Shown here piece by piece: positions 1 to 62,244 of a DNA stretch of 62,244 bases (positions are counted from its first letter, which is position 1; each line of letters starts with the position of its first letter). A program made the translations under genes and the position numbers. The notes under the pieces were generated by a model. The model was not told the DNA's origin and searched no databases. It saw only the letters and a list, made by a program, of their open reading frames with translations. The stretch is from Candidatus Mediterraneibacter surreyensis (GTDB lineage: Bacteria; Bacillota; Clostridia; Lachnospirales; Lachnospiraceae): contig DWYB01000007.1 in assembly GCA_019118885.1 (NCBI GenBank), positions 1 to 62,244 of the forward strand, written 5' to 3'.

Positions 1-1042
1 GGCTGTATGCATACTCATCATATTTGTCAAGCTTGATCATATCGAAGCCTGTTGCCACAACGATAGCGCCGTACTTCTCTGTCACGATCTCGTCGATCTG
101 ATCATAGTCGATCGCACCTGCCTGGCACACTTTTGAACAGATACCGCATTTTCCCGTCTTGAATTTGATACATGCGTCACGGTCAATAACCGGAACATTC
201 GGAACTGCCTGTGCAAACGGTGTGTAAATAGCGCTTCTCGTACTTAAGCCACGGTTGAACTCGCTCGGTGTCTTCTTGCTCGGACATTTTTCCTGGCATA
301 CGCCGCAGCCTGTACATTTGTTCATATCCACGCTTCTTGCTTTCTTGCGGATCTCAACTGTGAAATCCCCTACGAAACCGGATACACTCTCTACTTCGCT
401 GTATGTATAGATATTGATGAGCGGGTGAGCGTTCACCTCTCCCATCTTCGGAGTCAGGATACAGGATGAGCAGTCAAGTGTCGGGAATGTCTTGTCCAGC
501 TGTGACATTCTTCCGCCGATACTTGGTGTCTTCTCAACGATATCAACCGGATATCCCGCCTCTGCAATGTCAAGCGCTGTCTGGATACCTGCAATACCTC
601 CGCCGATTACGAGTGCTCTCTTTGTAACACGGCTCTCGCCCGGCTTAAGCGGTGCGTCCAGATTTACTTTTGCAACTGCCGCACGCATCAGGATGACAGC
701 TTTTTCCGTCGCTTCTTCAATATCTTTGTGAATCCATGAACAGTGCTCACGGATATTGGCAATCTCTACCATGTACGGGTTAAGTCCCGCTTTCTCCGCT
801 GCATTTCTGAATGTCGTCTCGTGCATACGCGGAGAACATGAACAGACGACAAGTCCTGTCAGATGTTTCTCTTTGATCGCCTTGTGGATCAGCTCCTGTC
901 CGGCCTCGGAACACATATATGCATAGTCCTCAGCGTGAACAACCCCTGGCTCGTGGAGCGCCATCTCAACGACTTTCTTTACGTCTACCGTCGCCGCGAT
1001 ATTTGTACCGCAGTGGCAGACAAATACTCCTATCCTCTGCAC
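1..1042 (-). CDS. hdrA: HdrA-like FAD/iron-sulfur subunit (partial, C-terminus beyond the edge)
   Basis: Translation gives about 347 residues of a heterodisulfide reductase subunit A type flavoprotein. In order I see a Cys-rich N-terminal segment (VCHCG near residue 9, VCSCSPRMHE near 66), a Rossmann FAD motif GGGIAG near residue 147, a ferredoxin-type cluster CTGCGVCQEKCP near 240-253, and a second cluster CIKFKTGKCGICSKVCQ near 287-305. The GTG start at 1042 is chosen because AGGAGG sits just upstream, inside the last codons of hdrC. HdrA proteins pass electrons from a donor to HdrBC, sometimes by flavin-based bifurcation; the donor here is not visible. The family call is firm; the physiological substrate is unknown. 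Confidence 0.93.
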   Translation of the reverse strand, partial: MQRIGVFVCHCGTNIAATVDVKKVVEMALHEPGVVHAEDYAYMCSEAGQELIHKAIKEKHLTGLVVCSCSPRMHETTFRNAAEKAGLNPYMVEIANIREHCSWIHKDIEEATEKAVILMRAAVAKVNLDAPLKPGESRVTKRALVIGGGIAGIQTALDIAEAGYPVDIVEKTPSIGGRMSQLDKTFPTLDCSSCILTPKMGEVNAHPLINIYTYSEVESVSGFVGDFTVEIRKKARSVDMNKCTGCGVCQEKCPSKKTPSEFNRGLSTRSAIYTPFAQAVPNVPVIDRDACIKFKTGKCGICSKVCQAGAIDYDQIDEIVTEKYGAIVVATGFDMIKLDKYDEYAYS

Positions 1043-1048
1043 CTGTTA

Positions 1049-1438
1049 TCACCTCCTGTATCTTCTGAGTGCACTTACGAGAAGCTGCTGCGGTGTATCG
1101 GGATCTATAAGTTCCGGTATGTCGTCCGCCAGCAGATAATTCTTGCCTCTCTCACGCACAACAATCTGTCTTGCAGCGTCGATCAGCTTGCCCGGCTTTA
1201 CATCGCGCGGACATCTCTCTACACATGCAAAGCAGGAGAGACATTTCCAGAGTGATTTTGATTTGACCAAAGACTCAATGTCCTCATTGATCACATAGGA
1301 AACAAACTGGTGCGGTTTAATATCCATTTCATTGTAGGAAGGGCAGGAAGCGGAACATTTACCGCATTTCATGCATTTCAGCGGATTCACGCCGCTGATC
1401 TCTTTGATCATCTCTGCGCGACTGTGTTCTGTTTTCAC
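1049..1438 (-). CDS. hdrC: HdrC-like [4Fe-4S] electron-transfer subunit
   Basis: This 129-residue soluble protein carries two CxxCxxCxxxCP motifs, at C22-C32 and C66-C76, the pattern of two [4Fe-4S] clusters in HdrC. It would carry electrons between HdrA and HdrB. It starts with GTG and overlaps the hdrB stop by four bases (GTGA), and its stop overlaps the hdrA ribosome binding site, so the three genes look translationally coupled in the order hdrB-hdrC-hdrA. Related two-cluster proteins occur in glycolate oxidase and lactate utilisation complexes, but the neighbours here favour Hdr. Confidence 0.92.
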   Translation of the reverse strand: MKTEHSRAEMIKEISGVNPLKCMKCGKCSASCPSYNEMDIKPHQFVSYVINEDIESLVKSKSLWKCLSCFACVERCPRDVKPGKLIDAARQIVVRERGKNYLLADDIPELIDPDTPQQLLVSALRRYRR

Positions 1439-2232
1439 TGCTCATCCACCTCCTCTTTAAGGCCCAGCGCCTCTGCCAAAAGCTCTGTAAAGTAGTAAAC
1501 TGGCAGATTGCCGCCGTTATTCTTGTTCAGATTATACATACACAGTGGACAGGCTGTGATCAGCATATCAGCGCCGAATCCTGCTGCACTCTCCTCAATC
1601 TTGCGGCACATGTTCTTGGACATGTCCTCTTCTTTCAGTGATATGTATCCGCCGCAGCACTCATTTCTGTACGGATAGATCACAGGTTCTGCACCAATAG
1701 CACGGATAAAATCTTCCATGATCGTCGGATTCTCCGGATCATCAAACGCCATCAGTTTACCCGGGCGAAGGAGAAGACATCCGTAATATGCACCGATCTT
1801 TTTACCTGTAAGCGGCTTTACAACTTTTTTCTTCAGCTCGTCAAAGCCCACACGGTCACGGAGCACTTCAAGATAATGAAGCACTGTCGTCTCTCCGGCG
1901 TAAGGCTCATCGAGTTTCATATAGTTGTTCGCCCTTGTGCGGATGTCATCGACATTCTTCATATCGTCGTTGACCCGCTTGATCACATGGTGGCATGCTG
2001 AACAGACTGTGACCAGATCCTGTCCGTGCTCTTTTGCATCATTGAGCGCACGTACAGAAGCCAGCTTTGTAGCGATCTCATCTGTTCCCAGCGGATATAC
2101 TCCACCGCAGCACTGCCACTCGCTGATTTCTTCCAGCTCGAAGCCCAAAGCCTCTGCAGACACTCTGGCATAATGATCCAGATCCACTGCCTTGTTCTTC
2201 AGAGTACAGCCGGGGAAATAGCTGTATTTCAT
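1435..2232 (-). CDS. hdrB: HdrB-like CCG-domain subunit
   Basis: This 265-residue protein has two copies of the cysteine-rich CCG domain: PGCTLK ... QCCGGVYPL ... CSACH in the first half and GCLLLRPGK ... ECCGGYISL ... CPLC in the second. In HdrB these bind the paired non-cubane clusters that reduce disulfides. In a bacterium without coenzyme M the physiological substrate is unknown. It is the first gene of the hdrB-hdrC-hdrA operon, with an AGGAGGTAAACACT site before its ATG. The length fits HdrB; no membrane anchor is present, so the complex should be soluble. Confidence 0.92.
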   Translation of the reverse strand: MKYSYFPGCTLKNKAVDLDHYARVSAEALGFELEEISEWQCCGGVYPLGTDEIATKLASVRALNDAKEHGQDLVTVCSACHHVIKRVNDDMKNVDDIRTRANNYMKLDEPYAGETTVLHYLEVLRDRVGFDELKKKVVKPLTGKKIGAYYGCLLLRPGKLMAFDDPENPTIMEDFIRAIGAEPVIYPYRNECCGGYISLKEEDMSKNMCRKIEESAAGFGADMLITACPLCMYNLNKNNGGNLPVYYFTELLAEALGLKEEVDEQ

Positions 2233-2332
2233 AGTGTTTACCTCCTTGTCTGTCAGGCGGGTGTCAGACCCGCCCCGTTACCGAATTATCTCTCCGCCTT
2301 TTACCGGCAGAATAAATAACCCCGGATCAAAA

Positions 2333-3280
2333 TTAGATGTCTAACTGAGCGATTACTTCTTTCAGCTTGTTTGCGCTTGACTGAAGTTTCTCAATCTCTT
2401 CGTCTGTCAGGTGCATCGGAACTTTGCCCTGTACTCCGTTCGGTCCGACAAGTGAAAGAACGCTTAAGCATACGTCGTCAACGCCGTACTCTCCGTGCAT
2501 CATGGAAGATACAGTTGCGACAGAGTCAGAAGCTGCAAGTACCAGATTACACAGCTCGACAACAGAAACAGCTACTGCATAGAATGTAGCTCCTTTCTTA
2601 GCGATAACCTGTCCGCCTGATTTGTGCACATATTCTTCCATTCCCGGCTTGTCAAGCTCTTCAAGATCAGCTCCGAGTTCTTTCATTTCCTTATAGTAGT
2701 CGTCGATCGGCATGCTTGCGATGTTAGCCCCTGACCACGGAACAAAGGAAGAATCGCCGTGCTCACCATATACATATGCGTGAATATTCTTCTGTGCCAC
2801 TTTGAAATGTCTGGACAGTCCATAGCGGAGACGTGCTGTGTCAAGCAGTGTACCGGAACCGATAATCTGATTCTCCGGAAGTCCTGAAATCTTTGTAAAG
2901 ACATATGTCAGGATGTCTACCGGGTTGCTTACGATGATATATTTTGCATCCGGTGCTGCTTTAACGATTTCCGGTGTGATAGATTTGATAATGTTGACGT
3001 TTGTCTGCGCAAGCTCGATTCTTGTCTGGCCCGGCTTACGTGCGATACCGGATGTGATGATAACGATATCAGAGCCTTTCGCATCCTCGTAGTCACCTGC
3101 AACGATGGAGATCGGGCTTCTGAAGCATGTACCCTGCTCGATATCCATTACTTCGCCTTCTACCTTTTCCTTGTTGATGTCGATCATAACGATCTCGGAT
3201 GCGAAGTCCTCATAGGAAAGTTTGTACGCAATTGTAGCTCCGACACTTCCGGCGCCGATGATAGTAATTTTGCTGCTCAT
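2333..3280 (-). CDS. ldh: L-lactate dehydrogenase
   Basis: This 315-residue NAD-dependent dehydrogenase interconverts pyruvate and L-lactate, regenerating NAD+ during fermentation. The Rossmann motif GAGSVGA is at residues 8-14, SNPVD lies near 120, the substrate Arg in DTARLRYG near 150, and the catalytic His in GEHGDSSF near 174. These features separate it from malate dehydrogenase only partly, but the overall pattern is the LDH type. A ribosome binding site GGAGAAACT precedes the ATG. It is monocistronic, with a leader of about 150 nt and a Rex-like operator at its promoter, which would fit induction when NADH is high. Confidence 0.95.
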   Translation of the reverse strand: MSSKITIIGAGSVGATIAYKLSYEDFASEIVMIDINKEKVEGEVMDIEQGTCFRSPISIVAGDYEDAKGSDIVIITSGIARKPGQTRIELAQTNVNIIKSITPEIVKAAPDAKYIIVSNPVDILTYVFTKISGLPENQIIGSGTLLDTARLRYGLSRHFKVAQKNIHAYVYGEHGDSSFVPWSGANIASMPIDDYYKEMKELGADLEELDKPGMEEYVHKSGGQVIAKKGATFYAVAVSVVELCNLVLAASDSVATVSSMMHGEYGVDDVCLSVLSLVGPNGVQGKVPMHLTDEEIEKLQSSANKLKEVIAQLDI

Positions 3281-3443
3281 AGTTTCTCCTCTGCCTTTCT
3301 TATAAAATTTTTCTGTAAAAATAAAAAGAAATCATGATTAATAACACCGTTGTCATTGCAGATCTAAACCTTGTTTTTATCTAACATGTTATTCTACATC
3401 GGTTCGTGACTCCTCACTCCATTAATCAGATTTCGCTTTTTCT

Positions 3444-3472
3444 ATCATATCACATTGTTAATAATTTGACAA
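3444..3472 (-). promoter_or_regulatory. ldh promoter with Rex-like operator
   Basis: On the minus strand a TTGTCA -35 (3467-3472) is separated by 17 bp from a TATGAT -10 (3444-3449). The sequence TTGTTAATAATTTGACAA (3455-3472) covers the -35 and most of the spacer. It matches the Rex consensus TTGTTAAnnnnTTAACAA at all but one base. Rex is the NADH-sensing repressor of fermentation genes in Firmicutes, so de-repression of ldh at high NADH is a reasonable inference. The leader from about 3437 to 3281 holds no gene that I can support. Confidence 0.75.
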
Positions 3473-3492
3473 CATGTGATTTTATTTTTTTA

Positions 3493-3644
3493 GTTCAGCC
3501 ATCTGATGTCAGGAGACGGATTTATGCTTACATAAGAATCCGGCGACTGACTATCAGATGTGTTGAGCGCCAGTTTATGAGCAAAGATGCGGCGTAGCCG
3601 CGATCAGCACGTCAGTGCGGCTTTGCAAATGGCGCGGGCTGAAC
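3493..3644 (+). repeat. Structured intergenic repeat R1, copy 1 (full length)
   Basis: This 152-bp element is bounded by GTTCAGCC and GGCTGAAC. Inside are two domains. The first is CATCTGAT...ATCAGATG enclosing CGGATT...AATCCG and a TTATG-CTTA-CATAA hairpin. The second is GCGCCA...TGGCGC enclosing GCAAAG...CTTTGC, with two short hairpins GCGGC/GCCGC and GCAC/GTGC. The same architecture recurs at 38055-38213 in reverse orientation, and in shortened form at 56924-56982. It lies between the terminator of the small coiled-coil gene and the ldh promoter. It looks like a mobile or RNA-forming palindromic unit rather than a gene. Confidence 0.8.
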
Positions 3645-3672
3645 AGCTGCAGTCCGGTATAATAAATGAAAA

Positions 3673-3694
3673 AGGAAGCCTTAATTGACTTCCT
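3673..3694 (-). terminator. Rho-independent terminator of the small coiled-coil gene
   Basis: On the minus strand AGGAAGTC and GGCTTCCT form an 8-bp stem around AATTAA, followed by TTTTT, 20 bases after the stop codon of the gene at 3714-3974. Confidence 0.75.
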
Positions 3695-3713
3695 CATATT
3701 TTATAATGAAATT

Positions 3714-3974
3714 TTATGAAATCTTCTGTAACATACCAGAATGTTCTGTAATCACCTTTTTCATAATGTCAATGTCATCTTTCATCGCATCAATTTGCTC
3801 CGCCCCGCTTTGATACCTGCGGTATGTTGAAGTATAGCAGGATTCTATATTCTGAATTCGCGGCAGAATATCATTTTCCAGTAAGAGTTCTATTCTCTTT
3901 GTTCTGCTTTCTATCGGCTGTAATTTCTTATCGAGAATCTCCGACATTGCCAGTAATAATTCGTTATCAGTCAT
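3714..3974 (-). CDS. Small coiled-coil protein of unknown function
   Basis: This 86-residue protein has no recognisable catalytic motif. Its sequence is rich in Leu, Ile, Glu and Lys in heptad-like spacing (LDKKLQPIESRTKRIELL; IDAMKDDIDIMKKVI), which suggests one or two coiled-coil helices and oligomerisation. The ATG follows GAGGAGG with good spacing, and a strong terminator follows the stop, so I consider it a real monocistronic gene. Similar short coiled-coil proteins occur in Lachnospiraceae without known function. Confidence 0.7.
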   Translation of the reverse strand: MTDNELLLAMSEILDKKLQPIESRTKRIELLLENDILPRIQNIESCYTSTYRRYQSGAEQIDAMKDDIDIMKKVITEHSGMLQKIS

Positions 3975-4122
3975 ATATAATTATCCTCCTCTGTGCGTAT
4001 TCTACCCCTTAAATTCCGCCGGTGTGTATATAATATCATTTTAGGAACAAAACATCCATTGACATTTTGACGAATCTAATCATACATCGATGATAGTTGC
4101 AGGTGGTGTCAATCAGATAAAG

Positions 4123-4151
4123 TTGACAAAAATCTATGTTTAACCGATAAT
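4123..4151 (+). promoter_or_regulatory. Promoter of the CsoR-type repressor
   Basis: TTGACA (4123-4128), a 17-bp spacer and GATAAT (4146-4151) form a near-consensus sigma-A promoter. It lies 29 bases before the csoR ATG, with AAGGAGG in between. Confidence 0.7.
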
Positions 4152-4179
4152 AACAGCAAACAACCAAGGAGGTCTGATT

Positions 4180-4455
4180 ATGAAACAGTGTATGGATTCT
4201 GACAATCTGCACCGGCGTCTGAAAAAGATCATCGGACAGGTACAGGCGATCGACCGGATGGTCGACGAAGATATTCCCTGTGAAGATATCCTTTCCCAGA
4301 TAAACGCGGCAAAATCAGCTTTGCACAAAGTAGGACAAGTCGTCCTTGAAGGACATATCAATCATTGTGTTCGGGATGGTATTGAGCACGGAGACGTAGA
4401 CCAGACAATCGCAAGCTTTACGAAAGCGGTGGAACGGTTCGCAAATATGAAGTAA
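4180..4455 (+). CDS. csoR: CsoR/RcnR-family metal-sensing repressor
   Basis: This 91-residue all-helical repressor belongs to the DUF156 family. C34, H59 and C63 have exactly the spacing (25 and 4) of the Cu(I) ligands in CsoR, and HRRLKKIIGQVQAIDRM is the usual first helix. Metal binding normally releases the repressor from DNA upstream of an efflux pump. The next gene on the same strand is a P-type ATPase whose promoter carries two inverted repeats, so it is the likely target. The ligand set points to copper, but persulfide- or nickel-sensing relatives share much of it, so copper is an inference. Confidence 0.9.
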   Translation: MKQCMDSDNLHRRLKKIIGQVQAIDRMVDEDIPCEDILSQINAAKSALHKVGQVVLEGHINHCVRDGIEHGDVDQTIASFTKAVERFANMK

Positions 4456-4518
4456 CCCCGGCGCGCAAAAGTATTTGAGAATTTTTCTCGACTTTTGTGT
4501 GTTTTTTCTTTCGTCTCG

Positions 4519-4574
4519 TTGACAACCTATACCCCTATAGGTATATAATATGCCCATACCCGCATTGGTATAAT
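4519..4574 (+). promoter_or_regulatory. P-type ATPase promoter with two operator-like dyads
   Basis: A TTGACA -35 (4519-4524) is followed by TATAAT (4544-4549). Between them lies a perfect inverted repeat CCTATA-CCCC-TATAGG (4526-4541), which resembles the C-tract core of CsoR operators. A second inverted repeat ATACC-CGCATT-GGTAT (4556-4571) overlaps another TATAAT (4569-4574). Binding at the first dyad would block RNA polymerase, fitting repression by the CsoR-type protein just upstream. Confidence 0.7.
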
Positions 4575-4603
4575 TTAAGTATCTATAAGGAGAATTTTTT
4601 ATT

Positions 4604-6478
4604 ATGATGAAGAAACTTGAAGAAATCATGGAATGGGGAGGAATGAAACGGGATATTACTTTTCTGATCCTGTCCGGAGCCGCTCTTCTGCTCAGCATCT
4701 TTGGATACTCGCCCTTTCCTTTCGACATGGCATGGATCGCAATCATTCTCTGCGGAGTTCCGATTATTATGGAGGCAGTCATCGGACTTGTCACGGCTTT
4801 TGACATTAAGGCGGATGTTCTCGTCTCCATCGCGCTCGTGGCTTCTGTTATCATCGGAGAGGATTTTGCTGCCGGTGAAGTTGCATTTATCATGCAGCTT
4901 GGAGCACTCCTGGAGGATCTGACCGTGGCAAAAGCACGCGCCGGTATCGAAAGACTGGTCCATCTGACGCCCCGCACTGCCCGAAGGATTACAGGTGAAT
5001 CTGAAGAGATCATCCCTGCTGAAAATGTCCGGGTGGGTGATCTGCTGCGTGTTCTACCGGGAGAGTCAATCCCTGTAGACGGAGTGATCACTTCCGGTGA
5101 GACATCTGTTGATCAGGCAGTCATGACGGGAGAATCCCTTCCTGTAGACAAAAGCCCCGGCGACGAAGTATCCAGCGGTACTGTAAATCAGTTCGGAGCA
5201 TTTGAGATGAAGGCGTCAAAAGTCGGAGAAGACAGTTCGATCCAGCGGATGATCCGTCTCGTACAATCGGCTGACGCGGGCAAAGCAAAGATCGTAAGTC
5301 TTGCCGACCGGTGGGCCACATGGATCGTTGTGATCGCGCTGACTGCTGCTGTCCTTACATGGCTGATCTCCGGTGAGATCATACGCGCTGTAACAATCCT
5401 CGTCGTATTCTGCCCCTGCGCGCTTGTACTGGCTACTCCTACCGCCATCATGGCCGCCATCGGAAATGCCACAAAACACGGATTTCTAGTCCGGGAAGGA
5501 GATGCGCTGGAACGGCTGGCGTCCGTAAAGAAAATTACGTTTGATAAAACAGGAACGCTCACTTACGGTACGCCTCAGGTGACAGCTGTCGTAAGCTGCT
5601 TAAAAGATCTCTCATGGGAAGAACTGTACGCATATGCGGCCAGTGCGGAACTTAATTCCGAACATCCTCTGGGGAAAGCCATTGTCCGCTCTTATAATGA
5701 AGAAATGAAAAATGCATCCTCTGCTCCGGAAGATTTTAAAATGCTTCCCGGAAGAGGCGTGCAGGCATTGGTAAACGGTCACGAAGTACTTGCCGGAAAC
5801 CTGGAACTCTTTTCTGAAAACAACATTACGCTCCCCGAAGAAATGACCAGGAAAGCTGATCTTTTTCTCGGGAAAGGCTGCACAGTCATCTATCTCGCAG
5901 CAGACAACAGGTGTGCCGGGTTCATTGCTCTTTCCGATACACTGCGGCAGAACGCGTCAGATACCATTGACGCCGTGAAAGCCTGCGGCGTAACGCCTGT
6001 CCTTCTGACCGGAGACCATGAAAATGCCGCCGCGCATATTGCCCGGCAGCTTCATATCAATGAGATGCATGCAAACTGTCTGCCTGAAGATAAGCTGAAC
6101 TGGATCGATTCCTATGAAAATCAGAATCAGCCCGTCTGTATGATCGGAGACGGCATCAACGATGCTCCGGCGCTTAAAAAAGCCTGTGTAGGCATCGCCA
6201 TGGGAAAAATCGGAAGCGATATCGCCGTGGATGCTGCAGACATTGCTCTGGTGAACGATGATATCCGAGAACTTCCTCACCTTCTTCGGCTTGCCAAAAG
6301 GATGATGACGACGATCCGTCTGAACCTGACATTCTCTATGACCCTGAACTTTATCGCTATTATTCTGGCAATTACAGGAGTACTTAATCCGGTTGTCGGG
6401 GCACTGGTACATAATGCAGGTTCGGTTCTCGTCATTATAAACTCTGCACTGCTCCTGGGATGGAAAAGGAAAACATGA
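4604..6478 (+). CDS. P1B-type heavy-metal exporting ATPase
   Basis: This 624-residue membrane ATPase shows TGES (near 175), the intramembrane metal motif CPCALV (near 270), the phosphorylated Asp in DKTGTLT (near 314), HPLG (near 353) and GDGINDAP (near 515). There is no N-terminal HMA metal-binding domain. The CPC motif and the linked CsoR suggest Cu(I) export. However, the last helix reads HNAGSVLVIINS, which resembles the CtpC-like group more than the classic copper pumps, so Mn, Zn or another metal cannot be excluded. Two ATGs stand in tandem at 4604; either could be the start. It is transcribed from the dyad-bearing promoter at 4519-4574. Confidence 0.92.
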   Translation: MMKKLEEIMEWGGMKRDITFLILSGAALLLSIFGYSPFPFDMAWIAIILCGVPIIMEAVIGLVTAFDIKADVLVSIALVASVIIGEDFAAGEVAFIMQLGALLEDLTVAKARAGIERLVHLTPRTARRITGESEEIIPAENVRVGDLLRVLPGESIPVDGVITSGETSVDQAVMTGESLPVDKSPGDEVSSGTVNQFGAFEMKASKVGEDSSIQRMIRLVQSADAGKAKIVSLADRWATWIVVIALTAAVLTWLISGEIIRAVTILVVFCPCALVLATPTAIMAAIGNATKHGFLVREGDALERLASVKKITFDKTGTLTYGTPQVTAVVSCLKDLSWEELYAYAASAELNSEHPLGKAIVRSYNEEMKNASSAPEDFKMLPGRGVQALVNGHEVLAGNLELFSENNITLPEEMTRKADLFLGKGCTVIYLAADNRCAGFIALSDTLRQNASDTIDAVKACGVTPVLLTGDHENAAAHIARQLHINEMHANCLPEDKLNWIDSYENQNQPVCMIGDGINDAPALKKACVGIAMGKIGSDIAVDAADIALVNDDIRELPHLLRLAKRMMTTIRLNLTFSMTLNFIAIILAITGVLNPVVGALVHNAGSVLVIINSALLLGWKRKT

Positions 6479-6480
6479 TC

Positions 6481-6714
6481 CTAGTTTTCCTTTGTTTCCT
6501 CCTCTGTCTCATCTTCTGTGTATTCCAGTATATCGCCGGGCTGACATTTCAGTTCCCGGCAGATTGCACCCAGAGTGGAGAATCTGATTGCTTTTACTTT
6601 TCCGGTCTTCAAATTTGACAGATTGACATTTGATATCTCCACTCTCTCTGCCAGATCCTTTAAAGATATCTTACGGTCTGCCATCACACGGTCCAGCCGC
6701 AGTATGATTGCCAT
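6481..6714 (-). CDS. YozG-like XRE-family transcriptional regulator
   Basis: This 77-residue protein is a single Cro/CI helix-turn-helix domain (LKDLAERVEISNVNLSNLKTG at residues 18-38) followed by an acidic tail, EYTEDETEEETKEN. Short regulators of this YozG-like type are usually encoded right after a DUF2975 membrane protein, and that is the case here (11-bp gap). The pair probably senses an unknown signal at the membrane. GAGGTGAG precedes the ATG. It ends two bases after the P-type ATPase stop on the opposite strand. Confidence 0.85.
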   Translation of the reverse strand: MAIILRLDRVMADRKISLKDLAERVEISNVNLSNLKTGKVKAIRFSTLGAICRELKCQPGDILEYTEDETEEETKEN

Positions 6715-6725
6715 ATTCTCTCACC

Positions 6726-7055
6726 TCACAATGTCTCGTCGGATTCCCGTTGAAGTACACAGCCATACTCAAATATATAGGAAAGACACAAGAACGGTAT
6801 CCCGGGGAAAAGGCATCCGAAATCTATCAGTGTAAATGTAGGGTTCCCGGTTCCCTGAATATAAGAAATAAGCGGGAAAAGATTTTCCTGCACATAGCAA
6901 AGCACGACCACCGTGATTCCCATAGCGAGTATTGCCCTGCTGTTTTCTTTTACAAACGGAGTATCAAATTTCTCGATATTTCTGAAAATCTGTCTTATGA
7001 ACCAGAAAATTGCCGCGAATATAATATTTGCCGCCATTTTACAAAAATATCGCAC
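6726..7055 (-). CDS. DUF2975-like membrane protein, short form
   Basis: This 109-residue protein has about three hydrophobic segments and the family hallmark FRNIEKFDTPFVKEN. DUF2975 proteins usually carry a further N-terminal segment of some 50-60 residues. Here that space is taken by the end of the YkgJ-type gene, so the protein looks N-terminally shortened. The start is probably GTG at 7055, five bases after the upstream stop with GGGGAT as ribosome binding site; an ATG seven codons in is the alternative. Pairing with the XRE gene downstream supports the family call. Confidence 0.65.
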   Translation of the reverse strand: MRYFCKMAANIIFAAIFWFIRQIFRNIEKFDTPFVKENSRAILAMGITVVVLCYVQENLFPLISYIQGTGNPTFTLIDFGCLFPGIPFLCLSYIFEYGCVLQRESDETL

Positions 7056-7060
7056 AGCGG

Positions 7061-7732
7061 TTATATCCCCAGTTTTTCTCTTACTTCAATCATCCTTGCA
7101 CGAAACTCATCGTAGAATCCGTTGTCATCCTGAGACATATAGGATGTTTCATAAAATCTGCGGAGCACATACAGCGTCAGGATCCTTGTATTATCATCAT
7201 TTAACGACTCCAATGCATTCTCACATTCATTTAAGAAATCATGCCAGGCCATAATATAACTCTCATAGGCTTTCAGATTCGGGATGCCAAGCCATTTTTT
7301 TATCTTAACTTTCCCACGGTCTTTTTTCGGGCACTCATGAATCTGGATAAAATACTTAAAGCCGCCCTCCTCGTAATACCTTCCAAGGGGAAACAATCGG
7401 CAGAGCCCCGGTCTGCAACTGTGCACTGAGCATCTGCCCGCATCATCAAGAAACGGACAGGCGTCTCTTGCGCCATCCATCTTCAGGTTGGGGAGGATCA
7501 TGCCGTCCACGACTCCCAACTCGATGTAATTCTCTCCCATCAGCGCTGAAAAATCCTTTTTGATTCCTCTGTGCAGCCGCCAGATATCCATCGGATCAAG
7601 AATAATCGAACTTCCCATGCCCCGGCAGCATTCCGAACATCCCTTACAGTCATGGCAGTCTGCTTTCACCATATCCCCGGAGGAATACAGCCTGCCGTCA
7701 GATATCGCATTTATATCTACATTGCGTTTCAT
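7061..7732 (-). CDS. YkgJ-family cysteine-cluster (metal-chelating) protein
   Basis: This 223-residue protein contains the YkgJ zinc/iron-chelating pattern: CHDCKGCSECC at residues 25-35, then CPFLDDAGRCSVHSCRPGLCRLFP in the middle. The conserved cysteines probably bind an Fe-S cluster or zinc; the biochemical role of the family is not established. The C-terminal third is helical and charged. It is the first gene of a three-gene minus-strand run with the DUF2975-like and XRE genes, although a functional link between them is not evident. Confidence 0.85.
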   Translation of the reverse strand: MKRNVDINAISDGRLYSSGDMVKADCHDCKGCSECCRGMGSSIILDPMDIWRLHRGIKKDFSALMGENYIELGVVDGMILPNLKMDGARDACPFLDDAGRCSVHSCRPGLCRLFPLGRYYEEGGFKYFIQIHECPKKDRGKVKIKKWLGIPNLKAYESYIMAWHDFLNECENALESLNDDNTRILTLYVLRRFYETSYMSQDDNGFYDEFRARMIEVREKLGI

Positions 7733-7908
7733 ATAACTCTTCTCCTGTCTTCTGTCAAATTCCCATACAATATTTTATTATATATCATCCGACGACCGGA
7801 TTCTATGCTTTTTTACTCCAATAGAAAACCGGAAATACCTATTATTTTTCAAGGTATTTCCGGTAATATATAACATTAATCCATAAGATTGATATCTGTC
7901 AAATCTGA

Positions 7909-8925
7909 TCAGTCATTATATCCGTTCGGATTCTGGCTCTGCCATCTCCAGGAATCTTCACACATTTCATCAAGTCCGCGCTCTGCAACCCAATTCAGTT
8001 CATTCTTTGCTTTTGTTGCATCACAGTAGCATGTAGCGATATCGCCGGCACGACGCGGTTTGATCTCATACGGAATTTCCTTGCCGCAGGCTTTCTCAAA
8101 TGCCTTGACCATATCAAGAACTGAGTATCCGTTGCCTGTTCCCAGATTGTAGACAGATACTCCTGCCTTTTCTTTCAGTTTCTCGACTGCACGCACATGT
8201 CCGATAGCAAGGTCTACTACGTGGATGTAATCACGTACTCCTGTTCCGTCCGGTGTGTCGTAGTCGTTTCCGAATACGCCGAGGCATTTCAGTTTTCCGA
8301 TAGCTACCTGTGTGATGTAAGGCATCAGGTTGTTCGGGATACCTTTCGGGTCCTCGCCGATCAATCCGCTCTTATGTGCGCCGATCGGATTGAAATATCT
8401 CAGGAGGACAACGTTCCATTCCGGATCTGCCGTGTGCAGGTCAGTCAGGATCTGCTCCAGCATCCATTTTGTCCATCCGTACGGGTTTGTGCAGGTTCCC
8501 TTCGGGCACTCCTCTGTGATCGGGATAAATGCCGGGTCGCCGTATACCGTTGCGGAAGAGCTGAAGATGATATTCTTCACGCCGTGGTTTCTCATAACGT
8601 CGCAGAGTGTGATCGTTCCGCCGATATTGTTCTCATAATATTCAAGCGGTTTCTGTACAGACTCGCCTACTGCCTTCAGTCCTGCAAAGTGGATCACTGA
8701 TTCGATCTCTTCTTTTTCAAAGACTTCATTCATTGCCTCTCTGTCACGGATGTCCGCTTTATAGAATTTCAGATCTTTTCCCGTGATCTCTTTTACTCTG
8801 TCCAAAGCTTTCTCAGAAGCATTGTACAGATTATCTACTACTACAACATCGTAGCCTGCATTTAACAGCTCTACACATGTATGGCTTCCGATAAATCCGG
8901 CGCCTCCGGTTACTAAAATAGACAT
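7909..8925 (-). CDS. galE: UDP-glucose 4-epimerase
   Basis: This 338-residue extended short-chain dehydrogenase interconverts UDP-glucose and UDP-galactose. GGAGFIGS (residues 7-14) is the NAD-binding motif, SSSATVYGD carries the catalytic Ser, and YGWTK near residue 150 is the Tyr-x3-Lys pair. The ATG at 8925 is preferred over in-frame upstream starts because AAGGAGG lies nine bases before it. The sugar nucleotidyltransferase gene upstream on the same strand (9051-9968) and galM at 34 kb belong to the same galactose chemistry, but only the former is near. Confidence 0.96.
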
Positions 8926-9050
8926 GTTCGTTTCCTCCTTAAAATAAGTCTGCGAAATATGTTTTTCCTGTTTACGAGCACAGTATAGCACAGACGTCAG
9001 GATATTTCTTTAGAATTTTAAATCATCTTTTGGTAAAAATGTTGCATGGA

Positions 9051-9968
9051 TTACCATAATTTCTCTGGATAGAGGCCCGCATCTTTGAGAGACTGGATCG
9101 CAGCCACTACGACAGGCTTATCTTCCTTATAAGTTACACCATACCATTTATCTTCCGACTCCAGCACGGCCACGGCTGCTTTATCCTCGGCCAGGAGATC
9201 GCTCACTACCGCCGGGAGATAATACTCGCATTTCATCGGATTTTCTTTCAGGCCTTTTTCCAGGAATTCCGGAAATCCCTTTTTGATCTCGTCCAGCATA
9301 CTGTGTGTAAATCCCCACATATTCATCGAAACAAGCGTGTCGCCGTCTATAGCGTTCCATGTCTCTCCGCCGTCTTCAGAGTAAGCGATACCGCCGTCTC
9401 TCTTCTCGATCCTCGTGCGTTCGGTTACACTGACAAGCTCTTTGTTCTCGTTTAGTTCACAGACGCCGCGGGAAACATATCCGTTGTCCGTCACCGTATT
9501 CTTCAGCCGGTAACCGACCATTGTATACCTGTATTTATCGTCATCCTCATGGGTGGTGAGGTACTCATAGATCACTTTGAAAGCGTGCTGCCCATAGTAA
9601 TCGTCCGCATTGATCACGGCAAACGGGCCTTCGATCTCATTGACCGCGCTTAAGACTGCGTGAGCTGTTCCCCATGGTTTCACACGTCCTTCCGGAACAG
9701 AAAAGCTCTCCGGAATATTGTTGATGTCCTGATAAGCATATGCGACTTCCATGGATTTCTCAATCCGGTTGCCGATTGCCTCTCTGAAATCATTTTCATT
9801 TTCTTTCTTAATGATAAATACGACTTTTTCGAATCCGGCCTGCTTTGCGTCATAGATAGAAAAATCCATGATGATCTGACCTTCTTTATCTACTGGATCG
9901 ATCTGTTTGAGGCCGCCGTATCTGCTTCCCATGCCTGCTGCCATTATGACAAGAACCGGTTTTTTCAT
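9051..9968 (-). CDS. Sugar-phosphate nucleotidyltransferase family protein
   Basis: The 305-residue sequence opens with the nucleotidyltransferase signature MAAGMGSRYGGLKQ (residues 9-22), followed by the metal-binding NADDYYG near 118. The fold transfers a nucleotide to a sugar phosphate. It is shorter than and distinct from GalU and GlmU, and lacks a beta-helix domain. Neighbouring galE suggests a UDP-sugar product, for example in galactose or lacto-N-biose metabolism, but the substrate cannot be read from the sequence. AGGAGG precedes the ATG. Confidence 0.85.
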   Translation of the reverse strand: MKKPVLVIMAAGMGSRYGGLKQIDPVDKEGQIIMDFSIYDAKQAGFEKVVFIIKKENENDFREAIGNRIEKSMEVAYAYQDINNIPESFSVPEGRVKPWGTAHAVLSAVNEIEGPFAVINADDYYGQHAFKVIYEYLTTHEDDDKYRYTMVGYRLKNTVTDNGYVSRGVCELNENKELVSVTERTRIEKRDGGIAYSEDGGETWNAIDGDTLVSMNMWGFTHSMLDEIKKGFPEFLEKGLKENPMKCEYYLPAVVSDLLAEDKAAVAVLESEDKWYGVTYKEDKPVVVAAIQSLKDAGLYPEKLW

Positions 9969-10103
9969 ATCACTGTAATCCTCCTGATTTTCTGTATTGT
10001 GCAGAACAGACTTTCTGATTCCGCTCTGCTGCTTTCAAAGCCTTTCCTATTATATCAGATTTTCAGATGCGATACCACAGATTTTGACCCTGTCAGGACT
10101 TCC

Positions 10104-11480
10104 TTACGCTTTTTCTATATTTTTCATTGTTTTCTTAAACTGAACTGCAAATAGGATTGCCGTAAATGTCACGGCCAGCAGGTCTGCAATAGGTTCCGCC
10201 ATAAATACGGCCATTGTCTGATCTGACCGGATAATCTGAGGCATGATATAAATCAGCGGTATCAGAAGGACGAACTTTCTCATAACGGCGACTATAATGG
10301 ATTCTGCTGCTTTTCCCAATGCATTAAAAGTCATCTGGCACGCCATCTGTATGCCGAATAGGAACATGGATCCCATATAAATGCGAAGCACCGTCTTTGT
10401 GTATTCCATCAGCTGCGCATCGGATGTAAACATTGCCGCGAACCCTCCGGGCAGCATCATGACCAGGATCCACAGAAGGATTGAATATCCCAGGCTGACT
10501 TTAAGAAGAAGTTTAAAAGCTCCCCGTACTCTCCCGGAATCTCCGGCCCCATAACAATAGCTGATGATAGGCTGCGCTCCCTGCCCCAATCCCTGGAGAG
10601 GCAGCATGGCGAACTGCATAACACTTGTAAGAATCGTCATGGCTCCGACCGCTATATCTCCTCCGTACTTCTGCAGAGAGCTGTTAAAGCATACGGAGAT
10701 TACGCTCTCGCTGGCCTGCATGATAAATGTGGCGACTCCAAGCGCCAGACAGGGAAGTATGATCTTCGGCGTAAGCCCCATGTTTTTCTTCTTTATCTTC
10801 AGGTATGTTTTTTTCCCGCACAGAAAACCGACTACCCATATGCAGGAAAGCGCCTGAGATATAATCGTAGCCAGTGCTGCGCCCCGCACGTCCATGTTGA
10901 ACCCGAAGATAAAAATCGGATCCAGTATGATGTTGGCCACCGCGCCGATCAGGACCGAGAGCATCCCCGTCTTTGCAAATCCCTGTGCTGTAATAAATGC
11001 GTTCATTCCAAGAGTGATTTCTACAAAAATTGTTCCCAGAGCATAGATATTCATGTAGCTGACGCCATACTCGATCGTATTCTCACTGGCGCCGAACGCC
11101 ATAAGAAAATCCCTGTTCCAGATCAGCAAAACTGCTGTAAGTATAACCGAAATAATGATCTGAAGTACAAAGCAGTTTCCCAGCGTCTTCTCCGCTGATT
11201 CCTTGTCTTTCTTCCCCATAAATATAGAAGCTCTCGGAGCGCCGCCATATCCCACAAGAGCCGCAAAAGCAGAAACAATCATAATCAGCGGCATACAGAC
11301 TCCCACGCCTGTCAAGGCAGTTGCGCCGATATCCGGAATATGTCCGATATAAATTCTGTCAACAATATTGTAGAGCATATTGATCAACTGAGCAGCCACT
11401 GTCGGCAGCGCCAACTTAAGCAGCAGTTTTCCAAGAGGCTCTGTTCGCAGGAATTCTTTGTCCTGTTCTGTCTGTGTCAT
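10104..11480 (-). CDS. MATE-family multidrug/metabolite exporter
   Basis: The protein (458 residues from the ATG at 11480) has the 12 hydrophobic segments of MATE antiporters, in two six-helix halves, and motifs such as LALPTVAAQLINMLYNIVDRIYIG near the start. MATE proteins export organic cations or other small molecules using Na+ or H+ gradients; the substrate is not predictable. The start overlaps the MarR stop as ATGA, so the two genes are translationally coupled and MarR probably controls the pump. The C-terminal end TAILFAVQFKKT is echoed by a gene fragment at 61370-61460. Confidence 0.93.
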   Translation of the reverse strand: MTQTEQDKEFLRTEPLGKLLLKLALPTVAAQLINMLYNIVDRIYIGHIPDIGATALTGVGVCMPLIMIVSAFAALVGYGGAPRASIFMGKKDKESAEKTLGNCFVLQIIISVILTAVLLIWNRDFLMAFGASENTIEYGVSYMNIYALGTIFVEITLGMNAFITAQGFAKTGMLSVLIGAVANIILDPIFIFGFNMDVRGAALATIISQALSCIWVVGFLCGKKTYLKIKKKNMGLTPKIILPCLALGVATFIMQASESVISVCFNSSLQKYGGDIAVGAMTILTSVMQFAMLPLQGLGQGAQPIISYCYGAGDSGRVRGAFKLLLKVSLGYSILLWILVMMLPGGFAAMFTSDAQLMEYTKTVLRIYMGSMFLFGIQMACQMTFNALGKAAESIIVAVMRKFVLLIPLIYIMPQIIRSDQTMAVFMAEPIADLLAVTFTAILFAVQFKKTMKNIEKA

Positions 11481-11929
11481 GACCAATCCCTTCCTTCTAT
11501 TGCTTTTTTGGTATTATCAAACAGCTTTTGTAAAAAAAGTGTCTGTATCTCCAGCTCCTCTTTCGTGAATCCGTCTAAAACCGTCTCCAGAAATTCATCT
11601 CTCACTTCATCAACAGTTTCTGTCACCGGTCCTGCCTGGGGCATGAGTCTCAGATGAATCTTTCTCCGATCCTCCGTATCAGGAACTCGCTCCAAAAGCG
11701 ATTTCTGTATCAGTGAGTCTACCCCCTTCGACATCGCTCCTTTAGAAAGCATACGCAGTTCTACAATATCCGCCGCCGTGTCTTTCCCAGGATTATTCTG
11801 CAGAAAACTGATAATATCTGCCTCTATTACTGTGAGATTGTGTTCTGTACATACTTTTTTCAAGAGCTTATCGTATAGACGAAACAAACTCCGCAGTCCT
11901 ATAAACAGTTCTGTGCTCCTTTTCATCAT
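11477..11929 (-). CDS. MarR-family transcriptional regulator
   Basis: This protein of about 150 residues has the MarR winged-helix arrangement: FRLYDKLLKKVCTEHNLT (dimerisation helix), SFLQNNPGKDTAADIVELRMLSKGAMSKGVDSL (recognition helix region) and the wing VPDTEDRRKIHLRL. MarR repressors typically respond to small aromatic or drug-like ligands. AAGGAGG precedes two tandem ATGs (11929, 11926); either may be used. It is the first gene of a two-gene operon with the MATE exporter, and would control its own operon. A TTGACA / TATAAT promoter pair lies on the minus strand around 11990-12015. Confidence 0.9.
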   Translation of the reverse strand: MMKRSTELFIGLRSLFRLYDKLLKKVCTEHNLTVIEADIISFLQNNPGKDTAADIVELRMLSKGAMSKGVDSLIQKSLLERVPDTEDRRKIHLRLMPQAGPVTETVDEVRDEFLETVLDGFTKEELEIQTLFLQKLFDNTKKAIEGRDWS

Positions 11930-12135
11930 CGCGCCTCCTTTTAGTTTATGCAAAAACCGTTCACAATGAAACTGTTTTCAGATAAACATTATAGCGCACT
12001 CTGATCTGTTGTCAACCAAAAGAATCATAAAATACGGAGTTATTGCGAAAGATTGCATACGCACTTGAAAAATGGCATAAAAGATAGTATAACTAAATAT
12101 GTTTGTGAAATCAGAATGAAAGGATCAATGAACAT

Positions 12136-12975
12136 ATGAATCAGAAAAAAAGTTTAAATCCGCTCCAGTTTCTCTATCGTATCCTGCAGGGTGCCCTTAT
12201 CGGACTGGGCGCGGTACTTCCCGGTATATCCGGCGGTGTACTGAGCGTGATCTTCGGTATCTATAAGCCGATCATGGAGCTCTTATCCAACCCGTTTAAG
12301 AATTTTAAATCCCATGTACCTCCGCTGATCCCGGTATTTATCGGCGGAGTCATCGGATTCCTTGGAGTGGCGAACGTCCTGGCATTCTTTCTCGAGAAAT
12401 ATCCGGATCCGTCCGTATGCGTCTTTATCGGGTTGATCACCGGAATGCTTCCCTCCCTTTTTCGCGAAGCGGGGGAGCAGGGCCGCAGCAAGGGTTCGTT
12501 TATCTCAATGGTCATCTGTATGATCGTGATCTTCGCACTGCTCATCGGACTTCAGATGTTCTCCATTGAAGTGAAACCGAATTTCCTCTGGTACCTGTTC
12601 TGCGGTTTCTGTCTGGCGCTCAGTGTGATCGCGCCGGGCATGAGCTTTTCCACACTGCTCATGCCGCTGGGGCTTTACACACCGTTCGTGGACGGGATCG
12701 GACATTTTGACATGAGTATCCTGGTACCGGCGGGAATCGGAGCCGTTGTCACAGTGATCTGCCTTGCCAAGGCCATCAACGCGCTGTTTGACAACTTCTA
12801 CTCGATCGCATTTCACGGTATCATCGGAATCGTGATAGCAGCGACAGTTATGATCATCCCGGTATCCGGTTTTATGAGTGCGGGAACGGCAATTGTAAAC
12901 ATTATCTGTATTGCAGCCGGTATTGTGATCGCGCTGCTTCTGGACAAATTTAACAGCAGGGTGAAGGTGGAGTAA
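12136..12975 (+). CDS. DUF368-family membrane protein
   Basis: This 279-residue integral membrane protein has about eight hydrophobic segments and the DUF368 signature GALIGLGAVLPGISGGVLSVIFG near residues 16-38. A related repeat APGMSFSTLLMPLGLY appears in the second half. Some DUF368 proteins have been linked to undecaprenyl phosphate recycling, but that does not define this copy. The ATG follows GAAAGGATCAATGAACAT. It is monocistronic on the plus strand, converging on the ammonium transporter gene. Confidence 0.9.
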   Translation: MNQKKSLNPLQFLYRILQGALIGLGAVLPGISGGVLSVIFGIYKPIMELLSNPFKNFKSHVPPLIPVFIGGVIGFLGVANVLAFFLEKYPDPSVCVFIGLITGMLPSLFREAGEQGRSKGSFISMVICMIVIFALLIGLQMFSIEVKPNFLWYLFCGFCLALSVIAPGMSFSTLLMPLGLYTPFVDGIGHFDMSILVPAGIGAVVTVICLAKAINALFDNFYSIAFHGIIGIVIAATVMIIPVSGFMSAGTAIVNIICIAAGIVIALLLDKFNSRVKVE

Positions 12976-13037
12976 TCCGCCTGCCCTGCTGTTTTATCTG
13001 AAGAAAGGATTCTGTTAAGAAAACATACGGCACAATA

Positions 13038-14639
13038 TTATTCAACATCCTGAAGCGCCGCGAAGTCTTCTTCTCCGGTCCTTACCTTGACTACCTTTGT
13101 CACATTGTAGACGAAGATCTTTCCGTCTCCGATATGACCGGTGTACAACGCCTTCTTCGCCGCCTCGATCACGGAATCAACCGGTATCTTGCTAACGACA
13201 ACTTCTACTTTCACTTTCGGGATCAGATTTGCATCCAACTCAACGCCGCGGTATTTCTCTCCCGCGCCCTTCTGTATGCCGCAGCCCATGACCTGAGTCA
13301 TCGTAATGCCGGTCACTCCAAGCTTATTGAGTGATGTCTTGAGCGCATCGAACTTGGACAGTCTGCAGATAATGCTTACCTTGTGCATTCCTGTCATATC
13401 ATTGATGGCAAATCCGGAATATGCGGAAGCAAGACCGTGTTCATGCATATCAAGTCCGTCAATCTCTATCTGAGCCGGAACTCTTAAGCCTACAGTCTTA
13501 TCTATCACCTTGAATACGATGAACATTACAATAAGTACATATGCTGCAACTGAAACAATACCTAAGGCCTGTACTCCGAGCTGTGTGAATCCGCCGCCGT
13601 AGAAGAGGCCGGGAGCTACACCGTCTCCGCCGTTGCTGAACAGTCCGACTGCAAGAGTTCCCCACATACCATTTACCATATGTACAGAAACAGCGCCTAC
13701 CGGATCGTCGATCTTTGCAATATTATCAAAGAACTCTACAGAAAGGACTACGAGGAATCCTGCTACAAGTCCGATGAAGAATGCCCCCACCGGAGTGACA
13801 CAGTCGCAGGGAGCCGTAATGGCCACAAGTCCTGCAAGCGCCGCGTTAAATGTCATGGACACATCCGGTTTGCCATAGCGTATCCATGTAAATATCATGG
13901 CCACAACAGTAGCCACTGCTGCTGCAAGGTTCGTATTGAACATTACAAGGGATGCAAGCTCCATATCCGCATCTGCCGTCATTGCAACCGTAGAACCGCC
14001 GTTAAATCCGAACCAGCAGAACCAGAGAATGAATACGCCAAGAGCCATTGCCGTCAGGTTATGGCCCGGAATCGCTCTTGCTTTCCCGTTCTTATCATAT
14101 TTTCCGATACGGGGGCCGAGCATTGCTGCTCCCAGACATGCGATAAGACCTCCTACCATATGCACGCAGGTAGAACCTGCAAAATCATGGAAGTTCAGGG
14201 ATGAAAGCCAGCCGCCGCCCCAGATCCAGTGTCCTGAGATCGGGTATACGATCAGGCTGATCGCTGCACTGTAGATACAGTAAGCCTTGAAATTCGTGCG
14301 CTCTGCCATAGAACCGGATACAATGGTCGCGGCGGTCGCACAGAATACTGTCTGGAAGATTGCGTAACACCAGGTAGGCAGTGTTCCGAAATCATAGCTC
14401 CCCTGGATCAACGGATCCAGTCCTCCGATCAGCGGGCCGCTGCCTGCGAACATGATTCCAAATCCGATTATCCAGTAGCACGGAGTTCCGATACAGAAAT
14501 CCATCATATTCTTCATAAGAATATTTCCTGTATTCTTCGCCCGCGTAAGCCCCGCCTCACAAAGCGCGAATCCCGCCTGCATAAAAAACACCAGAATTGC
14601 CGCAATCAGAACCCAGATTACATCTGTTGCTGAATACAT
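13038..14639 (-). CDS. amt: Ammonium transporter fused to a C-terminal P-II domain
   Basis: Residues 1-405 of this 533-residue protein form the Amt channel (FALCEAGLTRAKN near the start, GGWLSSLNFHDFAGS, and the pore His in CVHMVGG). Residues from about 425 form a complete P-II (GlnB/GlnK-like) domain with T-loop GEKYRGVELD and a C-terminal IGDGKIFV motif. P-II normally plugs Amt according to 2-oxoglutarate, ATP/ADP and energy status; here the regulator is tethered. The ATG at 14639 is preferred to longer starts because AAGGAGGAGATAT precedes it. A structured leader with a terminator lies upstream. Confidence 0.95.
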   Translation of the reverse strand: MYSATDVIWVLIAAILVFFMQAGFALCEAGLTRAKNTGNILMKNMMDFCIGTPCYWIIGFGIMFAGSGPLIGGLDPLIQGSYDFGTLPTWCYAIFQTVFCATAATIVSGSMAERTNFKAYCIYSAAISLIVYPISGHWIWGGGWLSSLNFHDFAGSTCVHMVGGLIACLGAAMLGPRIGKYDKNGKARAIPGHNLTAMALGVFILWFCWFGFNGGSTVAMTADADMELASLVMFNTNLAAAVATVVAMIFTWIRYGKPDVSMTFNAALAGLVAITAPCDCVTPVGAFFIGLVAGFLVVLSVEFFDNIAKIDDPVGAVSVHMVNGMWGTLAVGLFSNGGDGVAPGLFYGGGFTQLGVQALGIVSVAAYVLIVMFIVFKVIDKTVGLRVPAQIEIDGLDMHEHGLASAYSGFAINDMTGMHKVSIICRLSKFDALKTSLNKLGVTGITMTQVMGCGIQKGAGEKYRGVELDANLIPKVKVEVVVSKIPVDSVIEAAKKALYTGHIGDGKIFVYNVTKVVKVRTGEEDFAALQDVE

Positions 14640-14668
14640 AATATCTCCTCCTTTTATTTCCCGGGCAC

Positions 14669-14713
14669 AAAAAAGGTGCATCCCGGGAATTATATTCATT
14701 CCACTGATGCACC
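14669..14713 (-). terminator. Leader terminator upstream of amt (attenuator candidate)
   Basis: Within the leader, on the minus strand, GGTGCATC (14706-14713) pairs with GATGCACC (14675-14682), followed by TTTTTT (14669-14674). This is a complete intrinsic terminator about 30 bases before the amt start. The 3' side of its loop, TTCCCGGG (14682-14689), is also complementary to CCCGGGAA just beyond the T-run (14658-14665), giving an alternative pairing that can form only after read-through. Confidence 0.7.
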
Positions 14714-14751
14714 TCATTGTACCGGAAGGTATTTTTATGATAAAAGGAAAA

Positions 14752-14825
14752 GCGCTTCGGAAATTAATCCAAAGCGCCTTTGCTTTTAAGCCTAAGACTT
14801 TACTCTTCCTTTTTTCTGTTGTCAA
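14752..14825 (-). promoter_or_regulatory. amt promoter and first leader hairpin
   Basis: TTGACA (14820-14825), 17 bp and TAAAGT (14797-14802) form the promoter. About 15 bases into the transcript a perfect 9-bp hairpin (GCGCTTTGG / CCGAAGCGC counting one wobble, 14752-14777) ends in TTTTCCTTTT, so it may be an early terminator or part of an RNA switch. No known riboswitch consensus was recognised. Confidence 0.6.
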
Positions 14826-14900
14826 GTAAATGTTAAGATTTTGCTAAATTTTGTCATTTTCCATCATGCATGAGATAATCATCGTCATATTTTCTCTGTT

Positions 14901-15770
14901 TTAACTATATTTCCTTATAAACGCAATCTCATCATCATTAGCCTGCCGTGCCAGATTCAAACGCATATCCACATGGAAAACATGGCCTGTATTTTCATCT
15001 CCGTAAATCTTATACTCACAGGGAACGCCTTTCTCCATAAGAAATCTGGCCATAGGCTCGCACTGATCCATAAGGAAATCGCCTTTCGCGCTAAGCAGAT
15101 AAGCCGGCGGAAAGTTCTCCGTCACATAATCGAGTACGTCCAGCTTCTTCCCATATACAATCGGATTCTCTGTGAAATAATCGATCATCAGCTTATTCTG
15201 TGATACCTCGGATGCTCTCTTTCTTACATCATACATTCCGCAGTTAAGCCCAACCGCTCTTAAACCGAAATCCGGCGGCGTCACTTCCATGATTTCCGCA
15301 TATTCAGGATTCGTACAGATCACTGCGTACTGACTGGTAATCTGGGCCCCGGCGGAGTCTCCGACCAGCGCTGCTCTGTCCATGTCAAACCCGTGGATAT
15401 CCGCTTTTTTACACATCCACTCCATCACAAGATTCAGATCAAAGATCGGCGTGGGGAACTTATACCTTGGAGCCAGGCGATAATTAAAACTGACTACCGC
15501 AAATCCTCTCCGTGCCAGATCCATACAGTAGAACTGATACTGCTTCGTACTTCCGTATACATATCCGCCGCCGTGGACATTCACGATAACCGGAAGTTTT
15601 CCTTTTACATGCTTCGGCCTGTATACATCCAAAGTGTTCCATTTCACATCCGGTCCGTAGGGGATACCATTGATACGGAGAATATCGTTCGGTGTGGTAT
15701 TAAGCCCCCAATCTCTTTTCGCATCTGAACGACCGGCCATCAGACGAAAACTTAATGATTGTAAAGACAT
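14901..15770 (-). CDS. Alpha/beta hydrolase, HSL-type esterase
   Basis: This 289-residue soluble hydrolase has the oxyanion motif HGGGYVYG near residue 68, the nucleophile in GDSAGA near 140 and the catalytic His in GHVFH near 262: the hormone-sensitive-lipase/Aes carboxylesterase pattern. It would cleave acyl or acetyl esters of small molecules or sugars; the substrate is not known. The ATG at 15770 is chosen over an in-frame GTG three codons earlier because AAGGAG is correctly spaced for it. No signal peptide is seen. Confidence 0.9.
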   Translation of the reverse strand: MSLQSLSFRLMAGRSDAKRDWGLNTTPNDILRINGIPYGPDVKWNTLDVYRPKHVKGKLPVIVNVHGGGYVYGSTKQYQFYCMDLARRGFAVVSFNYRLAPRYKFPTPIFDLNLVMEWMCKKADIHGFDMDRAALVGDSAGAQITSQYAVICTNPEYAEIMEVTPPDFGLRAVGLNCGMYDVRKRASEVSQNKLMIDYFTENPIVYGKKLDVLDYVTENFPPAYLLSAKGDFLMDQCEPMARFLMEKGVPCEYKIYGDENTGHVFHVDMRLNLARQANDDEIAFIRKYS

Positions 15771-15794
15771 GGTGTTCACTCCTTATCATTTGTA

Positions 15795-16217
15795 TTATTC
15801 TTGTTCAATCTCACTCATTGTCTGGAACACGAAATCCCGGCACAGACGAACTGCTTTATCCGCCCTGTCTATATCCCTCTCTGTGGGAATAAAGCTGTCA
15901 TCACCCGGATATCGGGTTGTAAAATAAAATCCATCGATCCGGTCTAATGCGCTCTCCGTTTCTTCCGGAATATCAATTCCCATGTCTCCCGATATATAAC
16001 GCATCAGTCTCCTCAGACTGTGTGTCCGTAAAACGCTTTCCTTAGATGCCGATTCGACTTCATTCTCCGGCTGGGCACATTCAGAGATAAGATGTTTCAG
16101 ATATCTCTCACAGATGCTCTGTCCTAATGCTGCAAGCGCTGACCCTTTGTTTCCGCTGTCATATGACTGTCTGAAAAAACTATAGTCGTTTTCTGCAAAT
16201 TCTGCATAAGTATTCAT
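15795..16217 (-). CDS. HEPN-domain protein
   Basis: This protein of about 140 residues has the HEPN (pfam05168-like) pattern: SALAALGQSICERYLKHLIS in the first helices and DGFYFTTRYPGD before the last. It pairs with the MNT nucleotidyltransferase upstream; its ATG overlaps that stop (ATGA), showing translational coupling. In MNT-HEPN modules HEPN is often an RNase toxin silenced by nucleotidylation, using an Rx4-6H motif. I see no clean copy of that motif, so this may belong to the non-toxic or antibiotic-modifying branch. Confidence 0.82.
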   Translation of the reverse strand: MNTYAEFAENDYSFFRQSYDSGNKGSALAALGQSICERYLKHLISECAQPENEVESASKESVLRTHSLRRLMRYISGDMGIDIPEETESALDRIDGFYFTTRYPGDDSFIPTERDIDRADKAVRLCRDFVFQTMSEIEQE

Positions 16218-16597
16218 TCGCCCTTCCATATATCTCTCCCTTCTTTTTTTATGTTTTCAAAAAACAGTGTATGCTCGTTTTTCCATTTATCACCTATCAT
16301 AATTTTCAAATCCACTTCGGGCATGTCCGGCTGTACCGGATTCACACGGCTTTTTAGCAGGATAATCTCATCTCTGAGCGTGTTAATATCAAATGTCGGT
16401 TTCAATTCCAGCATCAAATCCACATCACTCTGATAAGTCTGTTCCTCTCTCACACAGCTTCCATACAAATACAATTTCGACACATAAGGAGCGACGGCAG
16501 ATTCTTCAATTTGCTTACGTGCATACTCGATAGCTCTCTCACTGCGTTCCCTGTAAAGTTTTCTTGTCTTAAGCGAATTTTTACCCGAAACGATCAT
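16214..16597 (-). CDS. MNT-type minimal nucleotidyltransferase
   Basis: This 127-residue protein carries the Pol-beta nucleotidyltransferase motif GSCVREEQTYQSDVDLML (residues 48-65), with the two catalytic acids in SDVDL and a third Asp in EVDLKI near 99. It transfers nucleotides, in known systems onto a HEPN partner, and acts as its antidote. AAGGAG precedes the ATG. It forms a two-gene operon with the HEPN gene, downstream of which lies the esterase. Confidence 0.88.
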   Translation of the reverse strand: MIVSGKNSLKTRKLYRERSERAIEYARKQIEESAVAPYVSKLYLYGSCVREEQTYQSDVDLMLELKPTFDINTLRDEIILLKSRVNPVQPDMPEVDLKIMIGDKWKNEHTLFFENIKKEGRDIWKGE

Positions 16598-16685
16598 GAC
16601 TGCTCCTTTTTACTGGTATTTTCCATCATATAAAGGATGTTTGAAATCATTGTACCATCTGCAATCAAATTTAACAATTATATAC

Positions 16686-16716
16686 TTGACTGTAAACCCT
16701 CTTTACACCATATAAT
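16686..16716 (+). promoter_or_regulatory. MerR-type promoter with 19-bp spacer and dyad
   Basis: TTGACT (16686-16691) and TATAAT (16711-16716) are separated by 19 bp, the over-long spacing typical of MerR-activated promoters. A perfect inverted repeat TGTAAA-CCCTC-TTTACA (16691-16707) starts at the last base of the -35 and fills most of the spacer. The promoter stands directly before the MerR-type gene at 16751, implying autoregulation by DNA distortion. Confidence 0.82.
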
Positions 16717-16750
16717 CAGTTCAGATAGTTAAGAAAAGGGGATGATATCT

Positions 16751-18259
16751 ATGACGATCAAAGAGATTGAAAATCTCTCCGGAATGACAAGAGCCAATAT
16801 CCGGTTTTATGAAAAAGAAGGGCTTATCAAACCTCAGCGGGACTCTAACGGTTACAGAAACTATTCCGTAGATGATCTGAATATTTTAAAGCGCATCCGG
16901 CTTCTTAGGACACTTCATCTCAGCCTGGATGATATCAAGTCGCTGAGCAAAAATGAACAGGAGCTGACAGAACTTCTGATTCAGCATCTGAGTTCCCTGA
17001 GAAAGGAACACAGGGATCTGGAACAGTCTATGACTGTCTGCGAACAGCTGTGCAAAGATCATGTATCTTATGAAAATTTTGACGCACAGCACTATCTGGA
17101 TCTGTTGAACGCTTCACCAGACGAAGTGCCCGCTGAGTTAAGGGAGGATGCTGTTCCGAAAGTAACGTCGCCCTGGGTAAGGTACTTTGCCCGCTCCCTG
17201 GATCTCAGTCTGTATGTGACTCTGTGGGATGCCCTCCTCGCCCTTGGCTTCCACATTAATATCATGGAGATGGGATTTGCAGGTATTATCCTTAATATTA
17301 TCGTGCCTGTTTGTATTCTTCTGATCGTTGAACCTCTCATGCTTTCGCGGTTCGGCACGACGCCCGGCAAATTCGTGTTCGGTCTGCGTGTGACCGCTGA
17401 GACAGGCGCACGTCTGACACACAGAGAAGCGCTTCACCGCACATGGACTGTCATAAGGAGAGGATCCGGATTCTTGATCCCTATCTATGAACTGATCCGG
17501 GAATATAAGTCATATAAGGCGTGTAAGAGGGGAGAAACGCTCGACTGGGAAGAAGAGACTCTGCTCTGGCTGGATGAAGGGCGCGTTCCCCTTGGCATCC
17601 TTGCCACTATCATTGGAATAATCTTTTTTAACGGAGCGGATCTGATGATATGGCAGGCAGGCGCCCTGCCTCAGAACAGGGGAACCCTCACTGTGGCAGA
17701 GTACGCCGAAAATTTTAATGACATGGAAAAATTCTACCAGATCGACCGTCAGCTGAATCTTCCCGAGATAAATCCCCTCTACGGAATCGAAGATTCCCGG
17801 CTGATCCTGAACAGGGATGGCGACTGGGAAAAGATACCGGGAACACCATATATTGAGCAAACCTCAGAAAATTATGCAAAACTTCCTCAGCTTCAATATA
17901 CGATAGAAGATGGCGTTATGACCGGCCTTGGCTTTACCGCTTCCTACGAAAATGAAAACGTGACGATCGCATCTTTCAGTGATCTGATGGCAGTCTCCGC
18001 TCTTTCCTTTGTATGCGCGCAGGAAGACTACAATATGATACCAAATATGCCGTCTCTCATCTACACACGGATCAAAATGTACGGTGACGAGTTCTCCGGC
18101 TTTACCATTTCCACAGCCGGAGTAACTGTCAGATGTACTACTGAATATACCGGATATGACCTGCGCCCGGGTGAATGGACCACGGACCATGTGCTGGTGC
18201 CGTCCTATGGAAGCAAGCCCTCATTTTACATCAGTTTTTCTGTAGAGCAGACGCCTTAG
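16751..18259 (+). CDS. Membrane-bound MerR-family regulator with RDD domain and C-terminal sensor-like domain
   Basis: Residues 1-70 of this 502-residue protein are a MerR DNA-binding domain (TIKEIENLSGMTRANIRFYEKEGLI), followed by a helix to about 120. An RDD-like membrane domain spans about 140-265 (YFARSLDLSL; TTPGKFVFGLRV). A further hydrophobic segment lies near 283-303 and a 200-residue C-terminal domain of unknown family follows. It could detect an envelope or external signal and pass it directly to DNA. The ATG at 16751 has AAAAGGGG at proper spacing; an ATG nine bases earlier would be too close. Its end overlaps the convergent MATE gene by 29 bp. Confidence 0.85.
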   Translation: MTIKEIENLSGMTRANIRFYEKEGLIKPQRDSNGYRNYSVDDLNILKRIRLLRTLHLSLDDIKSLSKNEQELTELLIQHLSSLRKEHRDLEQSMTVCEQLCKDHVSYENFDAQHYLDLLNASPDEVPAELREDAVPKVTSPWVRYFARSLDLSLYVTLWDALLALGFHINIMEMGFAGIILNIIVPVCILLIVEPLMLSRFGTTPGKFVFGLRVTAETGARLTHREALHRTWTVIRRGSGFLIPIYELIREYKSYKACKRGETLDWEEETLLWLDEGRVPLGILATIIGIIFFNGADLMIWQAGALPQNRGTLTVAEYAENFNDMEKFYQIDRQLNLPEINPLYGIEDSRLILNRDGDWEKIPGTPYIEQTSENYAKLPQLQYTIEDGVMTGLGFTASYENENVTIASFSDLMAVSALSFVCAQEDYNMIPNMPSLIYTRIKMYGDEFSGFTISTAGVTVRCTTEYTGYDLRPGEWTTDHVLVPSYGSKPSFYISFSVEQTP

Positions 18260-19592
18260 AGAATTTGTGCATCCGGTAAAAATAGTACGGAACAAGGGCG
18301 ATCAAGGCCGCGATCCATGCAGCCGGATCCGAAAAGCATACACCGGCGAAACTGGTGCGGCCTGCAACGATCATGACTATGCCGCTCCGGGCGATCAATT
18401 CGAAGATGCCTCCAAGCATCGGAACAAGTCCGTATCCCATCCCCTGCAGCGTATTTCTGTAGAGAAAGATGCTGCCGAGGAAGGGATAGAACCAGCATAC
18501 CGTATGAAAATACGTCACGGATGCATTGACTACCTCTGTCTCAGAAGGATTGATAAAGAGCCATGTCATATATTTACTGCAGAAATACATGACAGCCATC
18601 ATGATCACGCTCCAGCCAAGGGTCATAAACTGGGTGCACCGTACGCCTTCCCGGATCCTGTCCATTTTCCCGGCGCCCCGGTTCTGCCCTACATATGTAG
18701 CGATGGTGGCTCCAAATGCGGTAAATACTGTCATAAGCATATTCTGCAGCTTGCTCGCCGCGGAGAATCCTGCCATGTATATTTCCCCGTATATGTTCAC
18801 TGCTCCCTGTACGATAATCGTGCCGATAGCAGTGATGGAAAACTGCAATCCCATAGGAATCCCAAGCGCCAGAAGTCTTCCGAAACTGTGAAAGCTGATT
18901 CTAAAATCCTCCCGCTTCAGATGCAGGATAGGAAAACGTTTCAGTATGTAGACAAAGCACAGAAGCGCTGAAATTCCCTGAGCGATTACCGTCGCATAAG
19001 CGCAACCTTCCACACCCATCCCGAATATCACAATAAATGCAATGTCAAGCACTACATTGATCACTGCAGAAATAACAAGGAAATAAAGAGGCGATCTGGA
19101 ATCGCCCAGCGCCCGCAAAAAAGCTGCCAGTGAATTATAGGCGGCGGTCACGATAAGCCCTGCGTATATGATTCCCATATAAAGCGTCACATCCGGCATG
19201 ATACTGTCCGAATAATTCATAAGCCTCAGGATCGGCTCGTTAGCGATCAGGAATCCTGCTGTCATCAGGATTGCAAATGCGGCCGCAAGATAGATTGACA
19301 TCGCCACGTAATGTCTCATTCTGTCGTACTGCTTTGCTCCGAAACACTGTGATACAAGGATTGCAAATCCGCTGCTTAAGCCGTTTAGCCATCCGGTCAC
19401 AAAAAACATTAGAGAACCCGTACTCCCGATGGCAGCCAGTGCGGACACTCCGATAAACTGTCCTGCCACGATGGAATCCGCTATGTTATAAAACTGCTGA
19501 AATATATTTCCCAGGCACATCGGAACCATAAAACGTATGATCAGTTTCGCCGGGCTTCCTGTCGTCATATCGCGTATCGTATTTTTACCCAT
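18231..19592 (-). CDS. MATE-family exporter
   Basis: This 453-residue protein has twelve hydrophobic segments and the MATE signature IIRFMVPMCLGNIFQQFYNIADSIVAGQ (residues 17-44), with AYNSLAAFLRALGDSRSPL midway. It is of the DinF/NorM-like bacterial type that exports organic cations, peptides or other small molecules. It is monocistronic, with GAGGAACGGTC before the ATG, and its 3' end overlaps the MerR-type gene on the other strand. The substrate cannot be inferred; it is a different paralogue from those at 10104 and 45800. Confidence 0.93.
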   Translation of the reverse strand: MGKNTIRDMTTGSPAKLIIRFMVPMCLGNIFQQFYNIADSIVAGQFIGVSALAAIGSTGSLMFFVTGWLNGLSSGFAILVSQCFGAKQYDRMRHYVAMSIYLAAAFAILMTAGFLIANEPILRLMNYSDSIMPDVTLYMGIIYAGLIVTAAYNSLAAFLRALGDSRSPLYFLVISAVINVVLDIAFIVIFGMGVEGCAYATVIAQGISALLCFVYILKRFPILHLKREDFRISFHSFGRLLALGIPMGLQFSITAIGTIIVQGAVNIYGEIYMAGFSAASKLQNMLMTVFTAFGATIATYVGQNRGAGKMDRIREGVRCTQFMTLGWSVIMMAVMYFCSKYMTWLFINPSETEVVNASVTYFHTVCWFYPFLGSIFLYRNTLQGMGYGLVPMLGGIFELIARSGIVMIVAGRTSFAGVCFSDPAAWIAALIALVPYYFYRMHKFSKASALQKN

Positions 19593-19713
19593 GACCGTTC
19601 CTCTTTTCCTACTGCATCAATCTCTCGGATTGTTTTCTCTCATTTATAGACCGCGGGTTATTATACGCTCAATCAGTCGCTATGACAAGTACTATTTCCA
19701 ATATTTTATGAAA

Positions 19714-19752
19714 GAAGGGCAAAACATCTTTCTCTCAGATGCTTCGCCCTTT
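19714..19752 (-). terminator. Enolase terminator
   Basis: On the minus strand GGGCGAAGCATCT pairs with AGATGTTTTGCCC over 13 bp (two wobbles), followed by TTCTTTC, about 45 bases after the enolase stop. Confidence 0.8.
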
Positions 19753-19794
19753 CTTTTATCTTTATTTCTGAATTTTTCATTTTCGCAGTTTTGC

Positions 19795-21160
<1,366 letters not shown>

Positions 21161-21170
21161 TGATTCATTC

Positions 21171-21229
21171 ACATATAGTTAGTCTTTGCTAACTATATGT
21201 ATATTAACAGAATAAAACGATTTAAGCAA
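21171..21229 (-). promoter_or_regulatory. Enolase promoter with 30-bp palindromic operator candidate
   Basis: TTGCTT (21224-21229), a 17-bp spacer and TAATAT (21201-21206) form the promoter on the minus strand. Immediately downstream lies a perfect inverted repeat with 12-bp arms (ACATATAGTTAG, 21171-21182, and its complement at 21189-21200) around TCTTTG. It would cover the transcription start, as expected of a repressor site. Confidence 0.65.
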
Positions 21230-21346
21230 GGACTTTGTTGAGATTGATTATCATTTGATATCAATCAGCGTTGATCAACAAAAATATTTTCTCCGATATT
21301 ATGTATAATATACTGGATATACTGGAAGTATTAATTTATTCTATTC

Positions 21347-21652
21347 TCATAAACCATATTTTCTCCTCATATCTGCCACAACATCGTCTGCTCGTCTACA
21401 TTGTCCATGATCAGCAAGTTTTTTTGATTCATCAAGTTTTTTCAATATACTTTCTTCTGACATAGGAGTATATGGACTTTTTGCAGTTGAATTTTTCCTT
21501 ATCTCAAAAGGAAATCCATTATACGCTACTGCCTGTGTGAGGAAAATACGAATTGCCGTTGTTGTATCTGTTCCCAGATCTTTAAATAAAACTTCCTCAT
21601 GCAGTACTTCCTCATGAGCGCCTTCCAAATAATTGTTTTCAAAATAAAGCAT
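21347..21652 (-). CDS. RelB/DinJ-family antitoxin, orphan and partly degenerate
   Basis: This 101-residue protein matches the DinJ/RelB antitoxin pattern from residue 23 on: FKDLGTDTTTAIRIFLTQAVAYNGFPFEI, then the toxin-wrapping tail ESILKKLDESKKLADHG ... DDVVADMRRKYGL. The N-terminal ribbon strand that should contact DNA is replaced by a stretch containing a tandem duplication (HEEVL twice, a 15-bp repeat). No RelE/YafQ toxin gene follows. The ATG overlaps the flavin reductase stop by one base (TAATG). It may be a decayed module; expression is uncertain. Confidence 0.6.
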   Translation of the reverse strand: MLYFENNYLEGAHEEVLHEEVLFKDLGTDTTTAIRIFLTQAVAYNGFPFEIRKNSTAKSPYTPMSEESILKKLDESKKLADHGQCRRADDVVADMRRKYGL

Positions 21653-22332
21653 TATCTGTCCGCCTTTCTCCGTACTGGTGCATGTTTCTTCCCGGCAGTT
21701 TTCCTTCTGCCCGCATTTTGGGCATTTGCTTTTCTGCCGCCCGCCGCTTTTGGCTTTCGTGCGGTCTGCTTCTTACGCACACTGTATCCGAATGTTCCAA
21801 GCTTCTTTCCCAGATCCAGATATTCGCCGTGGGAATAGGCGATCAGCCCGGTACGGTTCAGATCAAATTTGCCTTTTTCGTCCATATATGTTTCATCCAC
21901 CTGCACAGCCGTCACTTCTGCGAGAAACATATGGTGGCTTCCCAGTTCCTGGATACTCTTTACCTTACATTCGATATTGACCGGAGCCTCTTCGATCACC
22001 GGCGCATATTTAAGAGACTTGGCGCTGCTCTTTGTCAGCCGGCATTCTTTCCATTTGTCCACATTTCTTCCCGAACGGACGCCGCAATAATCTGTAGCAC
22101 GGATCAGTTTTTTTGTAGTCAGATTAATAACAAACTCTCCGCTCTCTTTGATCATGTGGTAGGAATATCGCTCCGGGCGGACTGATATATATGCCATTGG
22201 CGGATTTGTACACACGGTTCCTGTCCATGCAACAGTCAGTATATTGCTGTTTCCCTTTTTATCCGCTGTGCTCACCATGACAGCCGGCAGAGGATAGATC
22301 ATATTTCCCGGTTTCCATGTCTGTTTTGCCAT
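21652..22332 (-). CDS. Flavin reductase family protein (FMN-binding split barrel)
   Basis: Residues 1-180 of this 226-residue protein match the flavin reductase-like split-barrel fold: an N-terminal PLPAVMVSTADKKGNSNILTVAW, then GTVCTNPPMAYISVRPERYSYHMI, and EFVINLTTKKL. These proteins bind FMN and reduce flavin or act as oxidoreductases of unknown substrate. The last 40 residues are a basic, low-complexity tail (RKKQTARKPKAAGGRK...) that may bind nucleic acid or be unstructured. It lies ten bases after the pyrophosphatase stop, so the two may be co-transcribed. Confidence 0.85.
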   Translation of the reverse strand: MAKQTWKPGNMIYPLPAVMVSTADKKGNSNILTVAWTGTVCTNPPMAYISVRPERYSYHMIKESGEFVINLTTKKLIRATDYCGVRSGRNVDKWKECRLTKSSAKSLKYAPVIEEAPVNIECKVKSIQELGSHHMFLAEVTAVQVDETYMDEKGKFDLNRTGLIAYSHGEYLDLGKKLGTFGYSVRKKQTARKPKAAGGRKANAQNAGRRKTAGKKHAPVRRKADR

Positions 22333-22342
22333 ACTTTATCTC

Positions 22343-23992
22343 CTACTGCTGCAGTGCGCCTACCAGAGTGGGCACAAGCTGTTTCTTTCTGGACACCACG
22401 CCTCTGAGCATGATCGATTCTGTATCCTCCGGCAGATCATACGCGCTCAATATCTTCTCCCGCGCCTCCGGTCCGCAGCAGAGAAGTTCGGAAGATTCGG
22501 TAATAATATTGGTCAGCATGAAGAAGATCATAGTGAGTCCGTGATTGCTGCGCGCTTTCTCAAGATGAGGCTGTACGATCTTGCGGATCTCTTTTAATTC
22601 ATCTGCGCTCATGGAGTTGACCTGCCCGACTCCAAACACCGTATCGTTGACTGTAAACTGTTTGAAATCAAGAAAGCAGATTTCTTCCGCACTCTTTCCT
22701 TTCAGGTTGCTGCCGGCGTTGAACATTTCCTGAGCCAGTGACTCCACATCCACGCCTGCAATCTCGGCAAGTTTTCGCGCCGAATTTTCATCAAGGGGCG
22801 TACATGTGGGCGAGCGGAACATCAACGTATCGGAAATAATTGCGGAACAAAGCAGGGCGGCGATGACCGGCTCTACTATGATATCCGCTTCCTGGTACAT
22901 CTGATAGACAATCGTAGCGGTACATCCTACCGGCTGATTGCGGAAAAATACCGGCCCCATAGTTTCTATACTGCTCAGTCTGTGATGGTCGATGATCTCA
23001 AGAACTTCCGCCTCTTCCACTCCGTCAACCGCCTGGTTCTTCTCATTGTGATCCACCAGGATGACCTGTTTTTTCCTCACATTCAGAAGACGACGTCTGG
23101 AGATCAGTCCGAGAAACTTGCCTTTATTATCGATAATCGGGAAATCCCGGAACCTTTTACGAGCCATAACGTCTTTCACGTCATCCACGTAATCCTTCAT
23201 CTTGAATGTGACAAGATTTTCTTTCGTCATGAAATATTTTACCGGAATACTCTGGTTGATATGCTGCGCAGCCGTAAATGTATCGTGAGGCGTACGTATG
23301 ATCACGATCTGTTTCTCCTCAGCCTGTTTCAGTATGTGTTCTGATACCGGGGCATTCTGACAGACCACCATACAGCTCGCAGATACGTCGATAGCGCACT
23401 GCTGCGCATCCTTCCGGTCTCCCATGATAACAAGGTCGTCTTTATTGATAAAATCTGACATCAGTATCCTGCTGGATGCGGCGATCACAACCTTTCCTTT
23501 CAGCAGATAACTGTGCTCATTTCCCGTAAGCACTTCCCCGTCCACAGCCTGGGCAATATTGCGGTACTGTGTTCTTGCCTTAGAAAGGATCGTGCTGTCA
23601 TACACTTCCATGTAAGTCTTGGCAATATCTCCAATTGTAATAACGCCTTCCAGTTTTCCATCCCGTGTCACCGGCAGCGTATGTATATTAGACTCCTGCA
23701 TTTTCTCCCAGGCAGCACGTATGGAAACGCTGCTCCTCAGACCGTCCACTTCCTTCAGCTCTACATCCTTGATCTGCTCCCTGAGATCGGACAGCAGCCT
23801 GGGTACCTTCACGCCGAAACGTTCCAGCACATACTGGGTCTCTTCGTTCAGCTGTCCGGCTCTCCGAGCCTCATGCGGGATTCCCATAAGTTTTGTCTTC
23901 AAAGCCGCGTAGGCAATAGCGGAACAGATAGAATCCGTATCCGGATTCTTGTGTCCTACCACATATACTTTTCTTTCTTTCTCTTTGCTCAT
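22343..23992 (-). CDS. ppaC: Manganese-dependent inorganic pyrophosphatase with CBS and DRTGG domains
   Basis: This 549-residue enzyme is a family II pyrophosphatase. The DHH-type metal motifs GHKNPDTDSI (near 13), LVDHNEKNQ and IIDHHR are present, and the C-terminal DHHA2 domain ends in SRKKQLVP. A regulatory insert between the first and later motifs holds two CBS segments (VSIRAAWEKMQESNIHTLPV; DVMARKRFRDFPIID) around a DRTGG-like domain. Such inserts bind adenine nucleotides and diadenosine polyphosphates and tune activity. The ATG at 23992 is chosen for AGGAG at good spacing. Confidence 0.93.
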   Translation of the reverse strand: MSKEKERKVYVVGHKNPDTDSICSAIAYAALKTKLMGIPHEARRAGQLNEETQYVLERFGVKVPRLLSDLREQIKDVELKEVDGLRSSVSIRAAWEKMQESNIHTLPVTRDGKLEGVITIGDIAKTYMEVYDSTILSKARTQYRNIAQAVDGEVLTGNEHSYLLKGKVVIAASSRILMSDFINKDDLVIMGDRKDAQQCAIDVSASCMVVCQNAPVSEHILKQAEEKQIVIIRTPHDTFTAAQHINQSIPVKYFMTKENLVTFKMKDYVDDVKDVMARKRFRDFPIIDNKGKFLGLISRRRLLNVRKKQVILVDHNEKNQAVDGVEEAEVLEIIDHHRLSSIETMGPVFFRNQPVGCTATIVYQMYQEADIIVEPVIAALLCSAIISDTLMFRSPTCTPLDENSARKLAEIAGVDVESLAQEMFNAGSNLKGKSAEEICFLDFKQFTVNDTVFGVGQVNSMSADELKEIRKIVQPHLEKARSNHGLTMIFFMLTNIITESSELLCCGPEAREKILSAYDLPEDTESIMLRGVVSRKKQLVPTLVGALQQ

Positions 23993-24116
23993 ATATTTTA
24001 CTCCTGTTTTTTTCACATCAATGCTGTATATACGCATACTTTATACGCACCGATGATATTATTCCAAAGTTCTTATTACAGATTGCCATTTTTTTCTTAG
24101 ATAGTCAAGCCACAGT

Positions 24117-24146
24117 TGTTTTTTCTGTTTGTTTTATGGTATAATA
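24117..24146 (+). promoter_or_regulatory. Promoter of the S1-domain gene
   Basis: TTGTTT, a 17-bp T-rich spacer and TATAAT, ending about 60 bases before the ATG at 24205, form a plausible sigma-A promoter. Confidence 0.6.
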
Positions 24147-24204
24147 ATTGCACTGCATGCAATCCGGCTGCATTGAAAATCTAAGTAAGTTGAGGTGCTG
24201 TACA

Positions 24205-24894
24205 ATGAGCGAAGAAATGAAAGAAGAATTACAGGAAAATGAACCGGTTGAAACTATGGCCGATTATGAAGATCACATCGATGATGCCAATCCCTGGAAC
24301 AGAGTTACCGAATATATGGAGAATAAAACTGTTCTCCCTGTAAAGGTAGAAGGTATCGTAAACGGCGGTGTTATCGCCATGGTTGAAGGCTTAAGAGGAT
24401 TTATCCCGGCTTCCAAGCTTTCCCTTACCTATATCGAGGATCTTGAGACATACCTGCTGAAAGATATCGAAGTACAGGTGATTGATGTAGACCAGGCAAA
24501 CAACCGTCTCGTCCTCTCTGCACGTGAGATTCTGAAAGAAAAAGAGAGAAAGGCACGCGAGGAACAGATTGCGAACCTGAAGATCGGTACTGTTTTAAAC
24601 GGAACAGTTGAGACACTTCAGAATTACGGTGCCTTCGTGAAACTGGAAAACGGGCTCTCCGGACTGGTTCACGTATCCCAGATCTCACAGAAACGCGTTA
24701 AAGTTCCGTCAGACGTACTGAACGTAGGCGATGAAGTCAAAGTAAAAGTCATCGGAATCAAAGACGGCAAAGTCAGCCTGAGCATGAAAGCTCTTGAAGA
24801 AGTCAAAGAAGAGCCTGTAGAGAAGGTTGTTCTCCCGAAAAGCGAAGACATCGGAACAAGCCTTGGGGATCTCTTCAAAAATCTGAAACTGTAA
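24205..24894 (+). CDS. S1 RNA-binding domain protein
   Basis: This 229-residue protein has an acidic N-terminus followed by two S1 (OB-fold) domains, at about 35-105 (VLPVKVEGIVNGGVIAMVEGLRGFIPASK) and 125-195 (GTVLNGTVETLQNYGAFVKLENGLSGLVHVSQIS). It is much shorter than ribosomal protein S1 of E. coli and is the type often annotated as an S1-like protein in clostridia; it should bind single-stranded RNA. The ATG at 24205 follows GAGGTG. Its stop codon lies within the first bases of a very long foldback sequence that would form its 3' untranslated region. Confidence 0.9.
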   Translation: MSEEMKEELQENEPVETMADYEDHIDDANPWNRVTEYMENKTVLPVKVEGIVNGGVIAMVEGLRGFIPASKLSLTYIEDLETYLLKDIEVQVIDVDQANNRLVLSAREILKEKERKAREEQIANLKIGTVLNGTVETLQNYGAFVKLENGLSGLVHVSQISQKRVKVPSDVLNVGDEVKVKVIGIKDGKVSLSMKALEEVKEEPVEKVVLPKSEDIGTSLGDLFKNLKL

Positions 24895-25266
24895 ATTCGC
24901 GTTTGACGGAGAGTCATTTCCTTGGTAAAGCGTCCGAAAAGCAATCGGATATAATAGATTGACTCACGTATTCGGAACAGACGGGGAGGGGATGATTCCG
25001 TCTCCGGTTACAGAACATAAGGCAAAGTAACAAACCTGAGATACAGCAAAAAGCAATCAGGAAAATGAAGAACTCATTTCACTCAGATAACTTCATTTTC
25101 CTGATTAACGCTGTATCTCAGGTTTTAACTTTGTCTAATATTCTTCCACAGTCGCCGTCAGCATCCCCTTCCCTCGTGTCCCGAAAAGTTCATCAAGAGA
25201 ATTATATCCGACTGATTTTCTACGTTCATCTAATCAGAAATGTCTCCCCAACAATCACGGAATTTA
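24891..25266. repeat. Long imperfect foldback (giant inverted repeat)
   Basis: The whole 376-bp stretch folds on itself. The innermost arms are nearly exact: ACCTGAGATACAGC (25034-25047) with its complement at 25110-25123, and ATCAGGAAAATGAAG (25056-25070) with 25091-25105, around a 20-nt loop. Farther out, shared blocks such as CGGATATAAT (near 24950 and 25203) and GGGGATG (near 24988 and 25160) keep the arms aligned, and the ends match as GTAAATT / AATTTAC. Outer pairing is roughly two thirds. No protein is supported. It could be a foldback mobile element or a long hairpin RNA. Confidence 0.75.
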
Positions 25267-25350
25267 CAGAAAACCGGTCGAACAAAACTCCTAATCGAGA
25301 AAGTTCCGTTCTTTGCCCTTCCGTTTAAATGTGATTTTCGGAATAGGAAA

Positions 25351-25498
25351 GAAAGCAGCCGGGAAATATGTATTGTGTATGCACCGTTGGAGCAGCGCCA
25401 GCACTTAGAGCGCGTCTTTTGCGCTCTTATGTACCGCTGCGTTGCGACCGAGCGAAAGCGTGTGCGCTAACAATACATATCTCCCGGCGGATACTTTC
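25351..25498. repeat. Structured intergenic repeat R2, copy 1
   Basis: GAAAGC and CTTTC bound a hairpin whose outer stem is GCCGGGAAATATGTATTGT (25358-25376) pairing with 25470-25488 at all but one position. Inside, GCAGCG/CGCTGC enclose conserved CAGCACTTA, a variable hairpin (GAGCGC/GCGCTC), TTATGTACCGCT, and a GCGAAAGC mini-hairpin. The same order and conserved words occur at 56331-56479 with different stem sequences. It lies between the convergent S1-domain and putP genes. The 25267-25350 stretch between the two elements shows nothing I can name. Confidence 0.78.
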
Positions 25499-25523
25499 TC
25501 GATCCGGGAAATACAGGATTTAT

Positions 25524-27053
25524 TTACTCCTGCAGCGATCTTTTCCTGGATATCACCACTTTCTCTTCATAACATTCAAAGATCTCATCCACTTTCTTTT
25601 TCTCCAGTTTCGGCGAAATAAGACTCACCACAGGTACAACGATCAGTCCCAGTACCATTGCCGCTGCCCCGGCGTTGATCGAAGATTCGATAAATCCGAT
25701 AAACATATTCGCCACAGTCAGTCCGACTCCGGCGATAAATCCTGCCCACACGCCGGCACGGGTTACTCCTTTCCAGTACAATCCGTACATAAACGGTGCG
25801 AGGAACGCTCCTGCCAGAGCTCCCCATGAAATTCCCATGAGCTGTGCGATGAAAGTAGGCGGATCCAGAGCGATCACGACAGACACAACAAGGAAAAATA
25901 CAATGAGTATCTGCATGGTAACGATCTGTTTCTTCTCGCTCATATTTTTCATGACATTATCTTTCAAAAGATCCAGTGTCATCGTAGAGCTGGAAGTCAA
26001 TACCAGCGACGATAATGTGGACATGGAAGCCGAAAGCACCAGCACGACCACGATACCGATCAGGATATCCGGCAGGGCTGATAACATATGCGGAATAATG
26101 CTGTCATATACAATTGCGCCTGTCGATGCATCATAGATCGCCGGGCTGTCAAAAAGTCTTGCAAATCCTCCGAGAAAATAGCATCCTCCGGAAACAACCA
26201 CTGCAAAGAGTGTGGAAATCACAGTTCCGGTATTGATGGACTTCTCATCTTTGATCGCATAAAATTTGCCGATCATCTGGGGCAGGCCCCATGTTCCCAG
26301 GGAAGTAAGTATGACGACTCCCAAAAGATTAAGGGGATCCGGTCCGAAAAATGAAGTAAACGCTCCCGGCTGTCCTTCTGTGATGGCAACATCGCTGGGG
26401 ATCTGAGCCATCTCGGAGATTGCATTCATGAATCCTCCCTGCCCGTTCAGAACCGCAGCGATCACTGCGACAATACCCACAAGCATAATGATTCCCTGGA
26501 TAAAGTCGTTGATGGCTGTAGCCATATAACCGCCCAGTATCACATACAGAGCTGTAAAGAGCGCCATGGCGATAACACACCATGTATAAGGAATGTTAAA
26601 CGCCATCTCGAACAGTCTGGACAGGCCATTATATACCGATGCAGTATACGGTATCAGAAACACAAATACAATGACTGACGCTGCAATCTTTAAAGCCTTG
26701 CTGTTATAACGCTGACCGAAAAAGTCCGGCATCGTCTTAGAGCCAAGATGCTGTGTCATGATCTTGGTTCGCCGGCCGAGCACCACCCATGCCAGCAGGC
26801 TTCCGATCACGGCATTTCCTATTCCGATCCAAGTGCTCGCAATTCCGTATTTCCATCCGAACTGCCCTGCATAACCTACGAATACGACAGCGGAAAAATA
26901 CGACGTACCATAGGCAAATGCCGTCAGCCATGGGCCGACGGATCTTCCGCCCAACACGAATCCGTCTACGCTTGTAGCATGTCTTCTCGAATAAATTCCC
27001 ACTCCCACCATCACTGCAAAAAAAGCGATAAGCAGTATGATCTTGATCACCAT
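25524..27053 (-). CDS. putP: Sodium/solute symporter, proline (PutP) type
   Basis: This 509-residue protein has about 13 hydrophobic segments in the sodium:solute symporter arrangement, with the PutP-like GGRSVGPWLTAFAYGTSYFSAVVFVGYAG near residues 35-63 and SASMSTLSSLVLTSSSTM near 340 (Na+ site serines/threonines). Proline uptake is likely, though related members carry other amino acids or sugars. GAGGAATGAGAA precedes the ATG. Its upstream region has an unusual triple repeat and a palindrome on the promoter. Confidence 0.9.
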   Translation of the reverse strand: MVIKIILLIAFFAVMVGVGIYSRRHATSVDGFVLGGRSVGPWLTAFAYGTSYFSAVVFVGYAGQFGWKYGIASTWIGIGNAVIGSLLAWVVLGRRTKIMTQHLGSKTMPDFFGQRYNSKALKIAASVIVFVFLIPYTASVYNGLSRLFEMAFNIPYTWCVIAMALFTALYVILGGYMATAINDFIQGIIMLVGIVAVIAAVLNGQGGFMNAISEMAQIPSDVAITEGQPGAFTSFFGPDPLNLLGVVILTSLGTWGLPQMIGKFYAIKDEKSINTGTVISTLFAVVVSGGCYFLGGFARLFDSPAIYDASTGAIVYDSIIPHMLSALPDILIGIVVVLVLSASMSTLSSLVLTSSSTMTLDLLKDNVMKNMSEKKQIVTMQILIVFFLVVSVVIALDPPTFIAQLMGISWGALAGAFLAPFMYGLYWKGVTRAGVWAGFIAGVGLTVANMFIGFIESSINAGAAAMVLGLIVVPVVSLISPKLEKKKVDEIFECYEEKVVISRKRSLQE

Positions 27054-27089
27054 TTCTCATTCCTCGTCTTTCCCATCTTATTTTCATTT

Positions 27090-27128
27090 GCTTTAAAGCG
27101 TTGCGCTTTAAAGTTCTACGCTTTAAAG
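27090..27128. repeat. Three GCTTTAAAG repeats at exact 15-bp period before putP
   Basis: GCTTTAAAG occurs at 27090-27098, 27105-27113 and 27120-27128, separated by six different bases each time (CGTTGC, TTCTAC). Each unit holds the palindrome CTTTAAAG. They lie between the putP promoter and its start codon, so a regulator binding site array is likely. Confidence 0.65.
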
Positions 27129-27147
27129 TAATAAAGTATCTTGGTAT

Positions 27148-27177
27148 AGAATAACACGGGCATAACGCCCGTGTCAA
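27148..27177 (-). promoter_or_regulatory. putP promoter overlapped by a perfect palindrome
   Basis: TTGACA (27172-27177) and TATTCT (27148-27153, 18-bp spacing) are on the minus strand. The perfect inverted repeat ACACGGGC-N5-GCCCGTGT (27154-27174) fills the space between them. It may be an operator, or a weak terminator of mgsA since it follows that gene without a strong T-run. Confidence 0.55.
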
Positions 27178-27205
27178 GTAAGATTAACTCCGTTTCAGTT
27201 TCGTC

Positions 27206-27682
27206 TTATTTCATCTTATTAACCCGCTCCTGGATTGTCTTGTTAAAATTCTCGATCTGTCTGCTGTACGGCTCTTCCATAAACTTAGAATAAAGCATAA
27301 AATCCGCCGTTGCAAGATTATTCGCGATCGGAATATCGTATACTACCGCAATACGGAGAAGAGCCTTTACGTCCGGATCATGAGGCTGAGCCTCAAGCGG
27401 ATCCCACAGGAAAATCATAAAATCAATCTGCCCTTCCACAATCTTTGCTCCGATCTGCTGATCTCCTCCCAGCGGGCCGCTGCAGAAACCTTTTACCGGA
27501 AGTCCGGTGCGCTCTGCGATGAGGCGTGCCGTTGTTCCTGTTCCGCAGAGAAAATGCCCTTTCAGGATTTCTTTATTTCTATCGCACCAGTCTACCAGTT
27601 CTTTCTTTTTTCCATCGTGCGCTACCAGTGCGATATGTTTTGTCTTGCCAATTTCCATTGTCACGTAATTATCATCCAACAT
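27206..27682 (-). CDS. mgsA: Methylglyoxal synthase
   Basis: This 158-residue enzyme converts dihydroxyacetone phosphate to methylglyoxal and phosphate, a bypass of lower glycolysis. Characteristic elements are ALVAHDGKK at the start, LCGTGTTARLI (phosphate loop), SGPLGGDQQIGA with the catalytic Asp, and DFMIFLWDPLEAQPHDPDVKALLR. AGGAGG precedes the ATG. It lies directly downstream of the ABC exporter genes and upstream of putP on the same strand; no functional link is implied. Confidence 0.97.
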   Translation of the reverse strand: MLDDNYVTMEIGKTKHIALVAHDGKKKELVDWCDRNKEILKGHFLCGTGTTARLIAERTGLPVKGFCSGPLGGDQQIGAKIVEGQIDFMIFLWDPLEAQPHDPDVKALLRIAVVYDIPIANNLATADFMLYSKFMEEPYSRQIENFNKTIQERVNKMK

Positions 27683-27694
27683 AAGTATTACCTC

Positions 27695-29272
27695 CTATAC
27701 AAGTTGTTCCATCGTCTCGAACCGAAGAGACGCCAGAACTCCCATTGCCACTGTAACCATAATACTATAAATCAATACGATTGGAAAGACAAAATCCATA
27801 TTTATAAAGATGCCGGCTATTACGGCCAGGCCAAGCCCCAGACCGAGAAGCGCCATCTGTATGAACATCCTGAGTACATTCTGGCCCGTCTTTCCAAACA
27901 CATCTCCCAGCAGGCTCTGGGCAAGAACTGTGGTATACAGCCGGTCTGCCTGAATCACTACATAGATCATAATACAGAATATTATTTCGATCACAGGCAC
28001 ATGCCAGAAAATACCGATCGGAATACAGATGATACATCCGTTTATAAAGGCTTTGATATGCTCTGTCAATGTAGCATACCACATTTTTCTCAGCGGAGTA
28101 TCCGGTATGAGAAACAGATACGGACTTTTCAGTTCGCTCTCCCATTTTCCAAGATAACCGCTCATCACAAGGGATACGTAAGCCACTACACCGAGCAGGA
28201 ACAACTGCCCTGCGCCTGAATCTGCCGCCGCATCGCTAAGTCCATATGAGAACACAAACGCCAGGATGATCGAGATCAGTGTGATCTTATCAAAAAAGAA
28301 AAATCTTTCTTTTTTATATTCAAGAATCTGCCTGTAGAATATCGCCTTGGCTCCCTTTCCGCCGATCTTTTCACGTACATGGCGGAATCTGCGTTTCTTC
28401 CCGCTAAGCCCCATCACCATCTCGCCGTTTTTCTGGCGTTTCTTCAGTTCTGCATAATCATCTGCGAATTTCGCCGCTTCTTCGTAGTATCCTCCGTCAC
28501 ACTTCATGCGGACTGCTGCCGCAGCGGAAACCACTACCATAAGAAGATACAGAACCGAACATATGACATTAAGTGTGGTTGGTCCCAACAGGATCAGCCG
28601 GTATATGGCAATCTGCCATCCGATTACCGGAACCATCTGAAGGACCGGGAGATCGATCAGATTCCAGGCGCTCTCCAGCGTAAGTCCATATCTTCGGAAA
28701 TACAGCACGATTGCCAGTGTAAACACAATGAGGAACACTTTGATCCCCGTGCGGATTCCTTTCATCAGTTTTTCCGGCAGATGATCGTTTGTATAGAGGA
28801 ACACGATCACCGCCACTTCAAACACAAGTTCCAGCACGCATCCCGCCAGGAATACAACAGCGGTACTCAGCGGTGAAATACGAAATACCGTAAGCGCTCC
28901 GATTGCGATCACGATCCAGATGATCACCGATGTGAGATAATTCATCCATGCGCTGCTGATAAGCACCAGTTTCGGACTTATAGGTGCTGTAAATACAAAA
29001 TGCGCATGCCCCTGTTTGAAGATGATGCCTTTGCGCGAGGAATATGCCATAAAGTTTCCCAATATTCCGTAAATACTCCAGACAGTCAGGATTGCCAGGA
29101 GGCCTTTTGTCGAATCAATATGGATACTGACCGCCAGGCTTCCGAGCGAAAACACAATAAATACACCGTACACAATGCCAAAGATAAGTGCGATCAGTGT
29201 AGACGGTTTCCTGACGGCACGCTTCAGATTATTGATAAAGCTCCGTTTTGTCAGATAGATCAACGCTTTCAT
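27695..29272 (-). CDS. ABC exporter membrane subunit
   Basis: This 525-residue protein has around 12 hydrophobic segments and the layout of the bacterial ABC exporter permease family found in clostridia. There is a long cytoplasmic loop after the mid helices (YAELKKRQKNGEMVMGLSGKKRRFRHVREKIG). Its ATG overlaps the stop of the ATP-binding gene as ATGA, so the two are translationally coupled and form one transporter. Substrate is unknown; such systems export peptides, lipids or drugs. Confidence 0.85.
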   Translation of the reverse strand: MKALIYLTKRSFINNLKRAVRKPSTLIALIFGIVYGVFIVFSLGSLAVSIHIDSTKGLLAILTVWSIYGILGNFMAYSSRKGIIFKQGHAHFVFTAPISPKLVLISSAWMNYLTSVIIWIVIAIGALTVFRISPLSTAVVFLAGCVLELVFEVAVIVFLYTNDHLPEKLMKGIRTGIKVFLIVFTLAIVLYFRRYGLTLESAWNLIDLPVLQMVPVIGWQIAIYRLILLGPTTLNVICSVLYLLMVVVSAAAAVRMKCDGGYYEEAAKFADDYAELKKRQKNGEMVMGLSGKKRRFRHVREKIGGKGAKAIFYRQILEYKKERFFFFDKITLISIILAFVFSYGLSDAAADSGAGQLFLLGVVAYVSLVMSGYLGKWESELKSPYLFLIPDTPLRKMWYATLTEHIKAFINGCIICIPIGIFWHVPVIEIIFCIMIYVVIQADRLYTTVLAQSLLGDVFGKTGQNVLRMFIQMALLGLGLGLAVIAGIFINMDFVFPIVLIYSIMVTVAMGVLASLRFETMEQLV

Positions 29273-29967
29273 TTGTCTTCACCGCCTGTCATCGCAAAGA
29301 ATAATTCATCGAGGTCTCTTCCTTTTGCATCTTCCTTTGTGTAGGAACCGATGATATGCCCCTTTTCCATCACAAACATAATATCCCACAGATCCTCGAC
29401 CATCTCCAGCATATGAGTACTGATCAGCACTGTCACGCCCTGATCTCTGAGTTTTAATACGACCTCCTTTAACATGCGGATCGCCGCCGGGTCAAGGCCT
29501 ACCATCGGCTCGTCGAGCAGAATCACCTGGGGTTTTACAGCCAGCGCACAGCAGATACTTACCTTCTGCATCATACCTTTCGACAGCTCGTTACCCAGCT
29601 TATCCTGCTTGTCATCCATCTCGAATTCCTTCAGGATCTCATCCACTTCCTCATCGGTGATCGTACTGCTGTATGCCATCCTGATATATTCTATATGTTC
29701 TCTGACTGTAAGCGCATCGAACATGTTAGGGATCTCCGGAACATAAGCAAAGACTTTCTTCGCCTCCAGCGTGCGGGCCGGAAGACCCTGAATCCGGATT
29801 ATTCCCTTATATCTCAAAAGTCCTGCAATACTTTTGATAATAGTAGACTTTCCGGCGCCGTTCGGCCCCAGCAGGATTCCCACCTGCCCGTCCGGCACTG
29901 TAAAATTCACATTGTCGACCGCCACATTCTTTCCATAAGATTTGGTCAGCCCCTGTATCTCTAACAT
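29269..29967 (-). CDS. ABC transporter ATP-binding protein
   Basis: This 232-residue ATPase has Walker A GPNGAGKST (near 35), the Q-loop region YVPEIPNMFDALT, the signature ELSKGMMQKVS (near 133), Walker B VILLDEPMVGLDP and the H-loop STHMLE. It powers the permease encoded by the overlapping downstream gene. The pattern is of the CcmA/drug-exporter type. AGGAGG precedes the ATG. Confidence 0.95.
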   Translation of the reverse strand: MLEIQGLTKSYGKNVAVDNVNFTVPDGQVGILLGPNGAGKSTIIKSIAGLLRYKGIIRIQGLPARTLEAKKVFAYVPEIPNMFDALTVREHIEYIRMAYSSTITDEEVDEILKEFEMDDKQDKLGNELSKGMMQKVSICCALAVKPQVILLDEPMVGLDPAAIRMLKEVVLKLRDQGVTVLISTHMLEMVEDLWDIMFVMEKGHIIGSYTKEDAKGRDLDELFFAMTGGEDK

Positions 29968-30042
29968 AAACCCTCCTGTCTGCGGGATTATAGCAAATTT
30001 TGATTCGGCACAATCGCTCAGAAATCGAAATTTCCTATAAAA

Positions 30043-30090
30043 AAGCCCCGCACCATTGTATTATTTATTTAATACAATGATACGGGACTT
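30043..30090 (-). terminator. Terminator after the beta-hydroxyacid dehydrogenase gene
   Basis: On the minus strand a stem of about 20 bp (AAGTCCCGTATCATTGTATTA paired with TAATACAATGGTGCGGGGCTT) ends in TTTTTT, about 40 bases after the stop at 30129. It insulates the gene from the ABC exporter operon. Confidence 0.85.
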
Positions 30091-30128
30091 ATCTTTGATT
30101 GTCAACTTAATTTTTGTTAAGAATCTTC

Positions 30129-31019
30129 TTAAGAATCTTCTTCCGAATACCTGTGTTCCTCATCATAAAATTTCATAAGCGCCTGCGTGCCAAGTTCTCC
30201 GTATCCTTCTGCTTCCAGCTCTTCATAATTTGCCAGAACCTGACTGAGCACGCCGAGGTCGAGTCCGCTCCTGTTTGCCTCAATGAGCGCCAGCTTCATG
30301 TCCTTGATAAAATGCTTAATGAAAAATCCCGGCGCATAATCGCCCGCGATGATCTTCGGGGCAAGCGTATCAAACTGCCTGCTTCCCGCTGCTCCCGATG
30401 CGACGGAACGAATAAACGTATCCGGATCAAGACCTTTTTCTTTTGCATAAGTAATCGCCTCACACACGCCGGAAAGGGTGCCGGCGATCATGATCTGATT
30501 TGCCAGTTTACAGTGCTGTCCGCAGCCTGCTTTTCCCTCATAATTGATATTGGTGCCCATAGCCTCAAATAGTTCACGGCAGGCATCATAATCTTCTCTG
30601 TCACCGCCTGCAAGAATAGAAAGAGTTCCTTCTCTTGCGCCTTGATCTCCGCCCGTGACCGGCGCATCCAGCACATGAAATCCGCGCTTCTTTCCTTCTG
30701 CATACAGCTTTTCCGCGATCTGCGGGCTTGTCGTCGTCATATCGATCAGATAAGCTCCCTTTTCCGCACTGTCAAGTATATTTCCTTCATCAAAATACAC
30801 TTCCTCCACATCTCTCGGGAAACCAACGATCGTAATGACCGCTTCGCAGCCTTTTACACAGTCGCTGATACTCTCATGAAAAATGGCGCCCTCGCCGATC
30901 ACGTCTTCTACTTTTGATCTTGTACGCGCGTAGATATGCAGATCATATCCGGCTTTCATAAGATTGCGTACCATGGATTTCCCCATGATGCCTACTCCGA
31001 TAAATCCAATCTGTTTCAT
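30129..31019 (-). CDS. Beta-hydroxyacid dehydrogenase (GarR/3-hydroxyisobutyrate dehydrogenase family)
   Basis: This 296-residue NAD(P) oxidoreductase has the N-terminal Rossmann motif GFIGVGIMGKSMVRNL, the substrate segment DAPVTGGDQGAREGTLSI with the family signature, and the catalytic Lys in GQHCKLANQI near 172. Members reduce tartronate semialdehyde or oxidise 3-hydroxyisobutyrate and related acids; the specific substrate cannot be fixed. The acidic tail YDEEHRYSEEDS is short. GGGAGAAGACAGG precedes the ATG. It is followed by a strong terminator. Confidence 0.92.
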   Translation of the reverse strand: MKQIGFIGVGIMGKSMVRNLMKAGYDLHIYARTRSKVEDVIGEGAIFHESISDCVKGCEAVITIVGFPRDVEEVYFDEGNILDSAEKGAYLIDMTTTSPQIAEKLYAEGKKRGFHVLDAPVTGGDQGAREGTLSILAGGDREDYDACRELFEAMGTNINYEGKAGCGQHCKLANQIMIAGTLSGVCEAITYAKEKGLDPDTFIRSVASGAAGSRQFDTLAPKIIAGDYAPGFFIKHFIKDMKLALIEANRSGLDLGVLSQVLANYEELEAEGYGELGTQALMKFYDEEHRYSEEDS

Positions 31020-31065
31020 CCTGTCTTCTCCCGTCTGTTTTCTCTCTGATCATTTTTCTCTCTGA

Positions 31066-31737
31066 TCAGTCTGCTCTCTTCTCTGCGACTTCTCCCTGCT
31101 TTTTATAGATACTGTTCCCCGGTACGAAACCACGCACAGATGACAGAGGATAGATATTGCTGTGACTTCCCACAACAGTTCCCGGATTAAGGACGCTTCC
31201 GCATCCGACTTCCACTTCATCGCCCAGCATTGCACCGAATTTCTTCATACCTGTCTCAATATTTCCCCACGGAGTCTTTACGACTACAAGCTTCTTGTCG
31301 GATTTTACATTAGATGTGATAGAACCGGCTCCCATATGTGATTTATATCCCAGGATGGAATCACCGACATAGTTGTAATGCGGAACCTGGACTTTATTAA
31401 ACAGGATCACGTTCTTAAGCTCTGTAGAATTGCCTACAACTGCTCCCTCGCCTACGATGGCGTTGCCGCGGATGAATGCACAATGACGTACTTCCGCGTC
31501 TTTTCCGATGATAGCCGGTCCGTTGATATATGCTGTCGGAGCCACCTTGGCAGACTTTGCGACCCACACATTTTCACCGCGTTTCTCATATTCATCCTCG
31601 CTAAGGGTATTGCCCAGCTCTACGATGAAGGCGCTGATCTTCGGAAGTACCTCCCACGGATATGTCACACCCTCAAAAATATCTTTCGCAATCGTCTGGT
31701 CAAGTGTATAAAGTTCCTTTACTGTCAATGCTTCCAT
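31066..31737 (-). CDS. Left-handed beta-helix protein, GlmU-like (sugar acyl/nucleotidyl family)
   Basis: This 223-residue protein has an N-terminal helical segment followed by a hexapeptide-repeat beta-helix from about residue 55 (VAKSAKVAPTAYINGPAIIGKDAEVRHCAFIRGNAIVGEGAVVGNSTEL). It resembles the C-terminal part of GlmU and is often annotated as UDP-N-acetylglucosamine pyrophosphorylase, but the pyrophosphorylase domain with its GxGTRM motif is absent. An acyltransferase-like role is more likely, though a catalytic His is not obvious. It starts three bases after the topB stop, with AAGGAAG inside the end of topB, so both are co-transcribed. Confidence 0.8.
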   Translation of the reverse strand: MEALTVKELYTLDQTIAKDIFEGVTYPWEVLPKISAFIVELGNTLSEDEYEKRGENVWVAKSAKVAPTAYINGPAIIGKDAEVRHCAFIRGNAIVGEGAVVGNSTELKNVILFNKVQVPHYNYVGDSILGYKSHMGAGSITSNVKSDKKLVVVKTPWGNIETGMKKFGAMLGDEVEVGCGSVLNPGTVVGSHSNIYPLSSVRGFVPGNSIYKKQGEVAEKRAD

Positions 31738-31740
31738 TTG

Positions 31741-33885
31741 TTATTCTTCCTTTCCGCCGGTCTTCCGGCCCTTTTTATGAAAACCTGCCGCCTTGTCATA
31801 GCAGGCTCTTAACTTATATTGGTTATTCAGCCCTTTAACTCCGACAGTCCTTCTTGTGATGAAGTCATCCAGCTTCTTCATATATTCATCTGATGTGATA
31901 CTGCCCTCCGCCACATAAGTAAGGCCCTTCTCCCAGCTTGCAGTAAGCTCCGGGTTCAGAAGAGACCGGATGGAGTTATCCACCACATCATATACCATCT
32001 CCCCCTGAAGTGTAGGAGTAATGATCTGTGTTTTCTTATTCAGGTCAAGATATTTGATATGAATCAGTTTCTTTAGGATTTCCGCCCTGGTAGCGCTTGT
32101 TCCAATCCCGCTTCCCTTTATCTGCGCGCGCAGTTCCTCATCTTCGATGAGCTGTCCTGCATTCTCCATGGCAAGGATGATGGAACCGGAATTATAACGT
32201 TTGGGAGGGGAAGTCTCCCCTTCCTTGATATCCAGTGACCTTACCGGCAGAACCGTTCCTTTTCTCAATGTTTTGATCACTTCAAAAAGGGCGGTATCCA
32301 GCGCCTGATCCTGTCCGCTGTCCCGGCTCTGTTCTTCGCCGCCTGTCTCACCGGACTGTCCGTCCGGACGGGCGCTGCTCTTTCCGGAACGTTTCGCCTG
32401 AGGCACTCCGGCCACTTTCAGGTATCCTTCTTCCGCTAGCACTTTGAAATTAGAGAAAAAACTCTCTCCCCGCATCTTCGAGACGATAGCCACTTTCTGA
32501 TACACGGCGGCCGGATAAAAGATGTTTAAGAATCTGCGTACGATCAGGTCGTAGACTTTATGTGCGGTGGCCGGGACGGACTTCAATGCCGCCAGCCCCT
32601 GCCCGGTAGGTATGATCGCGTAATGGTCTGTGATCTGTTTATCATTGACATATCTTGTCTTTGCCAGATTCTTATAACTGCCGAATCCAAGGATATCCTG
32701 CAGATACGGGGCCGCCATCGGATATTTTGACAGGCCGTTTAAGTTTCTGCTTATCTCCTTTGCAACAGCCGTAGAGAGAACGCGGGCGTCGGTCCTCGGA
32801 TATGTCACAAGCTTCTTTTCGTATAATTCCTGCACAATGCGCAGCGTCTCATCAGGGCTGATCTTAAACCGTTTGGAGCAGTCATTCTGAAGCTCCGCCA
32901 GATTGTATAAGAGGGGCGGATTCTTCTTTTCTCTCTTCTTTTCCACAGACTCTATCACACAGGAAAGCGGCTGTTCTTCGGACAGCCACGCAATCAGCTC
33001 CTGCGCCTTTTCCTTTTCTTTGAATCCGTTCTCCTTATACAGATCACGGGAATAGATCAGGTTTTCTTCCTCTGAGCCGGCTTTTGTCTGCCCGCCTTCT
33101 TCCTTTCCCGGCGCTCTCGTCTCAACGTAGCGGGAGCCTTTTACCGCTCTCCACTCCCCTTCAAACGTATGGCCGGCTGCATCCACCGTGCTGAGCACCC
33201 GGTAAAACGGCGTCTTGACGAACTCCCGGATTTCCCGCTCTCTGCGGACGACCATGCCAAGCACGCAGGTCATAACCCTGCCCACAGAAATAACCGAATA
33301 TTTTGTATGCAGATACCCGGAGATGCTGTTCCCGTATTTTAAAGTCAGAAGCCGTGAAAAATTGATTCCCATCAGGTAATCTTCTTTCGCTCTCAGATAG
33401 GCGGAATCACTCAGATTGTCATACTCCGAGAGGTCCTTTGCTTCACGGATTCCTCTTAGGATCTCCTCCTCTGTCTGTGAATCGATCCATACTCTTTTCC
33501 GTTTTTTTCCTGTTACGTGGGCCTCCTGCTCAACGAGACGGTATATATACTCACCTTCCCGCCCCGAGTCCGTACAGACATAGATCGTATCCACGTCTTC
33601 CCTGTTCAGAATGTTGCTGACGATCTTAAACTGCTTTGCCACCGAGGGGATCACTTCGTATTTAAAATCGTCGGGTATGAAGGGCAATGTCTGAAGACTC
33701 CACTTCTTCAGCGCCGGATCATAAGCTTCCGGATAGCTCATCGTCACAAGATGCCCGACACACCATGTGACGATCGCTTCATCGGATTCCAGATATCCGT
33801 CTCCCCGTCTTGTCTTTAGTTTTAATGCCTTTGCGAATTCCTGCGCCACACTGGGCTTCTCCGCAATGTATACTGATTTTCCCAT
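31741..33885 (-). CDS. topB: DNA topoisomerase III (type IA)
   Basis: This 714-residue type IA topoisomerase has the TOPRIM acids in CTDSGREGEYIYR (near 103) and the active-site Tyr in LVTYPRTDARVL. It relaxes negatively supercoiled DNA and decatenates. There are no C-terminal Cys4 zinc ribbons, as usual for TopB of Firmicutes; the end is basic (KKGRKTGGKEE). An acidic, Gly/Ser-rich insert lies near residues 500-530. A chromosomal housekeeping copy is likely, although TopB also occurs on integrative elements; no other element genes are nearby. Confidence 0.95.
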   Translation of the reverse strand: MGKSVYIAEKPSVAQEFAKALKLKTRRGDGYLESDEAIVTWCVGHLVTMSYPEAYDPALKKWSLQTLPFIPDDFKYEVIPSVAKQFKIVSNILNREDVDTIYVCTDSGREGEYIYRLVEQEAHVTGKKRKRVWIDSQTEEEILRGIREAKDLSEYDNLSDSAYLRAKEDYLMGINFSRLLTLKYGNSISGYLHTKYSVISVGRVMTCVLGMVVRREREIREFVKTPFYRVLSTVDAAGHTFEGEWRAVKGSRYVETRAPGKEEGGQTKAGSEEENLIYSRDLYKENGFKEKEKAQELIAWLSEEQPLSCVIESVEKKREKKNPPLLYNLAELQNDCSKRFKISPDETLRIVQELYEKKLVTYPRTDARVLSTAVAKEISRNLNGLSKYPMAAPYLQDILGFGSYKNLAKTRYVNDKQITDHYAIIPTGQGLAALKSVPATAHKVYDLIVRRFLNIFYPAAVYQKVAIVSKMRGESFFSNFKVLAEEGYLKVAGVPQAKRSGKSSARPDGQSGETGGEEQSRDSGQDQALDTALFEVIKTLRKGTVLPVRSLDIKEGETSPPKRYNSGSIILAMENAGQLIEDEELRAQIKGSGIGTSATRAEILKKLIHIKYLDLNKKTQIITPTLQGEMVYDVVDNSIRSLLNPELTASWEKGLTYVAEGSITSDEYMKKLDDFITRRTVGVKGLNNQYKLRACYDKAAGFHKKGRKTGGKEE

Positions 33886-33901
33886 AGATGTCCTTTTTCA
33901 T

Positions 33902-34942
33902 TTATTCTGTCAGAAAGCGGTATGCAGTGCGTGTGTCATATTTCTCTCCTTTTCTACAGATCGGAGACGGAAAATTATCATGATGCACTGCGTCCGGAAA
34001 GTACTGTGTTTCAAGACACACTGCGTCTCGTTTTTCATAGACAGCGCCGTTTTTCCCCGGTAAATGATCCAGGAAATTCGCGGTATACATCTGAACTCCC
34101 GGAAGATCCGTGTACACTTCCATCCTGATCCCGCTCTTATCTGACGTCACTTCTGCTACTTTAGCAAATCTGCCCCCGTTTTTCAATACCCAGTTATGGT
34201 CGTAGCCGCCGCCAAAACGCAGCGGTTCGTAATCTGCGTCGATTTCTTCTCCCAGCACCTTTCCTTCGCGGAAATCCATGGGGGTTCCTTCCACGCTGCG
34301 GATCTCTCCCGTCGGAATGGACTCTGCATCCGCCGGAGTAAAACAGTCGGCGTCCAGCATTACTTTATGACCAAGCGCAGTGCCGCTGTTATGACCGTTT
34401 AAGTTAAAATAACTGTGGTTTGTCATATTGATGACCGTATCCTTATCGGGAACTGCCTCATAATGTATATTCAGCGCATTCTCATCATCCAGCGTATAGG
34501 TCACATGCATATCCAGAGCCCCCGGATACCCCTGATCCCCATCCGGACTGTGAAGCAGGAATGTAATCTCGTTCTCCGACTGTTTCTCTACATTCCAGAT
34601 TCTCTTCTGATAATAGTCCTCTCCACTGTGCAGGTTGTTGCCGTTATCATTTTTCTCAAGCTCATATGTAACGCCGCCGATCTCGATCCTGGCGCCTCCG
34701 ATACGGTTTGCGCTTCTTCCTACGGTGGCCCCGAGCGCTCCGCCTCTATTCTCATATTCCGCTGCATCGTCATATCCCAGCACTACGTCAACCATTTTGC
34801 CGTCCTTATCCGGTACGAGCAGACGTACAAGCGTTGCCCCGAAATCACTGACATACGCTTTCATACCGTTCCTGTTCACCAGCTCATAAAGATGCGTTTC
34901 TTTGCCGTCCTTTGTTTTTCCAAATAATGTTTCGTTTCCCAT
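33902..34942 (-). CDS. galM: Aldose 1-epimerase (mutarotase)
   Basis: This 346-residue enzyme interconverts alpha and beta anomers of glucose/galactose. It has NRIGGARIEIGG, LHSGEDYYQKR, the catalytic His in MTNHSYFNLNGH near 173, and the catalytic Glu in CLETQYFPDAVHH near 307. No signal peptide is present, so it is cytoplasmic. AAGGAG precedes the ATG. It lies between topB and ppk on the same strand rather than in a gal operon. Confidence 0.96.
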   Translation of the reverse strand: MGNETLFGKTKDGKETHLYELVNRNGMKAYVSDFGATLVRLLVPDKDGKMVDVVLGYDDAAEYENRGGALGATVGRSANRIGGARIEIGGVTYELEKNDNGNNLHSGEDYYQKRIWNVEKQSENEITFLLHSPDGDQGYPGALDMHVTYTLDDENALNIHYEAVPDKDTVINMTNHSYFNLNGHNSGTALGHKVMLDADCFTPADAESIPTGEIRSVEGTPMDFREGKVLGEEIDADYEPLRFGGGYDHNWVLKNGGRFAKVAEVTSDKSGIRMEVYTDLPGVQMYTANFLDHLPGKNGAVYEKRDAVCLETQYFPDAVHHDNFPSPICRKGEKYDTRTAYRFLTE

Positions 34943-34976
34943 GTTTTTTCTCCTTATTTTATATTTATCTGCAGGA

Positions 34977-37097
34977 TTATTTCCTGCGGAATATCCTTGT
35001 TATCCGATCCAGCAGCGACTGTTTTCCTTTCTTATGTGTCAAAGATGACGGTCTCCTTGCATTCAGAGCTTCTTTCATAAACGTCTCCTGTGCGTTCACT
35101 TTCTTTTCTCCCTGTACTTTTTTCCTGTATGTACCGTCGCTCAACATTTTTCTGGCTTTCACATTGTCGGAGAGCATTACATTCAGATCGTGCATCAGTC
35201 TCTTTCTGATCTTCGGATCAAAGATCGGGCATGCCACCTCCACACGTTTCTCGGTGTTTCTCGTCATCATATCTGCAGAGCCGATATAAACCTTTGCGTC
35301 ATCTCCCGTACCAAACACAAATACTCTGGGATGCTCCAGATACCGGCCTACAATGCTCGTCACCCTCACATTCTCGGTTCTTCCCGGGATCTCCGGAAGT
35401 ATACAGCAGATCCCGCGCACAATCAGATCAATCTTCACCCCCGCCTGAGACGCCTCAGATACCTTTCGTATGAAGTCCATATCCGTCAGAGAATTCATCT
35501 TCATAACAATCCGGCCGTGTTCGCCTTTTCGAATCTCCTCATCCATCAAAGACAAAACTCCGGGTTTCAGACTCGTGGGAGATACGAGCAGATGTTCATA
35601 TGTTCCATCCAGATTGCCGATGGACATATTCTTGAAAAACACAGCCGCATCTTCTCCGATTCCGTGATTGGATGTAATCAGGGAATAATCTGTATACATT
35701 TTTGCCGTCTTCTCATTATAATTTCCGGTTCCGACCTGCGTGATATATCGGATATCATTCTTAGTCCTGTACGTGATCAGGCAGAGCTTTGAGTGGACTT
35801 TATACCCTTCAAATCCGTAAAGGACACGGCATCCCGCCTCCTCCATCCGCTCGGACCAGTCAATGTTGTTCTGCTCGTCAAAGCGGGCTCTCAGCTCGAT
35901 CAGCACGGTGACTTCCTTGCCGTTTTCAGCCGCAGCGCAGAGATATTCCACCAGTCTCGCCTTTTTCGCAAGACGGTAAATCGTGATCTTGATGGTCATA
36001 ACCTCCGGATCGTACGCCGCCTCCCGAATGAGCTGGAGAAACGGATCCATACTCTCATACGGATAGGACAAAAGAACATCCTTATGCTTTACCTGCTCCA
36101 TCACGCTGCCGTCGGCAAGCGACGCGCAGGGCTGCGGAGTAAAAGGTGCATCGATCAAGGCCCGCTTCATGGAGTCAGGAATTTTATCGGCTATTGCAAA
36201 GATAAATCCCAGTTTCATCGGCATCTTTGTCCGGAAAATGCATGCCGGTGTGATCTTAAAGCGGTCGCAGAAATATTTCTCCATCTCCTTGCTCAGAGGC
36301 GAAGCTGTTTCAAGTCGGACAACCGCCATTCTTCTTCTCTTGTGCAGCGCCTCTTTCATAATGAAACGGAAGTCTTCATTGTCCGCATAAGCCTCGTCAT
36401 CCGGTGAAATATCTGCATTTCTCGTCACGCAGATATAATTCTTGTCCGAAACTTCGTATTTATCAAAAACAAGTTCCAGATATTCCATAATAACCTTTTC
36501 CATCCGGATATAGCGGATATCATGTCCCGGTAGATATAGTATGTCGGATATATACTGAGGCACAGGCACGATCCCCATCATCGTATTGCCGCCCAGCTTC
36601 AGATTTGCCACGACATAAATCTCTTTGTTCAGCAGGTGGGGGAACGGATGATTTGTATCTACGATCTGAGGAGACAGAACCGGCAGAACCTGTTCTTTGA
36701 AATACTTTTTTACATATTTCTTTTCCTGCTGTTCCAGTTCTTTCAGATCCAGACCGCAGACACCGTAGGGCTTTAACTGTTTCTTGATATCGGCATAAGT
36801 CTTGTCGCGTTCTTTATAAAGCGGAGCAACCGCCTGATAAATGGCGTCGAGTTGCTGCCTTGGCGTCATTCCCGATTTGGTGTCCAGCTTCTTATTGTCT
36901 ACAGCCGCCATGTCATAGAGACTTCCCACGCGGATCATGAAAAATTCGTCCAGATTGCTCGTAAAGATAGCGACGAATTTCATCCGCTCCATCAGCGGAA
37001 CCGTCTCATCCTTCGCTTCCTCAAGCACCCTCTGGTTAAACCGCAGCCATGACAGTTCCCTGTTCTGCGTGTAGTCCAGTATCTCCTGTTTTCCCAT
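34977..37097 (-). CDS. ppk1: Polyphosphate kinase 1
   Basis: This 706-residue enzyme polymerises ATP gamma-phosphate into polyphosphate. The four-domain layout is complete: N-terminal ELSWLRFNQRVLEEA, head domain, and two phospholipase-D-like halves with the autophosphorylated His in GYKVHSKLCLI (near 440) and the second His in YLEHPRVFVFGTG (near 590), then IGSADMMTRN. The C-terminal tail is basic. It sits between galM and the patatin gene on the same strand. An exopolyphosphatase is not in the window. Confidence 0.97.
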   Translation of the reverse strand: MGKQEILDYTQNRELSWLRFNQRVLEEAKDETVPLMERMKFVAIFTSNLDEFFMIRVGSLYDMAAVDNKKLDTKSGMTPRQQLDAIYQAVAPLYKERDKTYADIKKQLKPYGVCGLDLKELEQQEKKYVKKYFKEQVLPVLSPQIVDTNHPFPHLLNKEIYVVANLKLGGNTMMGIVPVPQYISDILYLPGHDIRYIRMEKVIMEYLELVFDKYEVSDKNYICVTRNADISPDDEAYADNEDFRFIMKEALHKRRRMAVVRLETASPLSKEMEKYFCDRFKITPACIFRTKMPMKLGFIFAIADKIPDSMKRALIDAPFTPQPCASLADGSVMEQVKHKDVLLSYPYESMDPFLQLIREAAYDPEVMTIKITIYRLAKKARLVEYLCAAAENGKEVTVLIELRARFDEQNNIDWSERMEEAGCRVLYGFEGYKVHSKLCLITYRTKNDIRYITQVGTGNYNEKTAKMYTDYSLITSNHGIGEDAAVFFKNMSIGNLDGTYEHLLVSPTSLKPGVLSLMDEEIRKGEHGRIVMKMNSLTDMDFIRKVSEASQAGVKIDLIVRGICCILPEIPGRTENVRVTSIVGRYLEHPRVFVFGTGDDAKVYIGSADMMTRNTEKRVEVACPIFDPKIRKRLMHDLNVMLSDNVKARKMLSDGTYRKKVQGEKKVNAQETFMKEALNARRPSSLTHKKGKQSLLDRITRIFRRK

Positions 37098-37132
37098 ATC
37101 TCTGTCTCCTTATTATATTTGATCGCCACCGT

Positions 37133-37996
37133 TTAGCCCTCAAGATATGCCAACAGATCATCCATCCTGTGTTCCATATAACTGTATCCATGTTCATAGA
37201 AAGCTTCCAGCGACTCTTTGTTTCTCTCCAGCCTGGAGACCGGCTTCATCTGAGGTCTCAGAACGAAGATCTCACCGCTTTTTTCAAGCTGGTCGATATG
37301 ATTCATCATCTTATTGTACTCAAAGCTTCTCCGGAATATGGTACGGATCAGATTCGGATAAGACTTATATGCTCTCTTATAGACTCTCTGCAGCGCAGGA
37401 GAAATCACTTTCTTGCGATATCCCCGATTCTTTGTGAGAATTACGACTATCTTCTCATTTCCGATCTTCTGCGCATGTCTGACCGGAACAGAATCCGCCA
37501 GTCCGCCGTCCAGATACGGAATATCATCGACATTTACAATCGGCGTCAGAAGCGGCATGCTGCAGGACGCTCTGCATATCTTCATCAGCCTCTCCCTGTC
37601 ATGATCCTCCGTCATATATTCAGCTTTTCCTGTTATGCAGTTTGTCGTCACAATCTCACAGGTGATATCCGATCCAAAATACGTATCATAATCAAAGGGA
37701 ATCAGTTCATTCGGATATTTGTCAAAGATAAGATCCATATTCATGACACTCTTTTCTCTTACAAACTCCCTGAGCCCATAATAGTAATTTCCGTTCTTGT
37801 CCTCAGGTATCATACAGTTTCTTGTCCTCCGCGGCTGCTTCGACACATAGCCGACGGCATTGCATGCGCCTGCTGAAACTCCGATCACATGCGACATATA
37901 CAGATCCTGATCCATCAGATAATCAAGAGCCCCCGATGTAAAGACGCCCCGGGTGGCTCCTCCTTCCAGAACAAGTGTTGCCTTCTTTATCGCCAT
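37133..37996 (-). CDS. Patatin-like phospholipase
   Basis: This 287-residue protein has the oxyanion loop EGGATRGVF (near 10), the nucleophile Ser in GVSAGA near 40 and the catalytic Asp in DGGLADS near 163, i.e. the Ser-Asp dyad of patatin-like acyl hydrolases (YjjU/RssA group). It would hydrolyse phospholipids or acyl-CoA; the cellular role is unknown. The ATG at 37996 is preferred to the longer in-frame start at 38056, which would run into the R1 repeat; GAGAGG precedes it. Confidence 0.9.
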   Translation of the reverse strand: MAIKKATLVLEGGATRGVFTSGALDYLMDQDLYMSHVIGVSAGACNAVGYVSKQPRRTRNCMIPEDKNGNYYYGLREFVREKSVMNMDLIFDKYPNELIPFDYDTYFGSDITCEIVTTNCITGKAEYMTEDHDRERLMKICRASCSMPLLTPIVNVDDIPYLDGGLADSVPVRHAQKIGNEKIVVILTKNRGYRKKVISPALQRVYKRAYKSYPNLIRTIFRRSFEYNKMMNHIDQLEKSGEIFVLRPQMKPVSRLERNKESLEAFYEHGYSYMEHRMDDLLAYLEG

Positions 37997-38054
37997 GATG
38001 CTTAACCTCTCTTCTATAATAAATAATCTGTCTGTTTCGCTAACCTGTATTTTC

Positions 38055-38213
38055 ACAGTTCACCCGCGCCACTCGCAAAGACGCACTTACGTGCTTACCG
38101 CGGCTGTCGCCGCTTCTTTGCTCGTATTCTGGCGCTCACTCCGCCCATACAGAGCCGGGCTGCTCCTTATGCAAGCATAAAGCCTCCCGGCCCTGCATGG
38201 GCGGGTGAACTGT
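38055..38213 (-). repeat. Structured intergenic repeat R1, copy 2 (reverse orientation)
   Basis: This 159-bp copy is bounded by ACAGTTCACCCGC and its exact complement. Read on the minus strand it keeps TTTATGCTTGCATAAG, GAGCGCCAG, AGCAAAGA, GCGGC/GCCGC, GCAC/GTGC, CTTTGC and GTGGCGCGGG in the same order as copy 1. Several stems have changed on both sides: GTTCACCC/GGGTGAAC here against GTTCAGCC/GGCTGAAC, and CGCCCAT/ATGGGCG here against CATCTGAT/ATCAGATG. It fills the gap between the divergent patatin and ABC-F genes. The rest of the gap (38214-38345) holds the ABC-F promoter region only. Confidence 0.8.
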
Positions 38214-38345
38214 TACTCATACATTATATACCGTTTTCCCGGTTTCGGAAACCCCTTGCCTTTTTATGGGTATCCATGGTAATATATGCGGTGATGCGTA
38301 ATCAGTTTCAAAGATTCAGTTTTTAATGTTTAAGGAGATATCAGT

Positions 38346-39980
38346 ATGATCAGTGCAAACAATGTGACGCTGCGCGTAGGTAAGAAAGCGCTTTTTGAGG
38401 ATGTCAACATCAAGTTCACGGAAGGCAACTGCTATGGTCTCATCGGTGCCAACGGAGCCGGTAAGTCTACTTTTCTGAAGATCTTATCCGGACAGCTCGA
38501 GCCGACAAAGGGTGAAGTTGCCATCACTCCGGGTGAAAGATTATCTTTCCTGCAGCAGGATCATTTTAAATATGACGAGTATCTGGTTCTTGACACAGTC
38601 ATCATGGGAAACGCCAGACTTTACGAGATTATGAAAGAAAAAGAAGTCATCTACGCAAAGGAAGATTTCACGGACGAAGACGGGATCAAGGCAAGCGAGC
38701 TCGAGGCGGAATTCGCTACTATGAACGGCTGGGAGGCGGAATCTGACGCCGCTTCTCTTTTAAACGGACTGGGAATCGACACAGAGCTTCATTATAAATA
38801 TATGAAAGATCTGACCGGACCGGAAAAGGTAAAAGTACTGCTTGCACAGGCGCTGTTCGGCAATCCGGACATTCTGCTTCTCGACGAGCCGACTAACCAT
38901 CTGGATCTGGACGCCATCGCGTGGCTGGAAGAGTTCCTGATCAATTTCGACAATACTGTGATCGTAGTATCCCATGACCGTTACTTTTTAAATAAGGTAT
39001 GTACACAGATCGCGGACATCGATTATGGAAAGATCCAGCTTTACGCCGGAAACTATGACTTCTGGTATGAGTCCAGTCAGCTCCTCATTCGTCAGATGAA
39101 AGAGGCCAACAAGAAAAAGGAAGAAAAAATCAAGGAACTGCAGGAATTCATCTCCCGGTTCAGCGCCAACGCTTCCAAGTCCAAACAGGCTACATCAAGG
39201 AAACGTGCACTTGAAAAGATTCAGTTAGATGAGATCAAACCGTCCAGCAGAAAGTATCCCTACATCGACTTCCGACCGAACCGTGAGATCGGAAACGAGG
39301 TACTCACAGTGGAAGGTCTCTCCAAGACGATCGACGGCGAGAAAATTCTTGACAATATCAGCTTTACGCTTGGTCACGATGACAAAGTCGCTTTCGTTGG
39401 CAGCAATGAGCTTGCCAAGACCGTACTTTTCAAGATCCTGATCGGCGAGATGGAACCGGATGAAGGCACATACAAATGGGGAGTGACCACTTCTCAGGCG
39501 TACTTCCCGAAAGATTTCGGAGGAGAATTTGACAGCGACTACAATATCACCGAATGGCTCACTCAGTATTCCGAAGAAAAAGACGTCACATATGTCCGCG
39601 GCTTTCTCGGCCGTATGCTCTTTTCAGGAGAGGATGGAGTCAAGAAGCTGAAAGTATTATCCGGTGGTGAGAAAGTACGCTGCCTGCTCTCTAAGATGAT
39701 GATCTCGGGCGCCAATGTTCTGATTCTTGACGAGCCTACCAATCATCTTGATATGGAAGCTATTACTGCTCTCAACAATGGAATGATCAAATTCCCGGGA
39801 GTACTTCTCTTCACATCAAGAGACCATCAGATCGTCCAGACGACAGCCAACCGTATCATGGAGATCGTACCGGGCGGACACCTCATCGACAAGATCACTA
39901 CTTATGACGAGTATCTTGAAAGCGATGAGATGGCAAGGAAAAGACAGACATACTCTGTACAGACAGAGGAGAATGACTAA
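38346..39980 (+). CDS. ABC-F family ATP-binding protein
   Basis: This 544-residue protein has two ABC ATPase domains and no membrane segment. The first has Walker A GANGAGKST and Walker B ILLLDEPTNHLD. The second has a modified Walker A (GSNELAKTV), the signature LSGGEKVRC and ILDEPTNHLD. A charged helical linker near 240-300 (RQMKEANKKKEEKIKELQEF) joins them. ABC-F proteins act on the ribosome exit site; the YbiT-like pattern suggests a housekeeping translation factor, not a known resistance protein. The altered second Walker A (Glu in place of Gly, Ala before Lys) is typical of this subgroup. Confidence 0.93.
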   Translation: MISANNVTLRVGKKALFEDVNIKFTEGNCYGLIGANGAGKSTFLKILSGQLEPTKGEVAITPGERLSFLQQDHFKYDEYLVLDTVIMGNARLYEIMKEKEVIYAKEDFTDEDGIKASELEAEFATMNGWEAESDAASLLNGLGIDTELHYKYMKDLTGPEKVKVLLAQALFGNPDILLLDEPTNHLDLDAIAWLEEFLINFDNTVIVVSHDRYFLNKVCTQIADIDYGKIQLYAGNYDFWYESSQLLIRQMKEANKKKEEKIKELQEFISRFSANASKSKQATSRKRALEKIQLDEIKPSSRKYPYIDFRPNREIGNEVLTVEGLSKTIDGEKILDNISFTLGHDDKVAFVGSNELAKTVLFKILIGEMEPDEGTYKWGVTTSQAYFPKDFGGEFDSDYNITEWLTQYSEEKDVTYVRGFLGRMLFSGEDGVKKLKVLSGGEKVRCLLSKMMISGANVLILDEPTNHLDMEAITALNNGMIKFPGVLLFTSRDHQIVQTTANRIMEIVPGGHLIDKITTYDEYLESDEMARKRQTYSVQTEEND

Positions 39981-40030
39981 TTTTTTAATTTCAGGGTTTT
40001 CATTTACCCTCAACTCTGGTATAATATAAA

Positions 40031-40060
40031 AGCTGCGGGTACTCACGGGCATCCGCAGCT
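40031..40060. other. Hairpin between the ABC-F gene and the tRNA
   Basis: AGCTGCGG and CCGCAGCT form a stable stem ten bases before the tRNA. It lacks a T-run, so it may be part of the tRNA precursor leader rather than a terminator. A TATAAT lies just before it (40019-40024). Confidence 0.5.
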
Positions 40061-40070
40061 CATATAGAAT

Positions 40071-40156
40071 GGAGTCGTATCGAAGTGGTCATAACGGGGC
40101 GCACTCGAAATGCGTTTGCCCTCCGGGGCACGAGGGTTCGAATCCCTCCGACTCCG
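40071..40156 (+). tRNA. tRNA-Ser (anticodon CGA)
   Basis: The 86-nt sequence folds as a tRNA. The acceptor stem is GGAGTCG/CGACTCC with G as discriminator base. The anticodon arm is GCGCA-CTCGAAA-TGCGT with anticodon CGA. A long class II variable arm (near TTGCCCTCCGGGGCAC) and a T arm GAGGG-TTCGAAT-CCCTC complete it. The long variable arm and CGA anticodon identify a serine tRNA reading UCG. CCA is not encoded. A strong terminator follows. Confidence 0.95.
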
Positions 40157-40161
40157 CTATC

Positions 40162-40198
40162 AAAAAATCCGGAAACCTGTATGGTTACCGGATTTTTT
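40162..40198. terminator. Bidirectional terminator (tRNA-Ser / phosphoesterase)
   Basis: AAAAAATCCGG and CCGGATTTTTT form a perfect stem with inner pairing AACC/GGTT. The flanking A and T runs let it act for the tRNA on the plus strand and for the phosphoesterase gene, whose stop overlaps it, on the minus strand. Confidence 0.88.
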
Positions 40199-40764
40199 CA
40201 TACATTTTCTGTCGTGAGCACACCATTCCGGTGCAGCCACTTAAAGTTTCTGTTATTCTCCACCAGCTCGTCAAATGTGACCGGCATAAAGCCGTTAATA
40301 TCCGTTCCGGCGTTGAGCACATTATCTCGGTCCACCAACAAAGGCCAGTAATCCGCCCTTGTATCATTGTGAATATGTCCGTGGATCATATAGGATCTTT
40401 GAGCGTGCTTCCATGTGACCATGGGATAGTGGCACAAGGTAATGGCATGCTGCCCGTCGGTTGTTTCAAGGAACTTGTCAATGCTTTCAAAATATCTCGA
40501 AATATCCGCCTTTGTCATCCATGAGCCGTCGTGATTGCCCACGATCAGACGCTTCTTCCCTTTGAGCCGCTTCAGGATTTCTTCAAAATTGACTGACCGG
40601 AAAAACATATCGCCAAGGATATATACGATGTCGTTACCCTTTACACGACTGTTCCAGTTTTCTATCAAGGCTTCATCCATTTCTGCGGCACAGGAGAAAG
40701 GACGGCTGCAAAAGCGGATAACATTTTCATGCCCGAAATGGGTATCCGCAGTAAAATAAATCAT
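40198..40764 (-). CDS. Calcineurin-like metallophosphoesterase
   Basis: This 188-residue protein has the metallophosphoesterase motifs in order: DTHFGH (near 6), LGDMFF, GNHDGSW (near 70), CHYP (near 115) and HGHIH (near 128). It is the small cytoplasmic type acting on phosphodiesters or phosphomonoesters of unknown identity. The ATG at 40764 follows GAAGGAG and is preferred to an in-frame start 13 codons upstream. Confidence 0.88.
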   Translation of the reverse strand: MIYFTADTHFGHENVIRFCSRPFSCAAEMDEALIENWNSRVKGNDIVYILGDMFFRSVNFEEILKRLKGKKRLIVGNHDGSWMTKADISRYFESIDKFLETTDGQHAITLCHYPMVTWKHAQRSYMIHGHIHNDTRADYWPLLVDRDNVLNAGTDINGFMPVTFDELVENNRNFKWLHRNGVLTTENV

Positions 40765-40850
40765 GTTGATTTTCTCCTTCCGCCAAGTCATGATAATTAT
40801 CATATACGGTTTGGGACTCTATGTCAAACGTGTAATTCCTTCCATTTCTA

Positions 40851-40883
40851 TATTCGACTTTATTGGTCGAAAATAGTCGAACA
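40851..40883. promoter_or_regulatory. Three Spo0A-box-like sites upstream of the Spo0A-C gene
   Basis: TATTCGACTT (40851-40860, reverse), TTGGTCGAAA (40863-40872) and TAGTCGAACA (40874-40883) each resemble the 0A box core TGTCGAA; the last two cores are one helical turn (10 bp) apart. They precede the promoter of the gene at 40970. They may be bound by Spo0A or by the encoded Spo0A-C protein itself. Confidence 0.6.
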
Positions 40884-40969
40884 TTTCACCTTGTATGACA
40901 AAATCTTACATTTTACGATATTATAGGTGTTCCAGAGAACAGGGACCTCAAATTGGAGAGGACACTTAT

Positions 40970-41416
40970 ATGGATTACGAAAAAATTATAATTAATACTC
41001 TGGATTCCTTTGGAGTCAGCCGATCTTACACAGGATACAACTATGTAGTACACGGCCTCCTTCTCATCCTTGAAGATGACGAACGCATCGAACGTATTAC
41101 AAAGACTTTATATCTGGATATTGCAACGCATTTCCATACAAACTGGACATGCGTTGAAAAGAATATACGAACGATCGTGAACTGCGTATGGAATTCACAT
41201 AATATAGAACTCCTCGAAATCATTTTCAACAGGACAAATCGTAATAAAAAGCCAACAAACAAAGAATTTTTGAAATACATGTACGACTATATCATACAGG
41301 CAGGAAGCGAAGTGCGGATCCTGGACAAATCTATTCCCGTCATATGCCCTATCTCCAACGGTTACTGCGCGGCGCTGAGTGCTTTCTATATCAGACTGTC
41401 CAAAATGGTAAAATGA
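40970..41416 (+). CDS. Spo0A C-terminal (DNA-binding) domain protein lacking a receiver
   Basis: Residues 1-110 of this 148-residue protein match the sporulation factor Spo0A effector domain: IIINTLDSFGVSRSYTGYNYVVHGLLLILED, then DIATHFHTNWTCVEKNIRTIVNCVWN, and KPTNKEFLKYMYDYI. The phosphoacceptor receiver domain is missing; translation starts directly at the effector domain after TTGGAGAGG. A C-terminal extension (ILDKSIPVICPISNGYC) is not part of the family. Such stand-alone domains would bind 0A-like DNA without phosphorylation control. Its own upstream region carries three such motifs. Confidence 0.82.
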   Translation: MDYEKIIINTLDSFGVSRSYTGYNYVVHGLLLILEDDERIERITKTLYLDIATHFHTNWTCVEKNIRTIVNCVWNSHNIELLEIIFNRTNRNKKPTNKEFLKYMYDYIIQAGSEVRILDKSIPVICPISNGYCAALSAFYIRLSKMVK

Positions 41417-41424
41417 ACAAAAAA

Positions 41425-41457
41425 GAGTTTCCGAACAATGTATATATTCAGAAACTC
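41425..41457. terminator. Terminator between convergent genes
   Basis: GAGTTTC and GAAACTC with inner GAA/TTC pairing form a stem; on the minus strand it ends in TTTTTT, terminating the gene at 41485-41964, and it also follows the Spo0A-C gene. Confidence 0.75.
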
Positions 41458-41484
41458 TCCATGTTTTATTTATATATCTCAGGA

Positions 41485-41964
41485 CTAGTATCTGCACATT
41501 ACGACAACCTTCTGCGGCGTCGTCTGTGCAGGAATACTGAACGTTGTAGTCGTGTAATATACAAGCAGTTCCGAATTTTCCGGTCTGCAGGTATAAGGCT
41601 GCCCGTTCTGCGTCACCACATTTGTCATCGGACCAATGTTGATCTGCAGGGAATTGTCCGCGGATATAAGCTCATCATTAAAATAATCCAGCAGGACCTG
41701 CTGCCCTCTTCTCAGCGATGTAATGATCTCCGCCCGGTATTGTGGCGGATATACTGCCGGCGTGGGCAGGTTTGTGTCGTAAAACGCCGCTATCCTCATT
41801 CCCGGACGAAGCCGTACATTGTCAACGACCATCGTATCCCCCGACACAACCACATTCACGATATTGGAATCGCTGATAACGGAAACCATCATAGCACAGC
41901 AGTCGTCGCCCCTGTTGATCTCCCGGATGATTCCCTCCACTTTTTCAAAACTTTCATATGCCAT
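41485..41964 (-). CDS. Conserved hypothetical protein, beta-rich
   Basis: This 159-residue protein has no motif I recognise. Its sequence alternates short beta-strand-like stretches with Gly, Pro and Asp turns (VEGIIREINRG; IVNVVVSGDTMVVDNVRLRPGMRIAAFYD; NGQPYTCRPENSELLVYYT). This suggests an OB-like or small beta-barrel fold. No signal peptide or membrane segment is present. The ribosome binding site GAGGAG and the terminator after the stop indicate a real single gene. It is probably cytoplasmic. Confidence 0.7.
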   Translation of the reverse strand: MAYESFEKVEGIIREINRGDDCCAMMVSVISDSNIVNVVVSGDTMVVDNVRLRPGMRIAAFYDTNLPTPAVYPPQYRAEIITSLRRGQQVLLDYFNDELISADNSLQINIGPMTNVVTQNGQPYTCRPENSELLVYYTTTTFSIPAQTTPQKVVVMCRY

Positions 41965-42020
41965 AACAGAAAGAACTCCTCTTATTTTATCTTTCTATTA
42001 TATTATGCATATCATATCAT

Positions 42021-42794
42021 TCAGTGTCTCTCTTCCATATCACTGTATATTTCGCAGAATCTTGCCGATGTGGATACCGGTTCGTTTCCGAGGACAAGGT
42101 GCGACACATCCCCGAGCTTCAATCCCCGGAAACATGCGATCCCTTTCTCCCGTTCCTCAGTCACCACCTCAGTTACCGACGTAGGAGCCAGCGCCAGGCA
42201 GTGCCAGAGAAGAAACGGGGAAATTCCCCACAAATGTGCAAGCAGCACACATGTAATACCGAAATGGCAGAAAAATGTAACCGTTTCTCTGCTCTCCTTC
42301 TCCACCCGGTAGCACTTTCCTTCCCTTACATATCCGTATCCGGCAAGGAGACGATCAAATTCCGATGTCACCTGATCATATATCTCCACCGTATCCGAAT
42401 TCCTGCATATATCCGATTCTCTCCATTTCTCCGGATCCATGCATTCACTGTGCTCCGCCCAATAGGACGGCACTATATCCCACACAATCCTGGATGTATA
42501 ACTGCCATACTGGGAAACAGTATTCGGATACGCACTGCGAAGCCATGTTACTTTGCTCAGATCGATCTTTGCAGGGAATTCTTTCAGCCATTCCAGCGTC
42601 TCTGCCGTGATCCCCAGCTTTTTCATGCTGTAATCCGCCGTTGCCTGCGCCCTGCCAAGTGGTGAGACATAGCAGGAGCCAAGATTCATCTCTGACGCGC
42701 GTTCCGCCAGAAGGGCCGCTTCCCTGTGTCCTTTCTCGGTGAGTGTGTCATGCACATAATCCGGATCTCCATGCCGGATGAATAATAATCTCAT
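42021..42794 (-). CDS. Histidine phosphatase family protein
   Basis: This 257-residue protein begins with the phosphohistidine motif LLFIRHGDPDY (RHG at residues 8-10), with an acid/base region and the second His in VTFFCHFG near 192. It belongs to the phosphoglycerate mutase-like branch (phosphatase or mutase); the substrate is undetermined. AAGGAG precedes the ATG at 42794. The esterase gene upstream ends 48 bases before, so they may share a transcript. Confidence 0.88.
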   Translation of the reverse strand: MRLLFIRHGDPDYVHDTLTEKGHREAALLAERASEMNLGSCYVSPLGRAQATADYSMKKLGITAETLEWLKEFPAKIDLSKVTWLRSAYPNTVSQYGSYTSRIVWDIVPSYWAEHSECMDPEKWRESDICRNSDTVEIYDQVTSEFDRLLAGYGYVREGKCYRVEKESRETVTFFCHFGITCVLLAHLWGISPFLLWHCLALAPTSVTEVVTEEREKGIACFRGLKLGDVSHLVLGNEPVSTSARFCEIYSDMEERH

Positions 42795-42841
42795 TTTCCT
42801 TCTCCTTTTGTAAACAGGTCTATGTTCTCCATATGAATACT

Positions 42842-43837
42842 TCAGGATTTCCGCCATATTTTTTCAAGCCAGAGTTCTGCCATACGCGGCCATATGCCCA
42901 CTTCTCCCAGTGTTTCTCTGATCCGGTCCTTTTCCTCAGCGGTCCACTTCTCTTTCTTCTGTCCGGACAGGCCGAATTCTTCAGCGATCCGCCGCCCCTG
43001 TTCCGGCGGATATTTTGTTCTGCCCGCTGTGACAGCGTCAGACAGACGGCGGATCTGCTCCAGCGTATAAGGCACCCCGAAGTCTCTTTCCAGCCAGGTC
43101 TCTGTGGCCACAGACATACCGTGCACTCCCTCTGAGAAAACATGATGGGCGAACTTCACTCCTGTCCTCCGGCACGCCATGGCATAGAGATAGCTGTTCT
43201 CCACCGGAACCGATGTATCTGTCGCAGTCTGCCACAGAAAACAGGGAGGAGTATCCTCCGTCACGTAATGTTCAAGAGACATGTATCTTAGCTTCTTTGC
43301 ATCAGGATTGCCGCCGAGAAGCGCCGTCATGGAATCTCTGTGAGCATATTTTCCTGATGTGATCACAGGGTAACACAGGATCGCCGCATCCGGCCTGGCG
43401 GATACCGTTCGGTATCCGGGATCCTTTTCCGTAATATCCATATAATGCACACACAAAGAAGCACAAAGATGTCCGCCTGCTGAAAACCCGCACAGAGCGA
43501 TCCTGTCCGGATCTATGGAATATATATCCGAACGCTTACGGATCAAACGCACCGCGCGGGCAATATCACGGAGCGGCTGAAGATCCAAAGGCTCGTCCAG
43601 AAGATTGATCGTGTAAGTCAGCACAAACACATTGCAGCCGGCTCCGTAGAATTCCTCGGCCGGAAGCTGTGCCTCTGATGGAGACACTTTCCGGTATGCG
43701 CCTCCCGGCACAACGATCATAGCCGGATGTATCTTACTGTCTTCATGAATATAGCTGGTCAGGAAAGGTACAAATCCATATGCGTCAGGATAATCATACT
43801 CTTCTCCCCGCCACAGAGTTATCTTCTCGCCCTGCAA
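42842..43837 (-). CDS. Alpha/beta hydrolase, acetyl-xylan-esterase-like
   Basis: This protein of about 331 residues has VVPGGAYRKVSPSEA (oxyanion region), the nucleophile in CGFSAGGHLCAS near 115, and a late His in EGVHGMSV near 245. This is the BD-FAE/acetylesterase pattern that removes acyl groups from sugars. No signal peptide is seen. GGAGGAG is correctly spaced for a TTG start at 43837; a GTG two codons earlier is the alternative. It is followed by the histidine phosphatase gene. Confidence 0.86.
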   Translation of the reverse strand: MQGEKITLWRGEEYDYPDAYGFVPFLTSYIHEDSKIHPAMIVVPGGAYRKVSPSEAQLPAEEFYGAGCNVFVLTYTINLLDEPLDLQPLRDIARAVRLIRKRSDIYSIDPDRIALCGFSAGGHLCASLCVHYMDITEKDPGYRTVSARPDAAILCYPVITSGKYAHRDSMTALLGGNPDAKKLRYMSLEHYVTEDTPPCFLWQTATDTSVPVENSYLYAMACRRTGVKFAHHVFSEGVHGMSVATETWLERDFGVPYTLEQIRRLSDAVTAGRTKYPPEQGRRIAEEFGLSGQKKEKWTAEEKDRIRETLGEVGIWPRMAELWLEKIWRKS

Positions 43838-43854
43838 AACCACTCCTCCACTAC

Positions 43855-44685
43855 TTACAGTTCCGTATCAGAAATATACGGATTCGTCACTTCATAGAAA
43901 CGCTCTTCTTCAACAGCCTTTGCAAGATCCATGTCGATCGGCATCTTTCCAAGCACCGGAACTCCCATCTCTGCTGCAACCTGTTCGATATTACTCTCTC
44001 CGAATACTTTGATCTCTTTGCCGCAGTCCGGACATTTCACATAACTGTAGTTCTCTACCACGCCGAGCACCGGAATATTCATCTGCTCCGCCATACCTGC
44101 CGCTTTCTTCACGATCATCTGGACAAGGTCCTGCGGTGAAGTAACGATAACCACGCCGTTTACCGGAAGTGACTGGAATACCGTCAGCGGCACATCACCT
44201 GTTCCAGGCGGCATATCCACAAAGAGATAGTCAAGATCTCCCCACATAACGTCTGTCCAGAACTGTTTCACAACGCTTGCGATGATCGGTCCTCTCCAGA
44301 TGACCGGAGCCGACTCGTCTTCCAGAAGCAGATTGACGGACATGATCTTTGTTCCGTCTTTCGCCGTACACGGGATGATATTCTCCTCTGTAGCTCCCGC
44401 TTTCGTATGGACGCCGTACATCTTCGGAATGGACGGACCCGTGATATCTGCGTCAAGGATACCGACATTGTATCCCTTCTCTCTCATCATTCTCGCAAGA
44501 GACGCTGTAACAAGGGATTTTCCGACCCCTCCCTTACCGCTGACAACTCCGATCACCTTCTTGATCGAAGAATATTTGTTCTCCGGTTCACGGAAATCTG
44601 TCTTCTTGCTGCTGCACGTATCTGCATGAGCGCAGCCCGCACAGGATTCTTCTGTGCATTCGTTTGTATTCTGTTCTTCTGCCAT
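43855..44685 (-). CDS. Mrp/NBP35-family iron-sulfur carrier ATPase
   Basis: This 276-residue P-loop protein has an N-terminal Cys-rich segment (CTEESCAGCAHADTC), the deviant Walker A GKGGVGKS near 54, DADITGPS, the central FVDMPPGTGD and a CPDC pair near 210. Mrp/NBP35 proteins assemble and deliver [4Fe-4S] clusters; the N-terminal cysteines make this the NBP35-like form. It may serve the iron-sulfur proteins of the hdr operon, but that is only inference. The ATG at 44685 follows GAAGG. Confidence 0.93.
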   Translation of the reverse strand: MAEEQNTNECTEESCAGCAHADTCSSKKTDFREPENKYSSIKKVIGVVSGKGGVGKSLVTASLARMMREKGYNVGILDADITGPSIPKMYGVHTKAGATEENIIPCTAKDGTKIMSVNLLLEDESAPVIWRGPIIASVVKQFWTDVMWGDLDYLFVDMPPGTGDVPLTVFQSLPVNGVVIVTSPQDLVQMIVKKAAGMAEQMNIPVLGVVENYSYVKCPDCGKEIKVFGESNIEQVAAEMGVPVLGKMPIDMDLAKAVEEERFYEVTNPYISDTEL

Positions 44686-44717
44686 GATCAATAACCTTCT
44701 TTCTTTACTAAGACTTG

Positions 44718-44738
44718 TTCTGACAGAGACTGTCAGAA
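44718..44738. promoter_or_regulatory. Palindrome upstream of mrp
   Basis: TTCTGACAG-AGA-CTGTCAGAA is a perfect 9-bp inverted repeat about 30 bases before the start codon and just downstream of a TATACT -10-like element. It may be an operator or a leader hairpin. Confidence 0.5.
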
Positions 44739-44816
44739 TCCGTCACATGAGGTAGTATACCACACTGCGGCTGCTTTTGTACATATTTTAAATCAGGTTT
44801 TCGACTTTTGTCGTTT

Positions 44817-45665
44817 TCATACTTCCATCAACCTGATCTGTTCAAAGATCCGGCTCATCGGCACACAAAACTCGCCTCCGAAGATTCCCACCGGCACATC
44901 GTCCTGAGGTCCGTATACCGCCGCAATATCCTCCTCAGGAGTCCAGTACACACATACGCGTTCCCGATCCGGATCGATCAGCCAGTACTCTCTGACTCCT
45001 GCTGTTGCATACTTCGCAAGCTTGATCTTCGTATCCACACGGGCAGATGACGGGGAAAGGATCTCTACGACCAGATCCGGGGCGCCCATGATACACCTTC
45101 TTGTACGTTTCGACGGATCACAGACCACAATAAGATCCGGCTCCAGCATTGACCGGTCATCACAGTCGATCTGGACATCAAGAGGAGACGGAAGAACCAT
45201 GCAGTCTCCGTTTTTCGAAGAGATCCATCCATCCAATGCGACAACAACCTTTGTAATGATATACTGATGTATCATACTTGGCGCAGCCATATCGTAAATC
45301 ACTCCGTCAATCAGCTCCACCCGCCTGTTGTCCGGGATTGCATAGTAATCATCCAGCGTATACCCGCCCGGTTTTGCCTTATACACTGCAGATGGTTCAC
45401 AGACGAGATCTGAGTTGCTGAACTCTCTGCCGTAAGTATAGCCTAATGGCTCCTCCTCAGAATCTTTCCTGTTATCCGGCATATGATTCTGCTGCTCGTT
45501 CTTCATGGCAAACTCAAGAGCACGAAGCGTCTTATTTCTCGGAGTACGCGTCTCCCCGTTAAATATTTTCTGGATCGTTCCCTGAGGCACGCCGGAAAGC
45601 TCGGCGAGCTGTGCAAATGTGTAACCGTTCTTCTCTTTAAAGTATTTAAGCTGTTCCAGATTCAT
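44817..45665 (-). CDS. XRE helix-turn-helix fused to a Uma2-type (PD-(D/E)XK) nuclease domain
   Basis: Residues 1-55 of this 282-residue protein are a Cro/CI HTH (TFAQLAELSGVPQGTIQKIFNGE). Residues from about 95 on are a Uma2 domain: VELIDGVIYDMAAPS, LPSPLDVQIDCDD, the nuclease core PDLIVVCD, then GAPDLVVEILSPSS and REYWLIDP. Uma2 proteins are restriction-nuclease-fold proteins, abundant in cyanobacteria and of uncertain function. The PD...ExK elements are present in modified form (PDLVVEILSPS). AGGGAGAATGCT precedes the ATG. It is followed by an elaborate palindromic operator, so it probably represses itself. Confidence 0.85.
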   Translation of the reverse strand: MNLEQLKYFKEKNGYTFAQLAELSGVPQGTIQKIFNGETRTPRNKTLRALEFAMKNEQQNHMPDNRKDSEEEPLGYTYGREFSNSDLVCEPSAVYKAKPGGYTLDDYYAIPDNRRVELIDGVIYDMAAPSMIHQYIITKVVVALDGWISSKNGDCMVLPSPLDVQIDCDDRSMLEPDLIVVCDPSKRTRRCIMGAPDLVVEILSPSSARVDTKIKLAKYATAGVREYWLIDPDRERVCVYWTPEEDIAAVYGPQDDVPVGIFGGEFCVPMSRIFEQIRLMEV

Positions 45666-45700
45666 AGCATTCTCCCTTCTACAGTCATAGACTTGCAATA

Positions 45701-45760
45701 CAAAACGGTTGAAATACGGTTATTATTATAAATAATACCGTTTCCCAACCGTTTTGTCAA
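45701..45760 (-). promoter_or_regulatory. XRE-Uma2 promoter with nested palindromic operator
   Basis: TTGACA (45755-45760), 17 bp and TATTAT (45732-45737) form a consensus promoter on the minus strand. CAAAACGGTTG (45701-45711) and its exact complement CAACCGTTTTG (45746-45756) enclose a second pair, TACGGTTATT / AATAATACCGT. Four ACGGT half-sites thus span the promoter, the layout of cooperative dimer binding. Confidence 0.75.
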
Positions 45761-45799
45761 TCACATGCCAAAGACTCCTGACGCCGATATCATATATGC

Positions 45800-47200
45800 T
45801 CAGCCTGCATTCTCCTGAACTTCTGTCCTTGTCACATCTTTCAGCCACTTATAACTCCGGTATCGCCACAGTGAAATCGGGATCTTGATGATCTCATCGC
45901 TCATCAGGATCACATATACGGCCGGAACGCTAAGTTTCAGGACAAATGCCGCTATAAATCCAAGCAGGATAGAGCAGCCCCACATAGAGCTCACATCCAT
46001 GATCAGCCCGAAACGGGTATCCCCTCCCGAGCGGAAGATTCCCACCACCATAGTCGTGTTAAACGCCTGCGCGATCACAAAATAGGACATGACATAGAAC
46101 ATGATCCTCAGATATCCTTTTGCTGTATCTGTAAGCGAAAGCGCCGCTGCCGCCGGACCTGATACAGCCAGTATGACCAGCCCGCCCAGAACTCCCATGA
46201 CCAGACTGAGTACAATAAAGCGTTTTGCATAGGCGCGGGCATGTTCCAGCTTTCTCTCACCGATCGTCTTGCCCAGATAGATTGCCGCCGCACTGGACAG
46301 GCCGAAGGATACTACCGTTGCAAGCTGTCTCGCGACCTGAGCCACAGAATTTGCCGCCACAGCCGCGCTTCCCAGATGTCCCAGAATCGCCGTATTGGCG
46401 GCAGTCCCCATTCCCCACATGACTTCGTTCGCGACAACCGGAAGGGCATATTTCATAAAGTCGCGGAACAGCGTCCTGTCCGTGTGCAGGATATATTTCG
46501 GGCGGAGCTTGATCTCCTTATTAAAAAGCCGGGCATATCCCGCCGTCAATATCACTTCAAGAATACGAGCGCACAGAGTTCCCAGAGCCGCTCCGGAGAC
46601 ACCCATTGCCGGCAGCCCGAACAGGCCGAAAATAAAGATGGAGTTCATCACAATATTACAGAGCAGGGAACAGAGATACACGACTGTCGCCACTACTACC
46701 CGCTCCACACTGCGCATTACATAGAGATAAGCCTGCGTCACTCCGATCATGATATAGGTAAATGCGACGATACGCAGATACTTTACTCCTTCTGCGATCA
46801 CGGCCGGATCTGAAGTGAAAATCTGCATCAACAGTGACGGCACCGCAAGCGCTGCCACTGTAAACAGAGCTGTCACAAGAACCGCCGCTTTTACTGTCAT
46901 GCCGAGGATCTTCTCAATCGTTTCTCTGTCGCCTTTGCCCCAGTACTGCGCTGTCAGGACTGTAGCGCCCGAGGTAAGTCCGAAGAGAAAAAGGGTCATG
47001 ATATACTGCACCTGTCCTGCAAGGGAAGCCCCCGAGAGCGCTGTCTCTCCCACTGCGCCGAGCATGACGACGTCAGCCGCTGTGACTCCCACATTGATCA
47101 GATTCTGGAGCGCCATGGGAACCACCAGCCCTATGACAGTCCTGTAGAACCTTCCCCAGTCAATTCCAAGATTCTTCTCTTTTCCTGCTGAACTAAACAT
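45800..47200 (-). CDS. MATE-family exporter
   Basis: This 466-residue protein has twelve hydrophobic segments and the MATE pattern (VIGLVVPMALQNLINVGVTAADVVMLG near the start; GLTSGATVLTAQYWGKGD). It is the third complete MATE in the window and distinct from the other two. The ATG at 47200 follows AGGAGAG; an in-frame GTG seven codons earlier lacks a site. Substrate unknown. A hairpin downstream of the purF-like gene separates the two. Confidence 0.92.
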   Translation of the reverse strand: MFSSAGKEKNLGIDWGRFYRTVIGLVVPMALQNLINVGVTAADVVMLGAVGETALSGASLAGQVQYIMTLFLFGLTSGATVLTAQYWGKGDRETIEKILGMTVKAAVLVTALFTVAALAVPSLLMQIFTSDPAVIAEGVKYLRIVAFTYIMIGVTQAYLYVMRSVERVVVATVVYLCSLLCNIVMNSIFIFGLFGLPAMGVSGAALGTLCARILEVILTAGYARLFNKEIKLRPKYILHTDRTLFRDFMKYALPVVANEVMWGMGTAANTAILGHLGSAAVAANSVAQVARQLATVVSFGLSSAAAIYLGKTIGERKLEHARAYAKRFIVLSLVMGVLGGLVILAVSGPAAAALSLTDTAKGYLRIMFYVMSYFVIAQAFNTTMVVGIFRSGGDTRFGLIMDVSSMWGCSILLGFIAAFVLKLSVPAVYVILMSDEIIKIPISLWRYRSYKWLKDVTRTEVQENAG

Positions 47201-47240
47201 TCTTAACTCTCCTGTACTCACAAAAATCTGACACAGTTAT

Positions 47241-47276
47241 GCCCGGCAGAACAATGTAAATCTGTATCTGTCGGGC
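47241..47276 (-). terminator. Possible terminator after the PurF-like gene
   Basis: GCCCG-A-CAGA and TCTG-C-CGGGC form a stem about 15 bases after the stop codon. The T-run after it is interrupted, so termination may be partial. Confidence 0.45.
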
Positions 47277-47290
47277 ATTCTGCTGAAATT

Positions 47291-48703
47291 TTATTCTTTA
47301 CCGCTGAAACAATATGTGCACACCTTGCACGGTTCCAGACCGATAGATGCCAGAAGGTCATCCAGTCTGTGGAATCTCAACGTCGTAAAGTTCTGAATCT
47401 TTCTGATCTCCTCGATCATCTTTGCGTATCTGCAGGAATCCGGATTTGTGTATTCTTCAAGCACTTCCTCCGGACAGTTATCTCCCTCCTGTTCCCGGAT
47501 CACACGTCTGGTGATCAGTTCCATATCTGATTTGGAACGGGAGAAGTTCAGATATTTACAGCCGAACACAAGAGGCGGGCACGCCGGGCGCACATGGACT
47601 TCCTTCGCGCCGCTCCGGTAGAGGAATTCTGTCGTTTCTCTGAGCTGTGTGCCTCGCACAATTGAATCATCAATTAACAGCAGTTTCTTATTCTCGATAA
47701 GCGCCTGCACAGGGATCAGCTTCATGCGGGCGATCAGATCTCTCTGGCTCTGGTTCGTAGGCATAAAGGATCTGGGCCATGTAGGCGTATATTTGATAAA
47801 CGGTCTTGCATACGGAATACCTGACTCATTGGAATAGCCGATGGCATGAGCCACACCGGAATCCGGCACGCCGGCCACGATATCCGGATGCACGGAATCC
47901 CCGTCTCTCTTCGCCAGCATACTTCCGCAGTGATAGCGCATCTCTTCTACATTGACTCCCTCATAGGAAGAAGTCGGATACCCGTAATACACCCAGAGGA
48001 AAGAACAGATCCGCATCTTTTCCCCCGGCTGTACAAGCGTCTCCACACTCTCCGGCGTAATATATGCAATCTCTCCCGGCCCCAGTTCCCGGTCATGGTT
48101 ATATCCAAGGTTCAGATAAGCAAAGTTTTCAAAAGATACACAGTAGGCGTCCTCTTTCTTTCCGATCACGACCGGAGTCCTTCCGTACCGGTCTCGCGCC
48201 GCATAGATGCCATCCTTTGTCATGATCAGCAGGCTTAAGGATCCGTCCACCATCTCCTGCGCATACTGGATTCCTTCCACGATCGAGCTTTTCCGGCAGA
48301 TCAGGGAGCCGATCAACTCAGTGGCGTTGATCTGTCCGCCGCTCATTTCAAGGAAATGGGAGCGTCCGTCTTTGTACGCTTTCTCAAGGATTTCATCCTG
48401 ATTGTTGATTTTGCCGATCGTCGTGATGGCAAAGCTTCCCAGATGAGACTGAAGAAGCAGTGGCTGGGGCTCATAATCCGAGATACAGCCGATGCCTAAG
48501 TTTCCTTCCAGTTCCTCCACATCCCGCTCAAATTTCGTACGGAACGGAGAATTCTCTATATTGTGTATCGCACGGTTGAAGCCGTCTTTTCCATAGACCG
48601 CCATTCCTCCTCTTCTCGTTCCGAGATGGGAATGATAATCCACTCCGTAAAAAAGCTCAAGTACACAGTCATGCTTCGATGCAACGCCAAAAAAACCGCC
48701 CAT
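47291..48703 (-). CDS. PurF-like amidophosphoribosyltransferase homologue lacking the N-terminal cysteine
   Basis: This 470-residue protein keeps the glutaminase-like domain (HLGTRRGGMAVYGK) and the phosphoribosyltransferase PRPP loop (LLLIDDSIVRGTQLRET near 340). Yet it begins MGGFFG, whereas PurF must expose a Cys as residue 1 after Met removal for glutamine hydrolysis. It therefore may use free ammonia, or have a different role. Several C-terminal cysteines (CKVCTYC) could hold a metal or Fe-S cluster. It is monocistronic, not in a purine operon. AGGAGG precedes the ATG. Confidence 0.85.
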   Translation of the reverse strand: MGGFFGVASKHDCVLELFYGVDYHSHLGTRRGGMAVYGKDGFNRAIHNIENSPFRTKFERDVEELEGNLGIGCISDYEPQPLLLQSHLGSFAITTIGKINNQDEILEKAYKDGRSHFLEMSGGQINATELIGSLICRKSSIVEGIQYAQEMVDGSLSLLIMTKDGIYAARDRYGRTPVVIGKKEDAYCVSFENFAYLNLGYNHDRELGPGEIAYITPESVETLVQPGEKMRICSFLWVYYGYPTSSYEGVNVEEMRYHCGSMLAKRDGDSVHPDIVAGVPDSGVAHAIGYSNESGIPYARPFIKYTPTWPRSFMPTNQSQRDLIARMKLIPVQALIENKKLLLIDDSIVRGTQLRETTEFLYRSGAKEVHVRPACPPLVFGCKYLNFSRSKSDMELITRRVIREQEGDNCPEEVLEEYTNPDSCRYAKMIEEIRKIQNFTTLRFHRLDDLLASIGLEPCKVCTYCFSGKE

Positions 48704-48877
48704 TTTTCTCCTCCTTCAGATATACTATGGTTATGCGCTAACGCTTAACAACGACAGGACAGCCCGTCACTGCCCTGCCGCATTTACAGCATGTCGATAT
48801 TCACCTCATTAAGAATAAAGGAAAAGGATGTCAGAAGTCAAGTACTGCAAAATTTTTTTAGGGATTCTGACAAATAA

Positions 48878-50026
48878 TTAGGAACTCCTTTGTCTCTTCT
48901 TCGCCACTGCCAGCGTCACACACACAAACGCCGCCGCAAACACAAGTTGTATTCCGATTGCTCCCACAAGCCGGTTTCTAATATCGCCTGAGATCTCTCC
49001 GTAATCCATCAGTATCTCATTTGCCGTCTCATACCAGTACACCGGAAGGAACTGGGCTGCTTTTCTTACCCCGCTGCTTAACAGATCCATCTCTACAAAG
49101 ACTCCGCATGCAAAACACATGCCGAGTGACAGTATGTTCACGATGCCATTCAGCGCATTGGAGGTCTTCACAAGACTGCCGATCAGATAGGAAAGCGCCA
49201 GAGCTGACAGCAGCATGACAAAGGAGTTGAGCAGATACCATGTCACTTTCCCGCTGTCAAGGAAATTTCCGTTATAGAACACAATACTGATCAGGCTGCA
49301 GAATCCCCAGAGGGCAATCGCGATAACTCCTGCTGCCATAAGCCCTTCCATGCTCTGTCTGCGGGCAGGTACTGCAGACGCCGCCATCCGGTCAGGCAGG
49401 CTTCCCCTGCGGAACCCCATCAAAATGTATCCCATCACATAGCAGAGGACGCACAGGAACAGGTAGGGCAGATACCGGTAATAGAACGCATAGGCAGGAT
49501 ACGAACCGCCGTTTCCGTTCACATCCAGCATTTCCACTTTTGCCGTCTCTCTCGCGGCCATCGCTTCGCCAAGTTCGTGTTCTGTGAATCCTGCCGCCGC
49601 ATAGCACCGGGCGAAGTTGATGAAATTGCTGATCTGCTGTTCCACATAGGAACCGGAATATGTTTCCGGCACTGTCGTCACTTTCAGCTTCTTATCTCCA
49701 AGAATGCACTTTTCCATAAAGTCCCGGGGAATCCTCACAATATATTCCACATTCCGATAGAACAGATTCTCCTGCAGAGTCTCCCTGTCATCCTCAAGAT
49801 ATACAATCTCGTTCGTCCGTCCGATATAACGGATGAGACTTTCCGCTGCTTCTCCCCTGTCCTCATAGATGATTCCTACTGGCACACTCTGTGCCGCATA
49901 CTGTACGGTATCACTTCCCGCAAAGTGCTGGAACATGACCATAACCCCGAGGAAGATGCACAGATACATCAGTATCATCCACATATTCTTCTTTGCGATC
50001 CTCATATATGCCTTAAATACTGCCAT
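48878..50026 (-). CDS. ABC-2 type transporter permease (b)
   Basis: This 382-residue protein has one N-terminal hydrophobic segment, a large extracytoplasmic domain (about 45-195) and about five C-terminal helices, the ABC-2 exporter layout. Its start overlaps the preceding permease by 14 bp, so the two permeases and the ATPase form one operon. TAAGGAGGGAACGTT precedes the ATG. With its paralogue it should form a heterodimeric pump; the substrate is not known. Confidence 0.88.
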   Translation of the reverse strand: MAVFKAYMRIAKKNMWMILMYLCIFLGVMVMFQHFAGSDTVQYAAQSVPVGIIYEDRGEAAESLIRYIGRTNEIVYLEDDRETLQENLFYRNVEYIVRIPRDFMEKCILGDKKLKVTTVPETYSGSYVEQQISNFINFARCYAAAGFTEHELGEAMAARETAKVEMLDVNGNGGSYPAYAFYYRYLPYLFLCVLCYVMGYILMGFRRGSLPDRMAASAVPARRQSMEGLMAAGVIAIALWGFCSLISIVFYNGNFLDSGKVTWYLLNSFVMLLSALALSYLIGSLVKTSNALNGIVNILSLGMCFACGVFVEMDLLSSGVRKAAQFLPVYWYETANEILMDYGEISGDIRNRLVGAIGIQLVFAAAFVCVTLAVAKKRQRSS

Positions 50027-51140
50027 AACGTTCCCTCCTTACGATTAGAAATGTTCCAGTCAGAAGAAGCACACACATCACTGACAGAATAACTATGTCC
50101 TGCATATACCGTTCCGGTGCGTCATAGACATTCAGACAGTACAGTGCGTCCGAAATAAGCGCCGCCGGATTGATCCGATTTAACAGAGGAACATTCCTGT
50201 CCACCGCATTTTTTACATCTGCATTCATCAGCCCCGCCAGGAAACTCATCACCATTGAGACGCCAATCATAATGCCTGTCTTCACGCCTTCTCCCATTTT
50301 ACCGATACTTGTAATAAACATTCCCATCGTTACACCGATCATGCTGCCGATGATCACAGCCGGAAGCATCTCAACATAAGAGCTTGTAAGTTCCAGCCGG
50401 AGGATATATTTCATATATGCCAGAAGGATAAGCATGTTAATAAAATGAAGGCTGAAAGATACTGCCGTCTCAGACAGAATCCACCCCATCCTGTGAACCG
50501 GGCTTACACACCGTCTCGCCGCAAGCGCTGACAAGTTCGCCTGAAGATCCATAGCAGAGCGATATCCAATAAAACATCCGTACAGGCAGGCCATCCCGAT
50601 CATAGCGTAGAAGAACTGGGCAGTCGTATTCGTCGTCCGGCCGCCGAGAGATACTTCTTCGGTCACCGCATCGTAATCTGACATCTGACGTACCGCGGCT
50701 TCCATCCCCTCCGGATGCAGCTCTGCCACATCTTCTAATGTCTGTTTTCCTTCTGTGTAACTCTCCAGTATCATCTGTAGGATACTCTGTGGAAGGCCGC
50801 TCCCGCCGACTGTGAGGGAAGGCTCTTCCCCATCGTAAAAAATTCCGTCAATATCGCCTTTTTTCAAGGCGGCTACTGCCTCTTCTTCTGTCATAGAACG
50901 GACATCAATCAGTGCGTTATCATTCTCTTCCACTGTTTTCAGGTACTTTTGAAAAAAGTCCTCATCTTCCGTATTCTGCGATACAACTGCCACAGGGATG
51001 ATCTCAAAATCCGACTCGTCCATCTGACCGATGGAAAAATACATAGCTGTGGTCAATGCAAGCGGAAAGACAAGCGGCCAGAACACAAGACTGAAATCTC
51101 TGATCTTTGCCAGAAAACTGTATTTTATCAGATTCCACAT
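50013..51140 (-). CDS. ABC-2 type transporter permease (a)
   Basis: This protein of about 375 residues has an N-terminal helix, a large extracytoplasmic region (about 40-175) and about six C-terminal helices. It is related in layout to the downstream permease and probably pairs with it. The ATG at 51140 has AGGAGG at eight-base spacing; one two codons earlier is too close. The upstream ATPase gene ends six bases before the longer start. Confidence 0.88.
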   Translation of the reverse strand: MWNLIKYSFLAKIRDFSLVFWPLVFPLALTTAMYFSIGQMDESDFEIIPVAVVSQNTEDEDFFQKYLKTVEENDNALIDVRSMTEEEAVAALKKGDIDGIFYDGEEPSLTVGGSGLPQSILQMILESYTEGKQTLEDVAELHPEGMEAAVRQMSDYDAVTEEVSLGGRTTNTTAQFFYAMIGMACLYGCFIGYRSAMDLQANLSALAARRCVSPVHRMGWILSETAVSFSLHFINMLILLAYMKYILRLELTSSYVEMLPAVIIGSMIGVTMGMFITSIGKMGEGVKTGIMIGVSMVMSFLAGLMNADVKNAVDRNVPLLNRINPAALISDALYCLNVYDAPERYMQDIVILSVMCVLLLTGTFLIVRRERYGSI

Positions 51141-51152
51141 ATTCATTTCCTC

Positions 51153-52082
51153 CTAATCCCTTAACTGCTTTCCTGTGATCTCAAGGAACACGTCGTTGAG
51201 TGTTGGCAGCTCCGAGAATACTCTGCCGAACGGGATATCCTTCTCCTGAAGACATCCTAAGATGTGGATCAGGTTGTGTTTTGCCCCGGTACACCTCACC
51301 ACAAGGCGCTGATCTTCATATTTCACATCAAATACATGGGGAAGGTTCCTGATATCCGCCAGATCATCCACACCCAGGATGACCGCCTCGATCGTCACTG
51401 TCTCCCCGGTCTTGATCATACTCTTTAACTCTTCCTTTGTTCCCACTGCGATGCTCCTGCCATGATCCATAATGGCAATCCTGGTGCAGATCTGCTCCAC
51501 CTCTTCCATATAATGGGAGGTGTATATGATGGTCGAGCCCTGCCGGTTCAGTTCACAGATTCCCTCTAGTATTTTATTCCTGCTCTGGGGATCTACTGCG
51601 ACAGTAGGTTCATCTAATATGATGAGTCTTGGCTTGTGGGCGATCCCGCAGGCAATATTCAGGCGCCGGAGCAGACCGCCGGAAAGTTTTTTCGGATATA
51701 TCTTTCTGTAATCCTCCAGTCCGACAAATCGGATAGCTTCCTCCACCAGTTCTTTTCTTCGGTTCTTATCCTTTACATACAGGCTGCAGAAATAATCAAT
51801 ATTGTCATGGACGCTCAGCTCTTCAAAAACCGCTACGTCCTGCATGACAATACCGATCTGACGTTTAACTTCATAATTGTCCGGAGCCATATCCTGTCCC
51901 ATGATCCGGATGCTTCCCCTGTCATACTTCAGAAGCGCAAGCATACAGTTGATCGCTGTCGTCTTTCCCGAGCCGTTAGGCCCGAGAAGTCCGAAGATTT
52001 CCCCCTCTTTTACTTCCAGATTAAAATGATCCAGCGCCAGTATGTCGCCGTACCTTTTCACGAGATTTTCTATCCTGATCAT
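51153..52082 (-). CDS. ABC transporter ATP-binding protein
   Basis: This 309-residue ATPase has Walker A GPNGSGKT (near 36), a Q-loop, the signature KLSGGLLRRLN (near 137), Walker B LIILDEPTVAVDP and the H-loop TSHYMEE. It is the DrrA/NatA-type ATPase of the two downstream ABC-2 permeases. AGGAGG precedes the ATG. The operon is transcribed divergently from the two-component system, which is a typical regulatory arrangement. Confidence 0.95.
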   Translation of the reverse strand: MIRIENLVKRYGDILALDHFNLEVKEGEIFGLLGPNGSGKTTAINCMLALLKYDRGSIRIMGQDMAPDNYEVKRQIGIVMQDVAVFEELSVHDNIDYFCSLYVKDKNRRKELVEEAIRFVGLEDYRKIYPKKLSGGLLRRLNIACGIAHKPRLIILDEPTVAVDPQSRNKILEGICELNRQGSTIIYTSHYMEEVEQICTRIAIMDHGRSIAVGTKEELKSMIKTGETVTIEAVILGVDDLADIRNLPHVFDVKYEDQRLVVRCTGAKHNLIHILGCLQEKDIPFGRVFSELPTLNDVFLEITGKQLRD

Positions 52083-52209
52083 ATAAATCCTCCTGTCTTA
52101 ATTTCCTGATAAATTGATTGATAACTTTATCGTCTGAAATTGCAAGTCCGGCTGCCCCGTCTTACTGATATCAGGATACATCGGGTCCATGGATTTCTGT
52201 AGTGCACAG

Positions 52210-52237
52210 TGTCACAACTCAACATGACAAATGTCAC
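52210..52237. promoter_or_regulatory. TGTCA dyad between ABC operon and two-component system
   Basis: TGTCA (52210-52214) and TGACA (52225-52229) form an inverted repeat with 10-bp spacing, and a further TGTCAC follows (52232-52237). This is the shape of a NarL/LiaR-class binding site, and it lies in the divergent intergenic region, so the response regulator at 53468 is a candidate binder. Confidence 0.45.
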
Positions 52238-52329
52238 TCCTCCATTCTTTTTCTTTGCTTTCCCCATATTTTCGACTATAATAAAATCATGAAGCGCTTA
52301 AGAAAGGAGCGGCACAGTCCGGTATTCAT

Positions 52330-53493
52330 ATGAAAAATGCAGTAAATTGCGGGATGGTCATGCTTCTGTGCATGTTTTCCCTGTTCTTTATACAGCCTGA
52401 TCTGCCTTATGTACTGGCATTTCTCTGCGCGCTGATCCTGTGCAGTGCGGATCTGTTTCTGGAAGAAAACCGGACATATGCAGCAGGCTGTCTTATTTTC
52501 TTCGCCGCTGCGGTTTTCGTACCGGCATTACTGTATTTTTATCCCGCAGTATGTTACGGACTATTCCGACGGAAGCTTTATGTGCCTGCTTCCATAGCCG
52601 CAGCCCTGTATCTGATCCTGAATCCGTGGTACAAAGAGATAAATCTGCTTCTGACCTGCCTGGATCTGTTCGGTTTCGCGATATGTTTTCTTCTTGCTTC
52701 GACAGCAAGGGAGCGTGACAGTCTGCAGGATACATTGAGACGGACAATGGATGACAGCACAGAGCGGGATCTTCTCCTGACGGAAAAGAACCGCACATTG
52801 ATGGAAAAGCAGGACTATGAGATCTATACCGCTACCCTGAGGGAACGGAACCGGATCGCCCGGGAGATCCACGACAATGTAGGCCACCTGCTCTCCCGCT
52901 CCATTCTCCTTGCAGGAGCTGCAAAAACAGTAAATCAAAGCGAAGCGCTCTCACCTACGCTTGATTCTCTCGGCCAGACGCTGAACGCAGCCATGGATAA
53001 CATCCGCTCCAGCGTGCACGATCTGCGCGATGAGGCGGTCAATCTGGACGAAGCCGTAAAATCCCTGATCAATGATTTTACATTCTGCCCGGTTTCATAC
53101 TGCTATGACGCCGGAAGAGTGATTCCCCGGGATGTCAAATACAGCTTTATCAGTATTACAAAAGAGGCTCTCTCCAATATCATGCGGCACAGCAATGCCA
53201 GCAAAGCATCTGTTACCATCCGGGAACATCCTGCGCTGTATCAGCTCTGCATTGAGGATAACGGCACTAAAATCAGGAAAGGTACGGGGAATGACAGAAG
53301 CACGGGAAATGGCAAAATCGTGGGAGATGCCGCGCCTCCCGGCAGTTCCGGCGGCATGGGGCTGGCGAATATGAAGGAAAGGACGGACAAACTTCACGGA
53401 ACAATCCATATCTCAGATGAAAACGGGTTCCGGATCCTTGTCACGATACCAAAAAGGAGACTAGATTATGAAACTGATATTGATAGACGATGA
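52330..53493 (+). CDS. Sensor histidine kinase, NarL/DesK class
   Basis: This 387-residue protein has about five membrane segments in its first 125 residues and little extracellular sequence, suggesting intramembrane sensing. A dimerisation helix follows with the phospho-acceptor His in AREIHDNVGHLLSR (near 181), the N-box TKEALSNIMRHSNAS, and the G-box GGMGLANMKERTD. The spacing between AGGAG and the ATG is long (about 20 nt), so the true start may differ. The 3' end overlaps the response regulator by 26 bp. Confidence 0.9.
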   Translation: MKNAVNCGMVMLLCMFSLFFIQPDLPYVLAFLCALILCSADLFLEENRTYAAGCLIFFAAAVFVPALLYFYPAVCYGLFRRKLYVPASIAAALYLILNPWYKEINLLLTCLDLFGFAICFLLASTARERDSLQDTLRRTMDDSTERDLLLTEKNRTLMEKQDYEIYTATLRERNRIAREIHDNVGHLLSRSILLAGAAKTVNQSEALSPTLDSLGQTLNAAMDNIRSSVHDLRDEAVNLDEAVKSLINDFTFCPVSYCYDAGRVIPRDVKYSFISITKEALSNIMRHSNASKASVTIREHPALYQLCIEDNGTKIRKGTGNDRSTGNGKIVGDAAPPGSSGGMGLANMKERTDKLHGTIHISDENGFRILVTIPKRRLDYETDIDRR

Positions 53494-54091
53494 CTGCCTT
53501 GTTGTAAGTGCACTGAAAATGATCCTCGAGAGCGAACCTGATATTGAGGTGGCAGCCACAGCAGGGGACGGCAGCGCAGCTTCTGCTCTCTACCGCGAGC
53601 ACAGACCGGATGTGCTTCTGATGGATATCCGGATGAAACAGAAGAACGGACTGGATGCGGCAGAAGAAATCCTTCAGGAATTTCCATCGGCAAGAATCCT
53701 GCTTCTCACGACATTTTCTGACGATGAATATATTATAAAAGCATTAAAACTGGGAGCGGCAGGCTATCTGCTCAAACAGGATTACCAGAACATCATTCCT
53801 GCCATCCGGGCGGCTGCCTCCGGACAGACCGTGTTCGGCACGGAAATTGTCTCCCGGATCCCGGAACTGATGGGTTCCGAAAAAGAGAGAACCGACTATA
53901 AAAAATACGGAATCAGCGAGCGTGAACTGGAAGTGATCCGTCTGATTGCAGAGGGCTTAAGCAATAAGGAAATTGCAGCACGCCTGTATTTAAGTGAGGG
54001 AACTGTAAGAAACTACTTAACAACAATACTCGACAAACTGAACCTGCGCGACCGCACACAACTTGCGGTGTTCTATTTAAGCGGCAGGTAA
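53468..54091 (+). CDS. NarL/LuxR-family response regulator
   Basis: This 207-residue regulator has a receiver domain (acidic DDD at residues 7-9, phospho-Asp in LLMDIRM near 54, KAL...K near 104) and a C-terminal LuxR HTH (ISERELEVIRLIAEGLSNKEIAARLYLSEGTVRNYLT). Its cognate kinase is the overlapping upstream gene. AAAAGGAG precedes the ATG within the kinase gene. The likely target is the ABC-2 exporter operon transcribed away from this pair, and possibly its own. Confidence 0.93.
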   Translation: MKLILIDDDCLVVSALKMILESEPDIEVAATAGDGSAASALYREHRPDVLLMDIRMKQKNGLDAAEEILQEFPSARILLLTTFSDDEYIIKALKLGAAGYLLKQDYQNIIPAIRAAASGQTVFGTEIVSRIPELMGSEKERTDYKKYGISERELEVIRLIAEGLSNKEIAARLYLSEGTVRNYLTTILDKLNLRDRTQLAVFYLSGR

Positions 54092-54123
54092 CAGGATCTC
54101 AGCCTTGAAAGGAGATGGCCATT

Positions 54124-56238
54124 ATGTCACTGCACACATCAGATCTGGTGCTCGTACCCGGGCAGCAGCTAAAACCACTGGACACGATCTCCGGCTTTCA
54201 GGTCCGCCCCGGATTCTTCCGGTTCTTTGGAGCCACTGTTATCCCGGGCGGCGTGAATTTTACAATCCAGTCACACGGCGCAACATCCTGTGAACTGCTT
54301 CTCTTCCACCGGGATGCTGAAGAGCCGTTTGCCGCTCTGAAATTTCCGGACAATTATAAGATCGGCTTTGTCTACTCCATGATCGTATTTGGTCTGGATA
54401 TTGAGGAATTCGAATATGCCTACCGGCTGGACGGTCCTTATGATGAAAAGAAAGGACTGCGATTCGACAAGACAAAGATCCTGCTGGACCCTTATGCCCG
54501 GGCTGTAACCGGACAGAGTCAGTGGGGATGTAAGAACAATCCGCAGCACAGCTACCGTGCGCGGGTCGTGCAGAACAACTTTGACTGGGGATTAGAACGA
54601 AACGAACCTATCCCTATGGAAGACCTGGTGATCTATGAACTCCATGTCCGGGGTTTTACCAAATCCCCCTCCTCCGGAGTGTCATGTCCCGGCACATTTA
54701 AGGGATTGGAAGAAAAAATCCCTTATCTGAAAAAGCTCGGAATCAATGCAGTGGAGCTGATGCCTGTCTTTGAGTTTGATGAAATGCGTGATGCACGCCT
54801 GATCGATGAGAACGAACTTCTGGACTATTGGGGCTATAATCCTGTCTGCTTCTTCGCACCGAATACAAGTTACTCCTCCAGTATTGAATATAATCGGGAG
54901 GGAATGGAATTAAAGAGACTGATCAAGGCGCTGCACGACAATGAGATTGACGTGATCCTTGATGTTGTATTTAACCATACGGCGGAAGGCAATGAGCTGG
55001 GTCCCTCTTTCTGTTTCAAAGGATTTGATAACAATATCTACTATATGCTCACCCCGGACGGGAAATACTATAACTTCAGCGGCTGTGGAAATACACTGAA
55101 CTGCAACCACCCTGTCGTGCAGGAACTGATCCTTGACTGCCTGCGCTACTGGGTGACCGACTACCGTGTGGACGGTTTCCGGTTCGATCTGGCTTCCATC
55201 CTGGGGCGCAGTGACAACGGCACTCCTCTGAACCAGCCTCCTCTTCTGAGAAGCCTTGCTTTTGATCCGATCCTTGGAAATGTCAAACTTATCGCCGAGG
55301 CATGGGATGCCGGCGGGCTCTACCAGGTAGGCTCTTTCCCGTCGTGGAAGCGCTGGGCGGAATGGAACGGGCGCTACAGGGATGATATGCGGTGTTTCTT
55401 GAAGGGTGACAGCAAGATGGCGGAAATCGCCGCACAGAGGATGACCGGTTCAACGGATCTGTACGATCCTGTTTACCGGGGCGGCAATGCCTCCGTCAAC
55501 TTCCTGACCTGTCACGACGGATTTACCCTCTATGACCTGTACAGCTATAATCAGAAACATAATGAGGCAAACGGCTGGAATAATACTGACGGATATGACG
55601 ACAACAACAGCTGGAACTGCGGTGCGGAAGGCGATACAGACGACAGGGAAGTTCTCTCGCTGCGCTTCCGGATGATCAAAAATGCCTGCGCCGTACTCAT
55701 GTGCAGCCGTGGAACCCCTATGTTCCTCTCCGGCGATGAATTCGGCGACACTCGTTATGGTAATAATAATCCGTACTGCCAGGATAATCAAATCTCCTGG
55801 CTGGACTGGAATCTGCTGCACAAAAATGCGGACCTGTTTGAATTCTTCCGGTACATGATTGCTTTCCGCAAAGAACATCCGGCGATCCGCAAAGACCTGG
55901 AACCGAGCTATATCGGTTTTCCGTCCATGAGCACTCATGGTCTGGAGCCGTGGAACAACGAACATCTGGAAAATTCCTATTCCGTCTGCGTCCTTTTCGC
56001 AGGATACGATGAAGAAGAAAACCGCGAAGATCTGGTCTATGTGGCGGTCAACGCATACTGGTATCCCGCGGACCTGACACTTCCCGCTCTGCCCCAGGAC
56101 TACTGCTGGAAAATTGCAGTCAATACCGGCGACCCGAAACAGCAGATCTTTCCGGAAAACAAAATGCCTGTCGCCGGAAACACCGTCATCCTCGGCGAAC
56201 GCTCCGTGATCGTCTTCGTAGGAGAAAAATCAGAATAA
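54124..56238 (+). CDS. glgX: Glycogen debranching enzyme / isoamylase-type GH13
   Basis: This 704-residue enzyme has an N-terminal CBM48 domain, then a GH13 barrel: VIYELHVRGFTK, VILDVVFNHTAEG, catalytic Asp in DGFRFDLAS (near 355), Glu in LIAEAWDAGG (near 390) and the third Asp in TCHDGFTLYDL (near 470). It hydrolyses alpha-1,6 branch points in glycogen or dextrins. The ATG at 54124 follows AAGGAG with nine-base spacing. It is a single gene on the plus strand after the two-component system; other glg genes are absent from the window. Confidence 0.95.
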   Translation: MSLHTSDLVLVPGQQLKPLDTISGFQVRPGFFRFFGATVIPGGVNFTIQSHGATSCELLLFHRDAEEPFAALKFPDNYKIGFVYSMIVFGLDIEEFEYAYRLDGPYDEKKGLRFDKTKILLDPYARAVTGQSQWGCKNNPQHSYRARVVQNNFDWGLERNEPIPMEDLVIYELHVRGFTKSPSSGVSCPGTFKGLEEKIPYLKKLGINAVELMPVFEFDEMRDARLIDENELLDYWGYNPVCFFAPNTSYSSSIEYNREGMELKRLIKALHDNEIDVILDVVFNHTAEGNELGPSFCFKGFDNNIYYMLTPDGKYYNFSGCGNTLNCNHPVVQELILDCLRYWVTDYRVDGFRFDLASILGRSDNGTPLNQPPLLRSLAFDPILGNVKLIAEAWDAGGLYQVGSFPSWKRWAEWNGRYRDDMRCFLKGDSKMAEIAAQRMTGSTDLYDPVYRGGNASVNFLTCHDGFTLYDLYSYNQKHNEANGWNNTDGYDDNNSWNCGAEGDTDDREVLSLRFRMIKNACAVLMCSRGTPMFLSGDEFGDTRYGNNNPYCQDNQISWLDWNLLHKNADLFEFFRYMIAFRKEHPAIRKDLEPSYIGFPSMSTHGLEPWNNEHLENSYSVCVLFAGYDEEENREDLVYVAVNAYWYPADLTLPALPQDYCWKIAVNTGDPKQQIFPENKMPVAGNTVILGERSVIVFVGEKSE

Positions 56239-56330
56239 CAGTATTGCTTCCTTTTATTTCAGCCGATTATTTCAGCCGAATCGCACCCTCTTCGCTTTAC
56301 TTTCCGTCTTAATCCGAAATTCCGGGAGAG

Positions 56331-56479
56331 GAAAGCCCAGCCGGAGTACAGGTGTCACTCAAAGGCCGTAGAGCAACATCAGCACTTAGGCGGCATTCTT
56401 TGCCGCCTTATGTACTGCTATGTTGCGGCCCGAGCGAGAGCGCGCCTGCGAGTGACACCTGTACTCCGGCGAACGCTTT
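56331..56479. repeat. Structured intergenic repeat R2, copy 2
   Basis: GAAAGC and GCTTTC flank a perfect 21-bp stem (56340-56360 with 56450-56470; begins GCCGGAGTAC). Inside come GGCCG/CGGCC, CAACAT/ATGTTG, the conserved words CAGCACTTA and TTATGTAC around a variable hairpin GGCGGCA/TGCCGCC, and a CGAGCGAGAGCG segment. Order and loops match the copy at 25351-25498, while stems differ in sequence but stay paired. It lies between the convergent glgX and DUF2325 genes. Confidence 0.78.
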
Positions 56480-56498
56480 CCCGTTCCTGAATTACGAA

Positions 56499-56780
56499 TT
56501 AAGCACACGCATTGCAGAGAATCTCCTCCAGTGCATTTTTACTGCTCGTATGGCATCTTACCACACAGGCATTGCATCTTCCCGCTTCTTCTACCGCACA
56601 TTTCACCATCTTATGGGATACCGTATTGGTAAACAGCACGATCAGATCCGGACTTCCGATCTGTTTGCCCAATGACGCTGACATCTGCGTGAACACTTTC
56701 GCCTTGCAGTTAAACTGTTTACAGATCTTTTTATACTGGCAGACCATCCTGTCATGCCCTCCGATGATAACAACACTCAT
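56499..56780 (-). CDS. DUF2325 domain protein
   Basis: This 93-residue protein matches DUF2325: SVVIIGGHDRMVCQYKKICKQFNCKAKVF at the start, PDLIVLFTNTVSHKMVKCAVEEA in the middle, and a Cys-rich end (CNACVVRCHTSS ... CNACA). It is a small alpha/beta protein of unknown activity; several family members are encoded beside iron transport genes. AGGAGG precedes the ATG at 56780, which is preferred to a longer in-frame start. A DtxR-like inverted repeat lies about 50 bases upstream. Confidence 0.85.
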   Translation of the reverse strand: MSVVIIGGHDRMVCQYKKICKQFNCKAKVFTQMSASLGKQIGSPDLIVLFTNTVSHKMVKCAVEEAGRCNACVVRCHTSSKNALEEILCNACA

Positions 56781-56830
56781 ATGAAACCTCCTGTAGAAAA
56801 GTAATAAAAGCAGCATATATTTATTTTCCA

Positions 56831-56849
56831 TTAGTTAGTTAAACCTAAC
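56831..56849. promoter_or_regulatory. DtxR/MntR-like box upstream of DUF2325
   Basis: On the minus strand GGTTAGGTTTAACTAACTAA contains GTTAG-GTTTAA-CTAAC and resembles TTAGGTTnnnCTAA sites of the DtxR/MntR family of iron and manganese repressors. It lies upstream of the DUF2325 start. Confidence 0.5.
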
Positions 56850-56874
56850 CCATGTCATTATCATACACGAAAAA

Positions 56875-56909
56875 AGAACAGATATCAAGTTATTTTTGAT
56901 ATCTGTTCT
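56875..56909 (-). terminator. Terminator of the PatB/MalY gene
   Basis: AGAACAGATATCAA and its exact complement form a 14-bp stem; on the minus strand it is followed by TTTTTT. It lies 85 bases after the aminotransferase-like gene, beyond the R1 remnant. Confidence 0.85.
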
Positions 56910-56923
56910 CATTTTTGGGATAA

Positions 56924-56982
56924 CAGTTCAGCCATCTGCTGTCAGAAGACGGATTTATGCTTGCATGGCGCGGGCTGAACTG
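56924..56982 (+). repeat. Structured intergenic repeat R1, copy 3 (internally deleted)
   Basis: CAGTTCAGCC and GGCTGAACTG bound a 59-bp copy. It holds ATCTGCTGTCAG, AGACGGATTTATGCTTGCAT and then, directly, GGCGCGGGCTGAAC; the 3' half of the first domain and all of the second domain seen in copies 1 and 2 are missing. The end-stem is intact. It lies in the 3' untranslated region of the PatB/MalY gene. Confidence 0.75.
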
Positions 56983-56993
56983 CTTATATATTC

Positions 56994-58160
56994 TTATATA
57001 TTTGCCCTGTATGCCTCGATTCCGGCTTTCAGCCTTTTTAATCCGTCCTCCAGACGGGTCCGCGGGCAGGCCAGATTCATTCTCAGGAATCCATCGCCGT
57101 TATGATACTCTTTTCCGGCACTGATATAAAGTCCGGTCTCCTTACGAATAAAATCGCTCAGTTCTTCAGAATCTTCTGTCACTTCCCGGCAGTCGATCCA
57201 AAGGAGATAGGTGGCTTCTCCATGGACTGCAGTCACATTTTCTATCTCGCGGTCAATGTACTCTTCCGCCATCTTCCTGTTCTCCCACAGATACGCATTC
57301 AGCTCATCCAGCCACTCCCCGCCGTGTGTAAAAGCAGCAGCCGGAGCTATGGCTGCAAATACATTCGGCTCCGCAACTTCATCTGTATTAAGACCACGGT
57401 TGACTTTATGGCGGACCGTTTCATCCGGTACGATCACAGCAGCCGTCTGTATGCCCGCAATGTTAAACGCTTTCGTCGGGGCAACACAGGTAATGCTGTT
57501 CCGCCGGCAGTTCTCCGAGACTGATGCAAACGGTATATACTCCATACCCGGTTTTACAAGATCACAGTGGATCTCATCGGAGAGGACAAGCACATGATGC
57601 TTTACGCACAGATCTCCGATCCGTTTCAGTGTCTCTTTATCCCAGATTCTTCCCGCCGGATTCTGCGGATTGCACAGAAGCAGCAACGATGCCTGCGGAT
57701 CCGACAGCTTTTCTTCCAGATCTTCAAAGTCGATCTCATAGACGCCGTTTTCCAGTTTCAACTTGCTCTCAAGCACATTCCTTCCATTGTTTAAGATTGA
57801 GTTAAAGAAAATATTGTATACCGGCGTCATGACAACAACTTTCTCTGCCACAGTGGTCATCTTTCTGACAACACTTGAGATTGCCGGCACGACTCCCGTA
57901 CAGAAGATCAGCCAGTCTTTCTCTATTTCAAAGTGATGCCGGCTGCTCCACCATGACTGATATGCCTCATACCACTCGTCCGGCACCACCGTATAGCCGA
58001 ATATTCCATGGGCCGTGCGCTTAGCAATGGCTTCTGTCACAGCCGGAGCCGTCCGGAAGTCCATATCCGCCACCCACATAGGAAGCTCTCCGTCCTGCAC
58101 ATCCCACTTCAGAGATCCGGTATTTTTACGGTTAATTATTTCGTCAAAATCATATTTCAT
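56994..58160 (-). CDS. patB: PatB/MalY-type PLP-dependent C-S lyase
   Basis: This 388-residue protein is a fold-type I PLP enzyme with MPMWVADMDFRTAP-like start (LPMWVADMDF), FCTGVVPAISSVV, LLCNPQNPAGRIW, SDEIHCDLV and the PLP-binding Lys in APTKAFNIAG near 235. Members cleave cystathionine or cysteine S-conjugates, yielding thiols, pyruvate and ammonia. AAGGATAATGCAGC precedes the ATG. It is 16 bases after the DUF3737 gene stop on the same strand, so the two are probably co-transcribed. MalY of E. coli also modulates the maltose regulator, but no such regulator is nearby. Confidence 0.94.
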   Translation of the reverse strand: MKYDFDEIINRKNTGSLKWDVQDGELPMWVADMDFRTAPAVTEAIAKRTAHGIFGYTVVPDEWYEAYQSWWSSRHHFEIEKDWLIFCTGVVPAISSVVRKMTTVAEKVVVMTPVYNIFFNSILNNGRNVLESKLKLENGVYEIDFEDLEEKLSDPQASLLLLCNPQNPAGRIWDKETLKRIGDLCVKHHVLVLSDEIHCDLVKPGMEYIPFASVSENCRRNSITCVAPTKAFNIAGIQTAAVIVPDETVRHKVNRGLNTDEVAEPNVFAAIAPAAAFTHGGEWLDELNAYLWENRKMAEEYIDREIENVTAVHGEATYLLWIDCREVTEDSEELSDFIRKETGLYISAGKEYHNGDGFLRMNLACPRTRLEDGLKRLKAGIEAYRANI

Positions 58161-58176
58161 GCTGCATTATCCTTTC

Positions 58177-59055
58177 TCACGCGCAGGCACACTGCTTCTC
58201 ACAGTCGATATCACTGCAGATGATCCTTGTCTTTGACGGGTCGATCTTATCCTTTTCAATAATGAGATCACCGATATGCTCCGCGCGGATCGTGCCTCCT
58301 GACGGATTCAACACACTGTCGATCTTTCCGTGGACATCCGCGTCTACTGTAGAATATTCGAAAGCAAGTGTCGTATTGATCAGCTTGCAGTTTTTCATCA
58401 CGAGATTGTCGATGTAACACATCCCCTGCAGGCTCTCAATCGTACAGTTGACAAGGGTCAGGTTCTTCGCATTCCAGCCAAGATATTCTCCTGAGATAAA
58501 GGAATCGTAAACCGTTACATTTTCACTGTTCCAGAACGCGTCCTTAGAGAGCATTTTTGCATTGTGGATCTCTACGTTCTTCGCTCCGTCAAAGGAGTAA
58601 TTGCCCACCAGTTTAAAATCATTGAGCTTCATATCCGTGCAGTTCATAGCGAAATAATCGCCTTTTGCAGTAACCCGGTCCATTTTCACCTGTTCACAGC
58701 TCCAGAGCGTCTCCTGCGCATTCGGGAAATCTACATTTTCCAGCACAACGCCGTGGCAGCGTCTGAAATTTTTCGGTGCCTCGATCATAGCGTTTCTCAC
58801 TGTAATGTCATCTGTATACCAGACACCCGCTCGAGCCATCTCAAACCATGTACAGTTCTCCGCCAGGATGTTTTTGCTGTACCAGAGCGGATATTTCCAT
58901 TTAAACATCGTATCATATAATTCGATGTTCCGGCTTTCTTTGAGAGGCGACTCGCCGTCATCAAAAATCGTATCATATATCTTCAGGTCTCTTCCCATGA
59001 ATAACGGACGTTCTCCCGTTAAATACTGCTGTCTTATTTCTTTTTTCTCACTCAT
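58177..59055 (-). CDS. DUF3737 right-handed beta-helix-like protein
   Basis: This 292-residue protein has the family start LTGERPLFMGRDLKIYDTIFDDGESPLKESRN and then many short repeats of beta-strand, turn and Asn/Asp (VLENVDFPNAQETLWSCEQV; NVEIHNAKMLSKDAFWNSENV). This suggests a right-handed beta-helix. No catalytic residues are known. It ends with CEKQCACA. It lies directly upstream of patB and downstream of a short coiled-coil gene on the same strand; GAGG precedes the ATG. Confidence 0.9.
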   Translation of the reverse strand: MSEKKEIRQQYLTGERPLFMGRDLKIYDTIFDDGESPLKESRNIELYDTMFKWKYPLWYSKNILAENCTWFEMARAGVWYTDDITVRNAMIEAPKNFRRCHGVVLENVDFPNAQETLWSCEQVKMDRVTAKGDYFAMNCTDMKLNDFKLVGNYSFDGAKNVEIHNAKMLSKDAFWNSENVTVYDSFISGEYLGWNAKNLTLVNCTIESLQGMCYIDNLVMKNCKLINTTLAFEYSTVDADVHGKIDSVLNPSGGTIRAEHIGDLIIEKDKIDPSKTRIICSDIDCEKQCACA

Positions 59056-59099
59056 TTATACCTCTTCCTTTCATACTGAATCAATACACTAATACACTG

Positions 59100-59327
59100 T
59101 TATGCCGTAGTCTTTCTGATCTGATAGAGCAGGTAGTCCAGGCAGGATATCTTCCTTTCTTCACGATGTACGTGTTCCAGGAGTTCCTCCCGCTGAAGCT
59201 CAAGCAGGGATATCTGCCGTTCTACGTTCTTCTCTGCGAAATATTCCATAAAATCGCAGATTCTCTGCTCGCAGCAGCCTGCATCTTTCAGATTCTGAAT
59301 AAGATTCTCTTTCAGATCCGGTTTCAT
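59100..59327 (-). CDS. Small helical protein of unknown function
   Basis: This 75-residue protein is highly charged and predicted helical: LKENLIQNLKDAGCCEQRICDFMEYFAEKN, then a coiled-coil-like ISLLELQREELLEHVHREERKISCLDYLLYQIRK. Vicinal cysteines (CC) and one late Cys are noticeable. The helical tail resembles the effector-side helices of small regulators, but no DNA-binding domain is present. The ATG at 59327 follows AAAGGATGGGCAGAG. It is 44 bases before the DUF3737 gene and probably starts the operon with patB. Confidence 0.7.
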   Translation of the reverse strand: MKPDLKENLIQNLKDAGCCEQRICDFMEYFAEKNVERQISLLELQREELLEHVHREERKISCLDYLLYQIRKTTA

Positions 59328-59466
59328 CTCTGCCCATCCTTTCACGTATAAAGCAAAACTTCAAATTCATTGTTTTTGTATTTTTCTTTCTTCCATATAC
59401 AGTGTAATCCGGCGTGAGGCAAATAGCAAATACTTTGTTGTAATGTATTTCTATAGTTTTTGGCTA

Positions 59467-60249
59467 TTATAAGAATTTTTGAAAAAGCATGGTAAGAAAA
59501 TGATACAGCCTGTCATTTGTAATCCTGTTAATATTCTCATCTTCCATAAGTTCACGCAGCGGCTCCATCGGGCTGCACTCTCCGCAGATATCAGCGCCGA
59601 TCACTCTTTGTCGTTCAAATACTTCCAGCAGCAGCTTTTCCAACAGGATCACCGGCATATCTCCCTGATTCCAGTTCGTCCTTGCATCGCTGCGTTCCAG
59701 AACGTCTTTATCTATAGAGATATAGATTGGCAGCGCCATATCGATCATTGGAATCTTTGAGGCGACTTTCTTCTTTTCAATCTCCTCTCTGCTGATCGTA
59801 ACCAGTTTCCCGGCGGACAGCTTTTCACGCAGTTTTAACGGAATCTCATCGATGGTCTGCTGATCCGGCCCTATAAGGATCAATTGCTTCAGATAAGGAC
59901 TTTCAAGCAGCATCTTGCCCACCCAGTCGCCGCAGCTTAACATTCCCGGGATTTCAGGCGGCTGCATATCGCTGTGGTGGTCATACATCACAAGGGCAAA
60001 AGGTTCCCCGATCCTCTCTGCAAATAATCCGGTAACATAATGATAGTTTCCGTTATCAAGAAAGTGAATGCCGTGAATACTATAGGGCGCAAGCCTTTTA
60101 CTGATTTCTCCTGCCGCCTCTTCCGAACAATACATATTCGTTCCCTCTATATCACTCATATCGATCTTTTTAAGGCCTTTTACCTGTGCTTCAATGTCTG
60201 CCGGATAAATGTGTGAAAAATCAAGTATGATATTCTGTTCTATATTCAT
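59467..60249 (-). CDS. Arginase/agmatinase-fold protein
   Basis: This 260-residue protein has ureohydrolase-type motifs: a first region with DNGNYHYVTG, the metal ligands in MYDHHSDMQ near 89, and ISIDKDVL near 175 with GADICGE near 225. The ligands D-H-H-x-D and D-x-D match, but the overall sequence is divergent from arginase and agmatinase, so guanidino-substrate hydrolysis or another C-N hydrolysis is possible. GAAAGGATGGAAAT precedes the ATG. It is a single gene; the small helical gene next downstream has its own start region. Confidence 0.85.
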   Translation of the reverse strand: MNIEQNIILDFSHIYPADIEAQVKGLKKIDMSDIEGTNMYCSEEAAGEISKRLAPYSIHGIHFLDNGNYHYVTGLFAERIGEPFALVMYDHHSDMQPPEIPGMLSCGDWVGKMLLESPYLKQLILIGPDQQTIDEIPLKLREKLSAGKLVTISREEIEKKKVASKIPMIDMALPIYISIDKDVLERSDARTNWNQGDMPVILLEKLLLEVFERQRVIGADICGECSPMEPLRELMEDENINRITNDRLYHFLTMLFQKFL

Positions 60250-60317
60250 ATTTCCATCCTTTCATCAGCTCTGTTATATTAAAATCACCACTTTTTCAAA
60301 AGTTCCGCTTCCTGATA

Positions 60318-60346
60318 TTGACATCGATACGTAAAATTGCTATGGT
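60318..60346 (+). promoter_or_regulatory. Promoter of the small peptide gene
   Basis: TTGACA (60318-60323), 17 bp and TATGGT (60341-60346) make a plausible sigma-A promoter about 57 bases before the ATG at 60403. Confidence 0.6.
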
Positions 60347-60402
60347 TAATAGGAAAATAAATAATAAACGTGTTCAAACACGAAAGGAATGACACAGTAA
60401 TT

Positions 60403-60690
60403 ATGAAAAAATTTATAAAACCGGAGATGAAGATCATCTCAGTCGCTATGAACGAGAATATTGCCAGCAGCAATTCCGGAAGCTGTTCTTTGGGAAGAGA
60501 TTATTCTTCAACCAAGCAGGAATGTCAGAACTGCAAACTCTATTTTAATAAATATGGCACTCTTCCAACAGGCATTGATTTGAACGCTGCGATCATAACT
60601 TTCAGCAATAATTATGATTTAGGTTATGCTGATAAGACGAGCGCTGTCAATGCGGCGGCCGGCATGTCCTGTCCTGAAGGTAAAATCTAA
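60403..60690 (+). CDS. Small leader-like peptide, possible RiPP-type precursor
   Basis: This 95-residue protein starts MKKFIKPEMKIISVAMNENI and continues into a Ser/Asn/Cys-rich part with four cysteines (GSCS, ECQNC, MSCPEG). The KKxxKPEMxI start recurs in many short gut-Firmicute peptides regarded as precursor-like. No modification enzyme, protease or exporter gene is adjacent; the ABC gene at 61553 is on the other strand. It has its own promoter and a strong terminator. It may be a secreted or modified peptide, or a small protein of other function. Confidence 0.7.
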   Translation: MKKFIKPEMKIISVAMNENIASSNSGSCSLGRDYSSTKQECQNCKLYFNKYGTLPTGIDLNAAIITFSNNYDLGYADKTSAVNAAAGMSCPEGKI

Positions 60691-60728
60691 GATACGGACA
60701 ATACATAATAAAATGAAATGGATAATGC

Positions 60729-60762
60729 AAGAACAGGCGTGTACAATAAACGCCTGTTCTTT
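60729..60762. terminator. Terminator of the small peptide gene
   Basis: AAGAACAGGCGT and ACGCCTGTTCTT form a perfect 12-bp stem followed by TCTTTT on the plus strand. It also abuts the stop of the convergent CDP-alcohol transferase gene. Confidence 0.85.
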
Positions 60763-60765
60763 CTT

Positions 60766-61338
60766 TTAACCCTCTGTATTTTCCTCTTTTAAAGCTTTCA
60801 GATTATGTTTCCCATAGAGTATCAGGGATATCATCATCATTACGACACAGATTCCGATCAATACCCTTGATACAGTATCAGGAATATTATACCAGAATAC
60901 ATGCAGGATCATCATCGCATACAAAAGCCATGTGTTTACTTTTCCATGCCAGTCCGCACCGAATACTTTTCCTGTTTTCTGTATGACCAGAAATCCGGTC
61001 ACTCCCATAAAACACTCTTTGAATACCATGAGTCCGAGAGGTATGATCATAAGCGGGAAACGGGTCAGCAGACAGAACAGCATGGCGGCCTGCGTCAGTT
61101 TATCCGCAACCGGATCAAGCACTTTGCCAAGATCGCTGACCATGTTAAAACGCCTTGCTATAAATCCGTCTACCGTATCTGTTACACCTGACAGTATAAG
61201 TATGATCCCCGTCCATATATAGTTCTTTTCCACACAGTACAGCCACATGAAGACCGGGATCAGACACAGCCGGAAAAACGACAATATATTCGGGATCGTA
61301 AATATTTTATTCTGTGTACCATCTGTTTCAGATCTCAT
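60766..61338 (-). CDS. pgsA: CDP-diacylglycerol-glycerol-3-phosphate phosphatidyltransferase type
   Basis: This 190-residue membrane protein carries the CDP-alcohol phosphotransferase motif DTVDGFIARRFNMVSDLGKVLDPVADK near residues 53-79 and four to six hydrophobic segments. PgsA makes phosphatidylglycerol phosphate; other members make cardiolipin or phosphatidylinositol, and the substrate is inferred from length and start (FTIPNILSFFRL). AGGAGG is correctly spaced for the ATG at 61338. Confidence 0.9.
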   Translation of the reverse strand: MRSETDGTQNKIFTIPNILSFFRLCLIPVFMWLYCVEKNYIWTGIILILSGVTDTVDGFIARRFNMVSDLGKVLDPVADKLTQAAMLFCLLTRFPLMIIPLGLMVFKECFMGVTGFLVIQKTGKVFGADWHGKVNTWLLYAMMILHVFWYNIPDTVSRVLIGICVVMMMISLILYGKHNLKALKEENTEG

Positions 61339-61369
61339 TACTTTCCTCCTGAACACTTATCTTATGCAA

Positions 61370-61460
61370 TTATAAAATAATAGAACGATTCGAGATTCTT
61401 GTCAATGTTTTCTTAAACCGGACTGCAAAGAGGATCGCTGTAAATATCACCGACAGAAGG
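61370..61460 (-). pseudogene. MATE C-terminal gene remnant
   Basis: The minus strand encodes ILLSVIFTAILFAVRFKKT followed by LTRIS and a stop, closely matching the last part of the MATE at 10104 (ADLLAVTFTAILFAVQFKKT). Nothing upstream continues the reading: the frame runs back to the ABC terminator. It is therefore a leftover of a MATE gene lost by deletion or replacement. Confidence 0.75.
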
Positions 61461-61486
61461 ATTCTTTTGTGTTATCAAGGAAGCCG

Positions 61487-61535
61487 CCGGGACACAGGAA
61501 CCACCTTACATGGGTCTTCCTATGCCCCGGCAGAT
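61487..61535 (-). terminator. Hairpin after the ABC exporter gene
   Basis: GCCGGG...AGGAA and TTCCT...CCCGGC form a long stem shortly after the stop of the ABC gene. It lacks a proper T-run, perhaps because the downstream region was rearranged with the MATE remnant. Confidence 0.5.
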
Positions 61536-61552
61536 ATTATTTATTCTGTTTC

Positions 61553-62244
61553 CTATGCGGCAAAATTTCCTGTATACAGCTGATAATACTTTCCTTTCGC
61601 AGCGATCAGCTCATCGTGGGTTCCTCTCTCAATGATACGTCCCTGCTCCATGACCATGATACAGTCGGAGTTCTTAACTGTTGACAGACGGTGGGCGATG
61701 ACAAATGTAGTACGTCCTTTCATCAGTGCGTCCATACCTGCCTGGATCAGTTTCTCGGTACGTGTATCAATGGAAGACGTCGCCTCGTCGAGGATCAGCG
61801 CCGGCGGATCTGCAACCGCAGCACGGGCAATGGCAAGAAGCTGTCTCTGTCCCTGACTTAAGTTTGCTCCGTCTCCTGTGAGCATCGTGTCGTATCCGTC
61901 CGGCAGACGGCGGATAAATCCGTCCGCGTTGGCCAGTTTTGCGGCTTTGATGCAGTCCTCATCGGTCGCGTCCAGCTTGCCGTAACGGATATTATCCATC
62001 ACAGTTCCGGTAAACAGGTGGGTATCCTGGAGCACCATTCCCAGAGATCTCCTCAGATCCGGCTTCTTGATCTTATTGATATTGATACCGTCGTAACGGA
62101 TCTTGCCGTCTGCAATATCATAGAAGCGGTTGATCAGGTTGGTGATCGTCGTCTTCCCTGCTCCTGTTGCGCCGACAAAGGCAATCTTCTGTCCCGGTTT
62201 CGCATACAGGCTGATATTGTGAAGCACGATCTTATTCTCGTCAT
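61553..62244 (-). CDS. ABC exporter with fused ATPase (partial, N-terminus beyond the edge)
   Basis: The visible 230 C-terminal residues are a complete nucleotide-binding domain: Walker A GATGAGKTT, Q-loop LQDTHLFTGTV, signature NLSQGQRQLLAIARA, Walker B ALILDEATSSID and H-loop IAHRLST. This is the pattern of MsbA/LmrA-like fused exporters, whose membrane domain would lie to the right of the window. Such proteins often work as heterodimers encoded in tandem. A methionine at 62227 is internal and not the start, because the reading frame continues to the edge (DENKIVLHNISLY). Confidence 0.93.
   Translation of the reverse strand, partial: DENKIVLHNISLYAKPGQKIAFVGATGAGKTTITNLINRFYDIADGKIRYDGININKIKKPDLRRSLGMVLQDTHLFTGTVMDNIRYGKLDATDEDCIKAAKLANADGFIRRLPDGYDTMLTGDGANLSQGQRQLLAIARAAVADPPALILDEATSSIDTRTEKLIQAGMDALMKGRTTFVIAHRLSTVKNSDCIMVMEQGRIIERGTHDELIAAKGKYYQLYTGNFAA

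Follow-up and report, generated by a model that had tools for sequence, protein, structure and literature searches.

Stable hairpins have often been noted in bacterial MITEs, without accompanying evidence of selection on the fold in the portion of the literature covered here. Published descriptions, to the same extent, give AT-richness as a typical or characteristic rather than an essential trait of these elements (PMC10969869, PMC3049150), and propose that the ends of BOX, an interspersed repeat of Streptococcus pneumoniae, are similar to those of a resident insertion sequence, ISSpn2 (PMC3049150). IS66 elements are reported with 8-bp target repeats (PMC11946415, PMC3281130, PMC12898284) and with ends that start in GTAAGCG (PMC11946415); for ISDge4, of the ISBst12 group, the ends are given as GTAACTGCTCAGCA and GTGACTACTCAGCA and the repeat as 8 bp (PMC12898284). 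The main text of the MITE review PMC10969869 contains no mention of IS66 or Lachnospiraceae, and the open-licence literature, within its limited coverage, yielded no description of an IS66-borne MITE with covariation or of R1, the repeat analysed here. R1 had been proposed by a first-pass annotation of the window, that is, the whole 62,244-nt stretch of Candidatus Mediterraneibacter surreyensis DNA under study, as a two-domain unit of ~155 bp located at 3493-3644 and, reversed, at 38055-38213, with closing stems that differ between the copies and nonetheless pair in both.

Both copies are indeed present, and the loop and junction words and stem arms quoted for them are found in the sequence of each. 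A covariance model built from 15 copies and 54 pairs placed the core of copy 1 at 3493..3644 on the plus strand (cmsearch 152.9 bits) and that of copy 2 at 38058..38210 on the minus strand (149.8 bits). Our analysis further uncovered intact termini (GTAACAG/CTGTTAC), target duplications and a remnant near 56920. Intact copies measure ~165 bp end to end, have no transposase gene and are bounded by 14-bp terminal inverted repeats, GTAACAGTTCAGCC...GGCTGAACTGTTAC. Alignment revealed decay at both termini of copy 1, which reads TTTTTA at 3487..3492 (+) where intact copies have GTAACA (TTTTCA at the same place in the relative G066), and AGCTGC at 3645..3650 (+) in place of TGTTAC. Copy 2 retains an intact left terminus, GTAACAG, on the minus strand (38210..38216), and its right terminus (38052..38058, minus strand) is decayed to CTGTGAA from CTGTTAC. 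By eye, these two copies with their decayed ends show no duplication. The third piece in the window, at 56920..56987 (+), is an internally deleted remnant that retains both terminal regions, its left end and 5' arm of P2 being fused to the 3' end of domain 2; it was detected by nhmmer (E 2.4e-6) and missed by cmsearch at E up to 5, whose matches in the window are the two full copies only.

A covariance-model search of related genomes, the check suggested by the first-pass annotation, recovered further copies. The own genome holds 33 matches, 22 of them over 100 bits, and blastn likewise returned 33. In a first genome set, 29 of 61 genomes (own included) were matched, all of them among the 37 of the window's genus; the 24 genomes representing other families of the order gave no match. 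Across a family-wide sample, matches occurred in 55 of 397 genomes and 48 of 334 genera; no more than seven candidates were scored per genome here, so that copy numbers represent minima and a lack of matches may reflect missed copies. Among named genomes, a pattern scan gave at least 117 stretches, the matches listed including Mediterraneibacter, Blautia faecipullorum, Dorea gallistercoris, Catenibacillus scindens and Choladousia. Rfam reported only a tRNA in a standard scan of the window, and six matches, all below gathering, in a permissive scan of 3440-3700. R1 found no match in plasmids, and the exact domain-2 pattern none in viral contigs. Three unannotated contigs of a phage collection match part of R1. 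Two of these, deposited as human-gut phages (L301, MT835743.1; L302, MT836949.1), carry whole R1-like units by eye; they may be phage, prophage or host.

The consensus fold comprises an outer stem, P1, formed by the terminal repeats; a long hairpin, P2, with the tip TTATGCTTGCATAA; and domain 2, in which GCGCC/GGCGC (P3) is followed by an AGCAAAG/CTTTGC helix surrounding the hairpins P4 and P5. The two-domain description is correct, with P1 as an additional element. In copy 1, P2 spans 3500..3560 (+), with the hypervariable stem CATCTGAT/ATCAGATG and a conserved tip, TTATGCTTACATAA, at 3522..3535 (+), whose two innermost pairs are almost invariant. Domain 2 occupies 3567..3635 (+), with P4 (GCGGC/GCCGC) at 3589..3601 (+) and P5 (GCAC/GTGC) at 3607..3618 (+). 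The corresponding minus-strand intervals in copy 2 are 38142..38203 for P2, whose stem reads CGCCCAT/ATGGGCG, and 38066..38135 for domain 2. Both copies fold more stably than their dinucleotide shuffles (z -5.3 for copy 1, -10.7 for copy 2), none of 200 shuffles of either being as stable as the native sequence; the reverse strand of copy 1 scores -5.6.

Double changes affect 27 of the 55 pairs predicted for the 15 own-genome copies and, in a model-fitted alignment of 78 distinct sequences, 49 of 54 pairs (alignment A3 was built from the window and 70 loci). The 78 rows contain 741 doubly changed cells, whereas column shuffles average 206; the share of cells that pair is 94.8%, falling to 76.1% after shuffling and to 30-42% with partners slid. 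In this alignment covariation extends to helices of 4-5 bp and to the long-range helices P1 and P3. Because the 78-row alignment leans toward the model, we also aligned 189 distinct sequences, drawn from 222 near-full ones among 299 matches, blind to structure with MAFFT, built a FastTree tree and replayed the same substitutions on it at random columns in 60 replicates, using an R-scape-like custom script rather than R-scape itself. Ten column pairs exceeded this null at E below 0.05; nine are pairs of the fold and the tenth lies one column off. Six of the nine fall in P2, two in the AGCAAAG helix and one in P4 (3590-3600), with none in P5; the other 45 of the 54 fold pairs did not reach significance in the 189 sequences at this threshold. 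The paired stem changes first seen between two copies thus hold in the 15 own copies and the 78 sequences, and for nine of 54 pairs the covariation goes beyond what phylogeny predicts. Many R1 copies are decaying repeats, and pseudogene-like repeats are described as hard to separate from functional RNAs in such alignments (PMC11234323, to the extent consulted). Selection on folding, as originally suspected, is supported both by this excess over the tree-based null and by the mismatch asymmetry described below.

The copy 2 site suggests how P2 may change. A copy is present there in 7 of 15 relatives; G064, G066, G074 and G019 carry two or three domain 2 units in tandem, G031, G024, G030 and G018 retain remnants, and no clear copy is seen in G012, G008, G023 and G026. 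Among seven of the eight orthologues with P2 (G076 omitted), the own genome (G000) and G066 are 92% identical in the upstream flank and 93% in domain 2 but only 47% in P2, and G074 and G064 are 95%, 90% and 48% identical in the same segments, whereas G000 and G064 share 84% of the flank, 91% of domain 2 and 94% of P2. P2 is therefore discordant with its surroundings and behaves as an exchanged block, most simply through recombination with other copies; the alternative is recombination of the locus between species.

We then asked which strand folds from the mismatches that P2 tolerates, given that a folded strand accommodates G.T better than A.C. The two arms were aligned with symmetric scoring in 143 of 147 distinct hairpins, or 79 of 83 representatives. 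Over whole arms, the 79 representatives hold 70 G.T and 28 A.C mismatches; without the 13 tip-adjacent positions the counts are 58 and 18, along with 114 mismatches of the transversion type, and all hairpins together then give 88 and 28. Composition alone would give a ratio of 1.15 to 1, and six partner-slid controls gave 0.67 to 1.5. The other helices show small or no excess (G.T:A.C of 9:3 in P1, 5:3 in P3, 5:6 in the AGCAAAG helix, 1:0 in P4 and 3:1 in P5). Plus strands are predicted to be the more stable in 178 of the 189 sequences, and in 131 of 189 after shuffle correction, with mean z of -6.6 as compared with -5.9 for the minus strand (custom dinucleotide shuffles). The G.T excess in the main stem favours a folded plus strand, and the strand asymmetry fits RNA; its source could alternatively be single-stranded DNA that folds, or mutation biased by strand. 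Together, these data support an R1 fold that is under selective constraint, as judged from sequence variation.

The strongest competing account holds that a DNA process, such as template switching, quasi-palindrome correction or exchange between copies, keeps the arms complementary, R1 being an ordinary MITE with long inverted repeats. P2 does have two long arms that have been exchanged as a block at one site, and paired change is also seen by eye at a site with several decaying copies. However, template correction should not prefer G.T, which prevails over A.C by 58 to 18, or 70 to 28 with the tip, and such a process would hardly explain covariation in 4-5 bp helices and in P1 and P3 (model-fitted alignment), nor the two AGCAAAG/CTTTGC pairs and the P4 pair that beat the tree null. 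We hence regard it as unlikely, and retain selection on the fold as the preferred explanation.

The genomic sites of R1 bear on whether its fold serves neighbouring genes. Copy 1 lies upstream of both its neighbours, a lactate/malate dehydrogenase-type gene on one side and, on the opposite side, oppositely directed genes including one for a P-type ATPase. A full copy occupies its site in only 2 of 12 relatives, G066 and, with an additional 3' piece, G019; the copy is partial in five others (G026, G036, G064, G074, G076), and the remaining five (G002, G008, G012, G024, G031) show no clear one. A patatin-like gene (37133-38056, minus strand; Pfam PF01734) follows copy 2, which begins ~6 nt past a TATAAT recognised by eye. 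To place these in a wider context, 164 copies with 1 kb on both sides were reduced to 100 independent sites, and genes were called with a custom ORF caller. Where both neighbours are co-directional, R1 is antisense at 40 sites and sense at 19 (p 0.009); the remaining sites are divergent (25), convergent (6), inside an ORF (9) or have no gene called on one side (1). Sense insertions into transcripts may have been weeded out, which would account for the antisense excess; this excess is at odds with a plus strand whose role lies within the mRNA of its neighbours.

A mobile cis-regulatory RNA, riboswitch- or leader-like and used by, for example, the patatin-like gene, would find some encouragement in the TATAAT just upstream of copy 2, in the copies kept at that site by seven relatives, and in some own-genome copies whose ends, by eye, lie only tens of bases from a probable start codon downstream. 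Against it, only 19 of the 100 sites are in sense tandem as compared with 40 antisense, copy 1 sits upstream of both neighbours and is partial or missing in 10 of 12 relatives, and the main stem varies almost freely. The variety of sites and orientations leads us to rank such a leader low, as a very improbable account of R1.

The first-pass annotation had offered, as alternatives, an RNA or a hairpin-dependent mobile unit. That R1 is mobile is borne out by copies that are identical yet lie at unrelated sites, by their exact ends and by target duplications of 8 bp. In G312, which has 15 end pairs at full-length spacing, seven copies are letter-identical from GTAACAG to CTGTTAC within unrelated flanks, and perfect flush repeats flank five of the seven, measuring 8 bp in four cases and 9 bp in the fifth. 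We next considered all 69 distinct copies with near-intact ends, for which each end was allowed one mismatch in the outermost seven bases and one in the six that follow. A flush perfect 8-bp duplication flanks 26 of them, with 0.04 expected from swapped flanks; a 9-bp repeat occurs in one, repeats of 5, 6, 7, 10 or 11 bp in none, and 43 of the 69 lack the perfect flush 8-bp repeat. The target repeats are 72% A+T in an earlier copy set in which some copies were counted on both strands. One own-genome copy, on contig C51 (L007), has AAGATTTT on either side, indicating that insertions in the window's lineage are not all old. R1 is short, gene-less and present in many dispersed copies with terminal inverted repeats and target-site duplications, as MITEs are; their AT-richness is absent, R1 being about half G+C (0.45 to 0.64 in 82 matches).

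Other forms of the element were also observed. Four head-to-tail units at ~160 bp spacing make up a whole-element tandem array at L253 1501-2133 (G093 C3 77382-78014). A minimal 43-bp form, two ends with a 17-bp centre, lies at L292 (G148 C4 40129-40171), and three further close end pairs in G148 resemble it. An 85-bp P2-only form at L293 (G312 C6 104413-104497) is flanked by the perfect 8-bp repeat AATTTATT, so that domain 2 is perhaps dispensable for movement, or was lost after insertion. In the own genome, R1 pieces begin 165-270 bp from the ends of contigs C27, C30, C34, C51 and C78, and the starts of four of these five contigs differ from each other.

To identify a possible source of transposase, 299 sequences were scanned for inward pairs of the R1 end. 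The pairs listed included three with no other end inside (L168, L171 and L132), which were considered individually, as were the G148 regions among the pairs with inner ends. At L168 149-1968, a 1.8-kb element adjoining an R1 copy is bounded by GTAACAGTTCAGCC and GTAACAGTTCACCC, shows an 8-bp duplication, CGAAAAAA, and encodes a single transposase ORF of 485 aa. This ORF belongs to the IS66 transposase family by Pfam (PF03050 at 6e-21, above cut-off), scoring 145.6 bits in NCBIfam, below the cut-off of 180, and was located beside an R1 copy in the CASDTX genome. The other two candidates were discarded: at L171 3760-5666 another transposase-like element, with a 438-aa ORF and the unrelated ends CCAATGTCATTTAG, interrupts an R1 copy close to the 3' end of that copy, and the ends of L132 resemble R1 pieces.

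A relative of the L168 transposase at 1e-60 was found in 1 of the 397 family genomes, G447, which has no R1 match. Its two IS66 homologues, 70-71% identical to the L168 transposase, align from residue 130 on, in open frames of 356-357 aa, and each adjoins the same 14-bp end, with no counterpart found on the other side. Thirteen contig ends of G312 fall within two sequences that open with the R1 terminus, and by eye one of the two is similar to the L168 end; the pattern is consistent with that expected of an unassembled multi-copy IS; no gene was seen in these sequences, and a search by end sequence gave only contig ends. The PF03050 profile had no match in the window's own 90-contig assembly; multi-copy IS are often missing from draft assemblies, although this does not amount to evidence for one here. 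In plasmids, tblastn with the L168 transposase returned only IS66 relatives of 28-30% identity, in 4 records. The R1 core has no convincing similarity to the interior of L168 (best blastn E 0.003 with 189 queries against this one element); it is a separate module and no recognisably shortened IS66. R1 ends start GTAACAG and, among the elements compared, only ISDge4 comes close.

Collectively, the sequence record reveals dispersed identical copies, exact ends, 8-bp duplications and an IS66 element with the same ends, and the identity of R1 as a gene-less IS66-type MITE is well supported. Movement in trans by an ISBst12-type IS66 transposase is the best reading of these features, and ordinary transposition in trans, rather than a hairpin-dependent mechanism, is what the 8-bp duplications and the ends in common with IS66 suggest. 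Transfer of R1 as single-stranded DNA by a Y1 transposase (IS200/IS605 or RAYT) that recognises hairpins, REP-like, is suggested by the strong hairpins with their conserved tip and by a mismatch asymmetry that could reflect a folded single DNA strand, but is extremely improbable given the perfect 8-bp target duplications of 26 of 69 copies and ends common to IS66 elements: Y1 mechanisms are not known to generate such duplications, and insertion without them, the defining feature of REP/RAYT repeats, is not what R1 displays.

We therefore favour, with good confidence, R1 as a MITE moved in trans by an ISBst12-type IS66 transposase and endowed with a selected plus-strand fold. A single-gene transposase of this type would act on the 14-bp terminal inverted repeats, and insertion of R1, mostly between genes and in AT-rich sequence, would duplicate 8 bp of the target. 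The plus strand would fold into the outer stem formed by the inverted repeats, P2 and the branched domain 2. Most likely, a self-folding transcript would disturb neighbouring transcripts less, allowing copies to persist, or the fold would aid the spread of R1. Copies decay in place, lose or multiply domain 2 and swap P2, most simply with other copies. A further extension, for which we see only a slim chance, is that the transcript acts in the life cycle of R1, for instance by using the conserved P2 tip and domain 2 to bind a protein, either the IS66-type transposase or one of the host; P2 would be an exchangeable hairpin cassette. If true, R1 would be an RNA-assisted MITE, and stem-swapping at orthologous sites a route of diversification.

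As a MITE, R1 is of a known kind; it stands out as a variant in combining a conserved, branched structure, for which the partner IS is no visible source, with a main stem that can be replaced. Present in 48 of the 334 family genera sampled, the element has no gene yet retains this specific fold despite turnover of the main stem, and a selected fold would be an unusual detail in a parasite of gut Lachnospiraceae without coding capacity. It makes testable whether a non-coding mobile element needs its own RNA. R1 is also a candidate for a new Rfam-type family and merits a family description, which would account for many intergenic repeats in common gut bacteria and flag gene-leader insertions in Mediterraneibacter and its relatives.

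Among described systems, and within the published text covered for each, the ISBst12 group, represented by ISDge4 (PMC12898284), is alike in its terminal repeats (GTAACTGCTCAGCA, as compared with GTAACAGTTCAGCC in R1), its 8-bp target duplication and the single transposase ORF that it shares with the putative partner, and differs in that R1 is gene-less, with a core that bears no convincing similarity to the partner interior. BOX (PMC3049150) is likewise short and interspersed, carries terminal repeats and target duplications, is built of modules, one of which varies in tandem number (domain 2 in R1, as at the copy 2 site in four relatives), and has a predicted RNA fold, a likeness in organisation only; the words 'covariation' and 'compensatory' are absent from the main text of PMC3049150, and R1, unlike BOX, is found across many genera. 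QMITE2 and other prokaryotic MITEs (PMC10969869) resemble R1 in their terminal inverted repeats, in direct repeats (7-9 bp in QMITE2), in the stable stem-loop transcript described for them and in a preference for AT-rich intergenic sites. R1 differs from them in being about half G+C, and in a core structure that is conserved across genera while the sequence of its main stem turns over.
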